Shown in pieces: positions 1 to 64,000 of a DNA stretch of 64,000 nt. Where the stretch lies: positions 558,001 to 622,000 of the forward strand of contig NC_014160.1 in assembly GCF_000092185.1 (NCBI RefSeq), in the 5' to 3' direction. The notes under the pieces are model-generated. The model was not told the origin of the DNA. It saw nothing but the letters and a program-made list of their open reading frames with translations, and made no database searches. The stretch's first letter is position 1; every line of letters begins with the position of its first letter. Both the position numbers and the translations under genes were made by a program. This DNA comes from Thermosphaera aggregans DSM 11486. GTDB taxonomy: Archaea > Thermoproteota > Thermoprotei_A > Sulfolobales > Desulfurococcaceae.

Positions 1-196
1 CAGGGAGGGTATGAAGGAGTTTAGTAGCGTCAACTGGAGTGTGTTGGTAAGAGGCCGTTTCCCGTTTGAATGCTGAGGAGTTGCTTAGTAAGGTTGAGAG
101 AGACCTTGGAGACCTTCCAGAGCTCCCAGAGGCGGGTGTCTCCAGTTGAATTAGATTTGACAGGGGTAGCCGCTGAATCCTCATAGTCCTCCCTAA

Positions 197-469
197 CTAT
201 TGGTTTTTGGCTCTGAAGAAGCACTCTAGTAGCAGGACAACTGCTGCCACTGCTGCTAGTACTGCACCAGTCTCCGTTACTAGCGGACCCTCCAGGTCTC
301 TCTGCGTGAAGCCCTGCTTCACTGTTGCAACTGCTGAGCCGGGGGTTACTGTTATGCCTGTGGCTGTTGATGCTCCAATATGAATCGATATGAGGGCTGA
401 ACCTCCGCCTCGGCCGCTGGGTCTTACTACGGCCCCCAGGTCCGTAAGCCATAGTGACGGGCCTGGCAC
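197..469 (-). pseudogene. Possible 3' remnant of a membrane-anchored secreted protein
   Basis: This minus-strand frame encodes about 90 residues from a GTG codon and stays open only to a TAA at 497-499. The first two thirds are rich in Gly, Ser, Thr and Val. Residues about 65-82 form a run of Ala, Val and Leu followed by a short basic tail, which looks like the C-terminal membrane anchor of an archaeal surface protein. No signal peptide or start with a clear ribosome binding site is visible. I infer a decayed gene end; it may equally be non-coding. Confidence 0.22.
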
Positions 470-667
470 CTTTATCAGCGGGGTCTCTAGTCTGCTTTAA
501 ACCTTGTCTCTACCCATAAGCTCTGCTTCAAGCCCGGTGTGAAGGGTGGTTTAATTCTCTTCATAATGTACACATTTAGAGGCCTGTAGCCTCCTTTACC
601 TCTTGTAATGCGCTCTATCCGAGAACTCTCCACATTGATGGTAGATTCAGGTAGCCTATTCCTAGTG

Positions 668-1031
668 TTATGAGTCTTTAAAGTCCTCTAGTGCCTCCTT
701 TAACCCCTGTCTGAGGGCTACTCGTACGCCATAGTATATTGCTCTACCCCTTAGAGTGGAGAGCTCTATTTCAACCATGATTCCTGCTAGTATATCGCTT
801 AAAACACGTGACTTAACAATCTTCAAACACCTAGATGCGAGTAGTAGCGCGCGAGGTGGTGGGTAACTTAGACCACACACCAGTGCGTACTGCTTTACGA
901 ATAAACCTCGAGATTAAACTACTCGTTACTGCCCCGCCAATGCTCTCTCTAACCTTCCCAAGCGCTAGCTTAACAATTCCCCCTGGAACACCGCTATACC
1001 TAGCTGCGGCGAACGCGCTGGCTATGGCCAA
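668..1031 (-). pseudogene. Possible frameshifted small gene of unknown function
   Basis: Two overlapping minus-strand frames together look like one protein. The upstream frame (1031 to 831) starts with an Ala-rich stretch and runs through an RFIRKAV segment. The second frame is open from about 913 to 668 and ends in a charged helix (KEALEDFKDS). A single-base shift near 880-915 would join them into a protein of about 120 residues. Neither half is recognised. It could be a pseudogene, a sequencing error or chance. Confidence 0.25.
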
Positions 1032-1097
1032 CAGCTAATCCCTCGACGCGGGTGTGTGGGTAAGCGCGAAGTCAATAATGTCTAATCCGTGGTTTGA

Positions 1098-2090
1098 TTA
1101 ATAAGAATTACGATTGATCGCTACGTTCCCCCGGGAGGCCTGCCAGGCCTCGCTCCCCACCTTCTTCTCGAGATCCCTTAATGCCCTCAAGACCCTTATC
1201 TCGAATCTCTTGAAGTATAGTGTTAGAACTGCGAGGATTGACCACAGTGCTCCCAGGCCGCTGAGCGTTATACCCGCTAGTGCTCTAACATGGTGTACTA
1301 CACCGTAGAATAGCCATCTATATAGAACAAACATGTCTAGGTACAGCCCTGGGATCAGCATTAGCGCTCCGAGAGCGAGTATGAAGAATACTGGGCTATA
1401 CCTCCAGGTCAATCTAACTATGTTTAATGCTATTTTAAAACCATGTCTAACGCCAAGCTTCTTCCTGCCGACACGCCTCCTGTAGCCTATTGGTACCTCT
1501 GTGACTCTAAAACCGGTTGAGGCAGCGTGTGCTACAATCTCTGCTTCAACACTGAAGCCGGTGAGCTCGAAGCCTACCTCCCTCAGCAGTTTTCTCCTAG
1601 CAGGGTACATTCCACTTAGCACATCGCTCAACTTGACGCCGAATAGTACTCTGAAGAACAGTGAGAAAGCCTTATTACCTAGCTTGAACAGCGTGCTCTG
1701 GGAGCCTTTCTCCAAGTACACTCTCGAGCCGATAACTAGGTCATACCCGTTCTCGAGCTGCTTAAGCAGGTCGTGTATGTGCCTCGCCGGGTAAGTGTAG
1801 TCGCCGTCCATGAATACGATGCACTCGCTACCAGCGTTCTCGACGCCTGTTTTAACAGCCATTGCTTTACCCTTACCCTCCTGGAGTATTACTCTGAAAC
1901 CCCTCGACTCGGCGATCTCCCTGCTACCATCACTCGAGTTGCCGTCAACAATTAAAACCCTATCCCTCGGTATACCGTTCTCCACCAGCTCCGTTAGAAC
2001 AATTGGCAGGGTCTCTGCCTCGTTTAAAACAGGAATAATCCCAGTGTAATCGCTACAACTGCCCTCGCCCAACTCAGGAACCCTCTTCAC
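1098..2090 (-). CDS. Family 2 glycosyltransferase with C-terminal membrane helices (dolichol-phosphate sugar synthase type)
   Basis: The protein likely transfers a sugar from a nucleotide donor to a polyprenyl phosphate or a membrane glycan. The N-terminal GT-A domain (about residues 15-235) has the GIIPVLNEAE strand, VDGNSSDGS, and the metal-binding DGD in FMDGDYTYP near residue 95. A C-terminal region has two hydrophobic segments (about 235-260 and 268-292), as in archaeal AglJ or DPM1-like enzymes with membrane anchors. The annotated start is GTG. A TATA-like element 25-30 bases upstream fits a leaderless or nearly leaderless message. The sugar and acceptor cannot be told from sequence. 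Confidence 0.85.
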   Translation of the reverse strand: MKRVPELGEGSCSDYTGIIPVLNEAETLPIVLTELVENGIPRDRVLIVDGNSSDGSREIAESRGFRVILQEGKGKAMAVKTGVENAGSECIVFMDGDYTYPARHIHDLLKQLENGYDLVIGSRVYLEKGSQSTLFKLGNKAFSLFFRVLFGVKLSDVLSGMYPARRKLLREVGFELTGFSVEAEIVAHAASTGFRVTEVPIGYRRRVGRKKLGVRHGFKIALNIVRLTWRYSPVFFILALGALMLIPGLYLDMFVLYRWLFYGVVHHVRALAGITLSGLGALWSILAVLTLYFKRFEIRVLRALRDLEKKVGSEAWQASRGNVAINRNSY

Positions 2091-2110
2091 CGAATATTAA
2101 ACAAGCTCCA

Positions 2111-2125
2111 ATATTTACATATAGC
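2111..2125 (-). promoter_or_regulatory. TATA-like element of the glycosyltransferase gene
   Basis: On the minus strand this reads as an AT-rich block (tatatgtaaatat) centred about 27 bases before the GTG start at 2090. That is the spacing expected for a leaderless archaeal transcript. Confidence 0.35.
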
Positions 2126-2578
2126 GTCAAGTTTGACCGCGGGTCAAATAGTCAACTACACGCCCGCTGCAGGGCAACTCCACTTGTTTAAACATGCTTC
2201 AACACCGTTTATTCAACCACGGTGATTGAGCGCGATCCAGGTTAACACTTTTAGAGAGACCGAGGGTAAACACTCTGCTGGCTAAACTCGATTACCTAAC
2301 CAATAGTTAAGGGTTTATCTCGTCCAACTAGCTGATAGAGATTAATTAGCTTCGAAACGTGTTTACAACACTATTGAATCATAATGTAATTAAGGAGCAT
2401 AGTCTCCGCGCGTGCTGAAAAGGGGTTTCTGACTGGTCAAGCTGATTTATTAACGGTTGTGATTCTCTTAGCTACGTCAATAGTTGTGGTTGCGGGCTTC
2501 CCTGGTTCACTCCACCCTAGTGTGATAAACCTGGCATCCAGAAGCGGGCTTAACCTGAGGAATTCCCGGCGTAAAAAT
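2126..2578. other. Intergenic region of about 450 bases, no clear gene
   Basis: No gene with a canonical start is visible. A plus-strand frame is open from 2390 to a stop at 2612-2614. It encodes a basic stretch, then a hydrophobic run (about 2447-2500) that superficially resembles the membrane segment of archaeal pilin-like proteins, but it has no ATG, GTG or TTG ahead of the hydrophobic part and runs into the convergent Lrp gene. I regard it as a possible gene remnant at best. No tRNA-like fold was found. Confidence 0.4.
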
Positions 2579-3019
2579 TTAAACGTATTGCTCCGCTTTA
2601 ACAATGTCTGCTAGAATAGCTGGGTAGATGTTTAAAACTCCTTCTATAGAGAGTATTTCCTGGTGGATTTTCTGAAGTTCTTCACCGTCTCTCGCCCAGA
2701 TAACAGCTATCAGCTCGTGGTCTCCTGACGTAATCGCAAGGTATTTGACGTAATCCTTGGCTTTCAATGTTGCAACGATTTCGAAAAGCTTTTCGGGCCT
2801 AACATTAATGCCTGTGAATGATATTTTCTTATAACCGATTTTCGCCGGATCAACTATTAACGCATACCTCCTTATGACTCCATCACTCTCGAGTCTCCTA
2901 ACTCTCTTAATTACTGCTACATCGCTCAATTTCAACTTATCCGCTATTTCGCTAAAAGCCTTACGAGCGTTTTCCGATAGCTCTTTTATAATCGCTAAGT
3001 CAATCTCGTCAACATCCAT
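2579..3019 (-). CDS. Lrp/AsnC family transcriptional regulator
   Basis: The 146-residue protein has the Lrp/AsnC layout. An N-terminal winged helix-turn-helix (residues about 5-55, starting with the typical DEIDLAIIKELSENAR) is followed by a RAM/AsnC ligand-binding domain (about 65-146) with the TSGDHELIAVIWARD region. Such proteins form octamers that sense amino acids and bind operators. Its start overlaps the end of the small CxxC gene by 11 bases, and superoxide reductase lies just upstream, so the three probably share a transcript and the regulator may control them or itself. The effector is unknown. Confidence 0.88.
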   Translation of the reverse strand: MDVDEIDLAIIKELSENARKAFSEIADKLKLSDVAVIKRVRRLESDGVIRRYALIVDPAKIGYKKISFTGINVRPEKLFEIVATLKAKDYVKYLAITSGDHELIAVIWARDGEELQKIHQEILSIEGVLNIYPAILADIVKAEQYV

Positions 3020-3311
3020 CTTTCATCAACCCTTTAATCTCAAATAATCCGACAATTTTAAACTCATCCTTCTCAACATATTCTTTCAACACGGCATCAA
3101 CCCCCTCGCTCTGCAAAATATATGCGAGGTCTTCAAGCCAATCTCTCAACCCGCATGTTAAGCAGAAGGAACCAGTGAACTCTACCTTGAATAAACCCTG
3201 ATTTAGATCAATCTCCATCAATCTCGCGGTGGCTTCGGGACTGCGAGTTCTATTATAAAATTCTATGGATGATGTAATCGTTTTAATTAAAAAATCGGTA
3301 CATGACTTCAC
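3009..3311 (-). CDS. Small CxxC protein of unknown function
   Basis: The product has about 100 residues from a GTG start. Its central part (residues about 35-95) runs strand, CLTC motif (FCLTCG), amphipathic helix (LRDWLEDLAYIL), strand. That order recalls the C-terminal domain of NifU-type Fe-S scaffold proteins, but the resemblance is weak and mine alone. It sits between superoxide reductase (2-base gap) and the Lrp regulator (11-base overlap). A redox or Fe-S handling role linked to the reductase is an inference from context. Confidence 0.65.
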   Translation of the reverse strand: MKSCTDFLIKTITSSIEFYNRTRSPEATARLMEIDLNQGLFKVEFTGSFCLTCGLRDWLEDLAYILQSEGVDAVLKEYVEKDEFKIVGLFEIKGLMKDGC

Positions 3312-3313
3312 TT

Positions 3314-3685
3314 TTAACTCACATCTATCTGCTTACTGGACTCCCACAAGCCGTGGAGATTGCAGTATTCCACAGCAATTAATTTCCCTGGTTTCGAGAG
3401 CTTCAAACTCACTTCGACAACCGGCTCACTGTACACGGGTGTGAACTCGTATCTGCCTATCAGGATCGGGTTGAAAGGTCTTCCCTGCTCTTCAAAATAC
3501 AGCTCTATCCATCTAATACTGTGCTCTACTGTATTGGGATGGGGGCCGACTGAAACTTTAACCTTGAATACCTCGCCCGACTTAACCTTATCCGGTGCCT
3601 CTATCCTAGGAGTGTGCGACTCGACTTTTGAAACTGCTTCACCTTTAACGCTTCCCGGCTCATATATGAGTTCTTTTAATCCCAT
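3314..3685 (-). CDS. Superoxide reductase (neelaredoxin type)
   Basis: This enzyme reduces superoxide to peroxide at a mononuclear Fe(His)4Cys centre, the usual defence of anaerobes. The iron ligands are visible in order: His of ESHTP near residue 22, two His in HPNTVEHSIRW, and Cys and His of EYCNLHGLW near the end. The length, about 123 residues, fits one-iron neelaredoxins; the extra desulforedoxin domain is absent. I choose the ATG at 3685 because a ggtga site lies seven bases before it and this gives the usual N-terminus. Upstream in-frame codons to 3706 also exist. It leads an apparent operon with the CxxC gene and Lrp regulator. Confidence 0.9.
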   Translation of the reverse strand: MGLKELIYEPGSVKGEAVSKVESHTPRIEAPDKVKSGEVFKVKVSVGPHPNTVEHSIRWIELYFEEQGRPFNPILIGRYEFTPVYSEPVVEVSLKLSKPGKLIAVEYCNLHGLWESSKQIDVS

Positions 3686-3796
3686 TTTTAGCATCACCAA
3701 TTTCAAAAATAATATAACTACCTAATAAGTTTAATTTTTTCAAAAACACTAGGGAGTTATCGTTAAAACGTTCATGTTAACATAATGTAAAAAGCG

Positions 3797-4369
3797 ATGA
3801 GCAGAGTGATCACCATGGATGACGAGTTGATTGAGCTGCTTAAAAAACTGCTGTTAAAACCAGAGAAGAAGTATAAGCCCGAGGTGGGTCTCGAACTAGA
3901 CACCATTGGCCCTGAATCCCCCAATGGAATATATGTCTACGATAGCAAGAGGGAGAAATGGGTTCTCAAGTATTTGAACGGCGAATTTTTCCAACCATGG
4001 GAGGACGGGTTGTTCGTAATATACTTCGACAACGCTAAGTGCCCAGCCTGCAGAGCATACGACACTTACTGGTACCCGTTTGTAAAGCTCATAGGCCCTA
4101 CTTTCCAGAACTCTCACTACGTGATTATACTGTGCGACTGGTTTGCTAAAGAGTGTGACTCGGAGATAGCGAGAGGTAGTTTTCAAAAGTATGACGTCCA
4201 CGCATCGCCAACCACCCTCCTAATGTACTCGAACAGTGGGAAAATCATTCTCCAAGACAAGCTGGAGGGAGTTAAAAGAATGGATGACCTGGCAAACTCT
4301 ATTCAGGAATTCCTCGACAAAGTTTCGAAAACTATTGGACACAAACGGGGAGAGTCCCTGAGAAATTGA
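3797..4369 (+). CDS. Thioredoxin-fold protein with CPAC motif
   Basis: The 190-residue protein has a thioredoxin-like core. A strand (LFVIYFDNA) leads to Cys82-Pro-Ala-Cys85, then a helix, the SHYVIILCDW strand, and a cis-Pro region (VHASPTTLLMYS). The N-terminal 60 residues are charged and family-specific; there is no signal peptide, so it is cytoplasmic. Internal ATG codons just after the first could be the true start. Its stop overlaps the TTG start of mptA, which makes it the first gene of the pterin operon. It may keep a pathway enzyme or a dihydropterin reduced; that is inference. Confidence 0.75.
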   Translation: MSRVITMDDELIELLKKLLLKPEKKYKPEVGLELDTIGPESPNGIYVYDSKREKWVLKYLNGEFFQPWEDGLFVIYFDNAKCPACRAYDTYWYPFVKLIGPTFQNSHYVIILCDWFAKECDSEIARGSFQKYDVHASPTTLLMYSNSGKIILQDKLEGVKRMDDLANSIQEFLDKVSKTIGHKRGESLRN

Positions 4370-5223
4370 AATGGTGTGGAAAAGTGGATGGTCAAGAACT
4401 ACCGGATGTTCACTCTGAAAAACCTACGTTCCCCCTCCGCGTTAACAAGATTGGTTTGACAGGTGTTAAACTCCCGCCTTTCAACACAGGTAGCGGTGTT
4501 TTCATACCTGTTTTCAACATATATGTGGAACTGCCCAAATATTTGAAAGGAGCGCATCTTTCAAGACTCTACAGGGTTTTAGCAAACAATTATGAAATAC
4601 TAGTGGATAAGGGTTTCGAAGGCCTGTTAGACTTGGCGTTAAAGGCATTAGAAGTAAACGATTATGCTGAAAAAACATACGTGGAGGTTCACGGAGACTA
4701 TTTAACTAGGGTTGGTGAAAAACCCTTTACCCTTAGACTTGGCTCCGGGGTGTCGGTAGAAAGAATTGGGAAAAACCCTGAATGGTTCTCAGAGGTCGAG
4801 GTTGAAAGCATTACCGCGTGCCCATGCGCGATGAAGGTTTCACTGAGTCTTTTCAACAAGCCGTTTACCCATATGCAAAAAGCCAAGGTCAAGGTCAGGC
4901 TTGAAACAGGTGGCAAGCATGTTTCACCTATTAGGGTCGCGGGAGTATTAATCAGCGTTTTAAACCCTCCGGTAAACCTATTGACTAGAAGGGAAGAGGC
5001 GGTTTTCATCCAAAAGATATTGGAAAACCCTGAATTCACGGAAGACATTGCTAGAAAGGTTAGTGTAATCCTGTTGAAAAGTCTTGGCGATGTCTTGGAT
5101 CCAAACCACTTCATCCATGTTAAAGTGGAATCTATGGAGACCATTCACCAGTATCACGTGGAATCCCTTATTACCGGTTATGTAAAGGAGTTTTTGAAAG
5201 AATTAGAGGGTGTGGAGATTTGA
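4366..5223 (+). CDS. mptA: GTP cyclohydrolase IV (archaeal, Fe-dependent), MptA
   Basis: MptA converts GTP to 7,8-dihydroneopterin 2',3'-cyclic phosphate, the first step of methanopterin-type pterin synthesis. Family marks are the N-terminal KIGLTGVKLP segment, the ITACPCAM motif near residue 150, and NKPFTHMQKAKV about 15 residues later, with Cys and His expected at the metal site. The length of 285 residues is normal for FolE2/MptA. The start is TTG at 4366, overlapping the upstream stop; GTG at 4387 is an alternative. It is followed by mptE with a 4-base overlap, so translational coupling is likely. Confidence 0.9.
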   Translation: MKWCGKVDGQELPDVHSEKPTFPLRVNKIGLTGVKLPPFNTGSGVFIPVFNIYVELPKYLKGAHLSRLYRVLANNYEILVDKGFEGLLDLALKALEVNDYAEKTYVEVHGDYLTRVGEKPFTLRLGSGVSVERIGKNPEWFSEVEVESITACPCAMKVSLSLFNKPFTHMQKAKVKVRLETGGKHVSPIRVAGVLISVLNPPVNLLTRREEAVFIQKILENPEFTEDIARKVSVILLKSLGDVLDPNHFIHVKVESMETIHQYHVESLITGYVKEFLKELEGVEI

Positions 5224-5960
5224 GCTGGCTCGTAGACAAGGATTGGTGGATGAAGACATACCGTGGATTGATTGTTAAAAGCATGAAGCTAAGCTTCGAG
5301 ATGGATCAGCAGGCCACTGACTTGTTGAGCAAAATGTTAGATGGTAGGGGAAATGTAATAGAGTTTGACGAGATGAAAAACCTTTTTAAAGAATACAACG
5401 AGTCCATTGTTTTCGGATGCGGCCCAAGCCTCCTGCCAGACCTCGATTTTCTCCTCGAAAGCGGTAATCTGAGAAACAAGCTCCTTATCTCAGCCGACGG
5501 TGCTACATCAGTGCTAATAAACCACGACATAATACCCCATATAGTTGTTACGGATTTAGACGGGCTTATAGCAGATATAGCCTGGGCATCGCTTAAAGGC
5601 TCTGTCATCGTGATCCACGCTCATGGAGACAATATTGAGCGGATAGAGAGGTTCGTCCCAATGTTTAAGGGGAGGTTGATAGGTTCCACACAGGTTGAGC
5701 CGCGGCCACACGTTTACAACTTCGGGGGGTTCACTGATGGGGATAGAGGTGTTTTCCTCTCACGCACACTAGGCATATTAAGAATTACTCTCGCAGGCTT
5801 CGACCTGAACGGGGAGCCCTACTCGTGTCCGGGAAAACTAGTCCCATTTAACAAGAGAATTAAGAAGAAGAAATTAGAGGTGGCAAAAACACTGTTGAAA
5901 GAGCTGGTGTCGAAAGGGGTTGGGTTTTTCAACGTCCGGGGAGAACCCTATGTCCTTTGA
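5220..5960 (+). CDS. mptE: 6-hydroxymethyl-7,8-dihydropterin pyrophosphokinase, MptE
   Basis: MptE (DUF115 family) activates 6-hydroxymethyl-dihydropterin with ATP for coupling to an aminobenzene moiety; it replaces bacterial FolK in archaea. The core shows the VFGCGPSLLPD loop near residue 66, SADGAT near 91, and the acidic VTDLDG near 111, followed by HAHGDN and TQVEPRP segments. The length of 246 residues matches the family. The TTG start overlaps the mptA stop, and the end overlaps mptD, which fits one polycistronic pterin operon. Confidence 0.9.
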   Translation: MSWLVDKDWWMKTYRGLIVKSMKLSFEMDQQATDLLSKMLDGRGNVIEFDEMKNLFKEYNESIVFGCGPSLLPDLDFLLESGNLRNKLLISADGATSVLINHDIIPHIVVTDLDGLIADIAWASLKGSVIVIHAHGDNIERIERFVPMFKGRLIGSTQVEPRPHVYNFGGFTDGDRGVFLSRTLGILRITLAGFDLNGEPYSCPGKLVPFNKRIKKKKLEVAKTLLKELVSKGVGFFNVRGEPYVL

Positions 5961-6336
5961 CCCCGCTAAAAAGTACTTCCACAAAGATGTAACCGACAGA
6001 GAGAGGGCTGCTTTTGAAGCAGGAATAGCTTTAGGCATGGTTATACACCAGTTCACAGGTATCCCGTTGAGAAGGCGCGAAGACGTTAAGATTTTGGAAC
6101 AGGTTATTGAGAACGCTGTCAAGGCGCAGCCTTTCAAAATTGACGCGAAAGTTTCAATTAACATTGATCTAGGAAACACAGATGAGCCTTACGAATATAC
6201 AACACTGAAAACTAAGAATATGGATGTTAAAATAACTGTGAAATATGGAAGAGCCGTTGTCAAGGCTGCTCTAAGGCACATTGACGAGTTAGACTACAAT
6301 CTAGCCTATATAGAAGAGATAAGAGAGGAGGAGTAG
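5950..6336 (+). CDS. mptD: Archaeal dihydroneopterin aldolase, MptD
   Basis: MptD cleaves 7,8-dihydroneopterin to 6-hydroxymethyl-dihydropterin and glycolaldehyde, the step before MptE. The protein has about 128 residues from the ATG at 5950, which overlaps the end of mptE; an in-frame upstream codon would add a tail that looks like out-of-frame mptE. Family features are the KYFHKDVTDRERAAFEAGI helix at the N-terminus, a hydrophobic helix with HQFTGIPL, and a C-terminal strand region with NMDVKITVKYGRA. With mptA and mptE it gives a complete route from GTP apart from MptB-type cyclic phosphate opening. Confidence 0.88.
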   Translation: MSFDPAKKYFHKDVTDRERAAFEAGIALGMVIHQFTGIPLRRREDVKILEQVIENAVKAQPFKIDAKVSINIDLGNTDEPYEYTTLKTKNMDVKITVKYGRAVVKAALRHIDELDYNLAYIEEIREEE

Positions 6337-7053
6337 TTGCCTAGGGCTATTGCATGGGGGATAACAGGGGCTGGGAGTTTTCTGCGAGAATCTGTGGAAA
6401 CAATCGTTGAAATCGTGGGGAGAGGGATACCGGTTACTGTATACTGCTCTAAAGCGGGAGAGTCCTTGTTGAAGTCTTATGGATTGATGGAGGAGTTGGC
6501 AACGTACGTGAAAGGAGCCTACCCTACCGGGGTAGTATACGAGACGAAGGAGCCCCCGAGCTTCCCGTCTACAGGGCGTTTCTACATGGGCGTGTACGAT
6601 TTAGCCGTCATATCCCCTGCCTCCTTGAATACTTCTAGCAAAATAATCCATGGAATATCCGACACATTGGTGACAAACCTTGCATCACACGCTTTGAAGA
6701 ACAATATTGAGCTACTCATCCTGCCCGTGGACCTTTTTGAAAATAAGAGCACTATCCCTGTCAAAATATTGCGTGAAAACTGCAATAAATGCCCCGAGTG
6801 CGTGGCCGCTGAATCCTGCCCCACAGGGGCTATGGTTAAAGACAGTGAGTGGAAGGTGAGACTGGATATTTCTAAGTGTGTTCGATGCAGGAAATGCTTG
6901 AGCAAGTGCCTGTGGAACGCGATATTGTTCGACGTTGAAATCACTGTTAAGCCCAACCCTTATTACGTTAAAATCCTCGAGAAACTGAAGGAAATCCCTC
7001 ATGTGAGAATCATCGACCATCCCAGGAGAGTATTACAAATAATAGAGAGGTGA
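6337..7053 (+). CDS. Flavoprotein with two [4Fe-4S] clusters, DmrX-like dihydromethanopterin reductase
   Basis: Residues about 1-145 form a flavoprotein (LpxA/HFCD-like) domain with the GITGAGSFL loop near the N-terminus and a SPASLNTSSK loop. Residues about 150-200 hold eight cysteines in two ferredoxin-like motifs (CNKCPEC...CPTGA and CVRCRKCLSKC). This layout matches archaeal DmrX, which reduces dihydromethanopterin to the tetrahydro form with electrons from a donor protein. The position in the mpt operon supports that role. The start is TTG at 6337 after a gaggagg site. The gene ends in GAGAGGTGA, so its stop is part of the ribosome binding site of the next gene. Confidence 0.82.
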   Translation: MPRAIAWGITGAGSFLRESVETIVEIVGRGIPVTVYCSKAGESLLKSYGLMEELATYVKGAYPTGVVYETKEPPSFPSTGRFYMGVYDLAVISPASLNTSSKIIHGISDTLVTNLASHALKNNIELLILPVDLFENKSTIPVKILRENCNKCPECVAAESCPTGAMVKDSEWKVRLDISKCVRCRKCLSKCLWNAILFDVEITVKPNPYYVKILEKLKEIPHVRIIDHPRRVLQIIER

Positions 7054-7059
7054 AGCCTA

Positions 7060-8583
7060 CTGAGGATTTTATTTGTAACAGGCATGGTGGCAAAGCCTCT
7101 TTTAGAGAAGATTGTGGCACAGCTCTCTGGCGTGGAAGCTAAGGTTTTATCGCTTCCAATACCCGTAGCCGCGATGATGACTAGCGAATATCTAGCCCGA
7201 GAACTTCCACGGTACCCTGAGTTCATTGAATGGGCTGACGTAATAATTGCTCCGGGCTTTACGAAAGGCAACTTGGAAGAAGTTGCCAAGAGAGTGGGAA
7301 AACCTGTTTATAAGGGGTGCTTGTACGCATACGACATCCCGATTATGATTGAATATTTAAAGAAGGGCGGGGAACTATCACCCATCAACCCATTAGACGA
7401 ACTATTAGCTGAGGAGAAAAGGAAAAGGGAGGAAAACATTCTAGCAGAGTTGAAGAGCCAAGCTGAAAACTCGTTTTTCGAGATAGGTGGAGAACCGGTC
7501 TCACACAAGTATCCTTTAATAATAGGCGAGGTTTTCGTTAACGAGAAGGCTGATTTTGACGCGATCGCCTCCAAGGCACGTAGGCTAGTATCACACGGGG
7601 CCGATATATTGGTAATAGGGTCCAGCCGTCTTCCATTCGATACTGTAGTCGAGTATTCGAGAAAGATTAAACAGCTAGTGAAGAAGCCGGTGGGGGTTGA
7701 CTACTTCCGCTTCGAAGCTTTCAGCTCACTCAGCGATGGAGAAGTAGACATGCTTTTAAGTTTTCCAGCCGGCTCAATACCCCGCTTTGATTCAAAGGAA
7801 GAGTTCCGCAAAACAGCCGTTGTCATAATCCCCGATCCGTTAGCCGCCACGGTTGAAGAGAAGATCTCCAGCTTGAGAACGGGTTTGAAATACGCTTTTC
7901 ACAAGGGTTTTGGAAAAGTAGTTCTCGACCCTGTCTTGAATCCTCCGCAACAAGGATTCATAGAATCGCTATACGCGTTTAAAACCGCGAGAAAAGAGTT
8001 TCCGAATCACCCGATATTAATGGGTGTGAGCAATTTTACAGAGTTAATCGACGCTGACAGTATCGGGGTAAACGCTACGTTAGCCAGCATTGGGGTTGAG
8101 GCAGGCGTAGACTTATTCCTAGTTACAGAAGAGAGCGATAAAACAGTTTTCTCCATTAAGGAGTTTAGGAGAGCGTTAGACATTGCCTTGCTTGCTAGAG
8201 AGATGGAGAAACCACCAAAGGATTTCTCAATAAACCTGCTCGTGTGTAAAAGCAAAAAGAGAAGGGGGTTGAAATCCCGGGAGCTAACAAACCCTGTTAA
8301 AGCCTCTCACCCATATTCCCTAAAAGCTGACCCATCCGGGTACTTCAAGATATATGTAGATCACGATCAAGAAGTTATAATCGTAGAGCATTATAAGCAT
8401 GGGTTTAATAAGCCGGATATTACCATAGTGGGGACGGAGCCCTCCGCAATATTTAGGGAAATCCTGGAGAGAAAGCTTGCCTCCAGCCCGGAACATTTCT
8501 ACTACCTTGGTAAAGAGCTCTGGAAAGCGAAAACCGCATTAAAGCTTGGCAAGGATTATATTCAAGATGAGGAACTCTTTTAA
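7060..8583 (+). CDS. Archaeal dihydropteroate-synthase-like protein (TIGR00284 type), probable CTG start
   Basis: The protein probably joins activated hydroxymethyl-dihydropterin to the ribofuranosylaminobenzene unit. It has an N-terminal nucleotide-binding-like domain (to about residue 110), a TIM-barrel DHPS-like domain (about 145-390) with VSHGADILVIGSS and VVLDPVLNPP strands, and a C-terminal extension with lysine-rich and beta-strand segments. The first ATG (7084) would cut off the first beta strand (RILFVTG). No ATG, GTG or TTG lies between the upstream stop (7051-7053) and that ATG. A CTG at 7060 lies exactly six bases after a GAGGTGA site, so I place the start there. The gene is in the same frame as its upstream neighbour. 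Confidence 0.8.
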   Translation: MRILFVTGMVAKPLLEKIVAQLSGVEAKVLSLPIPVAAMMTSEYLARELPRYPEFIEWADVIIAPGFTKGNLEEVAKRVGKPVYKGCLYAYDIPIMIEYLKKGGELSPINPLDELLAEEKRKREENILAELKSQAENSFFEIGGEPVSHKYPLIIGEVFVNEKADFDAIASKARRLVSHGADILVIGSSRLPFDTVVEYSRKIKQLVKKPVGVDYFRFEAFSSLSDGEVDMLLSFPAGSIPRFDSKEEFRKTAVVIIPDPLAATVEEKISSLRTGLKYAFHKGFGKVVLDPVLNPPQQGFIESLYAFKTARKEFPNHPILMGVSNFTELIDADSIGVNATLASIGVEAGVDLFLVTEESDKTVFSIKEFRRALDIALLAREMEKPPKDFSINLLVCKSKKRRGLKSRELTNPVKASHPYSLKADPSGYFKIYVDHDQEVIIVEHYKHGFNKPDITIVGTEPSAIFREILERKLASSPEHFYYLGKELWKAKTALKLGKDYIQDEELF

Positions 8584-8647
8584 ACGGCGTATCCTGTACT
8601 CTCTCAATCCACGCGTTTATTAGTGAGCAAAAATAATATCCTCATTA

Positions 8648-9421
8648 GTGATAGGTTTGCCCGAGAGTAATTTAATGCTGGAAGTAGACATCCTCCTATA
8701 TGTCCTACCCGAAGGTATTAAGAGAAACTCTCTTGTAATCATTGCCGGCGAAGGAGGTTCCGGCAAAAGCGCCCTCCTCGCTAATATCGCAAAATCAGTT
8801 GTTAAAAACAATGAGCCCTTACTCTACCTAGCGCTCGACGACGATCCAGCAACCATTGTAGACCAGCTTATCTCGTTCAACGTTGATGTTGAAAAAGCGT
8901 TTAACGAGGGAAGATTCGGGATTATTGACGGCTTCAGCTACTTGATAAAGGGGAAGAAGGGGAAGAGCCACCCCATGGTTCTTGACGAGGTAAACCCGGG
9001 GGACTTAGACAGCCTTGTCTACTCTCTCCTCAAACACGTTGACTACTTTAACATGAGAGGGCGGGGAATGGTGATGATAGACAGCCTTAACGAGATCATG
9101 ATCACCCTGGACCCAACAAGGATCATAGAGTTTGTGAAAACTATCAGGGCAAACATAGCGAAACACAGAGGCGTCACCACGATAGCAACACTTCACACTT
9201 CGACCGAGGACTTCCTCTCATACCTGCTAAACATTGAACACTTAGTTGATGGAATAATTGAAATGCAAACTCTTAAAGACAAGAACCTAGGGGAATTACA
9301 AATACCGTTGAGGCAAATGCTTGTGAGAAAGATGAAAGGCGTTCCTCACAGGGCAGTATGGACCCTCTTCACCATTGATAAGGAAGGAGTAAAACCCGTG
9401 GTTATTAAAACCTCAAAGTAA
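8648..9421 (+). CDS. RecA/KaiC-like P-loop ATPase
   Basis: The 257-residue protein is a single RecA-fold ATPase domain. It shows Walker A GEGGSGKSALL near residue 34, a strand with LALDDDPAT, Walker B GMVMIDSLNE near residue 140, and a later TIATLHT strand. There is no DNA-binding extension, so it belongs with the archaeal single-domain KaiC/GvpD-like ATPases rather than RadA. Start is GTG. It follows the pterin operon by about 65 bases and may be read from its own promoter. The substrate or partner is unknown. Confidence 0.78.
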   Translation: MIGLPESNLMLEVDILLYVLPEGIKRNSLVIIAGEGGSGKSALLANIAKSVVKNNEPLLYLALDDDPATIVDQLISFNVDVEKAFNEGRFGIIDGFSYLIKGKKGKSHPMVLDEVNPGDLDSLVYSLLKHVDYFNMRGRGMVMIDSLNEIMITLDPTRIIEFVKTIRANIAKHRGVTTIATLHTSTEDFLSYLLNIEHLVDGIIEMQTLKDKNLGELQIPLRQMLVRKMKGVPHRAVWTLFTIDKEGVKPVVIKTSK

Positions 9422-9457
9422 TATAGTATGATTCTGTTAAATCGTAGGGTGTAGTTC

Positions 9458-10636
9458 ATGCTTTTAAAAGGATTAAAAGTACTTGACTTAAGCCATACTT
9501 TAGCAGGCCCATTCGCGACAATGGTATTGGCCGACCTTGGCGCGGAGGTTATAAAGATAGAGTCTCCCTCCGGCGACGAGACACGGAGCTGGGCCCCGTT
9601 CGTTGACGGGGAAAGCTCGTACTACCTCTCGATTAACCGTGGAAAAAGAAGCGTGGTTGTAAACTTGAAAGACCCTAGAGGAGTGAAAATAATCCATGAT
9701 CTCGTTAAAAGGGTTCAAGTGGTCATAGAAAACTTCAGGCCGGGAGTAGCTGAGAAGCTCGGAGTCGACTATGAAACACTCGTCAAAATAAACCAAAACC
9801 TCATATATGCAAGCATCAAAGGCTTCAGTAAGAACAGCATTTACGAGGAAAAGCCCGCGTACGACCTTATAATCCAAGCGATGTCCGGGCTTATGACGAC
9901 GACCGGGGAAGAAGGCTCACCCCCGGTTAGAGTGAGCTTCGCGCTTTTCGACGTTATAACCGGGTTGACAATTGTCAACTACATTCTTGCAGGCCTATAC
10001 AGCGGCATAAGGCCGCTCAGAATTGAAGTCCCCATGTATGATGCCGCCATATTTTCAATGTGCTACGTTCCCATGATGTATTTGACTACTGGACGAAAGC
10101 CTAGAAGAATGGGGCATGCGCATCCTTCAATGGTTCCATACCAAGCCTTCCAAGACAAGCATGGGAAGTGGTTCATAGTGGCAGCCGCGAATGATAGGTT
10201 ATGGTTAAACCTTTGTAAAGCGATTGGGAGAGAAGACTTGGCGAGCGATCCAAGGTTTGCCACCAATCCTGAAAGGGTTAAGAACAGGGATGAGTTGATC
10301 AAGATTTTACAGGAAATTTTCCATGGAAACACTCGGGAATTTTGGATTGAAACATTGAGTAAATCGGGAGTCCCCGCGGCACCTGTGTATGAGATTGACG
10401 AAGTGTTTGAAGACCCTTACGTTAAAAACCAAGGAATAGTCTTCAAAGTCAGGCACCGTAAGCTTGGAGAAATACCGCAGCTCTCTTCACCAGGCTTCAT
10501 TAACGGCGCGAGAAGCAATAGCCTTACTCCCCCGCCAATGCTGGGACAGGATACGGTGGAAGTTTTAAAGGGGTTGGGTTACTCGGAGTCGGAGATAGAA
10601 GTACTGAGGAAAGAGGGAGTAGTATACTATCCATAG
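9458..10636 (+). CDS. Class III (CaiB/BaiF) acyl-CoA transferase
   Basis: Family III transferases exchange CoA between carboxylic acids through an aspartyl-CoA thioester in an interlocked dimer. The sequence has the N-terminal VLDLSHTLAGPFATMVLADLGAEVIK-type Rossmann start, the NFRPG loop near residue 92, and the likely catalytic Asp in PAYDLIIQA near residue 134. The length of 392 residues is normal. It is followed by the gamma-glutamyltranspeptidase homologue after 19 bases, suggesting cotranscription. The acid substrate cannot be told; formyl-, carnitine- and amino-acid-derived acyl groups are all known in the family. Confidence 0.85.
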   Translation: MLLKGLKVLDLSHTLAGPFATMVLADLGAEVIKIESPSGDETRSWAPFVDGESSYYLSINRGKRSVVVNLKDPRGVKIIHDLVKRVQVVIENFRPGVAEKLGVDYETLVKINQNLIYASIKGFSKNSIYEEKPAYDLIIQAMSGLMTTTGEEGSPPVRVSFALFDVITGLTIVNYILAGLYSGIRPLRIEVPMYDAAIFSMCYVPMMYLTTGRKPRRMGHAHPSMVPYQAFQDKHGKWFIVAAANDRLWLNLCKAIGREDLASDPRFATNPERVKNRDELIKILQEIFHGNTREFWIETLSKSGVPAAPVYEIDEVFEDPYVKNQGIVFKVRHRKLGEIPQLSSPGFINGARSNSLTPPPMLGQDTVEVLKGLGYSESEIEVLRKEGVVYYP

Positions 10637-10655
10637 GATTAGAGAGTGGCGGCAT

Positions 10656-12143
10656 ATGCCGGTGAAGATAGCTCAGGGAGAGAAAGGGGTATCCGCTGAT
10701 CATTACTTAGCTGTTAAAGCAGGCATTGAAATTCTCGAGCAAGGAGGAAACGCCTTCGATGCCGCGATAGCGGTTAGCAGCGTTCTCTCAGTTGTCCAGC
10801 CGCAAATGGGAGGCCCAGGCGGCGATGGATTCCTACTGGGATTCCTGGATCAGGATGTAATAGCCTACTCTTCGTCGGGGAGGTCTCCCTCAGGGTTCAA
10901 CCCTGAGAGATTCATCCAGGAAAAACCGGTAGCGGGACCATTAACAGTGACTGTTCCGGGGCTTGTCTACCTCTGGGGCATGGTTAACGAGGAATATGGT
11001 ACTCTCCCCATGTCTACCTTGTTGAAGCCTGCGATCAGTCTAGCCTACAATGGCTTTAGGGCAGGCTGGTTCCTGGCGTCATCCGTGAAAGCTCGAAGGG
11101 ATATTCTTTCAAACTATAAGTGGGCCAAGTATTACATGGGACTTTCCCACGGTGATTTAGTGGTTAACAGGGATGCGGGTAGAACGCTTAGAATCATAGC
11201 TACTAGGGGTTGGGACGAGTTCTATCATGGAAAACTGGCTGAAGAGTTGGTGAGTGAGCTGCAAGAACAGGGGGTCGACCTGGGCTTGGAGGACTTTATG
11301 GAGCATGAGGGATTCAGGGTGACTCCTTTGAAGCTCGAGCTTGATGGAAGAACATTCTACGAGCTTCCTCCCAACTCTCAAGGTATAACGACTTTAAACT
11401 TGATAACAGCGCTCCACGAGCTTGGCTTGGACAGGTATGGGTTCAACGATCCTCAAAGAATTCTCGCATGGTCCGAGCCTGTTGAGAAATCATACTTGTT
11501 TAGAGATAATTTTATAGGAGACCCTGACTACATGGTGGTTAATCCTTACGAGTACCTGCACTACGGGAAAATCAAGGATGTAAAAACATTCGCTACTGAA
11601 GGCTTAGGCGGTGGCGACACGACTTTCTTCGTAGTTTCCGATGGGGAGGCCGTTATGGGCTTCATACAGAGCTTATTCCACCCATTTGGCTCCGGGCTCA
11701 TGATGGGCGGTTTCCCAGTGCAAAACAGGGGAATCGGGTTCGCGAAGACTAAGGGTTTACCTAATAGCCCAGCCCCCAAGAAGCTTCCTCTTCACACGTT
11801 ATCAATACTTGGGATTGATGCCGAGGAGGGCAAATATATCATAGGATGTGTCGGGGGAGACTATAGGCCGCAGCTTCATTTGCGAGTGTATGAGAACCTC
11901 TTCATATATAACATGGATCTTGCTGAGGCGCTAGATGCTCCGAGGTTCATTTATACTAAACCTTATGTTAAGCAAACCGTTGAAGTAGAGCCTCCGCTTA
12001 ACACGGTTGAGACAGGTAAGATTTCATTAGTGTTGACTAGACCCTACGGAACACATGGCCACGTCCACGTTGCTATTAAGAAGAAGGGATATGTGGTTTT
12101 AGGCAACGATCCAAGGAGCGAGGGGATTGCTATTGCTTTGTAA
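10656..12143 (+). CDS. Gamma-glutamyltranspeptidase family protein, cytoplasmic
   Basis: The Ntn-hydrolase GGT family hydrolyses or transfers gamma-glutamyl groups after self-cleavage before a Thr. The protein shows the EILEQGGNAFDAAIA start motif, the GGPGGDGF segment near residue 52, and a cleavage region GGGDTTFFVV with the likely nucleophile Thr322, then a small-subunit end of about 170 residues with a GGDYRPQ strand. No signal peptide is visible, unlike bacterial periplasmic enzymes, so it should act inside the cell. It ends convergently with mptG, overlapping by 14 bases. Its partner gene is the CoA transferase. Substrate unknown. Confidence 0.85.
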   Translation: MPVKIAQGEKGVSADHYLAVKAGIEILEQGGNAFDAAIAVSSVLSVVQPQMGGPGGDGFLLGFLDQDVIAYSSSGRSPSGFNPERFIQEKPVAGPLTVTVPGLVYLWGMVNEEYGTLPMSTLLKPAISLAYNGFRAGWFLASSVKARRDILSNYKWAKYYMGLSHGDLVVNRDAGRTLRIIATRGWDEFYHGKLAEELVSELQEQGVDLGLEDFMEHEGFRVTPLKLELDGRTFYELPPNSQGITTLNLITALHELGLDRYGFNDPQRILAWSEPVEKSYLFRDNFIGDPDYMVVNPYEYLHYGKIKDVKTFATEGLGGGDTTFFVVSDGEAVMGFIQSLFHPFGSGLMMGGFPVQNRGIGFAKTKGLPNSPAPKKLPLHTLSILGIDAEEGKYIIGCVGGDYRPQLHLRVYENLFIYNMDLAEALDAPRFIYTKPYVKQTVEVEPPLNTVETGKISLVLTRPYGTHGHVHVAIKKKGYVVLGNDPRSEGIAIAL

Positions 12144-13065
12144 TGGTTAAGAGTGCGCCGGAGTTATCTGGCTCAACTATTAAAACATCACCGCTCACCA
12201 TGCTGGAGACACGGTTTCTTATCTCGTAGGGGTTTTCACCAGGAGGGATTACCCCGTAGACCGCGGGACCCCACGAGGACTGGCCTACCCCTCTAACACC
12301 CAGCTTCTTTAAAATGTCAACCACTTTTTCGGAATGCTTCGAGAAAACACCTCCTTGATACTTGCTGAACATTTTCCCGACAACCAGCTGGAGCTTTTCT
12401 AAACCCTCGTAGAAACCTTCAACATCTTCCTCGATGATTGAGGGTATCAATTCAACGAATAAGTGGTATGATGCTTCGTGAATTAACGACTCGGGAATGG
12501 TTTCGACAGCCTCGAAAACCTTATTCTCCTCCTCATCGCTTAAGCCGCGCCCTTCAGGTATTACTATGATAAACCTCCAATCCTCAGGGAACCTTAACCT
12601 CATGTAAAGCGTTGCAGAGTCCTTCCCTTTCACGCCGGAGTCAACGATAAACCCTCCATACTGGAATGCGTATTTTCCTATGCCGGAAACCCTTCCAATG
12701 TTTAAAACGGATGAGACTTCCTCAATGTTGAAAGGGATATCATTGGCTGCGAGAAGACCTTTGGCTACCGAGAGAAGCAGTTGCGTTGTCGAACCCAGGC
12801 CAACGTGCTTCGGAATAGTCTTCCTTACTTCTACTTCTCCCTTCCGCAAATCATACTTTTCTATGAGTGGTGTTAGCTTCACCCCTACTTCTTCAGATCT
12901 GGGCCCTCTGAAGGATAATTCCTTATTCTTTCTAACAACAACTTCAACCCGGGGTTTGTTTACGGCTAATCCGGCTCCCAGGTAGAGTCTGAGATCTCTT
13001 CTAAAAGGATTGATCATTCCAAAGTGAAGACGGGCAGGCGCCGAAACAGTTATTTCCTCAGCCAA
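12130..13065 (-). CDS. mptG: Beta-ribofuranosylaminobenzene 5'-phosphate synthase, MptG
   Basis: MptG joins 4-aminobenzoate (or 4-hydroxybenzoate) and PRPP to beta-RFA-P, the committed step towards methanopterin-like C1 carriers. It belongs to the GHMP kinase superfamily. Visible marks are the N-terminal PARLHFGMINP, the glycine-rich loop PKHVGLGSTTQLLLSVA near residue 90, RVSGIGKYAFQYGGFIVD near 150, and the late VGQSSWGPAVYG segment. The length of 311 residues is typical. It is downstream of the DUF447 gene with a 16-base overlap, forming a DUF1464-DUF447-mptG operon opposite the main pterin operon. Confidence 0.9.
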   Translation of the reverse strand: MAEEITVSAPARLHFGMINPFRRDLRLYLGAGLAVNKPRVEVVVRKNKELSFRGPRSEEVGVKLTPLIEKYDLRKGEVEVRKTIPKHVGLGSTTQLLLSVAKGLLAANDIPFNIEEVSSVLNIGRVSGIGKYAFQYGGFIVDSGVKGKDSATLYMRLRFPEDWRFIIVIPEGRGLSDEEENKVFEAVETIPESLIHEASYHLFVELIPSIIEEDVEGFYEGLEKLQLVVGKMFSKYQGGVFSKHSEKVVDILKKLGVRGVGQSSWGPAVYGVIPPGENPYEIRNRVSSMVSGDVLIVEPDNSGALLTITKQ

Positions 13066-13679
13066 CCTGAAACCATCTCCTTCAACTTGTTCGCAATCCC
13101 TAATTCAGCCTGATCCATACATGTTTTATTTACTATTTCATATGAATAGTCGAGCGATTTCTCGAAACGGTTCAGGAGGTCTCCGGCTCCTTCCTTGATT
13201 GATACGTCTCGGATTTTCGATGCATAGATTATCATTTCTATAAGAAACGCTCTGCACCTCGAATAAGGCTCAATATTATCACAGTACAAAGGATTATCCA
13301 TGATTTTCTCAATGTTGTAGTCAAAAAGAAGCACTTCACCCTGTGGTGAGAACTTTCTCCTCTTCATCATTATGTAGCCATAGGCCTTTCTTAACACGGG
13401 GTAGCCATTTATGAATTCCACTTCATCTTTAGGAATGCCGCCTGTCTGCTCCTTGAATGTTGATAGAAAGAATAGATATGGGTCGTCTGTGATGTTCAGA
13501 ACGGCTTCAGGGTATATGGTTAACAGCGAGGAGGTTTTCGCAGAACTATACACTTTTAGCTTGACAACCCCGTTGACTATTTGAAAGCCGAGTGGGGTGA
13601 AATAGGGTTGCTCGCCAGCTAAAACACTCACGATACCTTCATACCACACCTTTTCCCTAATCTTCAAGAACTCCACCAT
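13050..13679 (-). CDS. DUF447 family FMN-binding split-barrel protein
   Basis: The 209-residue protein fits DUF447, an archaeal family with an FMN-binding split-barrel fold. It begins with KVWYEGIVSV, followed by a strand FTPLGFQIVNG and a YSSAKTSSLL turn typical of that barrel. The C-terminal third is helical with an NKTCMDQAELGIANKL-type end. Members often lie next to mptG in archaea, so a reductive or modification step in pterin synthesis is plausible, but no reaction is established as far as I know. It overlaps DUF1464 and mptG at both ends, which supports coupled translation. Confidence 0.8.
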   Translation of the reverse strand: MVEFLKIREKVWYEGIVSVLAGEQPYFTPLGFQIVNGVVKLKVYSSAKTSSLLTIYPEAVLNITDDPYLFFLSTFKEQTGGIPKDEVEFINGYPVLRKAYGYIMMKRRKFSPQGEVLLFDYNIEKIMDNPLYCDNIEPYSRCRAFLIEMIIYASKIRDVSIKEGAGDLLNRFEKSLDYSYEIVNKTCMDQAELGIANKLKEMVSGWLRK

Positions 13680-14854
13680 GAAGTGTTCAAGGGCTGGGTC
13701 CTAAACCCTACTCCCCTGAGCCGGAGGAAATTCCTGCCCAGCCTGCTTTCAAAGAAGGCGGGAATTAAGACATAGTCTAAGGCACTTCCCACAGCTTCAC
13801 CTACTTTTACATGGGTGATAAGGTCTTTGAACACCCCACCTGTTAAGCCATCCCCGACTACGGAATACCCTTGAGCCGTTTCCTTGACGCTTCTAGCCCC
13901 TGGTAATCCCTTCATAACCTTTACTTTGCTAATTCCTCCCAATCTCTTCTCCAATTCAACCCTGATTCCAGGGATTCTCGAAACCCTCCCTGAGAGCAGG
14001 ATTAAATCAGGGTTCTTAACACTGTGGATTATCTGGTGAACAGCTTTAACAACCCCCTCAATAAAAGCCTCAAGGCATATCTTGCTTCTCCAGTCGCTAC
14101 CGGACTTCTCTACCATGTCTTCAGGAGTAGACACTCCTATCAATGGGCCGCATCCTGTTGTGAAAACATCTTTCTTATCGAGTTTTCCAATTGACTGGGC
14201 AACCTCTAAGTCTAACGCCCCAGCTGTCAGGAACCCTGGCCCCGGCGTGAATGAGCCTCCAATACCATCAACGATTAAGCCTTTTTCAACCCCTATCACC
14301 GCATTATATCCGAATCCGAGCTCGACATGTATGTAATTAACATGCTCGTAGTCGACGCCCAAAGTACTCGCTACTTCATGAATACCTAAAACAGTTACCG
14401 CAAGCTTGTCAGCAGTACCCATATCTATTTTATTAATCTTTCGGTGAAGCGGAACTGTGGGTAGGTTAATAACCCCTGGAATAAGTATCTTTTTCGCCTC
14501 AAGCTCGTATAGTTTCTCTACGAGCCTCACCATGGCAAAATATATTTTAGCGCCTATGATTCCTTTTTCAAAGCTCTCCAATATTTCCTCGCGCGTCGTA
14601 GCCAGGACGAACGTATAATACCATTCCTCCAGTAGTTCTCGCGGAATCCGTTCCAAATCCATTGGCTCAACTCCATACCCCGAGGGCACGACTACGACGT
14701 CGAAAGGCTTAAGTTCCGATATTTCTTCAAGGACTGTCTCAGGATTGGAAGCAACCTTACTGGTTTCGATAGATGCTTCGCCAACTACTTCCCCGTTGTC
14801 GAGAAGACAGAGATCCATGGTTTTTGTACCAGGGTCTATCCCCAAGACCCTCAT
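13664..14854 (-). CDS. DUF1464 family ASKHA-type protein, possible sugar or acid kinase
   Basis: The 396-residue protein has an ASKHA (actin/hexokinase/acetate kinase) layout. A phosphate-1 loop, GIDPGTKTMDLCLLD, stands at the N-terminus. The second lobe starts near residue 165 with a VELGFGYNAVIGVEKGLIVDG-like phosphate-2 region, and an adenosine-type LLSGRVSRIPG loop lies near residue 290. This is the archaeal DUF1464 family, sometimes described as predicted butyrate kinase. Being first in an operon with DUF447 and mptG, it may phosphorylate a pathway intermediate. That is inference; the substrate is unknown. Confidence 0.78.
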   Translation of the reverse strand: MRVLGIDPGTKTMDLCLLDNGEVVGEASIETSKVASNPETVLEEISELKPFDVVVVPSGYGVEPMDLERIPRELLEEWYYTFVLATTREEILESFEKGIIGAKIYFAMVRLVEKLYELEAKKILIPGVINLPTVPLHRKINKIDMGTADKLAVTVLGIHEVASTLGVDYEHVNYIHVELGFGYNAVIGVEKGLIVDGIGGSFTPGPGFLTAGALDLEVAQSIGKLDKKDVFTTGCGPLIGVSTPEDMVEKSGSDWRSKICLEAFIEGVVKAVHQIIHSVKNPDLILLSGRVSRIPGIRVELEKRLGGISKVKVMKGLPGARSVKETAQGYSVVGDGLTGGVFKDLITHVKVGEAVGSALDYVLIPAFFESRLGRNFLRLRGVGFRTQPLNTSWWSS

Positions 14855-14860
14855 GCCGGG

Positions 14861-16291
14861 TCACCTGTTCAAGGGTTTATTCCCCATTCTGTGAAGCATT
14901 ATTTTTTCTTGATGCCTAAATAAGGGGGCAGCCCACGAGCCTCTGTGAACCCATCCGTACATGGCTAGGCCGGAGAAGTAGTTGCTTAAAGCCATAGCCA
15001 GCCAAATACCCACTGTTCCCCATCCTAGCTGATTAGACAGGAAGTATCCGAGAGCCAATCTTACCCCCCACAGCCTTACGACGCCCACTACCGTCGGGAT
15101 AAACGTCTTACCGGAGCCTCTTCCAACCGACATGCCTATGAAGAATAAGGTGAAGAATGGGAGGCTTGGAAGAAATAATGAAACAAATCTTTCTGCTTCA
15201 GCGTAGACTGCTGCATTGCTGGTGAATATGTTGATGAAAAAGCCCCTAAATATGAACACTATCATGGATGCGATGCCCGTAGAAACGGCAATGTACAGCG
15301 AGGCCAGCCTCGCTATTTTCCTGGCACGCTCAATGAGATTGGCGCCCAGCGCCTGACCAATCATCACCGCCACGCTACTTGTAAACCCCCATAAAAAAGC
15401 GTCGGCTAGATCCATCAGCAAAAACCCTATAGCGGCAGCCGTAGCAGCATACTCGCCGTATTGATTGATCAACGCGTTTTGAAACATGAAGGCGAGAGAG
15501 TTGGAAGCCATCATTAGTGTAACTGGTGCACCTATTTTAAAGCTCATCAACACCCATTCTTTTTCTAGGCGTCTTGTCAACTTAGGGGTTAGATAAGGAT
15601 ATCTTTTATTCAGAAACACCATAAGAGCTACCAATCCTGAAAATCTTGCCAGTACCGTGGCTGTAGCTGCTCCGACCGCGCCCATGGGAGGGATTATGTA
15701 AGCCCCGTTGATTCTTAAGCCTATAATGAATGGCGGATCCAGGATGAAGTTTGCTATTGCTGCGACCAGGTTTACGTAGGCCGGGGTTCTCGTGTCACCT
15801 ATCGACTGAAGAATCGTTGAATAAGTAAGCGTTAGAGCCGATAGCACTATGTCTATCGCGATAATTCCGGAATACCCTAAAACATCATCGTACAGTGCAG
15901 GCGGCGTTTGAACGATGTATCTGAAAATGAATGGTCTAAGATAGAAGTAAGCTATCGCAAGCACCGCGTTAAGCGATAAAGAGACCGTCACGAACTGTGA
16001 AACGATCTTGTGGGCTTCCTCATATCTTCTCCCACCTACTAATTGACTGATAATTGCAAGGTTTGCAGCCATCAACCCATTTATAATAGCATTAAGAAAC
16101 ATGAAGGTTGGCCACACTTGTCTTGGAACAGCCAGAGCTATCTCACTGTATCTGCTAAGCCAGAATGAATCAACCAGGTTGTACGAGATATTAACTAACT
16201 GAACCAGCATTAACGGGAGGCCGAGCCACAGCAGGGTCTTACCGATCGGGCCGTTTAAAATATTGTCTCTAAACTTCCCGAGGGACTCCAT
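14861..16291 (-). CDS. MATE family multidrug/organic cation exporter
   Basis: The protein has about 12 hydrophobic segments in two similar halves, as in NorM/DinF-type MATE antiporters, which export cationic compounds with Na+ or H+. The first half contains the LPLMLVQLVNISYNLVDSFW helix and the Q-rich IISQLVGGRR loop; the second half repeats this with VAVMIGQALGANLIERA near residue 320. I place the start at the ATG at 16291, after the stop of the HAD gene; an in-frame TTG at 16315 would overlap it. It is cotranscribed with the HAD and MoaB genes by spacing. Substrate unknown. Confidence 0.85.
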   Translation of the reverse strand: MESLGKFRDNILNGPIGKTLLWLGLPLMLVQLVNISYNLVDSFWLSRYSEIALAVPRQVWPTFMFLNAIINGLMAANLAIISQLVGGRRYEEAHKIVSQFVTVSLSLNAVLAIAYFYLRPFIFRYIVQTPPALYDDVLGYSGIIAIDIVLSALTLTYSTILQSIGDTRTPAYVNLVAAIANFILDPPFIIGLRINGAYIIPPMGAVGAATATVLARFSGLVALMVFLNKRYPYLTPKLTRRLEKEWVLMSFKIGAPVTLMMASNSLAFMFQNALINQYGEYAATAAAIGFLLMDLADAFLWGFTSSVAVMIGQALGANLIERARKIARLASLYIAVSTGIASMIVFIFRGFFINIFTSNAAVYAEAERFVSLFLPSLPFFTLFFIGMSVGRGSGKTFIPTVVGVVRLWGVRLALGYFLSNQLGWGTVGIWLAMALSNYFSGLAMYGWVHRGSWAAPLFRHQEKIMLHRMGNKPLNR

Positions 16292-16301
16292 ATAAATCGC
16301 C

Positions 16302-17024
16302 TTAAAACTGTTCAATCACTCTTAATAGCTCCTGCATATCGTTTATTACCGCAGTTCGCAAAGGCTTAACAATTATTGAATCGTTAAGACTTCGCTGAAT
16401 TAAGACAGCATAGAATCCGGCGGAAAGTGCGCCCCCCACATCCTCGACGACATTGTCCCCTACGTGGATTACCCTCTCGGGCTCGCATTCCGCGGTTTCT
16501 GCGTACTTTAAAAAAGCTTCTCTATCGGGTTTAGAATACCCGATTTCATCTGAAAAAACATAGATGGAGAAGTATTTAGATAAACCTACTTTCTCGAGGA
16601 GCGAGATGGTTAGCCTGCTCGGCCAGAAGAGAACGTTACCTGTAATACCTATTTTCAAGCCTAATCGACTCAGTCCGTCAAGAGTTGGAATTACGTCTTG
16701 ATAAACCGCCTCGTTTGCTTCCGCGGTCCTGAAGGCTTCCCCTATTATATTGTCAACTGTCCCTATGTTCATCTCTAATTTTTCAGCCATTATCTCCTTT
16801 GACTTTTCCAAAAGCTGGTTTGGAGTTATTTCAGGGTTTCTCCTCCTCAACATCTTAGACTTTTCATAAGCCTCTAACACTTTAGAAGTGTAAAGGTTCA
16901 CATTCTCTCTCTTTTTCTCCGCAGCGACATAAGCTATTCTCCTCAACATGTAGTTAAGGTCTATAAGAGTGCCCCAAACATCGAACGATACACTGCAGTA
17001 TTTCTCAATTATGTTGCCCCTCAA
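16302..17024 (-). CDS. HAD superfamily hydrolase
   Basis: This is a soluble haloacid dehalogenase-type phosphatase. Motif I is VSFDVWGTL near the N-terminus, motif II is GITGN near residue 115, the motif III lysine is in YSKPDREAF near residue 155, and motif IV is HVGDNVVEDVGGA near residue 180. A helical cap lies between motifs I and II. I prefer the TTG at 17024, nine bases after a gaggagg site; a longer frame to 17054 exists inside moaB. The end of moaB is overlapped. The substrate is unknown. Confidence 0.85.
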   Translation of the reverse strand: MRGNIIEKYCSVSFDVWGTLIDLNYMLRRIAYVAAEKKRENVNLYTSKVLEAYEKSKMLRRRNPEITPNQLLEKSKEIMAEKLEMNIGTVDNIIGEAFRTAEANEAVYQDVIPTLDGLSRLGLKIGITGNVLFWPSRLTISLLEKVGLSKYFSIYVFSDEIGYSKPDREAFLKYAETAECEPERVIHVGDNVVEDVGGALSAGFYAVLIQRSLNDSIIVKPLRTAVINDMQELLRVIEQF

Positions 17025-17487
17025 ACCTGTCAACCTCCTCAACAAGATGCTCAATAATGTTTAACAAAATGTTCAAGCCTAGCTCAACAGCCCCCGGGGA
17101 TCCTGGGAGGCAGACCGCTATTCTCCCATCGGGGAGAATGAAAAGCTCGCTCCTAGTTAAAATGCCCCTGAAACCTTTTATTTCAAAAGACTTGGCCCTG
17201 AAAAGCTCTCCAAAGCCTGGGAGATGTCTCCATGCAACCTGCGATACAACATCCACTGTAATATCCCGAGGACCGGGTCCGGTTCCCCCGATGAAGATTA
17301 TTAATCTAGACTTAGAAGTTCTCACAACTCTAAGTAGCTCACGGTGGGAATTGGGAATAACTGTAAACTCTTCCACAAAAAACCCTTTTTCCTCAACCAT
17401 TCTCCTAGCCAACGAGCCGCTAGCATCCTCGGCTAACCCTTCATGAACCCTGTCGCTAACTACTATAATGCTCACTGAGATGCGCAT
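17005..17487 (-). CDS. moaB: MoaB/Mog molybdopterin adenylyltransferase family protein
   Basis: Proteins of this family adenylylate molybdopterin before metal insertion; in archaea MoaB does this for the tungsten cofactor. The 160 residues show the IVVSDRVHEGLAEDASG start, the IIFIGGTGPGPRDITVDVV motif near residue 68, and LPGSPGAVELGLNILL near residue 130. A palindrome gcgcatgcgc covers the start codon (17482-17491). The gene is divergent from the methyltransferase gene and lies 1.9 kb from the main Moco/Wco cluster, which otherwise lacks this step. Confidence 0.88.
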   Translation of the reverse strand: MRISVSIIVVSDRVHEGLAEDASGSLARRMVEEKGFFVEEFTVIPNSHRELLRVVRTSKSRLIIFIGGTGPGPRDITVDVVSQVAWRHLPGFGELFRAKSFEIKGFRGILTRSELFILPDGRIAVCLPGSPGAVELGLNILLNIIEHLVEEVDRFEGQHN

Positions 17488-17498
17488 GCGCCGTCAGC

Positions 17499-17535
17499 TC
17501 GTATTAAACGTTATTTATCACTAAAATTATAAATA
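17499..17535. promoter_or_regulatory. Divergent promoter region between moaB and the methyltransferase gene
   Basis: The 53 bases between the two start codons are AT-rich. TATA-like blocks are visible for both directions: gataaataac on the minus strand near 17513-17522, and aattataaataaa on the plus strand near 17524-17537. They overlap, so transcription in one direction may hinder the other. Confidence 0.35.
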
Positions 17536-17540
17536 AAAAC

Positions 17541-17924
17541 GTGAATACGATGCTTGTAGTAACCGTTGATCATGAGACTCTGGAATTACGCCCCGCAAGA
17601 TTTGACGACATATGCGAAGCCGTCTTAATACTTGTCAGCCTAATCCCTATCGGGAAAGTATCCTCATATAGCGATATTGGCAGGCTACTGGGGGCCCATC
17701 CAAGACTTGTCGCCCAGTGTTTAATGAGGAATAAAAACCCTATGGTGATTCCCTGCCACCGAGTTGTTCGCAAGAATGGGAGGCTCGGCGGTTACTCGTT
17801 TGGCGGTGTCAAGATTAAGGCGAAAATATTGAGTATCGAGGGGGCTTTAGGAGATAGTGATAAGTTCGGCGTGCCCAAGAATGCTTTCTTCAGGTTAGAT
17901 GAACTACTTGGCTCAGCCCGCTAA
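17541..17924 (+). CDS. ogt: Methylated-DNA-protein cysteine methyltransferase (Ogt), short form
   Basis: The suicide protein moves alkyl groups from O6-alkylguanine to its own cysteine. The 127-residue protein has the catalytic MVIPCHRVV motif near residue 75, the helix-turn-helix DNA-binding region SYSDIGRLLGAHPRLVAQCLMRN before it, and LGGYSFGGVKIKAKILSIEGA after it. The N-terminal domain is reduced to about 25 residues, so this is a short version compared with the 150-170 residues of most archaeal forms. The active Cys is present, so it should not be an alkyltransferase-like protein. It ends convergently with the HTH gene, overlapping by 4 bases. Confidence 0.88.
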   Translation: MNTMLVVTVDHETLELRPARFDDICEAVLILVSLIPIGKVSSYSDIGRLLGAHPRLVAQCLMRNKNPMVIPCHRVVRKNGRLGGYSFGGVKIKAKILSIEGALGDSDKFGVPKNAFFRLDELLGSAR

Positions 17925-18316
17925 TATTGCTTATAAATCCTTGAAGGGCTTTCTTCAACCGCCTTTAAAACTTCATCAACCAAACCCGTCTTCATTAGAA
18001 AGCGGCACAGCTCGCAAGCATATGGTTCTCTATGTTTCTTAGAGGACATTTCCATAGCCAGACTATCCAGGTATTTCCTGAAGTCCTCGAAACCCAGGAT
18101 GACTTCGAAATACTTGCTTCTCCTACGCCCTGTCACAGCATAGTTGACGAGGGATTGCTTTAACCCGAGAATTTTAGCCGCGTCTAACTGGCTTAATTTG
18201 TACTCTAAAACGAGTTTTCTGCTCAGGTACATCCTTACCGCTGGAAGTATTTTTCTATTGTATACTTCGCAAAAAGATTTCAAAAACCTCCACCAATGTT
18301 TCCTAACCATTAACAA
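17921..18316 (-). CDS. HTH transcriptional regulator with C-terminal CxxC
   Basis: The 131-residue protein (129 from the ATG at 18310) starts with an aromatic helix, then an XRE-like helix-turn-helix (residues about 30-62, KLSQLDAAKILGLKQSLVNYAV). Next comes a linker with GRRRSKY and a C-terminal part with CELC (about residue 100). Similar archaeal proteins pair an HTH with a small ligand or metal site. Two inverted repeats overlap its start codon and upstream DNA, which suggests autoregulation. Targets are unknown; the divergent gene at 18427 is a candidate. Confidence 0.78.
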   Translation of the reverse strand: MLMVRKHWWRFLKSFCEVYNRKILPAVRMYLSRKLVLEYKLSQLDAAKILGLKQSLVNYAVTGRRRSKYFEVILGFEDFRKYLDSLAMEMSSKKHREPYACELCRFLMKTGLVDEVLKAVEESPSRIYKQY

Positions 18317-18336
18317 AGTTAATAAACATTGTTATT
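18309..18336. promoter_or_regulatory. Inverted repeats at the start of the HTH gene, candidate operator
   Basis: ATTAAC-AAA-GTTAAT (18309-18323) is a perfect 6+3+6 inverted repeat that covers the ATG of the HTH gene. A second, AATAA-N6-TTATT (18321-18336), overlaps it. The placement suits binding of a dimeric HTH protein to its own promoter or start region. Confidence 0.4.
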
Positions 18337-18381
18337 GGAGAGCTCGAAAATGAGTATTAAGTAATAGGTTTAAGGCAAATC

Positions 18382-18390
18382 CTTTTTATG
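18382..18390 (+). promoter_or_regulatory. TATA box for the unknown gene at 18427
   Basis: The ctttttatg block lies about 40 bases before the TTG start. A start of transcription 25-27 bases downstream would leave a short leader carrying the ggtga ribosome binding site at 18415-18419. Confidence 0.45.
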
Positions 18391-18426
18391 TCTAAATAAA
18401 TTGATCTTAATAGTGGTGATTTTGAT

Positions 18427-19335
18427 TTGTCACAAACGAAGCAGTATACGAAAGAATACGAGAAACTATTGATACTGCCGGTTTCCAAAGAAGAAGCCGA
18501 AAATGCCCTATTGAACTTGGAGGCACTGTTCACTTTTTACAAAATTTTAAAAACATCCGGTGGCGGTAGCGATGTGGAGGTTCAGTGGGTTTACAAGCCC
18601 TCGGTGATTTCCAGCAAAAAGCTGGTTCTGAAGGTAAAATCTAGGAAGGCAGGGGATGATACAGTAGTTATCGAGGGAGTCTCGGAAGACATGGATTTCA
18701 CAGTGTACTGCAAGATCCTTCAAGTGTTCTACACTGTCGACACCAGCATTAAAGTCGTGTGCAAAGGAGTCTCCAGAGACATATGCGATAAATTCTTCAC
18801 GCCAATCCTAGATGAACTCAGGGAATACATTGTAAAAGCCCCCAAAGAGAAGCCTATTGAGCAAAGACCGGTTGTCCCGGAGAAGAAGGCTGTGCCTCCG
18901 CCGCCTCCACCACCTCCCGCCGAAGCTGTCTCAGTCAAGCCAGCAAGCCCGCCGACCCCGGTAAGCATAGAGGAAAAGTTCGAAATCAATAAACTCTACG
19001 ATGAATTCACACTTGCCATGGCGATCATGAAGGCTGAGCTTATAACTACAGTGACATTGAAACCTATATGGAGCGTCCACAGCATTAATGAAATAATAGA
19101 TTCTAACTTGAAAAAGATTCAGGAGTATAAGTTGTCAATCCTGACCTTGAAAACGCTTGACGGGAGGGCTGAACTCTTCTTGTTTATAAAACCGTCTGGA
19201 ATCCCCGTTGGTTTCAAAGGGCGAATTGAAGGCGTAGAGTATAGAGGGAGTGGGAGAGATTTCGAAAAAATAACGGTTTTGCTTTACGATGCTGAAATAC
19301 AGGCCAGGCTTTGGGGTTTGAGAGAACTGCCGTAA
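18427..19335 (+). CDS. Unknown two-domain protein with a proline linker
   Basis: I do not recognise this 302-residue protein. It has an N-terminal alpha/beta domain (about 10-140) ending in a charged helix, a flexible linker of about 35 residues with eight consecutive prolines (near 158-166), and a C-terminal alpha/beta domain (about 180-302) whose last strands include RIEGVEYRGSGRDFEKITVLLYD-like segments. It has no membrane segment and no cysteine motif. Start is TTG seven bases after ggtga. It lies alone before the Moco/Wco cluster with its own TATA box and may be lineage-specific. Confidence 0.7.
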   Translation: MSQTKQYTKEYEKLLILPVSKEEAENALLNLEALFTFYKILKTSGGGSDVEVQWVYKPSVISSKKLVLKVKSRKAGDDTVVIEGVSEDMDFTVYCKILQVFYTVDTSIKVVCKGVSRDICDKFFTPILDELREYIVKAPKEKPIEQRPVVPEKKAVPPPPPPPPAEAVSVKPASPPTPVSIEEKFEINKLYDEFTLAMAIMKAELITTVTLKPIWSVHSINEIIDSNLKKIQEYKLSILTLKTLDGRAELFLFIKPSGIPVGFKGRIEGVEYRGSGRDFEKITVLLYDAEIQARLWGLRELP

Positions 19336-19380
19336 ATTTGATGAATGACAATAAAAGTATTTAACAATTCGTTAGATACA

Positions 19381-19390
19381 CTTTTATATT
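19381..19390 (+). promoter_or_regulatory. TATA box of the tungsten/molybdenum cofactor cluster
   Basis: cttttatatt is centred about 40 bases before the ATG at 19426, leaving a leader of roughly 15 bases. It probably drives the seven to eight gene run through moaE, since the genes overlap or lie a few bases apart. Confidence 0.5.
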
Positions 19391-19425
19391 GTCAATTCTG
19401 TCATTTTACATAGTAGGAGCTAGTC

Positions 19426-20421
19426 ATGTTGAAAAGAATTGAGGACTCAGTAGGGTTGAGGGCGGCTCACGACTATTCTGCTGTAACCCCGGAGTTTAAA
19501 GGTCCAATTTTGAAGAAGGGAGAGGTTATTAAGGAAGAACACGTTGAGCTCATGAAGCAACACGGTCACTATTACGTTTTCGTTGAAGAGGAGGATACGG
19601 ATTGGCTGTGGGAGGATGTAGCGGTTGTTGAGTTTGGAAAATACATTGCTGGTGAAAACGTCGAGGTTGTTTTAAAAAGCGAGGGGAAAGCATTCCTACT
19701 AGCAAGAAGTAAGGGATTAGTAAGAATCAATCGCGCAGGCTTGATGAAGGTAAACTCAACAGGCATATTTTTACTGATAACTCTGAAAACAGGTTCATTT
19801 GTCCGCGAAAACAGCTTAATAGGTATTATTGACATGGTCCCATTGAAGATAACCAGGAGCTCGTTCAATAAGCTCTTGGAAGACGTGAAGATGGAAACTC
19901 CTATAGTTTCAGTTAAGCCAGCAGTGTCTAAGAAAGCTGGAATCATTGTCACAGGAAATGAAATAGTTGACGGGTTGAAGAAGGATCTTGCAGGACCCAT
20001 TATTGAAGCAAAGCTTAAGCGTTTTGATTGTTCAGTCGTGTTTTACGCCCAGTCCCGTGACGATGAGAATGAGATTGTTCGTAATATTCTGGAAGCTGTT
20101 GAAGTAGCGGATGTGGTGGTCGTTTCAGGCGGTATGAGCGTTGACCCCACCGATAAAACTCCCTTAGCTATTGCTAGGGTAGCTGATAGGGTAGTCTTCT
20201 ACGGAATACCGATAAAGCCCACAACCATGTCCATGCTCGCCTATAAGAAGGATAAGGCAATCTTAGGTGTTTCCAGCGGGATCATTCACTTTCCAGAGTA
20301 CAACGTACTCGACGTTATTCTACCATGGATAGTGTCAAACACGGAGCCCTCGAGGGAGTATATTGCGGAACTGGGGGAAGGCGGGATTTCTAAATACTTC
20401 TTGGAGAAAATGAAGCTCTAA
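19426..20421 (+). CDS. Molybdopterin-binding MoeA/CinA-like protein
   Basis: The C-terminal half (about 165-330) is a MoaB/MogA-type molybdopterin-binding fold. It has the GIIVTGNEIVDG strand-loop, the ADVVVVSGGMSVDPTDKTP motif near residue 225-245, and the GIPIKPTTMSMLAY segment. The N-terminal half (about 1-160) is beta-rich and does not look like the MoeA linker domain. At 331 residues it is shorter than MoeA (about 400). It probably handles molybdopterin in metal insertion or cofactor binding; the exact step is uncertain. It is first in the apparent cofactor operon, 13 bases before the tungstate-binding protein. Confidence 0.8.
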   Translation: MLKRIEDSVGLRAAHDYSAVTPEFKGPILKKGEVIKEEHVELMKQHGHYYVFVEEEDTDWLWEDVAVVEFGKYIAGENVEVVLKSEGKAFLLARSKGLVRINRAGLMKVNSTGIFLLITLKTGSFVRENSLIGIIDMVPLKITRSSFNKLLEDVKMETPIVSVKPAVSKKAGIIVTGNEIVDGLKKDLAGPIIEAKLKRFDCSVVFYAQSRDDENEIVRNILEAVEVADVVVVSGGMSVDPTDKTPLAIARVADRVVFYGIPIKPTTMSMLAYKKDKAILGVSSGIIHFPEYNVLDVILPWIVSNTEPSREYIAELGEGGISKYFLEKMKL

Positions 20422-20434
20422 GAGGGAAGATAAC

Positions 20435-21307
20435 GTGACGTTCCGTTTTTATTTGTTTTTAAGCCTGATCACTTTAATTCTCATCGCGTACATTATAATA
20501 TACCCTAGCTTGGCACCAGTCGGGAAACCTGAGGAAATACTGTTCCTGCTGCCTCCTTCACTTTACAAGCCTTTGCAACCCTACATAGACCAGTTCAACT
20601 CCGACTCCCCGGCTTACAAGATCACCGTGTATGTTCAACCAACAGGTTCACTTATAACCAGGATTAGGCTTTCAGGAGAGGGAGACGTTTTCGGCTCCGC
20701 TGACTCCGAGTATATGAAAGCCATGCTGGAAGAAGGGTTAGTTTACGGTGACAAGGTGTTCTTAGTCTCCTACTCCATTCCAGCACTTATAGTCCCTAAA
20801 GGCAACCCTTCCAATATCACTCGTCTCGAAGACCTCGTCGCAAAAGAAGTCAAGATCGCGATTGCAGACCCGGAAACTGCCCCCTCCGGTAAAATGGCCG
20901 TGAACTTGTTAAAGTATAATGGAGTTTACGAAGCCGTCAAAGATCGCTTGATCATCCTAGCTGACGCTACCCAGGTTGCGAAGCAGGTTTCACTTGGTCT
21001 TGTAGATGTTGCCATAGCTTACCATTTCATCCACTACTGGTATCCCGGCGAGACAGATATTGTCTGGCTCGACCCTGCTGAAATACCTGGGATCGATTGT
21101 CAATTAATAGGTGTTTTAAAAACCAGCAAAAACCCAGAGTTAGCAGAAAGAGTTTTAAAAACAATACTTGAAAAAGCAAGGATGGACAGTGAAATGCATA
21201 AACTAGGGTATTTCCAGGCAATCGAGGATTTAAAGAATATTACCCCTTACACTGATTTTCAATGGCCCATTCCGCCAGCATGCTACATGGGTGGGGCTCA
21301 TGGGTGA
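20435..21307 (+). CDS. Tungstate/molybdate ABC transporter substrate-binding protein
   Basis: The 290-residue protein has an N-terminal hydrophobic segment (about 5-24) that would anchor it or act as a signal. It continues into a ModA/WtpA-type periplasmic-binding fold with the YVQPTGSLITRI and DVFGSADSEYMKAM segments and DPETAPSGKMAVNLL near residue 148. The partners downstream and the moa genes around it indicate an oxyanion of Mo or W. In hyperthermophiles tungstate is the more likely. The usual lipobox Cys is not seen, so an uncleaved anchor is likely. GTG start. Confidence 0.85.
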   Translation: MTFRFYLFLSLITLILIAYIIIYPSLAPVGKPEEILFLLPPSLYKPLQPYIDQFNSDSPAYKITVYVQPTGSLITRIRLSGEGDVFGSADSEYMKAMLEEGLVYGDKVFLVSYSIPALIVPKGNPSNITRLEDLVAKEVKIAIADPETAPSGKMAVNLLKYNGVYEAVKDRLIILADATQVAKQVSLGLVDVAIAYHFIHYWYPGETDIVWLDPAEIPGIDCQLIGVLKTSKNPELAERVLKTILEKARMDSEMHKLGYFQAIEDLKNITPYTDFQWPIPPACYMGGAHG

Positions 21308-22061
21308 ATTGACTCCTATAAGCCTGGTCGTAGGATTCATAATAGCATTTGAATTAATAGTTTTGGCAACAGTGTTTTACTTGTCGATTTCAAGCCTCCC
21401 GTCTAATCCTGAACTGTTTAAGGAGGTTAGGGATTCCACAATACTCTCGGTTGAAACATCGTTAATAACAACGCTGATAGTGTTGATGCTCAGCATTCCA
21501 GTGTCTTACTGGTTCTCACGGCAGAATTTGAAGGGAAAGCATGCTTTGAGGGCACTCCTAAGTATACCCTACATCCTTTCCCCATCAGCCAGCGGTCTAA
21601 TACTACTAATCTTCCTTGTGAAAAACCCCCTCGGGAGAACGCTCAACGACTCCTTTGAAATCGTGAACGATTTCAAGGGGATCGTGTTAGCACAGAGCTT
21701 TCTCGCCTTCCCAATTGCATTGATATATTTCACTGCCCTCTTCAAGACGATACCGCCATCCCTGGAGGAAGTTGCTAGAACTCTTGGATACGGGAGATTA
21801 GAAGCATTGTACAGGATTTTTCTCCCCTCTTTAAAACCCCAAGTTGTATCCGGAGCACTCCTCGTTTTCGCACGAGCCTTCGGAGACTTCGGAGCCTCCC
21901 TAATTCTCGGGGGAGGGATCAGAGGGAGGACTGTTACGCTTCCAATAGCATTATATTTTATAAATCAGTATGGAGACATCGTGCTACTGGCTTATGCCTT
22001 ATCCAGCTATGTACTCATAGCTTACTTAATCCTGTTCTTAACCAACATACTGGAGAGGTGA
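21300..22061 (+). CDS. Tungstate/molybdate ABC transporter permease
   Basis: The protein has about five to six hydrophobic segments and the coupling motif of the ModB/WtpB family, EVARTLGYGRLEALYRIFLPSLKP (near residue 160), which contacts the ATPase. I place the start at the ATG at 21300 behind ggtgg; an in-frame GTG at 21291 also exists. It overlaps the substrate-binding gene by 8 bases. The gene ends in GAGAGGTGA, where the stop is part of the next ribosome binding site, and the next gene continues in the same frame. Confidence 0.87.
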   Translation: MGELTPISLVVGFIIAFELIVLATVFYLSISSLPSNPELFKEVRDSTILSVETSLITTLIVLMLSIPVSYWFSRQNLKGKHALRALLSIPYILSPSASGLILLIFLVKNPLGRTLNDSFEIVNDFKGIVLAQSFLAFPIALIYFTALFKTIPPSLEEVARTLGYGRLEALYRIFLPSLKPQVVSGALLVFARAFGDFGASLILGGGIRGRTVTLPIALYFINQYGDIVLLAYALSSYVLIAYLILFLTNILER

Positions 22062-22067
22062 GCATCA

Positions 22068-23204
22068 ACGCTTGCAGTAGAGGAGTTAACAGTAGTCTTC
22101 AATAACGTTCCAATCATCGAGGATGTTTCCTTTCAGTTGAGAAGGGGGGAGGTCGCTGTGTTAATGGGGCCTAACGCCTCGGGAAAAACCACCCTAATTA
22201 AAGCCATTGCGGGGTTGATAACCCCATTTAAAGGTAAGATAATTATCGATGACAACACTGTTTTCGAAACCAGGAGAAGCGATGGACATATAGTTGTTAA
22301 CGCTCCACCTCATTTGAGGAAAATAGGGTACGTGCCATCAGACTACGCCCTCTTCGACCACTTGACCGTGTGGGAAAACGTAATGCTGGGTCTTGCCAAG
22401 AAGCCCTTCAGCAGGCATGAGAAAGAGAAAAAAGTCAGAGATATTCTAGAGTTCATGAGCTTGGAGAGATATTCTAATATGAAGCCACCAGCGCTCAGCA
22501 ACGGGTTAAAGCAGAAAGTCGCGCTTGCCAGAGCCCTCGTGGCAGAGCCCAAGCTCCTCCTACTCGACGAGCCGTTCTCCTCTATCGACCCAGCGAGCAA
22601 ACCCGTGATACGCTACGAGTTGAAAAAACTTCTAGCTTCATGGAAGATTACAACCATTATAGCAACCCACGATGTTGAAGACGCATTCTGGTTTCACGAT
22701 AGAGTGCTCGTATTAAACGGTAGGAAGCTCACTTATGACTCTCCCTTCCTTTCGGAAGAAACCATAAGTAATGAGTACTTAGCGAAGTCCCTGGGATTTA
22801 ACGTTCTAGAGGGAAGAATTATACGAATCATGGAACCTGGTAAGTATCTAGTCGAAATAGGGAAGTCGATAATCTTAGCAACTAGAGGTAGCGTAGGGAA
22901 TAAACTAGCTGAGGGAAGCCTAGTGAATATCGTCTTCCCGCCCGTTGTCTCGAAGTTAACACCCGGATGTAGTGAAAACGTTGAAGTAAACTCCTTGAAA
23001 GGTAATTTATTAGAGGTAATTGAGAGATTCGATCACGTCACACTTCTATTGGAGATCGATTCATCAAAGGTTCGAGTAAACCTACTTCGGGGAGAGTGGG
23101 AAAAACTGCGTAGCATGGTTTCCGGGAATTGTCTAACTCTCATACTCCCCGAGAATTCGGTTTCGATAATAGAAAAACGGGAGCCGGGTGGAAGGAATGC
23201 TTAG
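22068..23204 (+). CDS. Tungstate/molybdate ABC transporter ATP-binding protein, probable ACG start
   Basis: The nucleotide-binding domain has Walker A GPNASGKTT, a Q-loop region, the signature LSNGLKQK (a departure from LSGGQ), Walker B LLLLDEPFSSID and the switch His in ATHD. A C-terminal domain of about 120 residues looks like the TOBE/MOP oxyanion-sensing domain. The conserved first strands (LAVEELTVVF...DVSFQL) lie upstream of the first canonical start codon (TTG 22137). No ATG, GTG or TTG occurs between the permease stop and that TTG. An ACG at 22068 lies six bases after GAGAGGTGA; CTT at 22071 is an alternative, and readthrough of the in-frame TGA cannot be excluded. Confidence 0.82.
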   Translation, partial: TLAVEELTVVFNNVPIIEDVSFQLRRGEVAVLMGPNASGKTTLIKAIAGLITPFKGKIIIDDNTVFETRRSDGHIVVNAPPHLRKIGYVPSDYALFDHLTVWENVMLGLAKKPFSRHEKEKKVRDILEFMSLERYSNMKPPALSNGLKQKVALARALVAEPKLLLLDEPFSSIDPASKPVIRYELKKLLASWKITTIIATHDVEDAFWFHDRVLVLNGRKLTYDSPFLSEETISNEYLAKSLGFNVLEGRIIRIMEPGKYLVEIGKSIILATRGSVGNKLAEGSLVNIVFPPVVSKLTPGCSENVEVNSLKGNLLEVIERFDHVTLLLEIDSSKVRVNLLRGEWEKLRSMVSGNCLTLILPENSVSIIEKREPGGRNA

Positions 23205-24117
23205 GGATGGTTTTGGAAGAGAGGTGGACAGCTTCAGAATAGTTGTCACGATGAGATGCAACTACAACTGTATTTTTTGCCATAGGGAGGGTTTAACTGG
23301 TTTAGATAGAGCGGAAGTGCTAACCCCTGACGATTACCGGTATCTCGCATACGTGTCCCGTAAACTCGGAATAGTGTACTTTAAAATCACTGGGGGAGAG
23401 CCTCTTCTCAGAAGGGATACCCCGGATATAATAAAAGGGGTTCGAGAATATTCCAAAGAGGTGTCCTTGACAACAAACGGGTATTTTTTGAAAAACCTAG
23501 CTGGAAAGCTTGCTGATGCGGGCCTCGACAGGCTTAACGTAAGCGTTCACTCACTAAACGATGAGGTTTACCAAGCTATTACTCGTACAAGGGGTAGCGT
23601 CAAGCTAATCCTTGAGGGAATTGAACAAGCATTAGAACACGGTATAAAGGTAAAACTAAACTTTCTCGCAATGAAGATAAACCTTGGAGAATTTGAAAAA
23701 ATAATCGAGTACGCCTCATCAAAAGGGGTTGACGTCAACGTCATTGAACTCATTCCTCTTGGAACGCCACACCATGTATATCTCGAGCAGAGAACAAGCC
23801 TTGACCCTATCATTGAAAAACTACACAGGATCTCTTCCAATATAACAATATCTAACTTTCAAAACAGACCCATTTACACTCTGCCATCTGGTATAAAAGT
23901 CAACGTGATAAAGGGTTATGGAAACCCCGATTTATGTGCAAGATGCACCAGGCTAAGGCTCACCCCGGAGGGCTGGATTAAAACCTGTATCTTCCTGGAA
24001 GAACCGTTCGTCGATATTAGTAAGGAATTAAAGAATAAAGATGAGTATGGAGTAGTTGAAAAAATCAAGAAAGCCGTCTCTATTCGAAAACCCTATTTTA
24101 CGAGGGGCCGGTCATGA
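23197..24117 (+). CDS. moaA: GTP 3',8-cyclase, MoaA
   Basis: MoaA is a radical SAM enzyme that starts molybdopterin synthesis from GTP. The N-terminal cluster motif is CNYNCIFCH near residue 24, with the GGEPLLRRD SAM-binding loop near residue 66. The C-terminal second cluster is carried by CARCTRLRLTPEGWIKTC near residue 250. The ATG at 23197 follows gggtgg and overlaps the end of the transporter ATPase gene. It overlaps moaC by 4 bases. The length of 306 residues is normal for the archaeal form. Confidence 0.92.
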   Translation: MLRDGFGREVDSFRIVVTMRCNYNCIFCHREGLTGLDRAEVLTPDDYRYLAYVSRKLGIVYFKITGGEPLLRRDTPDIIKGVREYSKEVSLTTNGYFLKNLAGKLADAGLDRLNVSVHSLNDEVYQAITRTRGSVKLILEGIEQALEHGIKVKLNFLAMKINLGEFEKIIEYASSKGVDVNVIELIPLGTPHHVYLEQRTSLDPIIEKLHRISSNITISNFQNRPIYTLPSGIKVNVIKGYGNPDLCARCTRLRLTPEGWIKTCIFLEEPFVDISKELKNKDEYGVVEKIKKAVSIRKPYFTRGRS

Positions 24118-24560
24118 GCGTTCACATGGTGGATGTTTCGGGAAAGCCGGATTCTCAGCGCGAGGCAGTCGCAACCGGCTTCATCAAGCTTAAGAAAAGC
24201 ACTATTGAACTTATAAGAAGCGGGAAAATAGAGAAAGGAAACGTTCTCGATGTTTCATCCGTCTCGGCAATTCTCGGGGTGAAGAAAACCATTGAGCTAC
24301 TTCCATTAACGCATAACATACCTATTTCCAACGTTAAGGTAGACTTCAATATTGAGGAAGAAGGAATCCGGGTTTACGTGACCGTTAAAACCACAGCTAA
24401 AACAGGGGTGGAAATGGAGGCTTTAATGGGAGCGACTGCGGCGTTACTGAATATATGGGATATGGTGAAAAAATACGAGAAGGATGAGAAAGGCCAGTAT
24501 CCTGAAACGGTAATCACTGATGTAAGAGTGCTTTCTAAAGTCAAAACCCCCTTAGGGTGA
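24114..24560 (+). CDS. moaC: Cyclic pyranopterin monophosphate synthase, MoaC
   Basis: MoaC completes formation of cyclic pyranopterin monophosphate from the MoaA product. The family start MVDVSGKPDSQREAVATGFIKL is present within the first 30 residues, followed by the LPLTHNIPISNVKVDF segment near residue 62 with its catalytic-region His, and the MEALMGATAALLNIWDMVK helix near residue 105. The length of 148 residues is typical. The ATG overlaps the moaA stop. Confidence 0.92.
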   Translation: MSVHMVDVSGKPDSQREAVATGFIKLKKSTIELIRSGKIEKGNVLDVSSVSAILGVKKTIELLPLTHNIPISNVKVDFNIEEEGIRVYVTVKTTAKTGVEMEALMGATAALLNIWDMVKKYEKDEKGQYPETVITDVRVLSKVKTPLG

Positions 24561-24566
24561 TGTGTG

Positions 24567-24797
24567 ATGAAAGTTAATGTAAGAGCATACTCCCTTTTCA
24601 GCGAGATAATCAGGGATGGAGTTGTTGAGATAAATGATTATTCAACCGTTAAGGACTTGATTGAAATGCTTCTTGGCGGGTTAGAGTACAGGGGGGTCAC
24701 CCCAATAGTTTTCGTCAACAAGGAGAAAGCAGGGCTCGACAGGGTTTTAAGAGATGGAGACGAGGTAATTCTAACACCTCCTTTTTCAGGTGGCTAA
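24567..24797 (+). CDS. moaD: Molybdopterin synthase sulphur carrier, MoaD
   Basis: The 76-residue ubiquitin-like protein ends in the Gly-Gly needed for thiocarboxylate formation (PPFSGG). It begins MKVNVRAYSLFSEI and has the VFVNKEKAGLDRVLRDGDEVILTPP segment usual in MoaD. The ATG at 24567 lies six bases after gggtga. It sits between moaC and moaE, the other half of molybdopterin synthase. Confidence 0.9.
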   Translation: MKVNVRAYSLFSEIIRDGVVEINDYSTVKDLIEMLLGGLEYRGVTPIVFVNKEKAGLDRVLRDGDEVILTPPFSGG

Positions 24798-24798
24798 A

Positions 24799-25284
24799 AT
24801 GGTATTTGTAAACGTTAAAATTTTAGATAGGGGAGAACCCATTTCCATAGATTCAATAATTAACGATCTAGTCAGGGAAGACGCAGACCACCTCGTAGGC
24901 GGCGTTGGATTGTTCATAGGGCTGGTTAAAGGCGAGATCAACGGCTCAACAGTGACTTCACTAGAGTACTCAGCTATCAAGGAGGTAGCTGAGAAAGCTT
25001 TGAATCATATAGCTTATGAAATTGCCGAGAAATATGGTCTCCAAGGAGTACTAATATATCACAGAATAGGGGATCTGAAACCCGGGGAGACGACTCTGAT
25101 AATAGCTGTGGCTGGGAAAAGCCGCGTCAACGTTATGCCAGCCTTATCAGAAGCGTTGGAGAGGGTTAAAAAAGAAGTACCGGTCTTCAAGCTAGAGCAT
25201 CGATCCGATGGAGACTACTGGATCATAGGTGATTCAACCAGAATACCTAAAAAACAAGCTAGCCGAACACTGCAATCTCTTTAA
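24799..25284 (+). CDS. moaE: Molybdopterin synthase catalytic subunit, MoaE
   Basis: MoaE forms the large subunit of molybdopterin synthase with MoaD. The protein of about 161 residues contains VGLFIGLVKGEINGSTV near residue 35, the EYSAIKEVAEKAL helix, the VLIYHRIGDLKPGETTLIIAVAG region near residue 88, and a C-terminal lysine motif (DGDYWIIGDSTRIPKK). I take the ATG at 24799, directly after the moaD stop and behind aggtgg. The 3' end overlaps the convergent oxidoreductase gene by 26 bases. Confidence 0.9.
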   Translation: MVFVNVKILDRGEPISIDSIINDLVREDADHLVGGVGLFIGLVKGEINGSTVTSLEYSAIKEVAEKALNHIAYEIAEKYGLQGVLIYHRIGDLKPGETTLIIAVAGKSRVNVMPALSEALERVKKEVPVFKLEHRSDGDYWIIGDSTRIPKKQASRTLQSL

Positions 25285-26392
25285 TGACCTCTCCTTTAGT
25301 GAACCTTTCATAGTTTAAGTTTTCAAACTCTCTCACAACGGGCTTCCCACCGGTCATGTATTCGGCAAGGGCTTCGGCAACAGCGGGAGCCATCATAAAA
25401 CCGTGCCCGCTGAAGCCTGCCGCAACATACAATCCTTCAACCTCCTTAATAGGCCCTATGATCGGGTGGTGGTCAGGGGTCATGTCGTAGTAACCTGTCC
25501 AGTACCTTAAAATGTAAACTTCTCTCAGCCATGGGAAATATGTACTCCAAACCCTGGCCGCTTTCCGGAGGAATTCCAACCTGTTAGATGCTTCAACATC
25601 ATATTCCTCAGGGATGTCCGCACCAATATAGAAATTGCCGTGTAGGAGTTGGAGAATATACGAGGATGTTGACCAATTAATTATTAAAGGCTTAATAAGT
25701 GGCTTGAAGGTTTCAGAAACCATTACGTGTTTCGGAAGATTCCTAATTGGGAGATCAATCCCTATCGTCTTCAAAAGATCCCTTGACTCTCCGCCCGCGG
25801 CAACAAGGACTTGATCCGCATGTATAATCCCTTTATTCGTTAAGACCCCTTTGATAACATTATTCTCTACTATTAGCTTGTTAGCTTGAGTGTTGGAGAG
25901 GATAGTAATACCTTGTTTTCTCAAAACTGCTAACAGGTTCAAAACTGCTTCGAAGCAACTAGCTTTTCCGGCCATAGGGTCGTGGACTGCCGCGATGATT
26001 TTATCAGTCCTCATGGTGGGAACAAGCTCTTGGACCTGACTGGGCCCTATCATTCTTGTAGGGACTCCTCTAGAGTTTTGGAATTCGACAACTTTTTTGA
26101 AAAACTCGACATCACGCTCCCTAGTGAGAATCCACAAGTATCCGTCTCGCGAATATTTTATACCATACTTAGCCGATATGACTGGCCAGAGCTCTATAGC
26201 CCTCTTCATTACTTCTATGTGCTCCCTACTTGTAAAGCTTGCCCTAATACCGGTAGCACACCTGAAACTCCCGCCTGAACCCGGATAGTTCTTCTCGACC
26301 ACTACTATATTGTGTATCCCTTTCTCAAACAGTGCTGCCGAGGTTAAAACACCCGTGACGCCCGCGCCGACCACGACCACTTCAGCCTTCAC
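25259..26392 (-). CDS. pdhB: FAD-dependent L-proline dehydrogenase beta subunit (DAO family)
   Basis: This DAO-family flavoenzyme has the GxGxxG FAD-binding start (VVVVGAGVTGVLTSA), an acidic residue after it (VVVEKNYPGSGGS), and the C-terminal GLYVAAGFSGHGFMMAP motif typical of sarcosine oxidase/proline dehydrogenase beta subunits. At about 377 residues (near 43 kDa) it matches the beta subunit of Thermococcales dye-linked L-proline dehydrogenase. The three genes upstream supply the alpha and two iron-sulphur subunits. The likely start is GTG at 26392 behind ggtgg, overlapping pdhX. D-amino-acid, glycine or glycerol phosphate substrates are less likely alternatives. Confidence 0.82.
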   Translation of the reverse strand: MKAEVVVVGAGVTGVLTSAALFEKGIHNIVVVEKNYPGSGGSFRCATGIRASFTSREHIEVMKRAIELWPVISAKYGIKYSRDGYLWILTRERDVEFFKKVVEFQNSRGVPTRMIGPSQVQELVPTMRTDKIIAAVHDPMAGKASCFEAVLNLLAVLRKQGITILSNTQANKLIVENNVIKGVLTNKGIIHADQVLVAAGGESRDLLKTIGIDLPIRNLPKHVMVSETFKPLIKPLIINWSTSSYILQLLHGNFYIGADIPEEYDVEASNRLEFLRKAARVWSTYFPWLREVYILRYWTGYYDMTPDHHPIIGPIKEVEGLYVAAGFSGHGFMMAPAVAEALAEYMTGGKPVVREFENLNYERFTKGEVIKEIAVFG

Positions 26393-26669
26393 GACTACCA
26401 CCTATGAAGTTTTTCAATTTTACAGGGTGGATAGGTGGGCGGTTAACCGGTAAGAAAACCTCCTCAAAAGACTTCCCCGTTTTCTGCATTAGAATTCTAG
26501 CAATCATTAGCAAGCAGGTGGTGCCCTGACACGGTCCCATGCCAACTCTCAGCTTCCTCTTCAATAGCTCGAGGCTGTCGAAACCCTCCTCAATAGCACG
26601 TAGAATCTGCTCAAGGGTGACGTTCTCGCATCTGCACACGATTATCTTCCTAGGATCCTGCTGAGTCAT
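26382..26669 (-). CDS. pdhX: BFD-like [2Fe-2S] subunit of the proline dehydrogenase complex
   Basis: The 95-residue protein has a BFD-like [2Fe-2S] domain with four cysteines: VCRCENVT near residue 12 and GMGPCQGTTC near residue 46. Similar small subunits transfer electrons between the alpha and beta flavoproteins in heterotetrameric L-proline dehydrogenase and related complexes. Size (about 10.6 kDa) and gene order agree with PdhX of Thermococcales. It abuts the ferredoxin-like gene directly and overlaps pdhB. Confidence 0.8.
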   Translation of the reverse strand: MTQQDPRKIIVCRCENVTLEQILRAIEEGFDSLELLKRKLRVGMGPCQGTTCLLMIARILMQKTGKSFEEVFLPVNRPPIHPVKLKNFIGGSREG

Positions 26670-27155
26670 TTACCTCCCCTCGATTCTAATAGCTCTTACA
26701 TCAAACCATAGGTTTTTCTCAACTTCGACCGTGACAACCCATGTTTTTTCATATTCCCACGCCTTCACAATTACTCCTTCGCCCACGATTTTGCCCTCCC
26801 TATTGAGCAATTTGACTTTCGCTCCTTTCGAAGGTTTGGGGAGAAACTCGTATGGAAGGGTTATATAGGCCTTGTCGCCTTTGCTGACGTCAACCACAAA
26901 TATCGCGAGCCCGGGGCATTTGGCAACGCATACTCCACATCCTACACACTTGTTTTCATCCAGCCTGGGAAGATCATATATCTTATCCATGCTTATTGCT
27001 TTGAACGGGCATGCGGAGACGCAAATATTACACGGGATTTGCTCCGGGCATTCCAGCAGTGCTACAGGCCCCTTCCTCAACCTCTCTTCCGACGGCATCA
27101 AGCCTGCTCTCATCATATCCTCCAACGTTAAAACCCCGGTTTCTTTAAACCCCAT
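26670..27155 (-). CDS. pdhF: Ferredoxin-like [4Fe-4S] subunit of the proline dehydrogenase complex
   Basis: The 161-residue protein carries two [4Fe-4S] motifs: CPEQIPCNICVSACPFKA (near residue 35) and CVGCGVCVAKCPG (near residue 67). It ends in a beta-barrel-like domain of about 65 residues with GKIVGEGVIVKAW. This matches the gamma/PdhF subunit of the Pyrococcus/Thermococcus four-subunit complex in size and layout. It lies 6 bases after pdhA. Confidence 0.8.
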   Translation of the reverse strand: MGFKETGVLTLEDMMRAGLMPSEERLRKGPVALLECPEQIPCNICVSACPFKAISMDKIYDLPRLDENKCVGCGVCVAKCPGLAIFVVDVSKGDKAYITLPYEFLPKPSKGAKVKLLNREGKIVGEGVIVKAWEYEKTWVVTVEVEKNLWFDVRAIRIEGR

Positions 27156-27161
27156 GCCCGT

Positions 27162-28625
27162 CTACCCCCTCAACCTTTTCATTTCCTCCTCACTCACGGT
27201 AACCTTAAGCTTTGCGTCCCTGGACCGCTGGACCACGGGGGACTGCCTGTACTCATTCCACAGGTAGTTGAGTATTCTCTCTCTTTTCTCAACCGCTTTA
27301 GCAAATCCTTCACGTTCTAAAATAGTGTAAGCCGCTATTTCTCCTTCTATAAAAGCTGTGGTAGCTTCCTCGATCCCGGATAGATCGCCGGCAACGAAAA
27401 CGTTTCTAATGCTTGTCTCCATATATCTGGTTCTCAATGGGATTAAACCCCCTGCCTCAGGCAGGTACTTCATCAACGCCCCCATCTGGCTCAGCAGTGA
27501 ATAGTTAGGCTGTAGGCCAACTGCTAAAAGAACTAGGTCAACGTTAAACTCCTTCTCCGTGCCCGGAAGCGGCTTTAAGTCTTTACCAACCTGGCTGATC
27601 ACGGCCTTCTCAACCCTATCTCTACCCTCAGCCCTCACAATAGTGTGACCCGTGAATATTGGTATCCCGTGCCTTCTAATCTTAGCAGCGTGGACGAACC
27701 ACCCGCCTATCTCCCTTAACACCTCAGCGATCCCGTGTACCCTGACCCCTGCTTGCAACAACTGATAAGCAACAATCAATCCAACATTACCACTACCTAT
27801 TACAAGAGCATCCTCACCCGGTTTGACACCGTATTCATTCATGAGTGTTTGCGCACCACCTGCCCCCATAATCCCTGGTAGATCATTGTTCTCGAATAAC
27901 AAGCTTCTTTCAGACGCGCCCGAAGCAACTATTACGTATTTAGCTCTAATTAGAAGGTGGAGGCTGGGATCTCCGATTTTCTCCGCGCCAAAAAATCCTT
28001 CCTTAAAATATCCATACACGAAAGTCCTTGTTGAGATCTCAACATTTGGGTTTCTACTAAGATTTGAGATCAATTTCTCCGCGATTTTGAATCCGCGAAC
28101 ACCCCCGTAGTATGTTGTGTCGCCGAAAAACTTGTGTGTTTGCTTGACCAGCTGGCCGCCAGCCCTGAAGTGATCAGTTGCTACTAGAACCCGGAGCCCG
28201 TATCCTCCTAGTATTTCAGCGGCCTTCAATCCCGCTGGGCCCGCTCCGATAATTAAAACATCCACGTCTTTTATTTCCTCAACCACGTCAACAATCTCGC
28301 GGGAGACTTTTGGAATGTCTGGTAAGCTCTCCTGTGTTTCAACGATCAATCCGTCCCTAACTGGTTCAATACAAATCCTGGTGTTTGGAATGCCGTTGAC
28401 TCTGGAAAGGCAGCTTGAGCATCTTCCTATCATGCAGAACGCTTCTCTAAGCCTATCTCCCTGAGGGCTTGTCGCGAAGACGCGAAATCCAGCGGCATAT
28501 AATCCTGCGAGAATGCTCTCCCCTTCATATGCTTCAACGCGTTTCCCATTGTATGTGAAAGAAACTTTCCTACCCCGCTTGAAATCTATTATCGGGTGTT
28601 CAACAATCCTATAATCCTCCATCAC
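27162..28625 (-). CDS. pdhA: Proline dehydrogenase complex alpha subunit (pyridine nucleotide-disulphide oxidoreductase type)
   Basis: The 487-residue subunit starts with a Fer2-type domain (about 15-95) carrying FCMIGRCSSC and a later Cys in NTRIC. Then comes an FAD/NAD-binding part with VLIIGAGPAGLKAAEILGGYG near residue 122, a second nucleotide motif VIGSGNVGLIVAYQLL near residue 275, and the VFVAGDLSGIEEATTAFIEG end motif. The combination is that of alpha subunits of L-proline dehydrogenase and sarcosine oxidase/HCN synthase-like complexes. It probably passes electrons from proline to NAD(P) or a dye/quinone-like acceptor. It is first in the minus-strand operon and divergent from hypE. 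Confidence 0.83.
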   Translation of the reverse strand: MMEDYRIVEHPIIDFKRGRKVSFTYNGKRVEAYEGESILAGLYAAGFRVFATSPQGDRLREAFCMIGRCSSCLSRVNGIPNTRICIEPVRDGLIVETQESLPDIPKVSREIVDVVEEIKDVDVLIIGAGPAGLKAAEILGGYGLRVLVATDHFRAGGQLVKQTHKFFGDTTYYGGVRGFKIAEKLISNLSRNPNVEISTRTFVYGYFKEGFFGAEKIGDPSLHLLIRAKYVIVASGASERSLLFENNDLPGIMGAGGAQTLMNEYGVKPGEDALVIGSGNVGLIVAYQLLQAGVRVHGIAEVLREIGGWFVHAAKIRRHGIPIFTGHTIVRAEGRDRVEKAVISQVGKDLKPLPGTEKEFNVDLVLLAVGLQPNYSLLSQMGALMKYLPEAGGLIPLRTRYMETSIRNVFVAGDLSGIEEATTAFIEGEIAAYTILEREGFAKAVEKRERILNYLWNEYRQSPVVQRSRDAKLKVTVSEEEMKRLRG

Positions 28626-28744
28626 TATCAGCCTTACAGATTGCCATGGATTAAAACTATCCGTACAAGTATATAATTTTTATTTAAGTATAAAACCGAT
28701 TTATTTTATAACCATGTTATAGTTGCTCATGCTAGGGGACTGAA
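28626..28744. promoter_or_regulatory. Divergent promoter region between pdhA and hypE
   Basis: The region is AT-rich. A plus-strand TATA-like block ttttata (28704-28710) lies about 38 bases before the hypE ATG. A minus-strand block (atataatttt on the plus strand, 28671-28680) lies about 50 bases before the pdhA start. The two operons could be coregulated here. Confidence 0.45.
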
Positions 28745-29779
28745 ATGGATGCCTTCATAACGTTACTCCACGGTGCAGGCGGGCAGGAATCGCATGATTT
28801 AATAGAATCCTTGATCGTTAAAAAAGTGCCACCACTGCTCAGATACGCCCTAGAGGGGCACGGACTAGACATATTGGATGACGGCTCGTTTATCAAGGTT
28901 GGAGATTCTTATATCGTCTTTACAAGTGATTCATACACTGTGAAACCCGTGTTCTACCCCGGAGGCAACATAGGTGAGTTAGCTGCTTCAGGAGTTTTAA
29001 ACGACCTAGTCATGATGGGCGCCAAACCCGTCGCATTCCTCGATAACATCATCGTAGAAGAAGGTTTTCCAGTCGAGGATTTAGAAAAAATCATTGACTC
29101 CCTCGTCAAAGTCTTGAAAGAAAACAATGTATCACTCATAGGTGGAGACTTCAAAGTAATGCCTAAGGGTTCACTAGATAAGATCGTTATCTCGGGTTTC
29201 GGAATAGGTGTTTCACAGGGAGCTCCAATAATTGACCATGTGCGTCCCGGCGACGTGATAGTTGTCACTAATAGTATCGCAGAACACGGAGCCGCCATCC
29301 TGGCATCGCAACTCGGAATTGATGCTGAAAATCTCTCTTTGAAAAGCGATTCTAAACCCCTTGTTAAAACTGTTCTACCAGTAATTGAAAAGTATAGGCC
29401 TCATATCCATGCAGCCAGAGACCCTACCAGGGGAGGTGTTTCCGCAATACTTAACGAGTGGGTAAGAGGTAGAGAGGTCTCAATAATAGTTGACGAGTCA
29501 AAGATCCCTATTCGTGAGGACGTGAGAACGTTTCTCGAAATGCTGGGAATAGATCCTTTAACTGTGGCGTCCGAGGGCGTGGCCGTGTTGAGCGTTAGCC
29601 GCGAAGTTGGCGACGAAGTCGTTGGGGCGTTAAAATCCATGGGAGAAAACCCTCAGGTGATAGGGGAGGTGGTGATTCCAGAAGAACCCTCGTACAAGGG
29701 TAAGGTTATAGGTTTCACAGAGGTGGGCGGAAAGAGGATCATAAGGGGAGAAGCCTTAAACCTACCAAGGATATGCTAG
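28745..29779 (+). CDS. hypE: Hydrogenase maturation protein HypE
   Basis: HypE dehydrates a carbamoyl group on its C-terminal Cys to form the cyanide ligand of the [NiFe] site. The protein starts with LLHGAGGQESHDLIE, has the GDFKVMPKG ATP-binding region near residue 135 and ARDPTRGGVSAILNEW near residue 225, and ends in the required PRIC with a terminal Cys. The length of 344 residues is normal. It begins the hyp-mbh gene run and is followed by hypC after 9 bases. Confidence 0.93.
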   Translation: MDAFITLLHGAGGQESHDLIESLIVKKVPPLLRYALEGHGLDILDDGSFIKVGDSYIVFTSDSYTVKPVFYPGGNIGELAASGVLNDLVMMGAKPVAFLDNIIVEEGFPVEDLEKIIDSLVKVLKENNVSLIGGDFKVMPKGSLDKIVISGFGIGVSQGAPIIDHVRPGDVIVVTNSIAEHGAAILASQLGIDAENLSLKSDSKPLVKTVLPVIEKYRPHIHAARDPTRGGVSAILNEWVRGREVSIIVDESKIPIREDVRTFLEMLGIDPLTVASEGVAVLSVSREVGDEVVGALKSMGENPQVIGEVVIPEEPSYKGKVIGFTEVGGKRIIRGEALNLPRIC

Positions 29780-29788
29780 GTGGTATGA

Positions 29789-30034
29789 ATGTGTCTCGGT
29801 GTGCCAGGAGAAGTGGTCAGCGTGGATAAAACCTCAAAGCCCCCGCTTGCCAGGGTTAAGATAGGGGGTCTTGTGAAAGAAACCCTGCTAGCAATTGATG
29901 AAGAAGTGATGCCCGGGGATTACGTAATCGTTCACGCGGGAGTAGTGATAAGTAAGGTCAGCAAGGATGAGTATGAAGAGCTTATCAGGCTACTTAAAGC
30001 TGTTTCTGGATTAGGCGGAGAAATAGAATTGTGA
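29789..30034 (+). CDS. hypC: Hydrogenase maturation chaperone HypC
   Basis: HypC carries the Fe(CN)2CO group to the hydrogenase large subunit using its N-terminal Cys2. The MCLGVPGEVVSV start and the later GDYVIVHAGVVISK motif are both present in the 81 residues. It lies between hypE and hypF. HypA, HypB and HypD are not in the window. Confidence 0.92.
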   Translation: MCLGVPGEVVSVDKTSKPPLARVKIGGLVKETLLAIDEEVMPGDYVIVHAGVVISKVSKDEYEELIRLLKAVSGLGGEIEL

Positions 30035-30044
30035 GGATTCCCGT

Positions 30045-32336
30045 TTGATAGCCGCGAGATTAATTATCAACGGCATAGTCCAAGGTGTCGGATTTAGACC
30101 ATTCGTAGATAGAACTATGCGGAGGCTTGGGCTAAAAGGATATGTGAAGAATGTCGGTGGTTCGGAGGTAGAAGTCTTCGTCGAGGGCAACGAGGAAAAC
30201 ATTTACGAATTCCTCTCCATTCTTTACAATGAGAAGCCTCCTCCCGCAGAAATAGAAGAAGCTTTTCTAGAGCTGACTCACCCGCAGGGATTCCAGAACA
30301 CGCAGATACAGAGGAGTGATACAACCAGGGTCACTGGCTCAATGATTCCGCCGGATTTCGCAGTTTGCAAGGATTGCTTGGCCGAAATCCTGGACCCATC
30401 TAACCACAGGTACATGTACCCATTTAACTCCTGTGCTTGGTGCGGTCCAAGGTTTTCAATGATGTATACTGTCCCATATGATCGAGAAAACACGAGTATG
30501 AGGGACTTCGCCCTCTGTGAATCCTGCCTGAAGGAGTACTCTGATCACGAGAATATTCGGAGATACCATGCCCAGGGAATCAGCTGCCCACGCGACGGGC
30601 CAAGCCTTGCTCTCCTAGACAACGATTTCAATCCGTTAGACACTGATAATCCTATAGTAGAGGCGGCAAAACTTATTGATGAAGGAAGCATTATAGCTGT
30701 GAAAGGGATTGGAGGATACCACATAGCTGCTTCAGCAACAATGGATGATGTTGTTTTAAAGCTGAGGAGACGTAAGAATAGACCTACAAAACCCTTTGCA
30801 ATAATGGGTCTCGACACTTCGATATTAAAGCTCCTAGTATATTTGTCTGAGGAAGATGAGAAATTACTATCATCTCCTCAAGCCCCTATACTCCTACTCC
30901 CTAAACGTGAAGATACGCCTGTTTCCAAGTATGTTTCCCCTGGACTGAGCCATGAAGGAGTATTTGTTGCTTATACCCCGCTTCACTTTCTGCTGTTGAT
31001 GAATACAAAGGATAAGTTTTCAATAATGACTAGCGGGAACTCCACAGGGTCTCCGATGTGCACAACCGAAGAATGCGCTAAGAGTAGGATGAGAAGTATT
31101 GCGGATTATTTCCTAGTGCATAATAGGGTTATAGTTAACCGGGTAGACGATAGTGTGGTTAGAAAGACGGGAGACCAATACGTGTTTCTACGGAGAAGTA
31201 GGGGGTATGCTCCAAGGTGGATTAGACTCAAAAAGAGCTTAAGAAGCCCGGTATTAGGCATGGGGGGAGATCTCTCCAATACCTTTGCCCTAGGGTTTGA
31301 CGACAAGGTAGTAATATCGCAGTATATTGGGGATCTAGAGGATCCTGAAACCCAGGGGCAATTACTAAATTACATAGACTTCTTCGTCAGAGTCTACGGG
31401 CTCAACTATTCTGACATAACCGTTATCGTTGACAAGCATAAAGCATACTACTCGAGGAGAATAGGGTTTGATATTGCGAGAAAACATGGTTGCAGAATCG
31501 TTGAAGTGCAACATCATTACGCACACCTATTTGGCACAGCCATCGATAACGAGTTAGAAGGCAGGATTGCCGGGATAGCCTTAGACGGCTTAGGATGGGG
31601 GGACGACGAATCCGTGTGGGGTGGTGAAGTAATAGTTTTCAATACCATGGACAATAATTATGAGAGAGTGGCTAGTATTGAATGGGTTCCATTGACGAGC
31701 GATAGAGATACCATTAGCATTAAGCGGTTAGTCACCCTTTACCTAGCTAAGAACAATTGGTCTTTCGAAGAAATAATGAAGATTCTCAAACCTGCAAATG
31801 AGAGAGAAGTAATGGAGCACAGACTCGTCTACGCCGCGTTCAATCAGGGAAGGTACGTCAAGGCTTCAAGCACAGGTAGGGTTGTAGATGTAGTTGCAGC
31901 ATTACTAGGCGTCTCCCATCTCAGAACGTATGACGGTGAGCCCGCGATTAAACTGGAAGCTGTTGCTTTTAAAGGAGTGAAAAATCTCCTAGAGAATGTT
32001 TCTTTCAAACAGGTCAACGGATTACTTATCCTCGATTATCACGGTATTATCAACGAGATCATAGATAAGAGAGATGTTTTAGACATTCCCTCACTCGCTA
32101 GGAGCTTCTTATACTCCTACGGATACTATATTGGTGAACTAGTTGTTAGATCAGCGTTAAAGTATAAGATTGACTACGTGGTCGCGGGTGGTGGGGCTGT
32201 TGTTAACGAGCACATTTATCAAGGACTGAAAGAGAGATTGCAGCTTGAAGGGCTCAAACCATACCTTCCACGTAGAATACCCGCGGGGGACGGAGGCCTC
32301 TCGTTCGGACAAGTGGCTTCAACAATTGCTTTTTGA
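30045..32336 (+). CDS. hypF: Carbamoyltransferase HypF
   Basis: HypF makes carbamoyl-adenylate and moves the carbamoyl group to HypE. Domains in order are acylphosphatase (about 1-90, GIVQGVGFRPFVDR), two zinc fingers (about 105-185), YrdC-like (about 200-380, AVKGIGGYHIAA) and the Kae1-like carbamoyltransferase (about 400-763, QHHYAHLFG and a C-terminal GGGAVVNEH). One oddity: the second zinc finger ends CPRDGP instead of the usual CPxCGP, so its fourth Cys ligand is replaced by Asp. The start is TTG. The length of 763 residues is typical. Confidence 0.92.
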   Translation: MIAARLIINGIVQGVGFRPFVDRTMRRLGLKGYVKNVGGSEVEVFVEGNEENIYEFLSILYNEKPPPAEIEEAFLELTHPQGFQNTQIQRSDTTRVTGSMIPPDFAVCKDCLAEILDPSNHRYMYPFNSCAWCGPRFSMMYTVPYDRENTSMRDFALCESCLKEYSDHENIRRYHAQGISCPRDGPSLALLDNDFNPLDTDNPIVEAAKLIDEGSIIAVKGIGGYHIAASATMDDVVLKLRRRKNRPTKPFAIMGLDTSILKLLVYLSEEDEKLLSSPQAPILLLPKREDTPVSKYVSPGLSHEGVFVAYTPLHFLLLMNTKDKFSIMTSGNSTGSPMCTTEECAKSRMRSIADYFLVHNRVIVNRVDDSVVRKTGDQYVFLRRSRGYAPRWIRLKKSLRSPVLGMGGDLSNTFALGFDDKVVISQYIGDLEDPETQGQLLNYIDFFVRVYGLNYSDITVIVDKHKAYYSRRIGFDIARKHGCRIVEVQHHYAHLFGTAIDNELEGRIAGIALDGLGWGDDESVWGGEVIVFNTMDNNYERVASIEWVPLTSDRDTISIKRLVTLYLAKNNWSFEEIMKILKPANEREVMEHRLVYAAFNQGRYVKASSTGRVVDVVAALLGVSHLRTYDGEPAIKLEAVAFKGVKNLLENVSFKQVNGLLILDYHGIINEIIDKRDVLDIPSLARSFLYSYGYYIGELVVRSALKYKIDYVVAGGGAVVNEHIYQGLKERLQLEGLKPYLPRRIPAGDGGLSFGQVASTIAF

Positions 32337-32350
32337 AGACTAACTTGTGA

Positions 32351-32364
32351 TTAGGACGTCCTAA
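32351..32364. promoter_or_regulatory. 14-bp perfect palindrome upstream of the mbh operon, candidate operator
   Basis: TTAGGACGTCCTAA is fully self-complementary. It ends eight bases before a TATA-like block (tttttaat, 32372-32379), which itself lies about 35 bases before the first hydrogenase gene. A protein bound here could touch the transcription factor B element. It does not match the GTTnnnAAC motif reported for SurR of Thermococcales. Confidence 0.45.
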
Positions 32365-32410
32365 CGCTTGATTTTTAATGCCGGCGCTTGATTAATTCAA
32401 TCCGAACAAG

Positions 32411-32878
32411 GTGGTAACGCTGTCGTCGGCGAAGCAGGAAACCTGTAAAAACTGCAAAATAATTAGGTACTCGCCATGGCTCGTCCACTTCAATACGGGA
32501 GCGTGTAACGGGTGTGATATCGAGGTGCTCGCATCAATCACGCCACTCTACGACCCTGAGAGGTTTGGGGTAAAGCTAGCGCCAAGCATCAGGCATGGAG
32601 ATATCCTCGTAGTAACGGGTGCATTGACTAAGAAGGCTGGTGAAAGGCTTCGAAGACTGTATGATCAAATGCCGAATCCTAAGTTCGTAGTAGCAGTGGG
32701 GGCTTGTGCCGTTGACGGTGGAGTGTTCTACAAGTCTTATAGTGTTGAGGGAGGGGCAGACAAGGCTGTCCCAGTAGCAATGTATATACCTGGATGCCCC
32801 CCGCGACCGGAGGCGATACTAGATGGTATTGTAAAGCTTTTGAAAAAACTCGAAGAAAGTGGTGAGAAGAATGAGTAG
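32411..32878 (+). CDS. mbhJ: Membrane-bound hydrogenase small subunit, MbhJ (NuoB-like)
   Basis: MbhJ carries the proximal [4Fe-4S] cluster. Ligand cysteines are visible in NTGACNGCDIE near residue 34-37, VGACAVDGG near residue 98 and PGCPPRPEAI near residue 129. Two further cysteines (CKNCK) lie in the N-terminal tail. The GTG at 32411 is part of an aaggtggt site, so the true start may be slightly later; a CTG at 32420 is a possibility. It overlaps mbhK by 8 bases and heads the hydrogenase operon. Confidence 0.9.
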   Translation: MVTLSSAKQETCKNCKIIRYSPWLVHFNTGACNGCDIEVLASITPLYDPERFGVKLAPSIRHGDILVVTGALTKKAGERLRRLYDQMPNPKFVVAVGACAVDGGVFYKSYSVEGGADKAVPVAMYIPGCPPRPEAILDGIVKLLKKLEESGEKNE

Positions 32879-33314
32879 TCGGCTAGACTTCCTTTCATCA
32901 TTTACGATTGAGACCCAGACTATTAAGCCGGGTAGGAAGGCTTATGTTGTGAAGCCCGAGGATTTGAGAAGTGTTTTCTCGAAAATGATCGAAGTCTTGG
33001 GGGACTCATCGTTTTACGTATCCACTTTAATTGGCACAGACCTCAAGGATGAGGGAAAGATCCGCCTTGATTACTACGTAGTGATTCTACCCGAGGAGGA
33101 GACAATCGTTTTCAGGACGTTTATTCCACGAGATAATCCCACAATCGATTCAATCATAGATTTGATCCCCGGGATTTTGCCTGGTGAGTGTGAAACCCAT
33201 GACCTCCTCGGGGTTGTTTTCAAGGGAAACCCGTTTCTGAAGCGGGGTTTCTTCGTCCCCTCCGATATTGTTGAACAAGGGAAGTATCCTTTGAGGAAGG
33301 ATAGTGGGGTGTGA
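32871..33314 (+). CDS. mbhK: Membrane-bound hydrogenase subunit MbhK (NuoC-like)
   Basis: The subunit has about 147 residues and fits the 30-kDa NuoC-like family in short form. It has the central FRTFIPRDNPTIDSIIDLIPG stretch and the ETHDLLGVVFKGNPFLKR motif (near residue 108-125) that is well conserved in complex I-related hydrogenases. It helps hold the large and small subunits together. The ATG at 32871 lies behind ggtgag; a longer in-frame start at 32859 would overlap mbhJ further. Confidence 0.88.
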   Translation: MSSRLDFLSSFTIETQTIKPGRKAYVVKPEDLRSVFSKMIEVLGDSSFYVSTLIGTDLKDEGKIRLDYYVVILPEEETIVFRTFIPRDNPTIDSIIDLIPGILPGECETHDLLGVVFKGNPFLKRGFFVPSDIVEQGKYPLRKDSGV

Positions 33315-33316
33315 AA

Positions 33317-34510
33317 ATGAGTGTTTCAAAAATCATAGAAGTCCCTCTTGCATTAGAGCTACCTGTTGGGCCCCAGCATCCTGCTCTTCACGAACCGGTT
33401 TTGCTTAAAGCATATGCTGATGGAGAAGAAATCATTAAGGTTGAGATAAACACCGGGTATAATCACCGTGGAATTGAGAAGTTGTGTGAAAAGAACTCGT
33501 TTTACAGGGATATCTTCATTGTGGCCCGTGTGTGCGGTATATGCAATCTCGTCCATGCAAACTGCTATGTGAGAGCGGTTGAACATATACTGGGTATGGA
33601 GATAAGCAACAGGGCCAAGTATCTCAGGGTTCTTGCAATGGAGCTGGAGCGCCTCCACAGCCACATGTTAATAAATGCTGTGATGGCGGAGAACATAGGG
33701 TTTGAAAATCTTTTCATGAACATCATGCTAGACCGTGAAAGAATAATGAAGGCGAAAGAGATTCTGACCGGTAACCGCGTATTATCAGACTACATGATGG
33801 TTGGAGGCGTGAGAAGAGATGTTGATGACGTTAAGAAAGAGAAGATTAGGGATATTCTTTTGAAAACTGAGGAGAGAATTAAGTACTACAGGAGGGTCTT
33901 TGAAGAAGACTCTACCATTATAAAGAGGACCGTCGACGTTGGGACGGTCTCAACGAGTGATGCAGTAAAGTACTCTCTCGTCGGTCCCGTAGCCCGTGCA
34001 TCCGGGGTAAGGATTGATTCGAGAGCTAGTGACAAATATGATGCTTATTCCGAAATACCTTTCAATGTTATTACAAGAAGCGAAGGAGACTCCTGGGCAC
34101 GAATGATGGTTAGATGGGATGAAGCCTTAGAATCGATTAACATAGCTCTCCACGTTCTCAACCACTTACCGAGCGATGCAAACCCGGTGCCAGACGAGAA
34201 GAAGCTTCCGAGGAAAATACCAGCCGGAGAAGCCTATACTAGAGTTGAAGCACAAAGAGGAGAGTTAACTTACTACGTAATGAGTGATGGTAAATCATCT
34301 AATCCTTACAGGGTTAAGATTAGAACGCCCAGCTTCAACAACATTATCAATAGCGGCTTCATGTATGTTGGGCAAACTATTGCAGATCTTCCTGTGATAC
34401 TGACTTCGCTAGACCCCTGTATCTCCTGCATGGAGAGAGTGACGATCATTGACCTGGATAAAAAAATTTCTTACAAACTGTCCTTTAAGGAGTTGGCTAA
34501 GGGGGTCTGA
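33317..34510 (+). CDS. mbhL: Membrane-bound [NiFe] hydrogenase large subunit, MbhL
   Basis: MbhL holds the Ni-Fe catalytic site. Both cysteine pairs are intact: RVCGICNLVH near residue 75 and DPCISCMER near residue 375. The GPQHPALHEP motif is at the N-terminus, and NTGYNHRGIEKL precedes the first pair. All four cysteines indicate a true H2-evolving enzyme rather than the sulphur-reducing Mbx/Mbs relatives, in which this site is changed. No long C-terminal peptide follows the second pair beyond about 25 residues. Start ATG 33317, with GTG 33311 as alternative. Confidence 0.93.
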   Translation: MSVSKIIEVPLALELPVGPQHPALHEPVLLKAYADGEEIIKVEINTGYNHRGIEKLCEKNSFYRDIFIVARVCGICNLVHANCYVRAVEHILGMEISNRAKYLRVLAMELERLHSHMLINAVMAENIGFENLFMNIMLDRERIMKAKEILTGNRVLSDYMMVGGVRRDVDDVKKEKIRDILLKTEERIKYYRRVFEEDSTIIKRTVDVGTVSTSDAVKYSLVGPVARASGVRIDSRASDKYDAYSEIPFNVITRSEGDSWARMMVRWDEALESINIALHVLNHLPSDANPVPDEKKLPRKIPAGEAYTRVEAQRGELTYYVMSDGKSSNPYRVKIRTPSFNNIINSGFMYVGQTIADLPVILTSLDPCISCMERVTIIDLDKKISYKLSFKELAKGV

Positions 34511-34912
34511 ATGAGGAGGCCAAAGCTTCTGAAACTAACGTTGGAAAACTTGGTTTCTAAGCCGGCCACTGTTCAATACCCCTACCAGCCCACAGTAATC
34601 GAGCCTGATTTTAGGGGTAGACATTATGCAGATCTAAGTAAATGTACGGGTTGCTCCTTATGTAGCATAGAGTGCCCCGCTGACACCATTAAGATGACGC
34701 CCATTCCACAGGAGTACGAGGTGCCTAAATCAAACCCTAGAAGACTCTATCCTTTAATCAATTACGGAAGGTGTATATTCTGCTACAGGTGTATCACAGT
34801 GTGCCCGTTCAACGCTTATGTCACGACGAATGAGTACAGACTCGCAGACACAGCCAAGAACGATTCATCCGAGCTCTCGCTTTCAACGCTTAAAAAAACC
34901 GTTAAGGGGTGA
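34511..34912 (+). CDS. mbhN: Membrane-bound hydrogenase ferredoxin-like subunit, MbhN (NuoI-like)
   Basis: The 133-residue subunit has two [4Fe-4S] motifs, CTGCSLCSIECPADTI near residue 43 and CIFCYRCITVCPFNAY near residue 88. They relay electrons from ferredoxin to MbhJ. In Pyrococcus mbhN is last in the operon, whereas here it directly follows mbhL, so the four soluble subunits form one block at the start of the operon. Confidence 0.9.
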   Translation: MRRPKLLKLTLENLVSKPATVQYPYQPTVIEPDFRGRHYADLSKCTGCSLCSIECPADTIKMTPIPQEYEVPKSNPRRLYPLINYGRCIFCYRCITVCPFNAYVTTNEYRLADTAKNDSSELSLSTLKKTVKG

Positions 34913-34916
34913 TCTC

Positions 34917-35192
34917 ATGGATTTAGTACAGAGTGTAATCTTGGTTTTTCTACCATTATATTTAACAGCCATAATACTCTACTTGATACGAGCCATAAAG
35001 GGACCTACCATAGGAGATCAGGTTTTGGCAATCGATTCGATGACATACGACCTAGCGGCCCTGCTGATAATACTGGGCTTATTCTTCAAAGAGCCAATCC
35101 TTATTGTTACAGCCATACCTTTAGCTCTCTGGATATACTCCCTTGACATTTACATTGCAAAATATCTCGATAGAGGCGAGATGGGTGGTTAG
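34917..35192 (+). CDS. mbhB: Mrp-type antiporter subunit MbhB (MnhF-like)
   Basis: The small membrane protein of about 91 residues has three hydrophobic segments. The GPTIGDQVLAIDSMTYDLAAL motif of the MnhF/MrpF family lies between the first and second. It belongs to the ion-translocating part of the hydrogenase. I use the ATG at 34917, five bases after the mbhN stop; a longer in-frame reading into mbhN is not credible. Confidence 0.87.
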   Translation: MDLVQSVILVFLPLYLTAIILYLIRAIKGPTIGDQVLAIDSMTYDLAALLIILGLFFKEPILIVTAIPLALWIYSLDIYIAKYLDRGEMGG

Positions 35193-35193
35193 T

Positions 35194-35565
35194 ATGATTA
35201 CTGAAATAATCATCTATCTCGGCCTAGCATTAATAGGTCTGGGCGCAGTAGCGGACTTGATCGCGTCAATAGGGATGCACAGGTTTAAAAACTTCTATCT
35301 CCGCCTCCACGCTACCACGGTTGGAACAATCTGGGGCGCAGTGTTCCCGATCATAGGTGCTTCCATAATAGCCTTCGTTTACGAACCATTAGGCCAATAT
35401 AGGTACTTAATGGGAGGGGCTGGCCTTATTACAGCCTTGATAATAATGTTGCTGGCTCCCGCAGGCTCCCACGCATTAGCCCGTGCAATTCACAAGGCGG
35501 GCATCGCTAAGGTTGTCCCCTGTGTTCACGATGAACTGAACCCTGAAATGTGCGGTGAGAAATAA
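35194..35565 (+). CDS. mbhC: Mrp-type antiporter subunit MbhC (MnhG-like)
   Basis: The 123-residue protein has three hydrophobic helices and the family segment LIASIGMHRFKNFYLRLHATTVGT (about residues 22-45). The C-terminal tail after APAGSHALARAIHKAG is soluble and contains two cysteines. The ATG at 35194 follows the mbhB stop by one base; the frame overlaps mbhD by one base. Confidence 0.88.
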   Translation: MITEIIIYLGLALIGLGAVADLIASIGMHRFKNFYLRLHATTVGTIWGAVFPIIGASIIAFVYEPLGQYRYLMGGAGLITALIIMLLAPAGSHALARAIHKAGIAKVVPCVHDELNPEMCGEK

Positions 35566-35843
35566 TGGTCCCCCCTGAAACCCTAACCTACCTATTCATG
35601 GCCGTGGCTGGAATCGGTTCAACCATCTCGGTGTACTACGCTATTTTCGAGAAGGATTTGTTAAAGGCGGTTATTTACAGTGCTATTCAGAGCACTTTCT
35701 ACGCTCTACTATACTTTTTACTCATGGCTCCTGATATTGTTCTCGTATACCTCCCAGTCGCGGTTGGACTCATACCAGGTGTTTTGATCATTCTAATAAG
35801 TAAGACTGAACGGGAGGAGAGAGAAGATGAAGAGGTTGGTTAA
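35565..35843 (+). CDS. mbhD: Membrane-bound hydrogenase subunit MbhD (DUF4040)
   Basis: The 92-residue membrane protein has three predicted helices, with the FEKDLLKAVIYSAIQSTFYALLYF stretch and the PDIVLVYLPVAVG segment that mark DUF4040 and the related MrpA C-terminal region. It ends in a charged tail. The 3' end overlaps the next gene by 17 bases. Confidence 0.86.
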   Translation: MVPPETLTYLFMAVAGIGSTISVYYAIFEKDLLKAVIYSAIQSTFYALLYFLLMAPDIVLVYLPVAVGLIPGVLIILISKTEREEREDEEVG

Positions 35844-36615
35844 GACCCTAGTCCTGGTTTCAATCATACTAGGTTTCAGTTTAATATTGACCGTAGCATC
35901 CGAATACTTCATGCCAGGGGAAGCTGTAAGACCGCTAGCAGTATTCTATCTCTCTACAACATTCAACCCGTGGGTCCCATACCTCACGGTAAACTCGCCA
36001 GAAGCAGTTACAGCCATCGTCTGGGATTACAGAGGGTTGGACACGTTGTTCGAAACGGCTGTTTTCTACTTGGCATTAATCGCGGGAATAGCCCTTGCCC
36101 GCGGTGTGTCGATAAAGGCTGAACCTGGCAACGGGGTGGGATTAACAGTTATTGTTAAAACCGTTACAAGAATAACCGCTCCCATGATAGTTAGCGTGGG
36201 CGCATCCATAGGCCTTCACGGACACTTAACCCCGGGAGGCGGGTTCCAAGGCGGTGCAACAATCGCTGTTATTCCACTGATAATCATAATAACGTTCTCC
36301 GTATTCTTCGTCATAGGCAGAGGAGTCAGTAAGGAGAAAATGCTTGTCCTGAGAAGTATTGGGCTAGTGGGCATTGGTTTAACAGCACTGGCAGCCTTGA
36401 TAATCGGGCTTGCGTTGGGTAAAACTGCTTACGTGTTTCAAAACATGGCTAAGCCCACATCAGAAGTATCTCTTCCAGGATACTTTAACGGGTCATTGAT
36501 AAGTGGAACACTGTGGTTTTTCAACCTGTTCGAAATGGTTGCTGTTGCGGCAGGCTTCACAATAGCCTTCCTTTTACTAACCTACCCTGAGAAAAAGGAA
36601 GGTGATAACACATGA
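35827..36615 (+). CDS. Fused membrane-bound hydrogenase subunits MbhE and MbhF (MnhB-like)
   Basis: The first 100 residues resemble MbhE: an N-terminal helix, then VNSPEAVTAIVWDYRGLDTLFETAVFY, the typical start of the MrpA C-terminal/MbhE region. Residues about 105-262 are MbhF/MnhB, with APMIVSVGASIGLHGHLTPGGGFQGGATIA. In Pyrococcus these are separate genes; here they form one 262-residue frame, without stop or shift between them. About six to seven hydrophobic segments are visible. It overlaps mbhG by 4 bases. Confidence 0.85.
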   Translation: MKRLVKTLVLVSIILGFSLILTVASEYFMPGEAVRPLAVFYLSTTFNPWVPYLTVNSPEAVTAIVWDYRGLDTLFETAVFYLALIAGIALARGVSIKAEPGNGVGLTVIVKTVTRITAPMIVSVGASIGLHGHLTPGGGFQGGATIAVIPLIIIITFSVFFVIGRGVSKEKMLVLRSIGLVGIGLTALAALIIGLALGKTAYVFQNMAKPTSEVSLPGYFNGSLISGTLWFFNLFEMVAVAAGFTIAFLLLTYPEKKEGDNT

Positions 36616-37031
36616 TCAGTATTGACTTCATTAACACATACCTCTTATCTATACTGGTATTCTCTCTCGTGTTAAACTTCGCGCTCTCAATTTACGGATT
36701 ATTTTATAGACCCCACTACATCAAGAAGATTATTGCTTTAACAATATTATCCGACACTGCAAACACTTTCGCAATCTACATAGGTTATAGAAGGTGGATT
36801 TCCGAAGGCAACACTAACCCAAGACCCCCAGTCATACCGACCACTGAAATAACCCCTGGCGTATTGTCCGAGTTCGTAGCGAGAAGCGTAGACCCCCTGC
36901 CCCAGGCTTTAGTCCTAACCGCAGTGGTGATAGGTCTAGCTGTGACTATATTCCTAGTTTTTCTCGGCTACCAGTTATTCAATCATTATAAGACGCTGGA
37001 TATGAGGAGGATTAAAAAGCTTAAGGGGTGA
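36612..37031 (+). CDS. mbhG: Mrp-type antiporter subunit MbhG (MnhC-like)
   Basis: The 139-residue membrane protein has three hydrophobic helices. Between the second and third lies a loop with two Pro-rich segments (NTNPRPPVIPTTEITPG), then VDPLPQALVLTAVVIGLAV, the signature of MnhC/NuoK-like subunits. It overlaps both neighbours by 4 bases. Confidence 0.87.
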   Translation: MISIDFINTYLLSILVFSLVLNFALSIYGLFYRPHYIKKIIALTILSDTANTFAIYIGYRRWISEGNTNPRPPVIPTTEITPGVLSEFVARSVDPLPQALVLTAVVIGLAVTIFLVFLGYQLFNHYKTLDMRRIKKLKG

Positions 37032-37540
37032 TGGGCTTGAAGATTGTTAACGCCTTGATTGTTGCTGCGATCGCATTCGCAACATACATCATATTCTCAG
37101 GTAGCATATCACTTTACGATATAATTACCGGAGTAATTGTTTCACTAATAACAGGGTTTATTTTTTCCACTGTAACGCTTAACAACCCTCGTAAAGCCTT
37201 AAACCCTAAGCGTTGGGCGTTGTTCATAGTTTATGCGGTGAGATATTTACTAATTGATGAGACAAAAGCCCATGTGGATGTTATTAAACGCATACTCCAC
37301 CCTAAGACCCCCGTTAACCCCGCCATAGTGAAAGTACCGTTCCATGTTTCCACGGATTATGCCGTCACAGCTGTAGCAAATTCCATAACCAACACTCCAG
37401 GCACAGTCGTCGTTGATGTTGATGAAAAAGAAAAAGTCTTCTACGTGCATTGGATAGATGCTAAAACAATAGAGCCCGAGAAGGCTCGTGAAGCTATTTC
37501 ATCAGGGTTTGAGAAATATGCGAGTAAAATATTTGACTAG
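37031..37540 (+). CDS. mbhA: Mrp-type antiporter subunit MbhA (MnhE-like)
   Basis: The protein has about 169 residues. Two or three N-terminal hydrophobic segments (to about residue 50) are followed by a soluble C-terminal domain with NSITNTPGTVVVDVDEKEKVFYVHWID, typical of MnhE. The start is probably ATG 37031 or TTG 37037; the latter has a better distance to ggggtga. In Pyrococcus mbhA is first in the operon, whereas here it sits between mbhG and mbhH. Confidence 0.87.
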   Translation: MGLKIVNALIVAAIAFATYIIFSGSISLYDIITGVIVSLITGFIFSTVTLNNPRKALNPKRWALFIVYAVRYLLIDETKAHVDVIKRILHPKTPVNPAIVKVPFHVSTDYAVTAVANSITNTPGTVVVDVDEKEKVFYVHWIDAKTIEPEKAREAISSGFEKYASKIFD

Positions 37541-37551
37541 AGGTGATGGAA

Positions 37552-39174
37552 ATGATTGAATCTCTCGCATATGTTTTAACAGGCTCCCTGGTACCTGTAT
37601 TGGCTTTAATTGCTTTTTCAACCCCCTTGATCGACAAGCTCGTTCAAAACAGGAAAATAATAGGTTACATGAGCGTCTTAGCAGGAGTATGGGCAACAAT
37701 TGGAAATAGCGTGATTTACTATTGGATAGTGAGGAATGGGAAACCCATAGTTTACGGGTTCGGCGGCTGGCCACCTCACTTCGGTATAAGTTATGCTGTC
37801 GACGGTTTGAACGGTATTGTAGGGTTGATGACCTCCTGGGTATTCCTAGCCATTGCACTATACTCATTATGGTATGAGAAACATTTTGACGAGCCCGTAT
37901 GGTATCATGTAATGTTAATTGGTCTCCTCGCTGGAATGTTGGGATGCCTTTACACTGGCGACGCTTTCAACTTGTTCGTGATGCTAGAAGTACTCAGTAT
38001 CTCTGCATACGGATTAGTCGCATTCCATAAAGAAAGAGCGGAGGCTGTTGAAGCATCCGCCAAGTACGCTTTAATCGGTGCTGTTGCAACAACCATATAT
38101 TTCACAGCTCTTGTCGTGATCTACGCAACATTCGGCACTCTAAACATGGGAGTGTTAGCTTGCTTGTCTAGAACACCCTCCTGTCTCTCAATTGTTCCAG
38201 TAGTGGGAAGCATTGAGACTTACAGGCTTGCCAGCCTATTTGCTGTAGCGTTATCCCTATGGGTGTTTACCTATAAGGCAGCATTATTCCCCAACCACTT
38301 CTGGCTACCTGACGCACACCCCGAGGCTCCAACCCCTGTTTCAGCGGCTCTTTCAGGGCTTGTAGTTAACATAGGCGTGTACGCTACCATGCGGTTCTTA
38401 TACACGATCTTTGGAGAAGGAAGCCTGCTGGGAGAGTATAGGACTATCGTCTTGATAGCATTATTTATTCTAGGCGTGATAGGAGCCCTACTAGGAGCCT
38501 TGATGATGATGATCCAGAAGGATGTTAAAAGATTATTAGCTTACAGTACAGTGAGCCACATGGGGCTAATATTCATGGTTTTATCAGCACCCGCCTTCTC
38601 TAGCTCACCAAGAGTTACGGAGCTAGCAATAGCGGCCGCAATCCTCCACATCATTTCACACGGGGTCTCCAAAGCCCTACTCTTCATGACCAGCGGGATC
38701 TTCATAGACTCGGCTGGAACTAGAAATATGGATGAAATGAGGGGCGTTGGCAGAAAACATCCGCTAGCATCGACCGCTTTCATCATAGGATTCCTTAACT
38801 TGGTAGGCCTAGTACCCTTCATAGGCTTCTTCTCAAAATTGTTAATGTACCAGGCCTACATGGAAGCCGGCTTCCCAATAGGAGGCGTCATCTTAATAAT
38901 CGCCTCTGCCGTCTCACTACCAGGATACTTGAAAGCGTTGTACTCAGTAGTTTTCGCAATCGGAGGTGAAAAACAATCCGAGAGAAAAGAGGTCGGCGTT
39001 GAAGTATTGATGCTTGCGATTTCAATAACGTTGCTGGTAATGGGAGGATTCATCATTCCCTTACTCGGGCTTGTATCGAACACCGAGTTAACATCCACTT
39101 CGATGACTGGGTCCTTAAAATATGTTTACGAAACATTCTACACCATTATGAGGCTGGGAGGTGTAGCACCATGA
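37552..39174 (+). CDS. mbhH: Proton/sodium-pumping subunit MbhH (MnhD/NuoN-like)
   Basis: The antiporter-like subunit has about 540 residues and 14 or so helices. Key charged sites of the family are seen: a Glu in MLEVLSISAYGLVAF near residue 147, a Lys in FTYKAALFPNHFWLPDAHPEAPTPVSA near residue 245, and a Lys/His-containing QKDVKRLLAYSTVSHMGLIF near residue 325. These form the ion path across the membrane. ATG 37552 stands behind aggtga. The end overlaps mbhI by 4 bases. Confidence 0.92.
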   Translation: MIESLAYVLTGSLVPVLALIAFSTPLIDKLVQNRKIIGYMSVLAGVWATIGNSVIYYWIVRNGKPIVYGFGGWPPHFGISYAVDGLNGIVGLMTSWVFLAIALYSLWYEKHFDEPVWYHVMLIGLLAGMLGCLYTGDAFNLFVMLEVLSISAYGLVAFHKERAEAVEASAKYALIGAVATTIYFTALVVIYATFGTLNMGVLACLSRTPSCLSIVPVVGSIETYRLASLFAVALSLWVFTYKAALFPNHFWLPDAHPEAPTPVSAALSGLVVNIGVYATMRFLYTIFGEGSLLGEYRTIVLIALFILGVIGALLGALMMMIQKDVKRLLAYSTVSHMGLIFMVLSAPAFSSSPRVTELAIAAAILHIISHGVSKALLFMTSGIFIDSAGTRNMDEMRGVGRKHPLASTAFIIGFLNLVGLVPFIGFFSKLLMYQAYMEAGFPIGGVILIIASAVSLPGYLKALYSVVFAIGGEKQSERKEVGVEVLMLAISITLLVMGGFIIPLLGLVSNTELTSTSMTGSLKYVYETFYTIMRLGGVAP

Positions 39175-39530
39175 CTCATTCCTACAGTCTTTATGATCCC
39201 TTAGAAACAACCATACTGGTTTTCGCATCAATGTTCACAAGCTTTCTAACATTGTTCTTGATATACGAATTACTCAAGTCTAAAAGGGTTAGGGAGACAA
39301 AAATCTACCTATCTGGTGAGCCAGAGGAAATAGTTAAAGAAGCCTCTCCAAGCGTGGGGAACCTTTACTGGGGTTTCATCAAGAGATTTGCACGATCAAT
39401 ATTCGAGACTTTAATCAATAAGGTCCAGACAGGTAGCTTACATGAATGGTTTAACTTCATATCCTCTTGGCTTGGCATCTTAGTCATTCTAGCAGTGTTA
39501 ATGAGCGTGTTATATTTACTGGCGGGGTGA
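39171..39530 (+). CDS. mbhI: Membrane-bound hydrogenase subunit MbhI
   Basis: The 119-residue protein has an N-terminal helix (about 14-35), a charged middle part (KSKRVRETKIYLSGEPEEIV) and a C-terminal helix (about 97-117). This matches MbhI of Pyrococcus, which links the antiporter module and MbhM. Assignment rests on its size, layout and place between mbhH and mbhM. Confidence 0.78.
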   Translation: MTHSYSLYDPLETTILVFASMFTSFLTLFLIYELLKSKRVRETKIYLSGEPEEIVKEASPSVGNLYWGFIKRFARSIFETLINKVQTGSLHEWFNFISSWLGILVILAVLMSVLYLLAG

Positions 39531-39535
39531 AACCA

Positions 39536-40522
39536 ATGGACGTGCTCCAATTATTGTTCGCAACCTTAATATTCCCGGGTTTCGTTTTTCTCGTTGCCTT
39601 ATCATTCCTCACACAATACCTTATTAGAAAACTAAGTGCTAGAATGCAAAGGAGAATGGGGCCAAAGTACGTTGGACCCGTTGGAATTCTACAACCGGTT
39701 TACGATTTTCTTAAACTGCTTCAAGCAAAGGAGTTGTTGAAGACCAGATACAGCATGGTTAGGGCGGCGGAAATATCCCTTCTCCTAGGCTTGTCCTCAC
39801 TAATAGCTTCCACGCTCCTCCTGCCACTGAATATCTATAACATTGGAAGCCCCTATGACTTCCTAATATTCTTCTACATGGCAAGTATATGGCCCATATT
39901 GATGATCATATTTGCGTCTCTATCGATGCCGGGGCCATACACGAGTGTCGGCGTCTCAAGACTTCTATCGATACTTACAGTCTCAGAGCCCGCCTTCTTC
40001 ACAGGGCTCTTAGTTCCGGTGGCCCTTGCGTCTTTCAATACTAAAGCCCCCCTCATGATCTCGATAGCGTCTGCAAGGGTTCATGAATTATGGGTTAACC
40101 CGTTGACACTACCAATAATGATACTGGTGACCATATCGCTAATTGTTGCTGTTCAATCAAAACTAATGCTACCCCCATTCAACATTCCAGAGGCCGAGCA
40201 GGAGATAATAGCTGGGTACGAAACGGAGTTCTCGGGGCCACTCCTGGCGCTTGCTATACTGTTTCATGACATGGATACGGTCGTATCAGCATTAGCGATA
40301 GTTTACCTAGTGCTCGGCGGACCCGCACCATTTTCACACTCAAGCATTGAAGGCGCGTTGCTTTTAATTCTAAAATATCTCTTAGTGATTGTTGTAGCAA
40401 CTTATGTTAAGAACGTGTTCGGGAGGTATAGGATAGATCAAGCACTAGTGGCTCTTCTGAAATACGGATTAATGCCTGCTATTGTAGCAGGCATTTTAGG
40501 CACAATCTATCTCTATTTTTAA
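39536..40522 (+). CDS. mbhM: Membrane-bound hydrogenase membrane anchor MbhM (NuoH-like)
   Basis: MbhM is the NuoH-like subunit that connects the NiFe module to the membrane. It has about eight helices, the first loop RMQRRMGPKYVGPVGILQPVYDFLKLL near residues 37-65 and the FNIPEAEQEIIAGYETEFSG motif near residue 220, both conserved in complex I relatives. The ATG at 39536 follows the mbhI stop; an upstream in-frame extension reads into mbhI and is not credible. It is the last gene of the operon here. Confidence 0.92.
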   Translation: MDVLQLLFATLIFPGFVFLVALSFLTQYLIRKLSARMQRRMGPKYVGPVGILQPVYDFLKLLQAKELLKTRYSMVRAAEISLLLGLSSLIASTLLLPLNIYNIGSPYDFLIFFYMASIWPILMIIFASLSMPGPYTSVGVSRLLSILTVSEPAFFTGLLVPVALASFNTKAPLMISIASARVHELWVNPLTLPIMILVTISLIVAVQSKLMLPPFNIPEAEQEIIAGYETEFSGPLLALAILFHDMDTVVSALAIVYLVLGGPAPFSHSSIEGALLLILKYLLVIVVATYVKNVFGRYRIDQALVALLKYGLMPAIVAGILGTIYLYF

Positions 40523-41095
40523 TTAGCCCATGCTTTCTAGCATCGCGGCCCAGAACTTTTTATCTACTATTTCTCCAATAACTATTGCCTTCACCAGCCC
40601 ATTCTTATCTAAAACAAGGGTTTGCGGTACCGCATATGAGTATTGCTCGGGGAGCCCAACCTCATACTCCACTGAAGCGATCTCCACGAACCATGTCAAG
40701 TTTTCACCGGAAACCCATACTGGAAAATATTCTTCTCGAAATTCTGTAGTAAAGAATTCATTCATTTTTTGACAGTGAGGACAGGTTTTGGAGCCGAACA
40801 TTATGAGTTTAACATTAGCTAACCCGTAGGTGCTGTTTACGTTTCCAACTACCTGTTGTATTCGTTGTATCATTGTTTCATTGTTGATCGACTTAACGCA
40901 GTCGCCTCCTATGTAGATTCCGAGAGAGCCTTCTCTGTGCTCGCATCACTTATAATCGTTATTGTTCTCAGCCATTCTGGTCAGAGCTATGTAAGCTCCT
41001 ACCGCTATTAGGGCAAAAACCACTGTGACTAGAATTGGGATGCGATAACCCTTATTTCTCCGTGGCTTAGTTTTATCGATCTTCTTCTTTGACAC
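40523..41095 (-). pseudogene. Membrane-anchored thioredoxin-fold protein gene with an in-frame TGA
   Basis: From the GTG at 41095 (six bases after a ggtg site) the frame runs to 40523 with one internal stop, TGA at 40948-40946 (codon 50). Before it lies a basic tail and a membrane helix (about residues 19-40). After it the same frame continues without break into a linker with GIYIGGDC and a thioredoxin fold with KTCPHCQ and a cis-Pro region (YAVPQTLVLD). An ATG at 40873 could restart translation and give 116 residues without the anchor. The coding pattern on both sides implies one protein of about 190 residues, extracytoplasmic. It is divergent from a CcdA-like gene, a natural partner. Nonsense mutation, sequencing error or recoding are all possible. 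Confidence 0.75.
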
Positions 41096-41103
41096 AGACT
41101 ACA

Positions 41104-41159
41104 CCATCAGCTATGCATAAATTAATTATTTATAATCACGCGTTTTAATATTTAGGTAG
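41104..41159. promoter_or_regulatory. Divergent promoter region between the thioredoxin-like and CcdA-like genes
   Basis: The AT-rich block at about 41118-41135 (aattaattatttataatc) lies about 30-35 bases before both translation starts, so it can serve as TATA element in both directions. This supports joint expression of the redox pair. Confidence 0.4.
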
Positions 41160-41168
41160 TTGGGGAAA

Positions 41169-41855
41169 ATGTTTGAGCAAGATATGCCGTCTCTAATTGT
41201 ATGGGTGGTTACTTCAGCCTTAATAGATTCTATCGATCCCTGTTTCTACGCACTGTACCTGAGCATAATAGCTTCAACCACGCTTTCAAATATCAGGAAC
41301 GTCGTTAAAACTGCTGGGGCTTTTCTTTCAAGCGTTTATCTTGGATACTTGTTGTTCGGATTCCTTTTGAAGAGCCTTGCTTCTCAAGTCTTGATTGAAA
41401 AATGGCAGACTGGAATACTTCTTTTATTATATGGTTTGGCTCTAATCGCTTACACTCATCTCACACGTAATAAAGATGAAAAGGGAGAACTGTGCAAGGA
41501 GGACAAGCTCGAATGTAAAATCATTAATAAGTTAGGTCTAGCGCGCAGGTTTGAAAATCCCTATCTCGTGCTCCTCGGGTTGTTATCCTCCCTCACCATT
41601 CTTCCCTGTAGCGCGGGACTATATATCGTTTACGTAGTGATAACTACAAAATATAACATACTAATCTGGCTACCACTCACCATGCTGTATGTTCTAGTAT
41701 TTATCTCGCCTCTCATACTAATGACGGCAGCACTGGTCGGACTTGCGAGGATAGGAAACATTCTATCCATAATAATGCGTCATGATAGGCTATTTAAAAC
41801 AATAGGAGCCGTTCTCGCTTTAGTAGCCGGCATCTATCTAATACTTGCCCCTTAG
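41169..41855 (+). CDS. CcdA/DsbD-like transmembrane thiol electron carrier
   Basis: The membrane protein has about six helices and the paired cysteines of the CcdA family: one in IDSIDPCFYA near residue 23, the other in TILPCSAGLY near residue 145. The two are expected to form a disulphide that carries electrons from cytoplasmic thioredoxin to an extracytoplasmic thioredoxin-like protein. A charged loop with two more cysteines separates the halves. The start may also be the TTG at 41160. The divergent anchored thioredoxin gene is the likely partner. Confidence 0.83.
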   Translation: MFEQDMPSLIVWVVTSALIDSIDPCFYALYLSIIASTTLSNIRNVVKTAGAFLSSVYLGYLLFGFLLKSLASQVLIEKWQTGILLLLYGLALIAYTHLTRNKDEKGELCKEDKLECKIINKLGLARRFENPYLVLLGLLSSLTILPCSAGLYIVYVVITTKYNILIWLPLTMLYVLVFISPLILMTAALVGLARIGNILSIIMRHDRLFKTIGAVLALVAGIYLILAP

Positions 41856-41861
41856 AAAGGA

Positions 41862-42836
41862 TTATGCAATATATAGGGGGCGGTTTACCCCGTGTTTTTC
41901 AAACGCGTCCAGTAGCGACTTCAAAACAGCTTCCATTCCCACTCCACCAGGAATCCCCGCAACCCTTGGATGCCCCCCTCCCCCGTAGAGCGAGGCTATT
42001 TTGGATACATCCACGTAATCGCTTCTTAGACTTATCCCTCTCGGATATCTCACTATATACGCATGTGCAAGAAGGCCTTGTTTCTCAACTACTTCAATCA
42101 ACTCCCCAGGATGAACCCTTGGGTCCACATCTGGAAAGATGAGTAGCCTCGCACCGTTTTTCTCAACAACCTCCATTCTCCCTATTGCTTCGCGTATCAG
42201 GTTTTCATACAAGTTTTTAACTTCATTAACGTAGTATTCAATAAGCCATCTCGGCTCTAACTCGCCTTGTAGAAGGGATTCTAGAACCCTATATCTTATG
42301 TCCCAGCCATCCCACTTTAAAACCCTCCTGTAAATCCTCGTAATCTCGAACCTGTTCTCGAAGAAATCGTCATCGTACGCTAGGCTTATCAGTTTACGAT
42401 AGTATTCATTGCCGCCGACGCCGAAGTAGTTAGCAACAATGTGGGAGGCGACCATTGACGATTCATTTATGAAAGAGATTACTTCAGAATATTGATTGAA
42501 CAAGTTTATCATGTCATTAGACCATTGGTGGTGGTCAAACCAGTATAGTTTAACACCAAGCCTCTTAGCTCTTTCTAAAGTCATGTTGAGCTGGTTTTTC
42601 ATAGAGCTCGCAGGGTTTAAATCGGCAATCCAGATCTCGTTCAACCCTAAGCTCACCAATTCCCCAATGTAACGGGCAACACTATTCACTGAAGACAGTA
42701 TTCTTCTCTCCGGGTTCAGCATTTTGGATAAAATCACCGCCGACGCCAAACCATCGATGTCCCAGTGGGTTATGATCCCCCTTCTCCGCGAGATTTTCAA
42801 TCCTAAGCACCTTACCTCTAATAAGCTGTTAAACAA
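41862..42836 (-). CDS. DHH family phosphoesterase
   Basis: The protein of about 324 residues has the DHH layout. ITHWDIDGLASAVIL (motif I) lies near residue 25, an IADLNPA motif near residue 75, FDHHQW near residue 105, and the DHHA1 domain carries LYGGGGHPRVAG near residue 290. Such enzymes hydrolyse phosphodiesters of nucleotides or short RNA with Mn2+. The TATA-like tttttataaatt about 25 bases upstream suggests a leaderless message from a TTG; a later TTG is possible. Substrate unknown. It is in line with the glucan genes but probably separate. Confidence 0.85.
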   Translation of the reverse strand: MFNSLLEVRCLGLKISRRRGIITHWDIDGLASAVILSKMLNPERRILSSVNSVARYIGELVSLGLNEIWIADLNPASSMKNQLNMTLERAKRLGVKLYWFDHHQWSNDMINLFNQYSEVISFINESSMVASHIVANYFGVGGNEYYRKLISLAYDDDFFENRFEITRIYRRVLKWDGWDIRYRVLESLLQGELEPRWLIEYYVNEVKNLYENLIREAIGRMEVVEKNGARLLIFPDVDPRVHPGELIEVVEKQGLLAHAYIVRYPRGISLRSDYVDVSKIASLYGGGGHPRVAGIPGGVGMEAVLKSLLDAFEKHGVNRPLYIA

Positions 42837-42883
42837 TTAGATATTGTGTAGTCAATTTATAAAAACATTTTGGCTTAAAACAA

Positions 42884-44782
42884 TCACGAGGGGCTTGAAG
42901 GTAAGAACGGCTTCGCCTCTGCCTCCACGATTTTGCTAGTGATGACAACATTGTTTTTCAACAATCCGATAAATATTGGGTGTCTCCCAACGTGTGAAAG
43001 CCTCATCTTAACGTTGAAGTCTGTCACCCCTCTCGGCTTAATTGTGACTTCTTTACCTCTACAATATTCTTCAACGCATGGAAGGGTTAGCAACTCCAAG
43101 TTTAACTGTTTTTCAAGGTTATTCTCTACTTCCACCATGGCTTCGAACTCTATGTTCTCGTATACCTGGGAAGGTATGAGAACCTGCCTAATGTTTATTT
43201 GTGAGAACCTTGAACCAATAATCCTGTTGGCCTCGTTTATCCAGGTCTCTATAACTTTTGGCATCCAGAACTCGGCCCACCAGTAATCGCTGTCGAGAGC
43301 GTGCCACATGGCCCATCTAGCCCCAGTGCTAAATTCGTCTCTTCCACCTACGGCTAATTCGTAGGCTTTGATTTGAAGATACGCTTCTTTAGCTCTCACC
43401 CAATACTTCTCCTGATCTGAATGCTCACCCCTCCACTTCCTGTATGTGCAGAGCCAAGTAGTAGATGGTATTTTAGTCAGTATCCTGCGGACTGGAACAT
43501 TCTCCACGGCTTCCCTTAGGCTGACCATTTTTAGAATGCCTGAATCATACAATGATTCTAAGTATAATAGTAGCTTGTCGAAAAAGTACGCGGTAAGTGG
43601 CGGATTTCTCGCGAAAACCATCCAGTTCTCCCCGTCCAGTGCGAGGGTTAGGATTTTCGGTCTGTCGCTCACCAGTCTCTTCGCTATGATGAAGGATGCC
43701 TCGTAGGCGTTTCTCCAAGCATGTATCTCGTTTTCAAAATTATTCTTAAAACCTAGAATGTCGCTGAGCTCGTGGTCTCTGAAGAAAACCGTTATGTGCT
43801 TACCACTCGATGAGTTCAAGAGAAGGTATGGCTCGTACTTCGAATTTTTTTCTCCCTCAGCAGGGTAGAAGTGGCAACGGTCGTCTAGAACCGTATATTC
43901 GATTCCATTTTCATAGTAGACATCAACCAGATCCATTGAGAACGACATCTCAGGGGTCCAAGCTCCAGTAGCCTCATACCCGTCTAGTACTTTTTTAGTA
44001 ACCTCTGAACCATGTTTAAGCTCTTCTGCAACTATGTCTTTAGCGTTGAAAACGCTTGAGATGAACCCTGCAATAGTGTGTGCATATAGGCTTGTCAATA
44101 CATCTATTTGTCCATTCTTAAGAGCCTGACTATAATGCTTTAACGTGTCTTTTATCAGCTTAATTCTCTCATCATTCTTATCAATCTTCTCTCCGGATTG
44201 AAATACGATTCCCTCCTCAATAGCTATCTGCCACTGTTGCAGAAGACTGGGGCTTAAATTATAAGTTGCCTTGTAATCCTTATGTTTTTGAAGCATTTCA
44301 ACATGGTAATGGTATGGTCCTTTTCCATACGGCTTCAGCTGCTCGCCGTAGACATAAATAAAAGCCCATGGTGAGTGGAAAGTCTTATTCGGCAAGTAGT
44401 TTGGGGCTTGATGATTATGCCAAACAAAGGCAAGTAGGGGGGTTTTCTCAAAACCCTCCGTCACAACATATCTTACAATGTCGAATGGAGCGTCGTTGAG
44501 CCTCAGCTCTAAAACATATTCGCCCGGCTTCTCTTCAGCAGTAAACGGGATAATCTCAATCCTTGTTTGCGAATCTGGAACTGAAAGGTCGCCTTCGCTT
44601 ATTTTAACATTCCCCCTGAAAATCGCATAGTGAACGTTTCTACTTCCTCCAAATACTTTTACTAATAAATGTATTCTCCCCTCCTCCCCGGGTTTAAACA
44701 CTGGCTTATTAAGCACAATATATCCTTCTAAACCGTCCAGTATTCTCGCTGGTACTAGGGAACTCATTTGGAAAACCTTCAT
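42884..44782 (-). CDS. GH57 family glycoside hydrolase with C-terminal beta domain
   Basis: The GH57 barrel spans about residues 120-480. It has VWHNHQAPNY (motif 1), the likely nucleophile Glu in GAWTPEMSFS near residue 268, and the acid Asp in LALDGENWM near residue 370. An N-terminal beta domain of about 110 residues and a C-terminal Ig-like domain of about 110 residues (with many strands) flank it and may bind glucan. No signal peptide is visible, so it should act inside the cell. The specificity could be amylase, amylopullulanase or branching enzyme. It follows the GT5 gene after 42 bases. Confidence 0.85.
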   Translation of the reverse strand: MKVFQMSSLVPARILDGLEGYIVLNKPVFKPGEEGRIHLLVKVFGGSRNVHYAIFRGNVKISEGDLSVPDSQTRIEIIPFTAEEKPGEYVLELRLNDAPFDIVRYVVTEGFEKTPLLAFVWHNHQAPNYLPNKTFHSPWAFIYVYGEQLKPYGKGPYHYHVEMLQKHKDYKATYNLSPSLLQQWQIAIEEGIVFQSGEKIDKNDERIKLIKDTLKHYSQALKNGQIDVLTSLYAHTIAGFISSVFNAKDIVAEELKHGSEVTKKVLDGYEATGAWTPEMSFSMDLVDVYYENGIEYTVLDDRCHFYPAEGEKNSKYEPYLLLNSSSGKHITVFFRDHELSDILGFKNNFENEIHAWRNAYEASFIIAKRLVSDRPKILTLALDGENWMVFARNPPLTAYFFDKLLLYLESLYDSGILKMVSLREAVENVPVRRILTKIPSTTWLCTYRKWRGEHSDQEKYWVRAKEAYLQIKAYELAVGGRDEFSTGARWAMWHALDSDYWWAEFWMPKVIETWINEANRIIGSRFSQINIRQVLIPSQVYENIEFEAMVEVENNLEKQLNLELLTLPCVEEYCRGKEVTIKPRGVTDFNVKMRLSHVGRHPIFIGLLKNNVVITSKIVEAEAKPFLPSSPS

Positions 44783-44824
44783 TTAGGTTTATTCATATCC
44801 TACATTCTTAGTGTGTTAAAAATG

Positions 44825-46339
44825 TTAGGAGAAGTAGATTTTCAAAGCCTTCTCAGCTGATTTTTCCCATGAAAACTCCTGGGACCGCTTCACACAACTC
44901 CTCCTTATTTTTTCATGATTTACAGGATCCTTCATTAATTCGAGAAGCCTAACTGTGGCTTCCGCAAGTTCAAGCCTGCTTCCAGGTCTTATCAAGAATC
45001 CAACGCCTTCCTCCGGATTTCTCCTTAGATCCACTACTATGTCTTTCAACCCCCCTGTGGAGGAAGCTACCACCGGTGTTCCAGCCGCCAAAGATTCAAC
45101 GGCAACGAGTCCGAACGGCTCATACCGGCTGGGTGCGATGTAAGCATCGGCGGCGAAATACAGTGCCATGTAGTCTTCCATGGGTATTTTCCCTATGATA
45201 ACGCGCAGGTTTTCTTTAAAAGCCCATTGATACTCTCCCAGTTTTCTAATAAGAGGCTCGCATCCCTCAACCGGGATATATGCAAGGACTATTCTGACCC
45301 GCGGGTTGTCAATAATAATACGCTCCAATGACCCGAGCAAGGTTTCCAATCCCTTCTGCCCCGCAAGCCTCCCCGAATGGAAAACCAGTTCGCCATCTTC
45401 ATGAAAAGCCTTCGGATCGTCCAGTTCGTAGTGTTCCAGTAGGGCTTTAAGGGATTGTTCAACACGAGGCTCTATGATCGAGCCTTTAAACCTAGCGATA
45501 TTCTCGGTAAGAATCTTTTTCCGGACTCTTCTCCGCTCGTCCGGGTCTAGCGGGTCACTAACCTCATAGTGTTTCGCAACTGTGTCGAAAACCTCTTTCG
45601 ACGTCCATACTAGCGCGTTGGGGATGTAATCTATTCTACCTCTGGATTCCCATCCTAAATTCTTCTCAACATCCTTTACATACCCGCTACTAACAGTTAC
45701 GTAGTGATCTACTGTAAGATATGCCAGCTTTTCGACCCAACCCCCAGCTTTATTGAAATAGTATTCGAAAGGCTTAACACCTTCAACACCTTTGACAGGA
45801 GTGTCCGTGCTAATACCTGTGGTGGAGGAGAGGAAGTCTAAACTTATTTTCAGCTTTGAGAGCAGGTGGAGTTGGTAAACCAGCTTGAGGTTTAATCCTT
45901 TCTCAACGCTTAATGCGTTTGATAGGAGGAGGGCTGGATAGCTGTGCCAGTCATTCCCGTGTATAATGAACGGTATTTCATCCGAACCTGTTTCAACAAG
46001 GTGCTTTAAGTAGCTACTGACTACGAGACCGAATATTGCAGACTTCTCTAGTAATCTTCCCCCTGAGTAAACGTTTTCATCGTTGAAAACACCGCCCTCG
46101 ATCACAAAATGTTCGGGATTAACCCTATACCTTAGGATTCTGTAATCCTCTCCACGAATGTTAACGGATTGAAGCGTTTCCGCTTTGTCAACAATTTTTA
46201 CACCGTGGCTTGGTGTGAAAACGATTGCATCACAGCCTTTTTCCCGCAACGCTCTCGCTAGTCTTGGAGGAACCTCGGCCAGCCCTCCTACTTTTCTAAC
46301 CATATAAGATTCGAAGCTGAGGAGCCAGGCAAGCCTCAT
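44825..46339 (-). CDS. Glycogen/starch synthase, GT5 family
   Basis: The enzyme adds glucose from ADP- or UDP-glucose to alpha-1,4-glucan. The N-terminal domain has the KVGGLAEVPPRLARAL donor-binding motif near residue 17, and IIHGNDWHSYPALLL near residue 137. The C-terminal domain has SGRLAGQKGLETLLGSL near residue 320 and PSRYEPFGLVAVESLAAGTP with the conserved Glu near residue 410. I set the start to the ATG at 46339, after the stop of the glucanotransferase gene. It is part of the alpha-glucan cluster. Confidence 0.9.
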   Translation of the reverse strand: MRLAWLLSFESYMVRKVGGLAEVPPRLARALREKGCDAIVFTPSHGVKIVDKAETLQSVNIRGEDYRILRYRVNPEHFVIEGGVFNDENVYSGGRLLEKSAIFGLVVSSYLKHLVETGSDEIPFIIHGNDWHSYPALLLSNALSVEKGLNLKLVYQLHLLSKLKISLDFLSSTTGISTDTPVKGVEGVKPFEYYFNKAGGWVEKLAYLTVDHYVTVSSGYVKDVEKNLGWESRGRIDYIPNALVWTSKEVFDTVAKHYEVSDPLDPDERRRVRKKILTENIARFKGSIIEPRVEQSLKALLEHYELDDPKAFHEDGELVFHSGRLAGQKGLETLLGSLERIIIDNPRVRIVLAYIPVEGCEPLIRKLGEYQWAFKENLRVIIGKIPMEDYMALYFAADAYIAPSRYEPFGLVAVESLAAGTPVVASSTGGLKDIVVDLRRNPEEGVGFLIRPGSRLELAEATVRLLELMKDPVNHEKIRRSCVKRSQEFSWEKSAEKALKIYFS

Positions 46340-46349
46340 CCCTACCAAC

Positions 46350-48275
46350 CTACTCCCTAATCCGCCATTCAACGCTTAAGGAGAACTCTTCATCCTTTTT
46401 CAGCTCCACGGGCTCGCTAAACATTACTGCTAATCCTTGCGGAATTTCCATAACTCCTTTCTCAGTCCTAGCATACATGTTTAACGGTGCAATCCACACG
46501 TCGACATCTCTGGAAGCGTTCAGCGAGAAAGCCGGGTAGGGTGTTGTCTTAACAACTACTCTTCTGCTCCTGCCTATGAAGGATGAAGACGCTTCTCTCT
46601 GCTCTCCGTTTACAACGTACACAGCCTTCTCTTCCGTTCTAGTATTCAGTTTCGGCGATACGTGATACTCGACCCCAACCCTTGCTTTCAAGCTTTCACT
46701 GCCCTTGTTCACCAACCTGTAAGTAGTGACATGGCCTTCCTCGGTAATCTTGACCCGTTTCTCAACTAAAACCCGTGAGACAAGGTTTCCGAAAACGTAG
46801 AATCCTCCCTGTGATCTCAGAATTATTTCAAAAGGACCAGGGTTAACTGAAACATAATATCTCGATAGTGCTAGATCGCTGAGATCCTTGAACGGCGAGT
46901 TATTAATCCATTCGAACAACCCCGTGTCATAACTCCATAGGTGGATACGCCAGCTAACCCTTCTATACCAGTCTGGGTGGAACCATTGGATTTTCAGATA
47001 GGGTTCAGGGTATCTCGACATTGTATTTTGAAGATTGTGTTCTAAGCCATCTATTTTAACATCATATTCAAACAATGTACCTCCGTCATCGGGTTTAATG
47101 TAAAGATTCTGAGAAGGAGTTTCCACTAATAACTCATCCTTTCCATCGAAGTCGAAATCGTATAACTTGTAAACGATGTTTTTATCCCCGAAGTAATCGG
47201 TTTTCTCCTCTGCGTATTTTTCCACCTTAATCAAGTTCTCGTATATTGCCTGTCTAAGATGCGTAAGGTATATTCCACCGAACAATCCATGCCAAAACGC
47301 ATCATTACATTGTGCCAGATAGTATTTCAACATTACCTCCCTAGGTGCTTCTACCTTGAGGAGCTTGCTTCTCACGTAGAGTATTTTCTTGTGCATATTG
47401 TTGCTCTCTCTGTACCTCGTCAGGAAGTTCCGGAAGAAGCCCCCGCTCCACTCTAGCATCTTATCATAGCTTCCTGTGTTAAGGTATATTAATCCCCTTA
47501 CCCCGTATAGGTCGAGATATTCTGATGGCTGGATCATCCTGACTTTATCGGTATTGTATCTAAGTGTTTCGAGAAAGCTTCTCAACCACTGTCTGCTCCA
47601 TCCGGGGTCCATCCATTCTCCAAACTTCTCGGCATCACTCCCCCATAACAATACGCGGGCCTCATCTCCGGATTTACTCCACATGTAATTAATTACTTTC
47701 TCTGGATGTTCCCACGGAAGAATGTATCTTAAACCTGCATCAATAAAGAATAGCTTTAACTTGTTACCTCCTTCCTCAGTAAGCCAAGCATAATTGGAGA
47801 GACTTGGGTTTAAGCCGGTCTTGGAAAGTGTGGAATCATCTATAAGCACGTATTCAATATTGTTTTCAGCTGTAACGAAGGGTATGCTGGGTTCCCAAAC
47901 CCTCTCGGGAAGCCATAATCCTTTAGGTCTGAAACCTGCGATTTTCTCGAACTCCTCGAGATAAAGTCTGATTTGCCTCACTCTATCCTCAATGGGTAGA
48001 AGCGGTATGATCGCTTCCCCGATGCTTCCAGCCATGAACTCTATCGTTCCATACTCGTGAAGCCTTAGCAAGTCGTTTAAATAATCAGGGTATCTCTCCT
48101 TCATATAAAGGAGCAATGGACCGCTGATATGTATGGTGAATTTGAAACTGCTGTACTCTTTCAACACGTCTAAAAGTAGCTTGTAGCTATTTTCCATTAT
48201 TCTTTCATTTATAAAGTCGAACTGGCCCGTGGGCTGATGATAGTGGAGTGCGAATATAAAGTTCACGGGAGCCAT
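46350..48275 (-). CDS. GH57 4-alpha-glucanotransferase
   Basis: The protein of about 641 residues resembles the Thermococcus litoralis type 4-alpha-glucanotransferase (659 residues). It has FALHYHQPTGQFD at the N-terminus, the nucleophile Glu in GLWLPERVWEP near residue 125, and the acid Asp in WGSDAEKFGEW near residue 215. A C-terminal beta-sandwich region of about 300 residues fits the DUF1925/DUF1926 domains of that family. The enzyme disproportionates maltodextrins. The ATG at 48275 lies just after the upstream stop; a longer frame into the neighbouring gene is not credible. Confidence 0.9.
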   Translation of the reverse strand: MAPVNFIFALHYHQPTGQFDFINERIMENSYKLLLDVLKEYSSFKFTIHISGPLLLYMKERYPDYLNDLLRLHEYGTIEFMAGSIGEAIIPLLPIEDRVRQIRLYLEEFEKIAGFRPKGLWLPERVWEPSIPFVTAENNIEYVLIDDSTLSKTGLNPSLSNYAWLTEEGGNKLKLFFIDAGLRYILPWEHPEKVINYMWSKSGDEARVLLWGSDAEKFGEWMDPGWSRQWLRSFLETLRYNTDKVRMIQPSEYLDLYGVRGLIYLNTGSYDKMLEWSGGFFRNFLTRYRESNNMHKKILYVRSKLLKVEAPREVMLKYYLAQCNDAFWHGLFGGIYLTHLRQAIYENLIKVEKYAEEKTDYFGDKNIVYKLYDFDFDGKDELLVETPSQNLYIKPDDGGTLFEYDVKIDGLEHNLQNTMSRYPEPYLKIQWFHPDWYRRVSWRIHLWSYDTGLFEWINNSPFKDLSDLALSRYYVSVNPGPFEIILRSQGGFYVFGNLVSRVLVEKRVKITEEGHVTTYRLVNKGSESLKARVGVEYHVSPKLNTRTEEKAVYVVNGEQREASSSFIGRSRRVVVKTTPYPAFSLNASRDVDVWIAPLNMYARTEKGVMEIPQGLAVMFSEPVELKKDEEFSLSVEWRIRE

Positions 48276-48279
48276 GCTC

Positions 48280-49827
48280 TCAGCCCTGTAGGTAAGAGGA
48301 AATCTCCTTTCTAACGAGTTCCACGAGCTTAACAGGATCATCCACTTCTCGCGTTAATTCCCGAATTCTCTTCGACAGTTCCTTTAAAAGCAGGGCCTGT
48401 TCAATCCAGGCTGGTATATGCCCGCTTCTCAAGTGGTAAACTGCGCTTTCCAACGGGACGCTCCCGATTTTAGTATACAGCTCCATCAATGATCTAGCAT
48501 AAACACCTGTATAGGAACCATCAGGCATTGTAAAGTAAAACGCTTTATCCATCGGCAGTATTAGCTTAGAAGCAATCTTGCCGGGCTTCTCGCTAATCTT
48601 CTCCTGTATTAACTCGGAAAGTACTCCCAGCGCCTCCATAAACAACCCATAAGCTATGCTAGCATTCTTGAAGGGGGAGAAGTAGGCGTGGACTTCTTCT
48701 ATTGTCCCGAACTTGGTAGCCATATAGTAGAAGTGATCGCTTATACTTAACATCTTCCACAGCCTTATTAAACCGGGTTCCTCTGATGCCTTCACAAACG
48801 GGTATAGGCTGGCTAAAGCCCTAACCGCTTCTTGCTGCATAACGTTCCCAATCCATGCACTCAAATCTCTCTCATCAGCCCAACTAATCGTGGACCATGG
48901 TGGAACGTCAAAAACGTCTCTAGGAGAATACTTCTCAGCCACCTCCCGAGGCGTTGAGAATTCTAAGTGCCCGTATTTCAAGACTTCGCCAGGAAGCCAT
49001 CTAAGGAACTCGTGAATACCAGACTCCGGCCAATGATGTTCTCCAAACGTCTCATAATCCATAGCTAGGAACACTAAATCGCCTGGAGTGGCCGCTAACC
49101 ATGAAGCATACTTATCTGCGGTCAGCGGGTATTGATCCCATTTCTTATCGCTAAACCTGAACCCGACGTCATCGCTCAATCTATAGTTTCTTGCTAAAAC
49201 CCTGGCATCACAACCCCATGCTTTATACACGTAATTAGGGCTTCTCCAACCGAGAACGTGGTCAACACCCTCCGTTATGACGACCCTGTACCCCATGTTG
49301 TAGAAGAAGCAAGCTAAATCATTGTTGAAAGTAAACTCGGTGTTCTCAATGGAAACCGGCTCATAACCGAAGAAACTCTTCATCGCTTCCCTATGCTGAA
49401 GCACCTGCTCCCTCAATTCTTCAAAACCATAGCTGGGAAGAAACGCTGCTATGCTGTGATAGTAGGTCTGCTCCACCAGCTCTACCATTCCGGTCGTCAC
49501 AGCTTCTTGAAGAACCTCAATAATACCCGGAGCCCATTTAGACGCCTGCTCGAGGAACACGCCGCTAATGCTGAATGATACTTTAAATGGTTTCAAAGTA
49601 TCCTTGTATCTCTTAAGATTTTCAACTATTATTTTCGTCGCCGGGATGTAGCATCTTTTAGCGGCTCTCTCAATAACGTATTTGTTAAGAGAATTGTCAA
49701 ATATGGCTTCTTGAATATCCTCGTAGTCAATATTGTTGTTCAAAGCCTTTTCAATAAGCTTCTCATGCATTCTCCTGTCAAGCCTATAGGGCTGGTGAAC
49801 CTCAAATAGAAAAACAATGCTTGTCAT
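48280..49827 (-). CDS. GH57 alpha-amylase family protein
   Basis: The enzyme has the GH57 motifs VFLFEVHQPYRL at the N-terminus, YYHSIAAFL near residue 125, the nucleophile Glu in SIENTEFTFNND near residue 165 and the acid Asp in LAMDYETFGEHHW near residue 258. It resembles the amylases of the Methanocaldococcus MJ1611 type in length (about 515) and C-terminal helical domain. There is no signal peptide, so it is intracellular. I use ATG 49827, five bases after ggtga. An AT-rich element between it and the maltokinase gene may be an internal promoter. Confidence 0.88.
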   Translation of the reverse strand: MTSIVFLFEVHQPYRLDRRMHEKLIEKALNNNIDYEDIQEAIFDNSLNKYVIERAAKRCYIPATKIIVENLKRYKDTLKPFKVSFSISGVFLEQASKWAPGIIEVLQEAVTTGMVELVEQTYYHSIAAFLPSYGFEELREQVLQHREAMKSFFGYEPVSIENTEFTFNNDLACFFYNMGYRVVITEGVDHVLGWRSPNYVYKAWGCDARVLARNYRLSDDVGFRFSDKKWDQYPLTADKYASWLAATPGDLVFLAMDYETFGEHHWPESGIHEFLRWLPGEVLKYGHLEFSTPREVAEKYSPRDVFDVPPWSTISWADERDLSAWIGNVMQQEAVRALASLYPFVKASEEPGLIRLWKMLSISDHFYYMATKFGTIEEVHAYFSPFKNASIAYGLFMEALGVLSELIQEKISEKPGKIASKLILPMDKAFYFTMPDGSYTGVYARSLMELYTKIGSVPLESAVYHLRSGHIPAWIEQALLLKELSKRIRELTREVDDPVKLVELVRKEISSYLQG

Positions 49828-49885
49828 GCTCATCACCATTCTAATTTAATCCCGAATGAAATATTTAATTTCGGTTCTGGAAGCG

Positions 49886-51322
49886 CTATCCTTTTTTCAT
49901 AGAATTAAGCAACGGGTCGAATAACCCTATTATTGGGATGGAAACCCACTCACTCCTATACATGGATTCATAGTATGCCTCGTATAGACTTCGCTCAATG
50001 ATCCACGGATATATTAGTGAGAATATCTCCCTGGGGTTCTTCAACCTGTATTTCACGTTTAACTCGGAACCTATTAAACTGGCTAAGTAGGAATTAACCA
50101 TGGCAACAACGTTTCTAAACCTCCACTCCAGCGTTGGATCGTTCTTCAACATTATATCACTCGCCCTGTCTATAGATAGACCATACGCATTCATCACCGC
50201 TGCATGTGAAAGATAGTGATAGCTCCGCACCATTGTGGCAAGATCTCTTAAAAGCGGTTCCTTCATAACCCTTTCCTCAGGGCTTCGGCCCGGCTCCCCT
50301 TCGAAGTCTGTTATAACGAAGTCGTTAGTAGAAGGTATGTAAATCATTTGAGCTAGGTGGAGATCTTGGTGAATCCTCCCCTTGTCAAGTCCTTCATAAG
50401 CCTTAAGATAGGTTGATGCCTCATCAACAACCTCTGAACCCTGCTTATCAATTAACCCTCTCCACTTCTCCATCCAGTCCTTACTAGTAAGCTCCCCTCT
50501 CGCAATTATTTCGTCAAGACGTGTTAAAATAGTCTTGAGATATCTGTACATTCTCCTTGACCAGTACTCAACATCGTGCAGACTTACTTCTTCCAAACCG
50601 TAAAACTCGTCTGAATGGCCAATGTTTAGTGCTTTATGCATGTTGCCAATGATAGTGCCCAGCTTAGCGGACAATCCCACAGTGGAGAGCAGTGGTGCGG
50701 ACTTTCTCAAGTAATCCACTAGGTGAGAGTAGAATGGATATCCACCGTCACCGACTCCCTCTACGTATTTCATCAGTATTCCCGCAACCCGTTCATGATG
50801 GTTTATGAATAAATAGACCTTGGGGATGTTCTCAAACCTTCTCAGAGCCAACGCTTTCATCATTAAGGCTTCCACATTAGTCTCCGGCAACAGCCTGTAA
50901 CTCTTAAGAACATATTTCTCTCCCGTGTCATCGATCAGCATGGAAACCGCGTTCGTTGATTCGAGAGTAATTGGTTTAGCTCCTACAATCCTACGAGGCG
51001 GCTCTGAGATAACTTCTATTTTGATCTCCGGCAGTTTAGAGATTAGGGACAAGTACTCAGGGTGGTATTCTGCTTCCACAAAACACTCTTTTTCAACGCA
51101 GAACATGCGTTCTTTTAAAGCATCAATCGTTTCAGTAATCTTCATTAACGGGAGCTGGAACTTTTGATTATCAGCTTTAAGCTCCAGGAAGAGAAGCCTG
51201 TCAAGCTCGTGGAAGGAGACAATGGTTATTTGTCTCTTAGTGTTTTTCCAAGGCCACCATCTAGCCTTGGGGAGATAATTTTCCTCTAATACTTCTTTCA
51301 ACCTGTTAAGCCTATCCTCCAA
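49886..51322 (-). CDS. Maltokinase-like protein
   Basis: Maltokinase phosphorylates maltose to maltose 1-phosphate with ATP. The 478-residue protein has an N-terminal cap (about 1-105, with KARWWPWKN), a kinase-like core with KYVLKSYRLL near residue 148, the catalytic loop GRIHQDLHLAQMIY near residue 315 and the metal-binding Asp in DFVITDFEGEPGR near residue 335. These are the marks of Mak/Pep2 enzymes. No GlgE or trehalose synthase, its usual partners, is seen in the window. It follows the HTH regulator after 6 bases. Confidence 0.85.
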   Translation of the reverse strand: MEDRLNRLKEVLEENYLPKARWWPWKNTKRQITIVSFHELDRLLFLELKADNQKFQLPLMKITETIDALKERMFCVEKECFVEAEYHPEYLSLISKLPEIKIEVISEPPRRIVGAKPITLESTNAVSMLIDDTGEKYVLKSYRLLPETNVEALMMKALALRRFENIPKVYLFINHHERVAGILMKYVEGVGDGGYPFYSHLVDYLRKSAPLLSTVGLSAKLGTIIGNMHKALNIGHSDEFYGLEEVSLHDVEYWSRRMYRYLKTILTRLDEIIARGELTSKDWMEKWRGLIDKQGSEVVDEASTYLKAYEGLDKGRIHQDLHLAQMIYIPSTNDFVITDFEGEPGRSPEERVMKEPLLRDLATMVRSYHYLSHAAVMNAYGLSIDRASDIMLKNDPTLEWRFRNVVAMVNSYLASLIGSELNVKYRLKNPREIFSLIYPWIIERSLYEAYYESMYRSEWVSIPIIGLFDPLLNSMKKG

Positions 51323-51328
51323 GCCATT

Positions 51329-51844
51329 CTACCTATTAATTAATGAGCCCGTGATTGACAATATAAACTCTAGATATTTTTTCAAATCCTCAATCGTGGC
51401 TATCTCGCCCTTAACTATTTTCTCAGCCAGCATCTCGTCCCCTATTGAGCTCCTCACCCATTCAGCAAGGTAGTTTTTCAGATGGTGTTCTAGAATATCT
51501 CGGGGCGCTAACTGGTAAGTTATAATAGCATAGAGTTGCTCGTAACTGTTAAAGGAAAGAGGCACCGGTTGCCCGGTTGAGGTCTCAGTGATCACGTAAC
51601 TAGGGGTCTTTTTAAGCGTTGACGCGTTCACAACCTTCTTTATCGAAACACCCAGCCTCGTTAAAACATACTTACCCTCCCCTGTTTTCTCAACAACCCC
51701 TTCACTTACTAATTGTTGTATGTATTTCCTGATAGTTGAGGGTGAGACGCCCAGTAACTGGCTAGCCTTGGCGATATCTATCGTGTTGTTCTCATCAGCG
51801 ACGGTTATCAACTTGTAAGCTGTTTTATAAGTCATACTTTTCAT
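51329..51844 (-). CDS. HTH transcriptional regulator of the alpha-glucan cluster
   Basis: The 171-residue protein has an N-terminal winged helix-turn-helix (about 8-65, with AKASQLLGVSPSTIRKYIQQLVSEGVV) and a helical C-terminal part of about 100 residues without a recognised ligand domain. It is first in the minus-strand run of maltokinase, GH57, GH57, GT5 and GH57 genes, so local regulation is likely. A TATA-like tttttata on the minus strand (about 51877-51885) lies about 35 bases upstream. Start could also be the second Met. Confidence 0.75.
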   Translation of the reverse strand: MKSMTYKTAYKLITVADENNTIDIAKASQLLGVSPSTIRKYIQQLVSEGVVEKTGEGKYVLTRLGVSIKKVVNASTLKKTPSYVITETSTGQPVPLSFNSYEQLYAIITYQLAPRDILEHHLKNYLAEWVRSSIGDEMLAEKIVKGEIATIEDLKKYLEFILSITGSLINR

Positions 51845-51904
51845 CTCGTATAAGTATATTATCCTAGAAACCTATAAAAATATGTATCTTTAAACCCATT
51901 TACG

Positions 51905-53182
51905 CTAATCCTGAGTTAACAATATTTTCTCCTTGTCAACCGTTTTAACCGCTATCAACAGTATGATCGTGGATAGTACTGCTAAAGCTAACAAGTTTAT
52001 GATTGATAGGTCAGGCCTCCCGTAGATGTAGTTTTGAACGCTCAATACGCTTTGAGTATAGGGAATAATCTGAAGCATGTTTAACACACTAGCCTCGAGC
52101 TTGGGGAAATCGATGAAGAATCCTAGGAAGAAGAAGATTATTGCTACGCTGGTTATCAGGCTGGCTAAGTTTCCAGCACTTCTTATTCCGCGAGTCCTCG
52201 TTATGAAAGGTGTAGCTATTGCTATCGTGACAAGGATTGTGAAGAATGAGGTTACTGAGTGGAGTATAAGCAAGCCTGGATCAAGTAATATAAACGAGCT
52301 GCCACCAAACGCAAGGTTAAGGCTACCCACATAGGCTAGTAATGCTGTGATGTCTGCTATAGATGCTAGAAGACCTAGAATAGTTGCGACGATTATTTTA
52401 GCCGTGAGTATTTCGCCGAGCGATGCCGGCGATGCTAGAAGGAGCTCTAGGGTTTTCCTCTGCCTCTCACCTATTATTCCATCGATAACGTAGGTGGAGG
52501 CTGGTGTGACAACGAAGGCGAAAGCGAGGACTAGTAAACGCGCTATAAAACTCCGCAACTCGGCCTCCACCCCTACCTTCTCTCCCTCGGGAGACAGTAA
52601 TACGGTTGGCCCGGATACCACCGGGTTCCTGAAGGCTTCTGGTTTGAGCAGGTTGGGTTCCAACCCGGTTTTCTCATAAAGCCTTGCTATTTTAACATGC
52701 GACAGGTTCACGGAGATGGCGTTTAAGATCCCTCTTGCTATTCCTTCCGCGTTAAGGGCTGGCTGAACATTCGCTCTTCTCAATATTTCAACTTGTCCAA
52801 CGGAGTCGATGCTTGTAGCGTTCCTGGCGAAACCGGCGGGAATGACGATAATTAGGTCGATGCTGGAGTTTTCGAGAGCTTCACTCCTACTTAAAAATTT
52901 AGCCACGTTATAACCTCTAGAGGTGAAAGCCAAGGTAAGATTACCTATAACCCAGTCCGAGGACATTGCCACGTTCAGCTCTTGATTCACGTAATAAGAG
53001 TTATCCTCATCTATCAGGGCAATGTTGACAGGTTGCTGAGAAGTTAGAAATATAGTGAAGATACCTATCGTGGGTAGTGATATTAGTGGTAGCAGTATTG
53101 TTGTTAAAATAGCTTTCCTATCTCTAAACAAGTCCTTGATCTCCTTCTCGAGGAGGAACCTAAGCCTTGTATGCCTGCTCAA
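51905..53182 (-). CDS. ABC-2 type exporter permease (NatB-like), copy A
   Basis: The 425-residue permease has a helix at about 24-46, a long extracellular domain (about 50-220), then five or six helices in the C-terminal half, with the GIIGERQRKTLELLLASP coupling helix near residue 235. This is the NatB/YhaP-like layout. Substrate unknown. Its start overlaps the ATPase gene by 4 bases. A paralogous pair lies at 57309-59317. Confidence 0.85.
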   Translation of the reverse strand: MSRHTRLRFLLEKEIKDLFRDRKAILTTILLPLISLPTIGIFTIFLTSQQPVNIALIDEDNSYYVNQELNVAMSSDWVIGNLTLAFTSRGYNVAKFLSRSEALENSSIDLIIVIPAGFARNATSIDSVGQVEILRRANVQPALNAEGIARGILNAISVNLSHVKIARLYEKTGLEPNLLKPEAFRNPVVSGPTVLLSPEGEKVGVEAELRSFIARLLVLAFAFVVTPASTYVIDGIIGERQRKTLELLLASPASLGEILTAKIIVATILGLLASIADITALLAYVGSLNLAFGGSSFILLDPGLLILHSVTSFFTILVTIAIATPFITRTRGIRSAGNLASLITSVAIIFFFLGFFIDFPKLEASVLNMLQIIPYTQSVLSVQNYIYGRPDLSIINLLALAVLSTIILLIAVKTVDKEKILLTQD

Positions 53183-53910
53183 GACTCAACACCCTTAACC
53201 AGTAAGGTGAAGACTTCTTCGAGATTTGCAACACCGTACTTTTCAATCAACTCGCGTGGACGCCCTTCTTCTACAATCCTTCCTTTGAAGATAAGCCCAA
53301 TCCTGTCGCACAAGTATTCTATTTCAAGCATGTTGTGGCTACTTACAATGGCAGCCGCCCCTGTCGTCTTAACATAATCCCTGATTGTTTTCCTGACGGA
53401 GACGCTGGCGTGAACATCCAGCCCGCTAGTAGGTTCATCGAGAATAGCGAGCCTTGGCTTCGTCATTAGCACTGCCCCCAGTAAGAGTCTTCTCTTCATT
53501 CCGTGACTGTATCCGGAAGTTTTCTCAAATAAACGACTACCAAGCCCTGTGATTTTTGCCCCAAACTCCAGGTCTTCCTCGCTGGCCCCATATAATCCTC
53601 CATAGATTTTTAAATGCTCCATCCCGGTTAAGAGCGGGTATGTATTCGCTTCTTCGGGAAGATAGCCTATTATCTTTCTATTGTTTTTAAGATTTTCATG
53701 AACATTGACGCCTTGCATCAAAACTTCTCCAGCATCGGGCTTTATAAGTCCCGCGATTATTCTGAGAGAGGTTGTCTTGCCGGCCCCGTTGGGACCTATT
53801 AAACCGTAGATCTCACCCTCCATAACGTTGAATGATAGATTATCCACAGCCAGGATTTTTCTGCCATATGTTTTTCTAATGTTTCTAACCTCTAAGAGCG
53901 GCTTAATCAA
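53179..53910 (-). CDS. ABC transporter ATP-binding protein, copy A
   Basis: The 243-residue ATPase has Walker A GPNGAGKTT near residue 38, the family segment IIGYLPEEANTYPLLTGMEHL, the signature SGYSHGMKRRLLLG (a variant LSGGQ), Walker B LAILDEPTSGLD and the switch SSHN (Asn in the place after His). It belongs to the CcmA/NatA-like exporters and is paired with the permease downstream. Confidence 0.88.
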   Translation of the reverse strand: MIKPLLEVRNIRKTYGRKILAVDNLSFNVMEGEIYGLIGPNGAGKTTSLRIIAGLIKPDAGEVLMQGVNVHENLKNNRKIIGYLPEEANTYPLLTGMEHLKIYGGLYGASEEDLEFGAKITGLGSRLFEKTSGYSHGMKRRLLLGAVLMTKPRLAILDEPTSGLDVHASVSVRKTIRDYVKTTGAAAIVSSHNMLEIEYLCDRIGLIFKGRIVEEGRPRELIEKYGVANLEEVFTLLVKGVES

Positions 53911-54012
53911 TTAACATCCCTTTCGAAGCCTGTTGAAAACCGGTGTCTCAATAATTGATCAATGAGAAACTATTTTAAAACCTACACAGCCTAAGTAATA
54001 ATGGGGTTTTGA

Positions 54013-54690
54013 TTGCTTTCCGATGATGTAAGGGAGAAGGTTTTCTCTTTCCTCCAAAAGTATGGAGAGAAAGGTTTAATAGTTTTGAAGGCGGCTTTAT
54101 CCATAGCTAAAGACCCTAATGTTGACCACAAGTTGGGTGATTTCAGCTTTAAACACTTAGTGCTAAAGCTTAACTCAATGGGCTTCTCATACAACCCTGT
54201 TAACTTGGTAAGGATTCTCGAGAAGGAGTTTGGCCTCATAGAGAAGTCCTACTCTTCGAGCAATCAGACCTGGTGGCGGTTTAAGGATATTGATGCCGTT
54301 GAAGAAGCGGTTTACTCGGAGAGTGACTCGGAAAAGATTGAAGACCCAAAGGTCAGGCTCATCGCTGTAAAATATCGGTCATTGGAGCCTGCTGAAATAT
54401 ACGCTTTTCTACAGAAAGCCTTGATTAAGCCCACACTAACCCCAGCCGATAAAGCTAAATTTAGAGCAATGGTTTTCAATGAAATTGATCAGCTTGTAAA
54501 ACTGGTTGATGAGATGTTGGAATATGAAGAGTTTTTTGAATATGAAATTGGTTTCATTAAGGAAATTTTCAAATTAGCGGAAAAACTTTCCAAGAGGATT
54601 GAAAACGAGCATTTAAGAGGGTTTAGAAGTAGACAGATTATTCCACAGGAGGATATTTTAAGAAATGATAATAGAGGACATAGCCAGTGA
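54013..54690 (+). CDS. Unknown archaeal protein, possible winged helix and helical domain
   Basis: I do not recognise the 225-residue protein. The first 95 residues look like a winged-helix fold (HKLGDFSFKHLVLKLNSMGFSYNPVNLVRILEKEFG) with a strand ending in TWWRF. The remainder is acidic and helical and may form a coiled coil (FRAMVFNEIDQLVKLVDEMLEYEEFFEYE). The start is TTG. It overlaps the ThiR-like gene by 26 bases, so the two are coupled. A DNA-binding or adaptor role is inference. Confidence 0.65.
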   Translation: MLSDDVREKVFSFLQKYGEKGLIVLKAALSIAKDPNVDHKLGDFSFKHLVLKLNSMGFSYNPVNLVRILEKEFGLIEKSYSSSNQTWWRFKDIDAVEEAVYSESDSEKIEDPKVRLIAVKYRSLEPAEIYAFLQKALIKPTLTPADKAKFRAMVFNEIDQLVKLVDEMLEYEEFFEYEIGFIKEIFKLAEKLSKRIENEHLRGFRSRQIIPQEDILRNDNRGHSQ

Positions 54691-55531
54691 AATCGTTTTA
54701 CCTAATATAAGGGGAGTTCTAGCTCACGAGCTGAGAAACAGAGGGTTGAGCCAGCATAGGATCGCTAAAATATTAAACATCACTCAGCCGCTCGTACACA
54801 AGCTTCTTCGAATGCCGGTTGAATACTACGTGGAGAATTTGAAGAGGTACTCGATAGATGAAGAGATTATTACGCATCAATGCAGGATTCTCGCAGATCT
54901 AGCTGTGAGCGGGAGCTATGCGAGATTTGTGATAACCTCTCACGGGTTCGTAAGCTATTTATCAGCGGTTATTGCTTGCAGAGAATTCGTCGAGCTGAGA
55001 GAAGAGTGTGTTAAAGGGTTACTTAAAGACCCACACATCGAAGTTTACAAGACAATGCTGTCGAGGATCATGGCGAAGCCGGGTTTGGCTAAAATTCTTC
55101 CAGAGGTTGGTAGCAATTTAGTTTACGCACCAGAGCCTCCAAACTCAGAGGCAGATATTATTGGATTAACCGGTAGGATAGTTAAGACATTAACAGGCAT
55201 AGTGATTACTGGTGAACCTTTTTACGGTGGTAGTAGACACTTGGCGAAGCTGCTACTCATCATTGCGAAACATAATCCTTCGAAGAAAGTCGGGTTCAAC
55301 TTCAAATATGACTATTCATTAGTGAGCAGGCTGGATCGGAAGGTTTACCACGTAGAGCACACAGGCCCTCACAATGATCTAAACAGTTTCTGGAGAACTA
55401 TGGAAGAAGCCGCGGTTAGAAAACCAGACGTAATCCTCGATAAAGGAGGTACAGGGCTTGAACCAGTAACATATGTTTTCACCAAAGATTTTTACGAACT
55501 AGAATCCATTCTTAAATCATTGCTACAGTGA
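54665..55531 (+). CDS. ThiR-like transcriptional regulator (HTH plus ThiN domain)
   Basis: The N-terminal HTH (about 15-52, RGLSQHRIAKILNITQPLVHKLL) is followed by a middle part with a Cys-containing helix. The C-terminal ThiN domain (about 125-288) has VGSNLVYAPEPPNSEADI, YGGSRHLAKLLLIIAKH and DVILDKGGTGLEPVTYVF. In archaea this fusion is known as ThiR, a thiamine-phosphate-responsive repressor of thiamine genes. Here the downstream genes are for pantoate synthesis, so it may respond to thiamine phosphate and act elsewhere, or have a different effector. It overlaps the ketopantoate reductase frame by a few bases. Confidence 0.8.
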   Translation: MIIEDIASEIVLPNIRGVLAHELRNRGLSQHRIAKILNITQPLVHKLLRMPVEYYVENLKRYSIDEEIITHQCRILADLAVSGSYARFVITSHGFVSYLSAVIACREFVELREECVKGLLKDPHIEVYKTMLSRIMAKPGLAKILPEVGSNLVYAPEPPNSEADIIGLTGRIVKTLTGIVITGEPFYGGSRHLAKLLLIIAKHNPSKKVGFNFKYDYSLVSRLDRKVYHVEHTGPHNDLNSFWRTMEEAAVRKPDVILDKGGTGLEPVTYVFTKDFYELESILKSLLQ

Positions 55532-55536
55532 GGAAA

Positions 55537-56466
55537 ATGAGCGTAAGCGCTTGCATAATAGGCGGGGGAAGCATCGGAGGAATCATAGCCTACTACCTGT
55601 ACAAGGGGGGTCTGTCCAAGATTCCAATCTATTATCGATCCGAGGAGAGTTACCGTAAGATTCTGGATACGAGGAGTATTAATATCGTTATGCCTTCGTC
55701 GAGCGAAGCATACGCTGTCCCAGTTGAACCAAGATTGTCCTCCATACCGTGGGACGAGTGTGATTTCATATTCAACACCGTGAAAGCATACGATGTGGAG
55801 TCCACCATCGAGCTAATGAAGAGGCTCTCGCGTAAGGACACCGTCATAGTTATGCTTCAAAACGGTTTCGGAAGTTATGAGCTAGTGTCGGAAAGAATCC
55901 AGGAAGCTAAAATCGCGGTAGGGGTAGCATATATTGGAGCGGAAAGGCTGGACGCCTCCACAATAAAGTATAACGGCGGCAAAACAGTGATAGCGGGTTG
56001 CCCGGGTAAACCATGCCATGAGTTATCCCCTATTGCTACTGTTCTTACCAGGGGAGGGATGGATTTCAGAATTACCTCTAACGTTGAATACTACAGGTGG
56101 TTAAAGCTGGCTTTAAACTGCGTGGTCAACCCATTGACTGCGCTGACTAGGCAGAGAAACAAGGTTGTTCTGAGTAAAAATGCGGAGGAATTGGTAGAGA
56201 TAATTCTAGACGAGTTCATACAGGTAGCGCGCAAGCATGGATACGAGTTCGATAAAACCTACTTGAAGAATTACGTGTACAAAAATATTGAGCTTACAAG
56301 GGAAAATATGTCGAGCATGCTCCAGGACCTGTTGAGAGGGAGAAAAACCGAGATCGACTACATCAATGGATTCATCGCAAGGGAGCTGGGTTCTCCAGGG
56401 TTGAATTATTTTATTACTCGTTTAATTCATTTAATAGAAGGGGCTGGAGATGAGGGCAAAGGTTAA
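55537..56466 (+). CDS. panE: 2-dehydropantoate 2-reductase (ketopantoate reductase)
   Basis: The enzyme reduces ketopantoate to pantoate with NAD(P)H. The N-terminal Rossmann motif ACIIGGGSIGGIIAYYL, the FNTVKAYDVESTIE segment near residue 75, the VMLQNGFGSYE motif near residue 105 and the LKLALNCVVNPLTALTRQRN catalytic Lys/Asn region near residue 190 are present. The length of 309 residues is normal. I use the ATG at 55537; GTG 55528 is possible. It overlaps panB by 17 bases. Confidence 0.9.
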   Translation: MSVSACIIGGGSIGGIIAYYLYKGGLSKIPIYYRSEESYRKILDTRSINIVMPSSSEAYAVPVEPRLSSIPWDECDFIFNTVKAYDVESTIELMKRLSRKDTVIVMLQNGFGSYELVSERIQEAKIAVGVAYIGAERLDASTIKYNGGKTVIAGCPGKPCHELSPIATVLTRGGMDFRITSNVEYYRWLKLALNCVVNPLTALTRQRNKVVLSKNAEELVEIILDEFIQVARKHGYEFDKTYLKNYVYKNIELTRENMSSMLQDLLRGRKTEIDYINGFIARELGSPGLNYFITRLIHLIEGAGDEGKG

Positions 56467-57256
56467 TGTTAAAACAATTATGAAAATGAAGAACCGTGAG
56501 AAAATCGCAGCAGTTACAGCATATGATTACGTGTCCGCGAAGCTGGTTGACCTCACGGGTGTGGACATAATCCTGGTAGGGGACAGTGTTGGAATGGTTG
56601 CTCACGGATTTAACACTACACTACCTGTAGACATGAATATAATGCTTCTCCATCTCTCGAGTGTGGCGAGGGCCCAGCCCCGAGCACTCGTTGTCGGAGA
56701 CATGCCCTTCCTAAGCTATGAAACCAGTATTGAGGAAGCTGTTCGAAACGCAGGGTTAATGATGAAAACAGGTGCTGATGCGGTGAAGCTAGAGGGGGGT
56801 TTAGAATACGAGGAAACTGTTAAAGCACTTGTGAAAGCCGGGATACCGGTTATGGGTCACATAGGGTTGAATCCTCAGAGAGCCTTGCTAATAGGTGGTT
56901 ACAGGAAGAGGGGTGTTACTGAGAAGGAAAGGGAAAAAATCCTCGAAGACGCAAAAGCCCTTGAAAGAGCAGGAGTCTTCTCCATCGTTATTGAATACAC
57001 CTCCGCTGACGTAGCCAAGGAAGTAACCCAAGAAGTCGGCGTCCCCACTATCTGCATCGGTAGTGGGCCATGGTGTGACGGGCAAATACTGGTTTTCCAC
57101 GACCTCCTCGGATTAACGGAGAGCCCGCCACCGTTCTCCAAGCAGTATGCAAATTTAAGGGAAATAATCATCAACGCGGTCAAGTCTTATGTTGATGAAG
57201 TGAAAAGTGGAAAGTTCCCCGAGGAAAAACATTACTTCATAGAGAAAAAAGATTGA
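56450..57256 (+). CDS. panB: 3-methyl-2-oxobutanoate hydroxymethyltransferase, PanB
   Basis: PanB makes ketopantoate from 2-oxoisovalerate with a C1 unit from a tetrahydropterin cofactor. The 268-residue TIM barrel has VDIILVGDSVGMVAHG near residue 40 (Mg-binding Asp), ADAVKLEGG near residue 112, VMGHIGLNPQ near residue 135 and the IEYTSADVAKEVT strand. This is also a place where the methanopterin-like carrier made by the mpt genes could be used; that link is inference. A hairpin follows the stop. Confidence 0.93.
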   Translation: MRAKVNVKTIMKMKNREKIAAVTAYDYVSAKLVDLTGVDIILVGDSVGMVAHGFNTTLPVDMNIMLLHLSSVARAQPRALVVGDMPFLSYETSIEEAVRNAGLMMKTGADAVKLEGGLEYEETVKALVKAGIPVMGHIGLNPQRALLIGGYRKRGVTEKEREKILEDAKALERAGVFSIVIEYTSADVAKEVTQEVGVPTICIGSGPWCDGQILVFHDLLGLTESPPPFSKQYANLREIIINAVKSYVDEVKSGKFPEEKHYFIEKKD

Positions 57257-57279
57257 CCAGTGCACGAGCCCAGGGCTTT

Positions 57280-57297
57280 ACAGCTTCTTCAAGCTGT
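57280..57297. terminator. Hairpin between convergent genes, possible bidirectional terminator
   Basis: The sequence acagctt-cttc-aagctgt forms a perfect 7-bp stem with a 4-base loop. It lies 24 bases after the panB stop and 12 bases after the end of the convergent permease gene, with a short AT-rich stretch beyond it. Archaeal termination mainly uses T-runs, so the role is uncertain. Confidence 0.4.
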
Positions 57298-57308
57298 TCT
57301 TGATAAAT

Positions 57309-58580
57309 TTACATTCTCTCTCTAATTTTCGGCCTCCCCAATCTTAAACCTAGAACCACTATATCCCTGTTAAACACGTACATCGCTACTGACATAACGC
57401 TTAATGTTGAAACCACTGCAACCATGAATGAGACGATTAAAATCGTAGTTTCTCCCATCATGCTTGAAACCACTACTATAACGGGCAAGGGAGCGATAGT
57501 GAGCCCTGCGATCACGCCGGTGGCAACGTTCACCGGTACACCAATGAAGAGCATGGCGTAGCCAACACCTATGAAGACGAATAATATTGGGGCGGTAAAG
57601 GCGCCAGCTATTCTTTCATCTGAGACTATTGAGCCCAGGGTTACACCTATTGCCCCTGAAAACATCAATCCTAAAACTATCGATATTATGGATGCTACTA
57701 TGGCTTCAAAGCCGATATTCTTATAAAGGAAATCAGCTAAATTCATAGATGCGTCCGAAGTATTCGGCTGAGGAGTCGTGGTAGCGCTTGATAACATAAG
57801 CAATATTCCTAGGAAGTAAGCGATGCCCATGAGTAATGAGGCCACGATGGAGCCGATGATCTTTGCGAAGACAACATTTCTACGAGGGATGGGCTGTGCC
57901 AGAAGCATTTCAAAAGCTTTTTCAACTTTCTCAGTAGCTGTGAATTGCGAAGCATACATCGCATTCACGCCTATGATCAACGCCACTATTACTGGGATGA
58001 GGCCTAGAATTGTCGAAAACGCCGCGTATTCCTCCATTCTCATGGTTTTGCCATACAACTGGATGGTTGAGTTGACCACTACGGGTTTGTCAATTAAAGA
58101 GGGATCAATATTGTTTTCAATCGCTATTGTGAAGGCCACAGACTTTCTTATAAGGTCTCCAATAGTCGCGGCAATCCCTGTTTTAGCGCTACTCACTATT
58201 GGTGAAACAGTGTTAATCTTAGTGTAGGATTCCAAGACCAGCGTCTCGTTCAAATTAACTGCTCTATATGTAAAGTCTGGCGGTATAACCACAACGATAT
58301 CGTACATGCCTAGTCCTGAGCTCACGTCTCCAACTAGCCTTAGACGGCCACCGCTGGTTTGGTTCGCAATAGCGAGAACTCTGCCAACAAAGTCTGAATC
58401 ATCCTTCACTACAACACCTACCTGCACATTAAGTGTTTCCTCAACAGCTGTTTGAACCCCCGTGGAGATGATTCTACCCAATCCGCCGTAGAAAACAACC
58501 AATAACACTATACTAAGTATGAATGCCGGGTTTTTAACGAACGCTTTAACCTCCCTTACTATTAAAGGAGTCAGGGTCAT
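57309..58580 (-). CDS. ABC-2 type exporter permease (NatB-like), copy B
   Basis: The 423-residue permease shares the layout of the copy at 51905-53182: one N-terminal helix, an extracellular domain of about 150 residues, then five to six helices with the TATEKVEKAFEMLLAQPIPRRNVV coupling region near residue 220. The outer domains of the two copies differ much more than the membrane parts, suggesting different cargo. It overlaps its ATPase gene by 4 bases. Confidence 0.85.
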   Translation of the reverse strand: MTLTPLIVREVKAFVKNPAFILSIVLLVVFYGGLGRIISTGVQTAVEETLNVQVGVVVKDDSDFVGRVLAIANQTSGGRLRLVGDVSSGLGMYDIVVVIPPDFTYRAVNLNETLVLESYTKINTVSPIVSSAKTGIAATIGDLIRKSVAFTIAIENNIDPSLIDKPVVVNSTIQLYGKTMRMEEYAAFSTILGLIPVIVALIIGVNAMYASQFTATEKVEKAFEMLLAQPIPRRNVVFAKIIGSIVASLLMGIAYFLGILLMLSSATTTPQPNTSDASMNLADFLYKNIGFEAIVASIISIVLGLMFSGAIGVTLGSIVSDERIAGAFTAPILFVFIGVGYAMLFIGVPVNVATGVIAGLTIAPLPVIVVVSSMMGETTILIVSFMVAVVSTLSVMSVAMYVFNRDIVVLGLRLGRPKIRERM

Positions 58581-59317
58581 ACGGCTCCACCCTTTATCTT
58601 TAGAAATACTTCTTCAAGATTCGAGGCACCGGTCTTTGTTTTTAAATCTTCAATAGTTCCTTGTGTAAGAAGCTTCCCCCTGTATAGGATTCCAACTCTT
58701 CCGCATAAGTATTCTACTTCGAGCATGTTGTGACTGCTCAGTAGTACTGTGGTTCCATATTCTTTATTATATCTCTTGATCATTTTTCTCACGTAAATGC
58801 TTCTCTCCACATCCAACCCGCTTGTCGGCTCATCAAGGATTAGCAATTTCGGATGAGACGCCAAAACCGTGCTCAATGCTAGAATTCTCTTCATGCCTTT
58901 GCTGTAACCCCTAATCGGTCTTTTCAAATCGTTACCTAAGTCTGCTATTTCGATTGCTTCGCTCACAGCCTCCTCGAGTCTTCTACCAGAAAACCTTATC
59001 GAAAGCATAAACCTGATGAAATCGAGACCGGAGAGATCCCTGTAAGCTCCAGCCTCCTCGGGAAGATAGTTCATTAGCTTTCGGGCTTCAAGAGGGTTTT
59101 TAACGACGTTGACACCGTACACGTAAACCTCTCCCCTAGTAGGCTTCAATAATGTAGCTATTATTCTCAAAGTAGTTGTCTTACCGCTTCCATTCGGCCC
59201 TATCAAACCATAAATCTCTCCTTCTTCGACAGTAAAATTTAGCGAGTCAATCCCGACGTTTCCACCCCTGTATATTTTCGTCAAGTCTTTAGTAAGGATT
59301 GCAAACTCCGCCATCAA
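58577..59317 (-). CDS. ABC transporter ATP-binding protein, copy B
   Basis: The 246-residue ATPase has Walker A GPNGSGKTT near residue 40, LMNYLPEEAGAYRDLSGLDF, the signature RGYSKGMKRILALS, Walker B LLILDEPTSGLD and SSHNMLEVEYLCGR. It closely resembles the ATPase at 53179-53910 over its whole length, so the two transporters are paralogues. Confidence 0.88.
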   Translation of the reverse strand: MMAEFAILTKDLTKIYRGGNVGIDSLNFTVEEGEIYGLIGPNGSGKTTTLRIIATLLKPTRGEVYVYGVNVVKNPLEARKLMNYLPEEAGAYRDLSGLDFIRFMLSIRFSGRRLEEAVSEAIEIADLGNDLKRPIRGYSKGMKRILALSTVLASHPKLLILDEPTSGLDVERSIYVRKMIKRYNKEYGTTVLLSSHNMLEVEYLCGRVGILYRGKLLTQGTIEDLKTKTGASNLEEVFLKIKGGAV

Positions 59318-59838
59318 CCCACCTTAAATGCTATTAATATGATCCTTCATTAAAAATTTACCCGGGAGGAAGCCCTGCATAGCAAGCTTCGATTACGTGT
59401 TCCCCTAAAAGTTTTGAAGCATTTAACATTCACGTTACCAGGAAGGGAAATCTACATTTGTGAATACCTGTTTAAAAGTATAGAATCAGTGGGTCAAACA
59501 CTTTATGTAACAGGGAATAGGAAATTTACAAGTATTCTTGTTTCAACAAGCCGGTAGTGTAGGCTCGCTAAGCCTGGTTTATCCAGTATATATTTGCTTC
59601 ACCTAATTCGTGACTTTTTGTAAAATGGTAAACCAACAATAATGCTAACCGACTTTTAGCGGGGAGGCCGTCCCTCACGAACAATCCAGGAGTGTCGGCT
59701 TTCAAAACTTTATTGTAAATTTAACAGGGTTTATCGTAAAGGGTTTAATGTCTAAGCAACCTCCGCTTGGTGAATTAATAGCAGGTTTTATCAAATATTA
59801 TTTTACCTCTTTAAATGATTATTTACCACGGTGATAAC
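59318..59838. other. Intergenic region of about 500 bases with several small inverted repeats
   Basis: No protein gene is visible. Short hairpins cluster between 59529 and 59698: caag/cttg (59529-59540), aggct/agcct (59561-59575), ctgg/ccag (59574-59586), and a nested element at 59649-59698 in which ccgac pairs with gtcgg around a ggga/tccc hairpin. The last is richer in G and C than its surroundings, as structured RNAs of hyperthermophiles tend to be. It could be a small RNA or part of the leader of the next gene. No tRNA, C/D or H/ACA signature could be completed. Confidence 0.3.
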
Positions 59839-61119
59839 TTGGGTTTCAGGTTGAAGTTAATATATCTTGTACTCGACGGTATGAGCGACAGATTGTCTGA
59901 CCCTATAACAACTCTCGAATCCGCTGAGAAGCCCGGGCTAGACTACATTGCTTCAAAATCAAAGTGTGGGTTAATGTATACCGTGGGAAAGGGGATAGCG
60001 CCTGAGAGCGATGAAGCCGTTATTTCGTTGCTAGGGTATGATCCTCACGAAGTATATACTGGGAGAGGTCCTTTAGAGGCCCTGGGGGCTGGAATACCTA
60101 TTAAGGAGGGGAACGAGGTAGCGTTCAGAGCTAATTTCGCAACCGTAGATCCATCCTCGCTGAGGATTATCGATAGAAGAGTTGGCAGAAGCTTGAAGAC
60201 TGAGGAAGCCCGCAAGCTTGCCGAGGCCCTCGACAAGATGGAGCTGGGAGAGTACGATGGGTATGTTAGAGTTGTCGCAACCATAGGTCACAGGGCTGTA
60301 GTGGTTATCGGAAGTAGGACTCACAAGTTGTCCCCTATGGTAGACAACAATGACCCAGCCTACAAGAGAGTTGGATTGGTTAGTATAGCAAACCAGACCT
60401 TTAAACCCTTCATTAAAGAGATAGAGCCTTTGAATAATTCGGAAGAAGCAAAAATAACTGCTGAACTCGCCAACGCATTCGTTAAAAAATCCATAAAAAT
60501 ACTCGACAATCACCCCGTGAATAAAGAGAGAGTTAAGCAAGGACTGCCTCCAGCTAACGCACTGTTGCTAAGGGATGCTGGAGGCTCGTTCCCGCGGGCA
60601 ACACCTTTAGGTATTAAATACGGAGGCAGGTTCACGGTGCTCGCAGAAATGCCTGTCGAAATAGGCATAGGGAGAGCGTTTGGGGCGGAAACGATCATAA
60701 TGGATCCCCCGACCGGTAGGCCTGAGGTTGACTATAAGATCAGGCTTGAAAAGACTTTCGAAGCCCTTGAAAAATCTGATATAGTGTACGTGCATTTGAA
60801 AGGGCCTGATGAGCCGGGTCACGACGGTGACGTTACATTGAAGCGAACGAGGATTGAGGAGATAGATAAGTACTATGTACAACCATTATTAGCGAGATTG
60901 AGGGACGATACCGCAATATTAGTTACCGCTGATCATTCGACCCCGCCCTCAGTGAAATCACACACGGATGACCCCGTTCCAGTAGCATTCTACGCACCAG
61001 GCATTAAAGCAGACGGGGTGAAGGCTTTCAGCGAAAAAGAGTTTGCAAGAGGGAGCTTAGGGTTAATTGAGCACGGCTGGATGCTTCTCCCAATGATAAT
61101 TAGATTCCTAAAAGAGTGA
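59839..61119 (+). CDS. apgM: 2,3-bisphosphoglycerate-independent phosphoglycerate mutase, archaeal ApgM type
   Basis: The enzyme interconverts 3- and 2-phosphoglycerate. Marks of the alkaline-phosphatase-like archaeal family are LIYLVLDGMSD at the N-terminus, the metal/phospho-serine region APESDEAVISLLGYDP near residue 58, VHLKGPDEPGHDGD near residue 320 and ILVTADHSTPPSVKSHTDDPVP near residue 360. I choose the TTG at 59839 behind ggtga, since homologues start close to this point; ATG 59815 would add eight residues. It precedes pantoate kinase by 4 bases, so the two may be cotranscribed. Confidence 0.9.
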   Translation: MGFRLKLIYLVLDGMSDRLSDPITTLESAEKPGLDYIASKSKCGLMYTVGKGIAPESDEAVISLLGYDPHEVYTGRGPLEALGAGIPIKEGNEVAFRANFATVDPSSLRIIDRRVGRSLKTEEARKLAEALDKMELGEYDGYVRVVATIGHRAVVVIGSRTHKLSPMVDNNDPAYKRVGLVSIANQTFKPFIKEIEPLNNSEEAKITAELANAFVKKSIKILDNHPVNKERVKQGLPPANALLLRDAGGSFPRATPLGIKYGGRFTVLAEMPVEIGIGRAFGAETIIMDPPTGRPEVDYKIRLEKTFEALEKSDIVYVHLKGPDEPGHDGDVTLKRTRIEEIDKYYVQPLLARLRDDTAILVTADHSTPPSVKSHTDDPVPVAFYAPGIKADGVKAFSEKEFARGSLGLIEHGWMLLPMIIRFLKE

Positions 61120-61126
61120 TTTTTTG

Positions 61127-61966
61127 ATGAAACTGTCGATTCCCCATCACATTTCAGGATTGTGGATTCCAGTATTAAGCAGTAATCCACTGCTTTCAGG
61201 AAGCGTTGGAGCCGGGCTGAATATTTCCATATCTAGCATCGCGTTTCCGGTAGAAAACGAGTGTGTGATCCGGCTGAACGATCAAGAAGTCTTTCACGAA
61301 CAGGCTAGGGATGTTTGCGAGTTCTACGGGACCAAGATTGGCGTTGCAGTGAAATCTCCTTTCAACTTAGGGAAAGGCTTTGCATTGTCCTCCACCCTCT
61401 TAATTGCGCACAACCTTACTAGTTCCATCTATACGGGAAGTTCTTTGCTCAAGGCTTTTCAAAAAGCCCACGAGCTCGAGGTTTTGAAAGGAACGGGTCT
61501 TGGAGACGTTATCTCCCAATACTACGGAGGCTTTGTAATTAGAACCCGCCCCGGACCCCCAGGCATAGGTGAGGCTTTTAAGATCCCAGTAAAATACCGT
61601 GTTAAACTGATCGTATCCAGCCTACCCTACCATGAGCCAACCAGTAGAATGCTCGAGAGAATACCGTTAAGTCATTATGAAAAAGGATTGTCACTTCTCA
61701 GAAGAGTTGTGAAAAGCGAGGACTTAATAGATTACTTCAACGCCGCCAGGGAATACACTCAGGGCGTTTTCGACTACTCTACAATACCTGAGGAAATACT
61801 GCACTCCCCAGGCATTGTGGGTTTATACTTGAAAAAGTCTGCGCTCATCATTTGGGTTGAGAACGACTGCTTCACAGAGATCGCTGATATTTTATCCCGA
61901 AGAGGAATTTTTTACATGGAAGGCGAAATCTCTAAGACAGGTGTTGAGATTGAACATACCTTTTAA
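61127..61966 (+). CDS. Pantoate kinase (archaeal GHMP type)
   Basis: Pantoate kinase makes 4-phosphopantoate in the archaeal CoA route. The protein of about 279 residues has [25 protein letters not shown] at the N-terminus, the glycine/serine-rich ATP loop [19 protein letters not shown] near residue 85, and [26 protein letters not shown] near residue 125. The start is ATG 61127 or TTG 61124. The end overlaps the phosphopantothenate synthetase frame by 17 bases, its next enzyme. Confidence 0.9.
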
Positions 61967-62726
61967 CCATCCCAGGCGTGAGAGCCTATTGATAAGGGAA
62001 AAGCTGGTGGATGGTTTCAGGAAAGGAATTGTTGCACCCGAAGGCCTCATAGCGCATGGAAGAGGTGAATGCTTCGACTATATTTTAGGAGAGAAAACTC
62101 AAGAATTCGCGCTGAGAGCTATTGAAGCGGCTGCCGCCGCCATATTACTTGCTAACCACCCAGTCATATCCGTGAACGGAAACGTTGCAGCCCTTGTACC
62201 CGAGTACATTGTCAAACTAGCTGAAGAGTCAGGAGCGCTTATCGAGGTTAACTTGTTCTATAGAACCAGGGAAAGAGAGGAGGCTATAAAGCAACACCTA
62301 CTGTCTCACGGTGCGAGAGAGGTTCTTGGAGTCGGAGAAGACGCTTCTGCGACTATTCCAGAATTATTTAGTGAAAGAAGGCGCGTTAGCCCTCGAGGAA
62401 TACTGATTGCTGATGTTGTCCTGGTACCCCTTGAAGACGGAGACCGCACCGAGGCTCTAAAACGTCTTGGCAAGTTCGTCGTAACCATCGACTTAAACCC
62501 GTTATCTAGAACTGCTCGAACCGCCGACGTTACCATCATAGATAACGTGGTAAGGGCCATGCCATTGCTTGTTGAAAAAGTACGGGAGCTTAAAGGAAGG
62601 GATAGGGAGGTTTTGAAAGAAATTATCTCCAGGTATAACAATAATGAAATACTTCAAGAAGCTTTGAGGTTTATTTCCCATAGGCTCGTCGAACTCGCTT
62701 CGAGGGAGCTTAGAATACGTGTGTGA
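61950..62726 (+). CDS. 4-phosphopantoate-beta-alanine ligase (phosphopantothenate synthetase)
   Basis: The enzyme joins 4-phosphopantoate and beta-alanine using ATP, replacing bacterial PanC plus kinase. The family start with [20 protein letters not shown] is followed by [20 protein letters not shown] near residue 30, [17 protein letters not shown] near residue 70, and late [19 protein letters not shown] segments with expected ATP-binding residues. I take TTG 61950 as start, six bases after ggtg; GTG 61941 is possible. Frames reaching further upstream overlap pantoate kinase and are not credible. Confidence 0.9.
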
Positions 62727-62738
62727 GGTTGTAAGGTC

Positions 62739-63680
62739 TTGCAAAGTTTGTGCATTAGCGTGATTGATTCAGCTATCCAGATCGAAACAGAGAACATTGA
62801 AGAATTGCGGGCATCCCTTACCAGCGTTTTCGCCAAGAGATACCTGCCGCGTTTGAAAATATTGGATGAATGTAGACCTGACGTAATGATATACTGGATT
62901 AACAGGGACGTGAAGTTCAGAGTGCTAACACATAATTTGATCTCTCACGGACTTCCATCACTCTTCATAGTTGAAGGAAGATATCCTGCAGCATACTCTA
63001 ATGAATCCCCATTCTTCTTCATTCTGCAAATAATCGCATACGTGTTGGGAAAGAAAGGCTATGTAGTGTTAACGGACTCGGTAACGATAGAGCGTGATGG
63101 GAAAGCCTTGATTTTTCTAGGATACCCCCACTCGGGCAAGAGCTCAATATCGGCCGTAGCATTTTACCGAGGATTCAAGGTATATGCCACAGAGAATACA
63201 GTGTTGAGGGTTGCAAAGCCTTTAAAAGTAGTTAACGGGACATCAGTGTTAGTTTATGATCCAGCGATTAAAAACCTATACAATGTGAAAATCGCCCCTG
63301 ACGGTACTACCAGGCATGGATATGAATACATAGACCTAGAAACGCGCGATGCGGATCCGCCTAGAGAGTTAGAAGTCGATAAAATATTTCTCATCCACTC
63401 AGGCTTTACATGCAAGGGTTTCAGCGCATCACCCGTTACAGGTAGAAAGATCAGGAAGACATTATGGTATTTCTCCACAAGCCTGTTGAAAGGAGTGGAT
63501 TACTACGAACCCCAGCCTCTTGACAATTTGGTCACAGAGGAGGTGGCGAAAACATTACAAAGTTTCCTCGAAATCGTCGAGGAGAATTATCGCGACAGAG
63601 TCTTTGAAGTATTTGGTTCAATCCCCGAGATTTTCGAAAACACAGTGCTGGGTTCTAGGCCCGCTGATATATGCAATTAA
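62739..63680 (+). CDS. Unknown P-loop protein resembling HPr kinase-like domains
   Basis: The 313-residue protein has a P-loop GYPHSGKSSIS near residue 130, preceded by a strand in which a Gly-Lys loop leads into ALIFLG. It is followed by strands with YATENTVLRV that resemble the HPr kinase/phosphorylase-like C-terminal fold used by some small-molecule and peptide-modifying kinases. The N-terminal 115 residues are alpha/beta and unfamiliar. Its TTG start lies 12 bases after phosphopantothenate synthetase, so it shares the CoA operon. The function is unknown; a regulatory or kinase role is inference. Confidence 0.7.
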   Translation: MQSLCISVIDSAIQIETENIEELRASLTSVFAKRYLPRLKILDECRPDVMIYWINRDVKFRVLTHNLISHGLPSLFIVEGRYPAAYSNESPFFFILQIIAYVLGKKGYVVLTDSVTIERDGKALIFLGYPHSGKSSISAVAFYRGFKVYATENTVLRVAKPLKVVNGTSVLVYDPAIKNLYNVKIAPDGTTRHGYEYIDLETRDADPPRELEVDKIFLIHSGFTCKGFSASPVTGRKIRKTLWYFSTSLLKGVDYYEPQPLDNLVTEEVAKTLQSFLEIVEENYRDRVFEVFGSIPEIFENTVLGSRPADICN

Positions 63681-63766
63681 CACATAAATTTGCTCAAACC
63701 TCATTGTATACGATCTTTGAAAGAAAACTGTTTAGGGATTAATTTTTCATCAATTATTGAGTATCG

Positions 63767-64000
63767 CTACGGGTTAAACCTACCTGCTACGTAATCCACT
63801 ACTGTCCTAGCGACCGCCTCTTTAAAGGATTCTCCCGGACACTTGAATCCTTCTTTCCAAACATAGCATACTTCTAGGAATGGTTTTGAAAACCCTGCCC
63901 TTTCGGAAAGGATATTATTGGCTACTATTAGGTCGAGACCATAATCATGGAGCTTAACCATGCTTTTTTCAACCAACTCCTCGGGAGCTTTTGAACTCTC
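63767..64000 (-). CDS. coaBC: CoaBC, C-terminal part of the phosphopantothenate-cysteine ligase domain (gene runs off the window)
   Basis: The frame is open from the right edge of the window to a stop at 63767-63769 and encodes the last 77 residues of a longer protein. The DLIVANN motif near the middle is conserved in the CoaB (phosphopantothenoyl-cysteine synthetase) domain, and the ending with a short helix (FKEAVARTVVDYVAG) fits its C-terminus. CoaBC follows phosphopantothenate synthetase in the CoA pathway. The N-terminal CoaC domain would lie outside the window. Confidence 0.82.
   Translation of the reverse strand, partial: ESSKAPEELVEKSMVKLHDYGLDLIVANNILSERAGFSKPFLEVCYVWKEGFKCPGESFKEAVARTVVDYVAGRFNP

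Follow-up and report, generated by a model that had tools for sequence, protein, structure and literature searches.

A probable recent nonsense mutation in the gene for a membrane-anchored thioredoxin-like protein of Thermosphaera aggregans

Examination of 64,000 nucleotides from the genome of the hot-spring archaeon Thermosphaera aggregans DSM 11486 (hereafter the window; the genome forms a single contig of 1,316,595 bp) revealed a gene for a membrane-anchored thioredoxin-like protein (40523-41095, minus strand; 190 codons and a stop) that is interrupted at codon 50 by an in-frame TGA (40948-40946), and a recent TGG-to-TGA nonsense mutation is in our judgement the likely origin of this stop. 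The frame runs from a GTG at 41095 to a TAA at 40525-40523, with residues 1-49 preceding the TGA and residues 51-190 coming after it; the chance of meeting no more than one stop in 190 random codons of the window's base composition is about 0.0003. A first-pass annotation of this DNA had described a single minus-strand frame broken only by this TGA, and both the reading of the open frames and the uninterrupted homologues in congeners bear it out.

Codons 1-49 (40949-41095) specify a basic tail and one predicted membrane helix (residues 15-41), and residues 73-190 (40526-40879) form a thioredoxin-like domain, its CPHC active site occupying residues 105-108. The domain was recognized from homologues and structure prediction, its match to the Pfam Thioredoxin_2 model being weak and below the curated cut-off. 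The structure model comprises the single helix, a low-confidence stretch at residues 39-65 and a thioredoxin-like fold at residues 73-190, which agrees with the earlier description of an anchor before the stop and a thioredoxin fold after it. Codon 50 thus falls in the poorly predicted linker between anchor and redox domain, where there are no conserved residues. Together, the predicted anchor helix and the thioredoxin fold with its CxxC motif point to a membrane-anchored thioredoxin-like protein. The 5' side of the gene is the intergenic region (41096-41159) that separates it from a divergent gene for a CcdA-like membrane protein. It carries an AT-rich, promoter-like stretch that is nearly identical in the sister genome G027, and relative to that genome both this stretch and the start region of the thioredoxin-like gene have been retained. 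The ribosome-binding site claimed earlier stands in a weak form only, as a GGTG 6 nt upstream of the GTG at 41095, where the sister reads GGTGGAG. At its 3' end the interrupted gene abuts a convergent nuoH-like gene at 40522/40523, the two stop codons lying back to back with zero bases between them.

Homologues of the thioredoxin-like protein were matched in 27 of 40 genomes of the family, and only the window's own copy has an internal stop. The nearest relative, G027 (taken as Thermosphaera sp. 3507; 1,305,106 bp), is collinear with the window across 57 kb around the gene, and encodes the whole frame uninterrupted (68% identity) with TGG (Trp) at codon 50; the second congener, G028, likewise has the whole frame uninterrupted (44% identity) with ATA (Ile) at this position. 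The alignment of homologues across codon 50, which the first-pass annotation had proposed as a check, therefore favors a nonsense mutation. That the anchor and the thioredoxin domain might be two separate genes, which would have told against an interrupted gene, was rejected, as they form one frame in the congeners and in the Desulfurococcus-like genomes G001 and G002. In a comparison of 70 ORFs shared between window and sister (about 19,850 aligned codons, the window only), 197 of the 203 sister TGG codons are TGG in the window and exactly one, codon 50, is TGA. The few further in-frame stops in this comparison occur right at the beginning of an ORF that is over-long or short, or belong to a single ORF with two of them, which we take for a non-coding shadow ORF. 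An order-wide search returned matches with stops inside them in four other genomes (G109, G114, G022 and G057). Those in G109 and G114 are the gene's own end, crossed by the match because the halves of the domain are permuted (see below), and in G022 the match starts upstream of a 401-residue open frame that contains the whole domain. No other copy of the TGA allele was found in the viral and genome collections searched, which may omit the window's own genome.

Both sides of the stop bear the marks of coding constraint that had been claimed for them, with pN/pS of 0.33 before it and 0.26 after it. A relative-rate count against G028 assigned 14 replacements uniquely to the window lineage and 16 uniquely to the sister G027. 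Given that both halves are constrained and that the gene shows no acceleration on the window branch, the stop is probably young. Furthermore, every length difference from the sister after the stop (one gain of 9 nt, and losses of 3 nt and 6 nt) is a multiple of three; the frame downstream of the TGA was apparently in use when these changes arose. The constraint, the kept start region and the in-frame indels fit a young nonsense change; they would also fit an error in base calling, although we consider such an error less likely.

An error in base calling or assembly, with a sense codon at codon 50 in the organism itself, would require only a one-base substitution in a gene that is elsewhere intact and constrained. 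However, the T. aggregans M11TL genome paper gives an error rate below 1 in 100,000 after Illumina polishing (PMC3035292), and also reports 23 pseudogenes, about one per 70 genes (PMC3035292). From these rates we calculate that errors would account for no more than about 0.03 stops in the window, versus about 1.1 expected pseudogenes, and we accordingly regard an error as unlikely. The best reading, a recent TGG-to-TGA nonsense mutation, agrees with homologues that are uninterrupted and carry a sense codon at this position. The gene also resembles known prokaryotic pseudogenes made by a single nonsense change, in which one substitution creates a stop in an otherwise intact and constrained gene whose relatives are intact; there is no difference of note, save that decay of the T. 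aggregans gene has not begun. Against this reading stands the same observation, namely that no decay is visible in either the thioredoxin-like gene or its CcdA-like partner. No close paralogue of the thioredoxin-like gene was found in the T. aggregans genome, nor was any PF00085 thioredoxin at an E-value of 0.001, a domain that 13 of 14 control genomes possess. Given the lack of decay and of a close paralogue able to take over, the loss of the anchored thioredoxin function might be costly.

We propose that the gene product would be a membrane-anchored thioredoxin-like protein, probably taking its electrons from the CcdA-like membrane protein encoded by the divergent gene. The single TGG-to-TGA change in the linker would halt translation after 49 residues, and the anchored redox domain would then be lost or greatly reduced. 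Four elements of this proposal are inferred: the presence of the change in the organism itself, its recent origin, the loss of function and the role of the protein in electron transfer.

Part of the protein could be rescued if translation restarted at the ATG at 40873-40871 (codon 75), which lies two residues into the predicted fold and is the one start codon available in frame between the fold and the stop. Nearly the whole domain, CPHC included, would then be made as a soluble product of 116 residues. However, no sequence resembling a ribosome-binding site precedes this ATG, which lies at a 9-nt insertion peculiar to T. aggregans and is AGG in G027 and no start codon in G028. Since the membrane anchor would be lost, such a product would be on the wrong side of the membrane for the CcdA-like partner, and a restart appears improbable.

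A further possibility is that a near-cognate tRNA-Trp sometimes reads the UGA of codon 50; near-cognate reading of UGA would restore Trp, the residue that was lost, and the persisting constraint on the gene is in keeping with this. On the other hand, more ORFs of the window end in TGA than in any other stop codon (31 of 70), and there is no unusual RNA structure downstream of codon 50. A recent review of archaea, moreover, records read-through for selenocysteine and pyrrolysine only (PMC8211752). Local read-through is therefore very improbable, and we give equally little credence to UGA being read as Trp here at a frequency sufficient to maintain the function of the anchored thioredoxin; if true, it would constitute site-specific stop-codon read-through in a crenarchaeon. 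A general code with UGA as Trp was rejected in view of the predominance of TGA as terminator and the single TGA among the 203 aligned sister TGG codons. No UCA, CUA or UUA anticodon was recovered among 43 tRNA sequences (ARAGORN with introns allowed, and loci of the Rfam tRNA model), a set in which a few tRNAs, including that for Trp, went unrecognized.

Selenocysteine might be entertained at codon 50 given that the UGA lies in a thiol redox protein and adjoins a Cys codon, a setting reminiscent of the archaeal selenoproteins of certain methanogens and Lokiarchaeota, which also have an in-frame UGA in a redox protein. In contrast to those, the homologous residue here is Trp or Ile and not Cys, and it lies outside the active site. 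Searches of the T. aggregans genome alongside 14 control genomes yielded no tRNA-Sec over the cut-off (the eight best weak matches read as Ser, Leu, Tyr and Arg tRNAs), no match to SepSecS, and for SelD only weak matches below the cut-off, as in all 14 controls; no Rfam SECIS match was obtained either. Consistent with this, neither a selenium trait nor a SelD-like protein nor aSelB turned up in Desulfurococcales in published surveys (PMC4210487, PMC3037878). A strong hairpin, AATGCCTGCTACAATAGCAGGCATT (z -5.5; 40405-40525, minus strand), lies just past the interrupted gene, within the 3' end of the convergent nuoH-like gene. It is imperfect in G027 and absent from G028, and as a SECIS element or terminator it was set aside, being coding sequence of the convergent gene that is not kept in G028. 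As far as sequence evidence goes, we reject selenocysteine as having next to no chance of being correct, and what might have been a claim of recoding in an archaeal group without known selenoproteins is closed with the site read as a mutated Trp codon. Thus, among the nonsense mutation, sequencing error, restart and recoding that the first-pass annotation had left unranked, the first is favored, the second is possible though less likely, the third is weak and, of the forms of recoding, selenocysteine and a general reassignment of UGA are rejected.

The CcdA-like gene (41160-41855, plus strand) is intact and present as a single copy in the genome. It adjoins the thioredoxin-like gene in both congeners, and lies directly upstream of it on the same strand in G001 and G002. 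Furthermore, 12 genomes of the family encode one-frame fusions of a thioredoxin-like domain with a multi-helix domain bearing an NPC motif, which is CcdA-like (loci L010, L013, L016-L018 and L021-L027). The CcdA-like and NPC-type proteins can be linked, as a CcdA-like profile matches the NPC-type protein of G108 at 2e-20. The CcdA-like protein has predicted helices and DPC and LPC cysteines that are invariant in five genomes, with no Pfam or PDB match and a structure model too poor for use (pLDDT 44). The proposal of the first-pass annotation that the CcdA-like protein partners the anchored thioredoxin is supported by a neighborhood conserved in two genera and by the fusions, the CcdA label itself standing without a family-model match. 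The arrangement is similar to that of CcdA and its anchored partners (of the CcmG/ResA type, and the DsbD C-terminal domain) in having one anchor helix, a CxxC thioredoxin-like domain and a conserved neighbor with two putative membrane cysteines, and the nearest solved structures to the thioredoxin-like domain include CcmG and the DsbD C-terminal domain. It differs in that the Pfam thioredoxin matches are below cut-off, the structural scores are modest, the CcdA-like protein is unmatched, and the T. aggregans thioredoxin copy is interrupted by a stop. By analogy, we infer that the pair may pass electrons across the membrane.

Comparison across the order also uncovered five genomes of one genus (G108, taken as Ignisphaera aggregans, 1,875,953 bp; G109; G114; G115; G116) in which the halves of the thioredoxin domain are swapped. 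In these proteins the anchor is followed by the half with the cis-Pro (VPHIVVV...IGE...FW), then by the CPHC half and the stop (L098:1164-1697 and L104:1123-1683, plus strand; L099:1393-1947, L100:1333-1884 and L101:1079-1630, minus strand). Both halves align by BLAST to normal-order proteins in the opposite order, with E-values of 4e-14 to 7e-5, and the sequences identify the swapped order as a circular permutation of the thioredoxin domain. It occurs in two layouts, which differ in the place of a short N-module: in G109 and G114 this module (IPVYLG or VPLYLG) has remained next after the anchor, whereas G115 and G116 have it between the swapped halves, as does G108, though less clearly. Four congeners (G110, G112, G117 and G118) retain the normal order, the five permuted genomes yielded no copy in normal order, and a search of the order with a permuted profile gave full-length matches in those five only. 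All five retain a CcdA-like gene, located apart from the permuted one; in G116 (L110, G116:C12:17060-17737) the match to it contains a TAA, which may simply be the end of the gene. Circular permutation is known among thioredoxin-like folds (PMC3091736); in the literature searched we found no published account of a CxxC thioredoxin becoming permuted within a genus, and to a specialist these swapped domains are a more surprising result than the stop.

Together, the comparisons revealed a pairing of thioredoxin-like and CcdA-like proteins across the family, fused forms included. If the nonsense mutation is real, the sequenced type strain would possess an intact CcdA-like protein alongside a broken thioredoxin partner, a point of consequence for annotation and for research on the strain.
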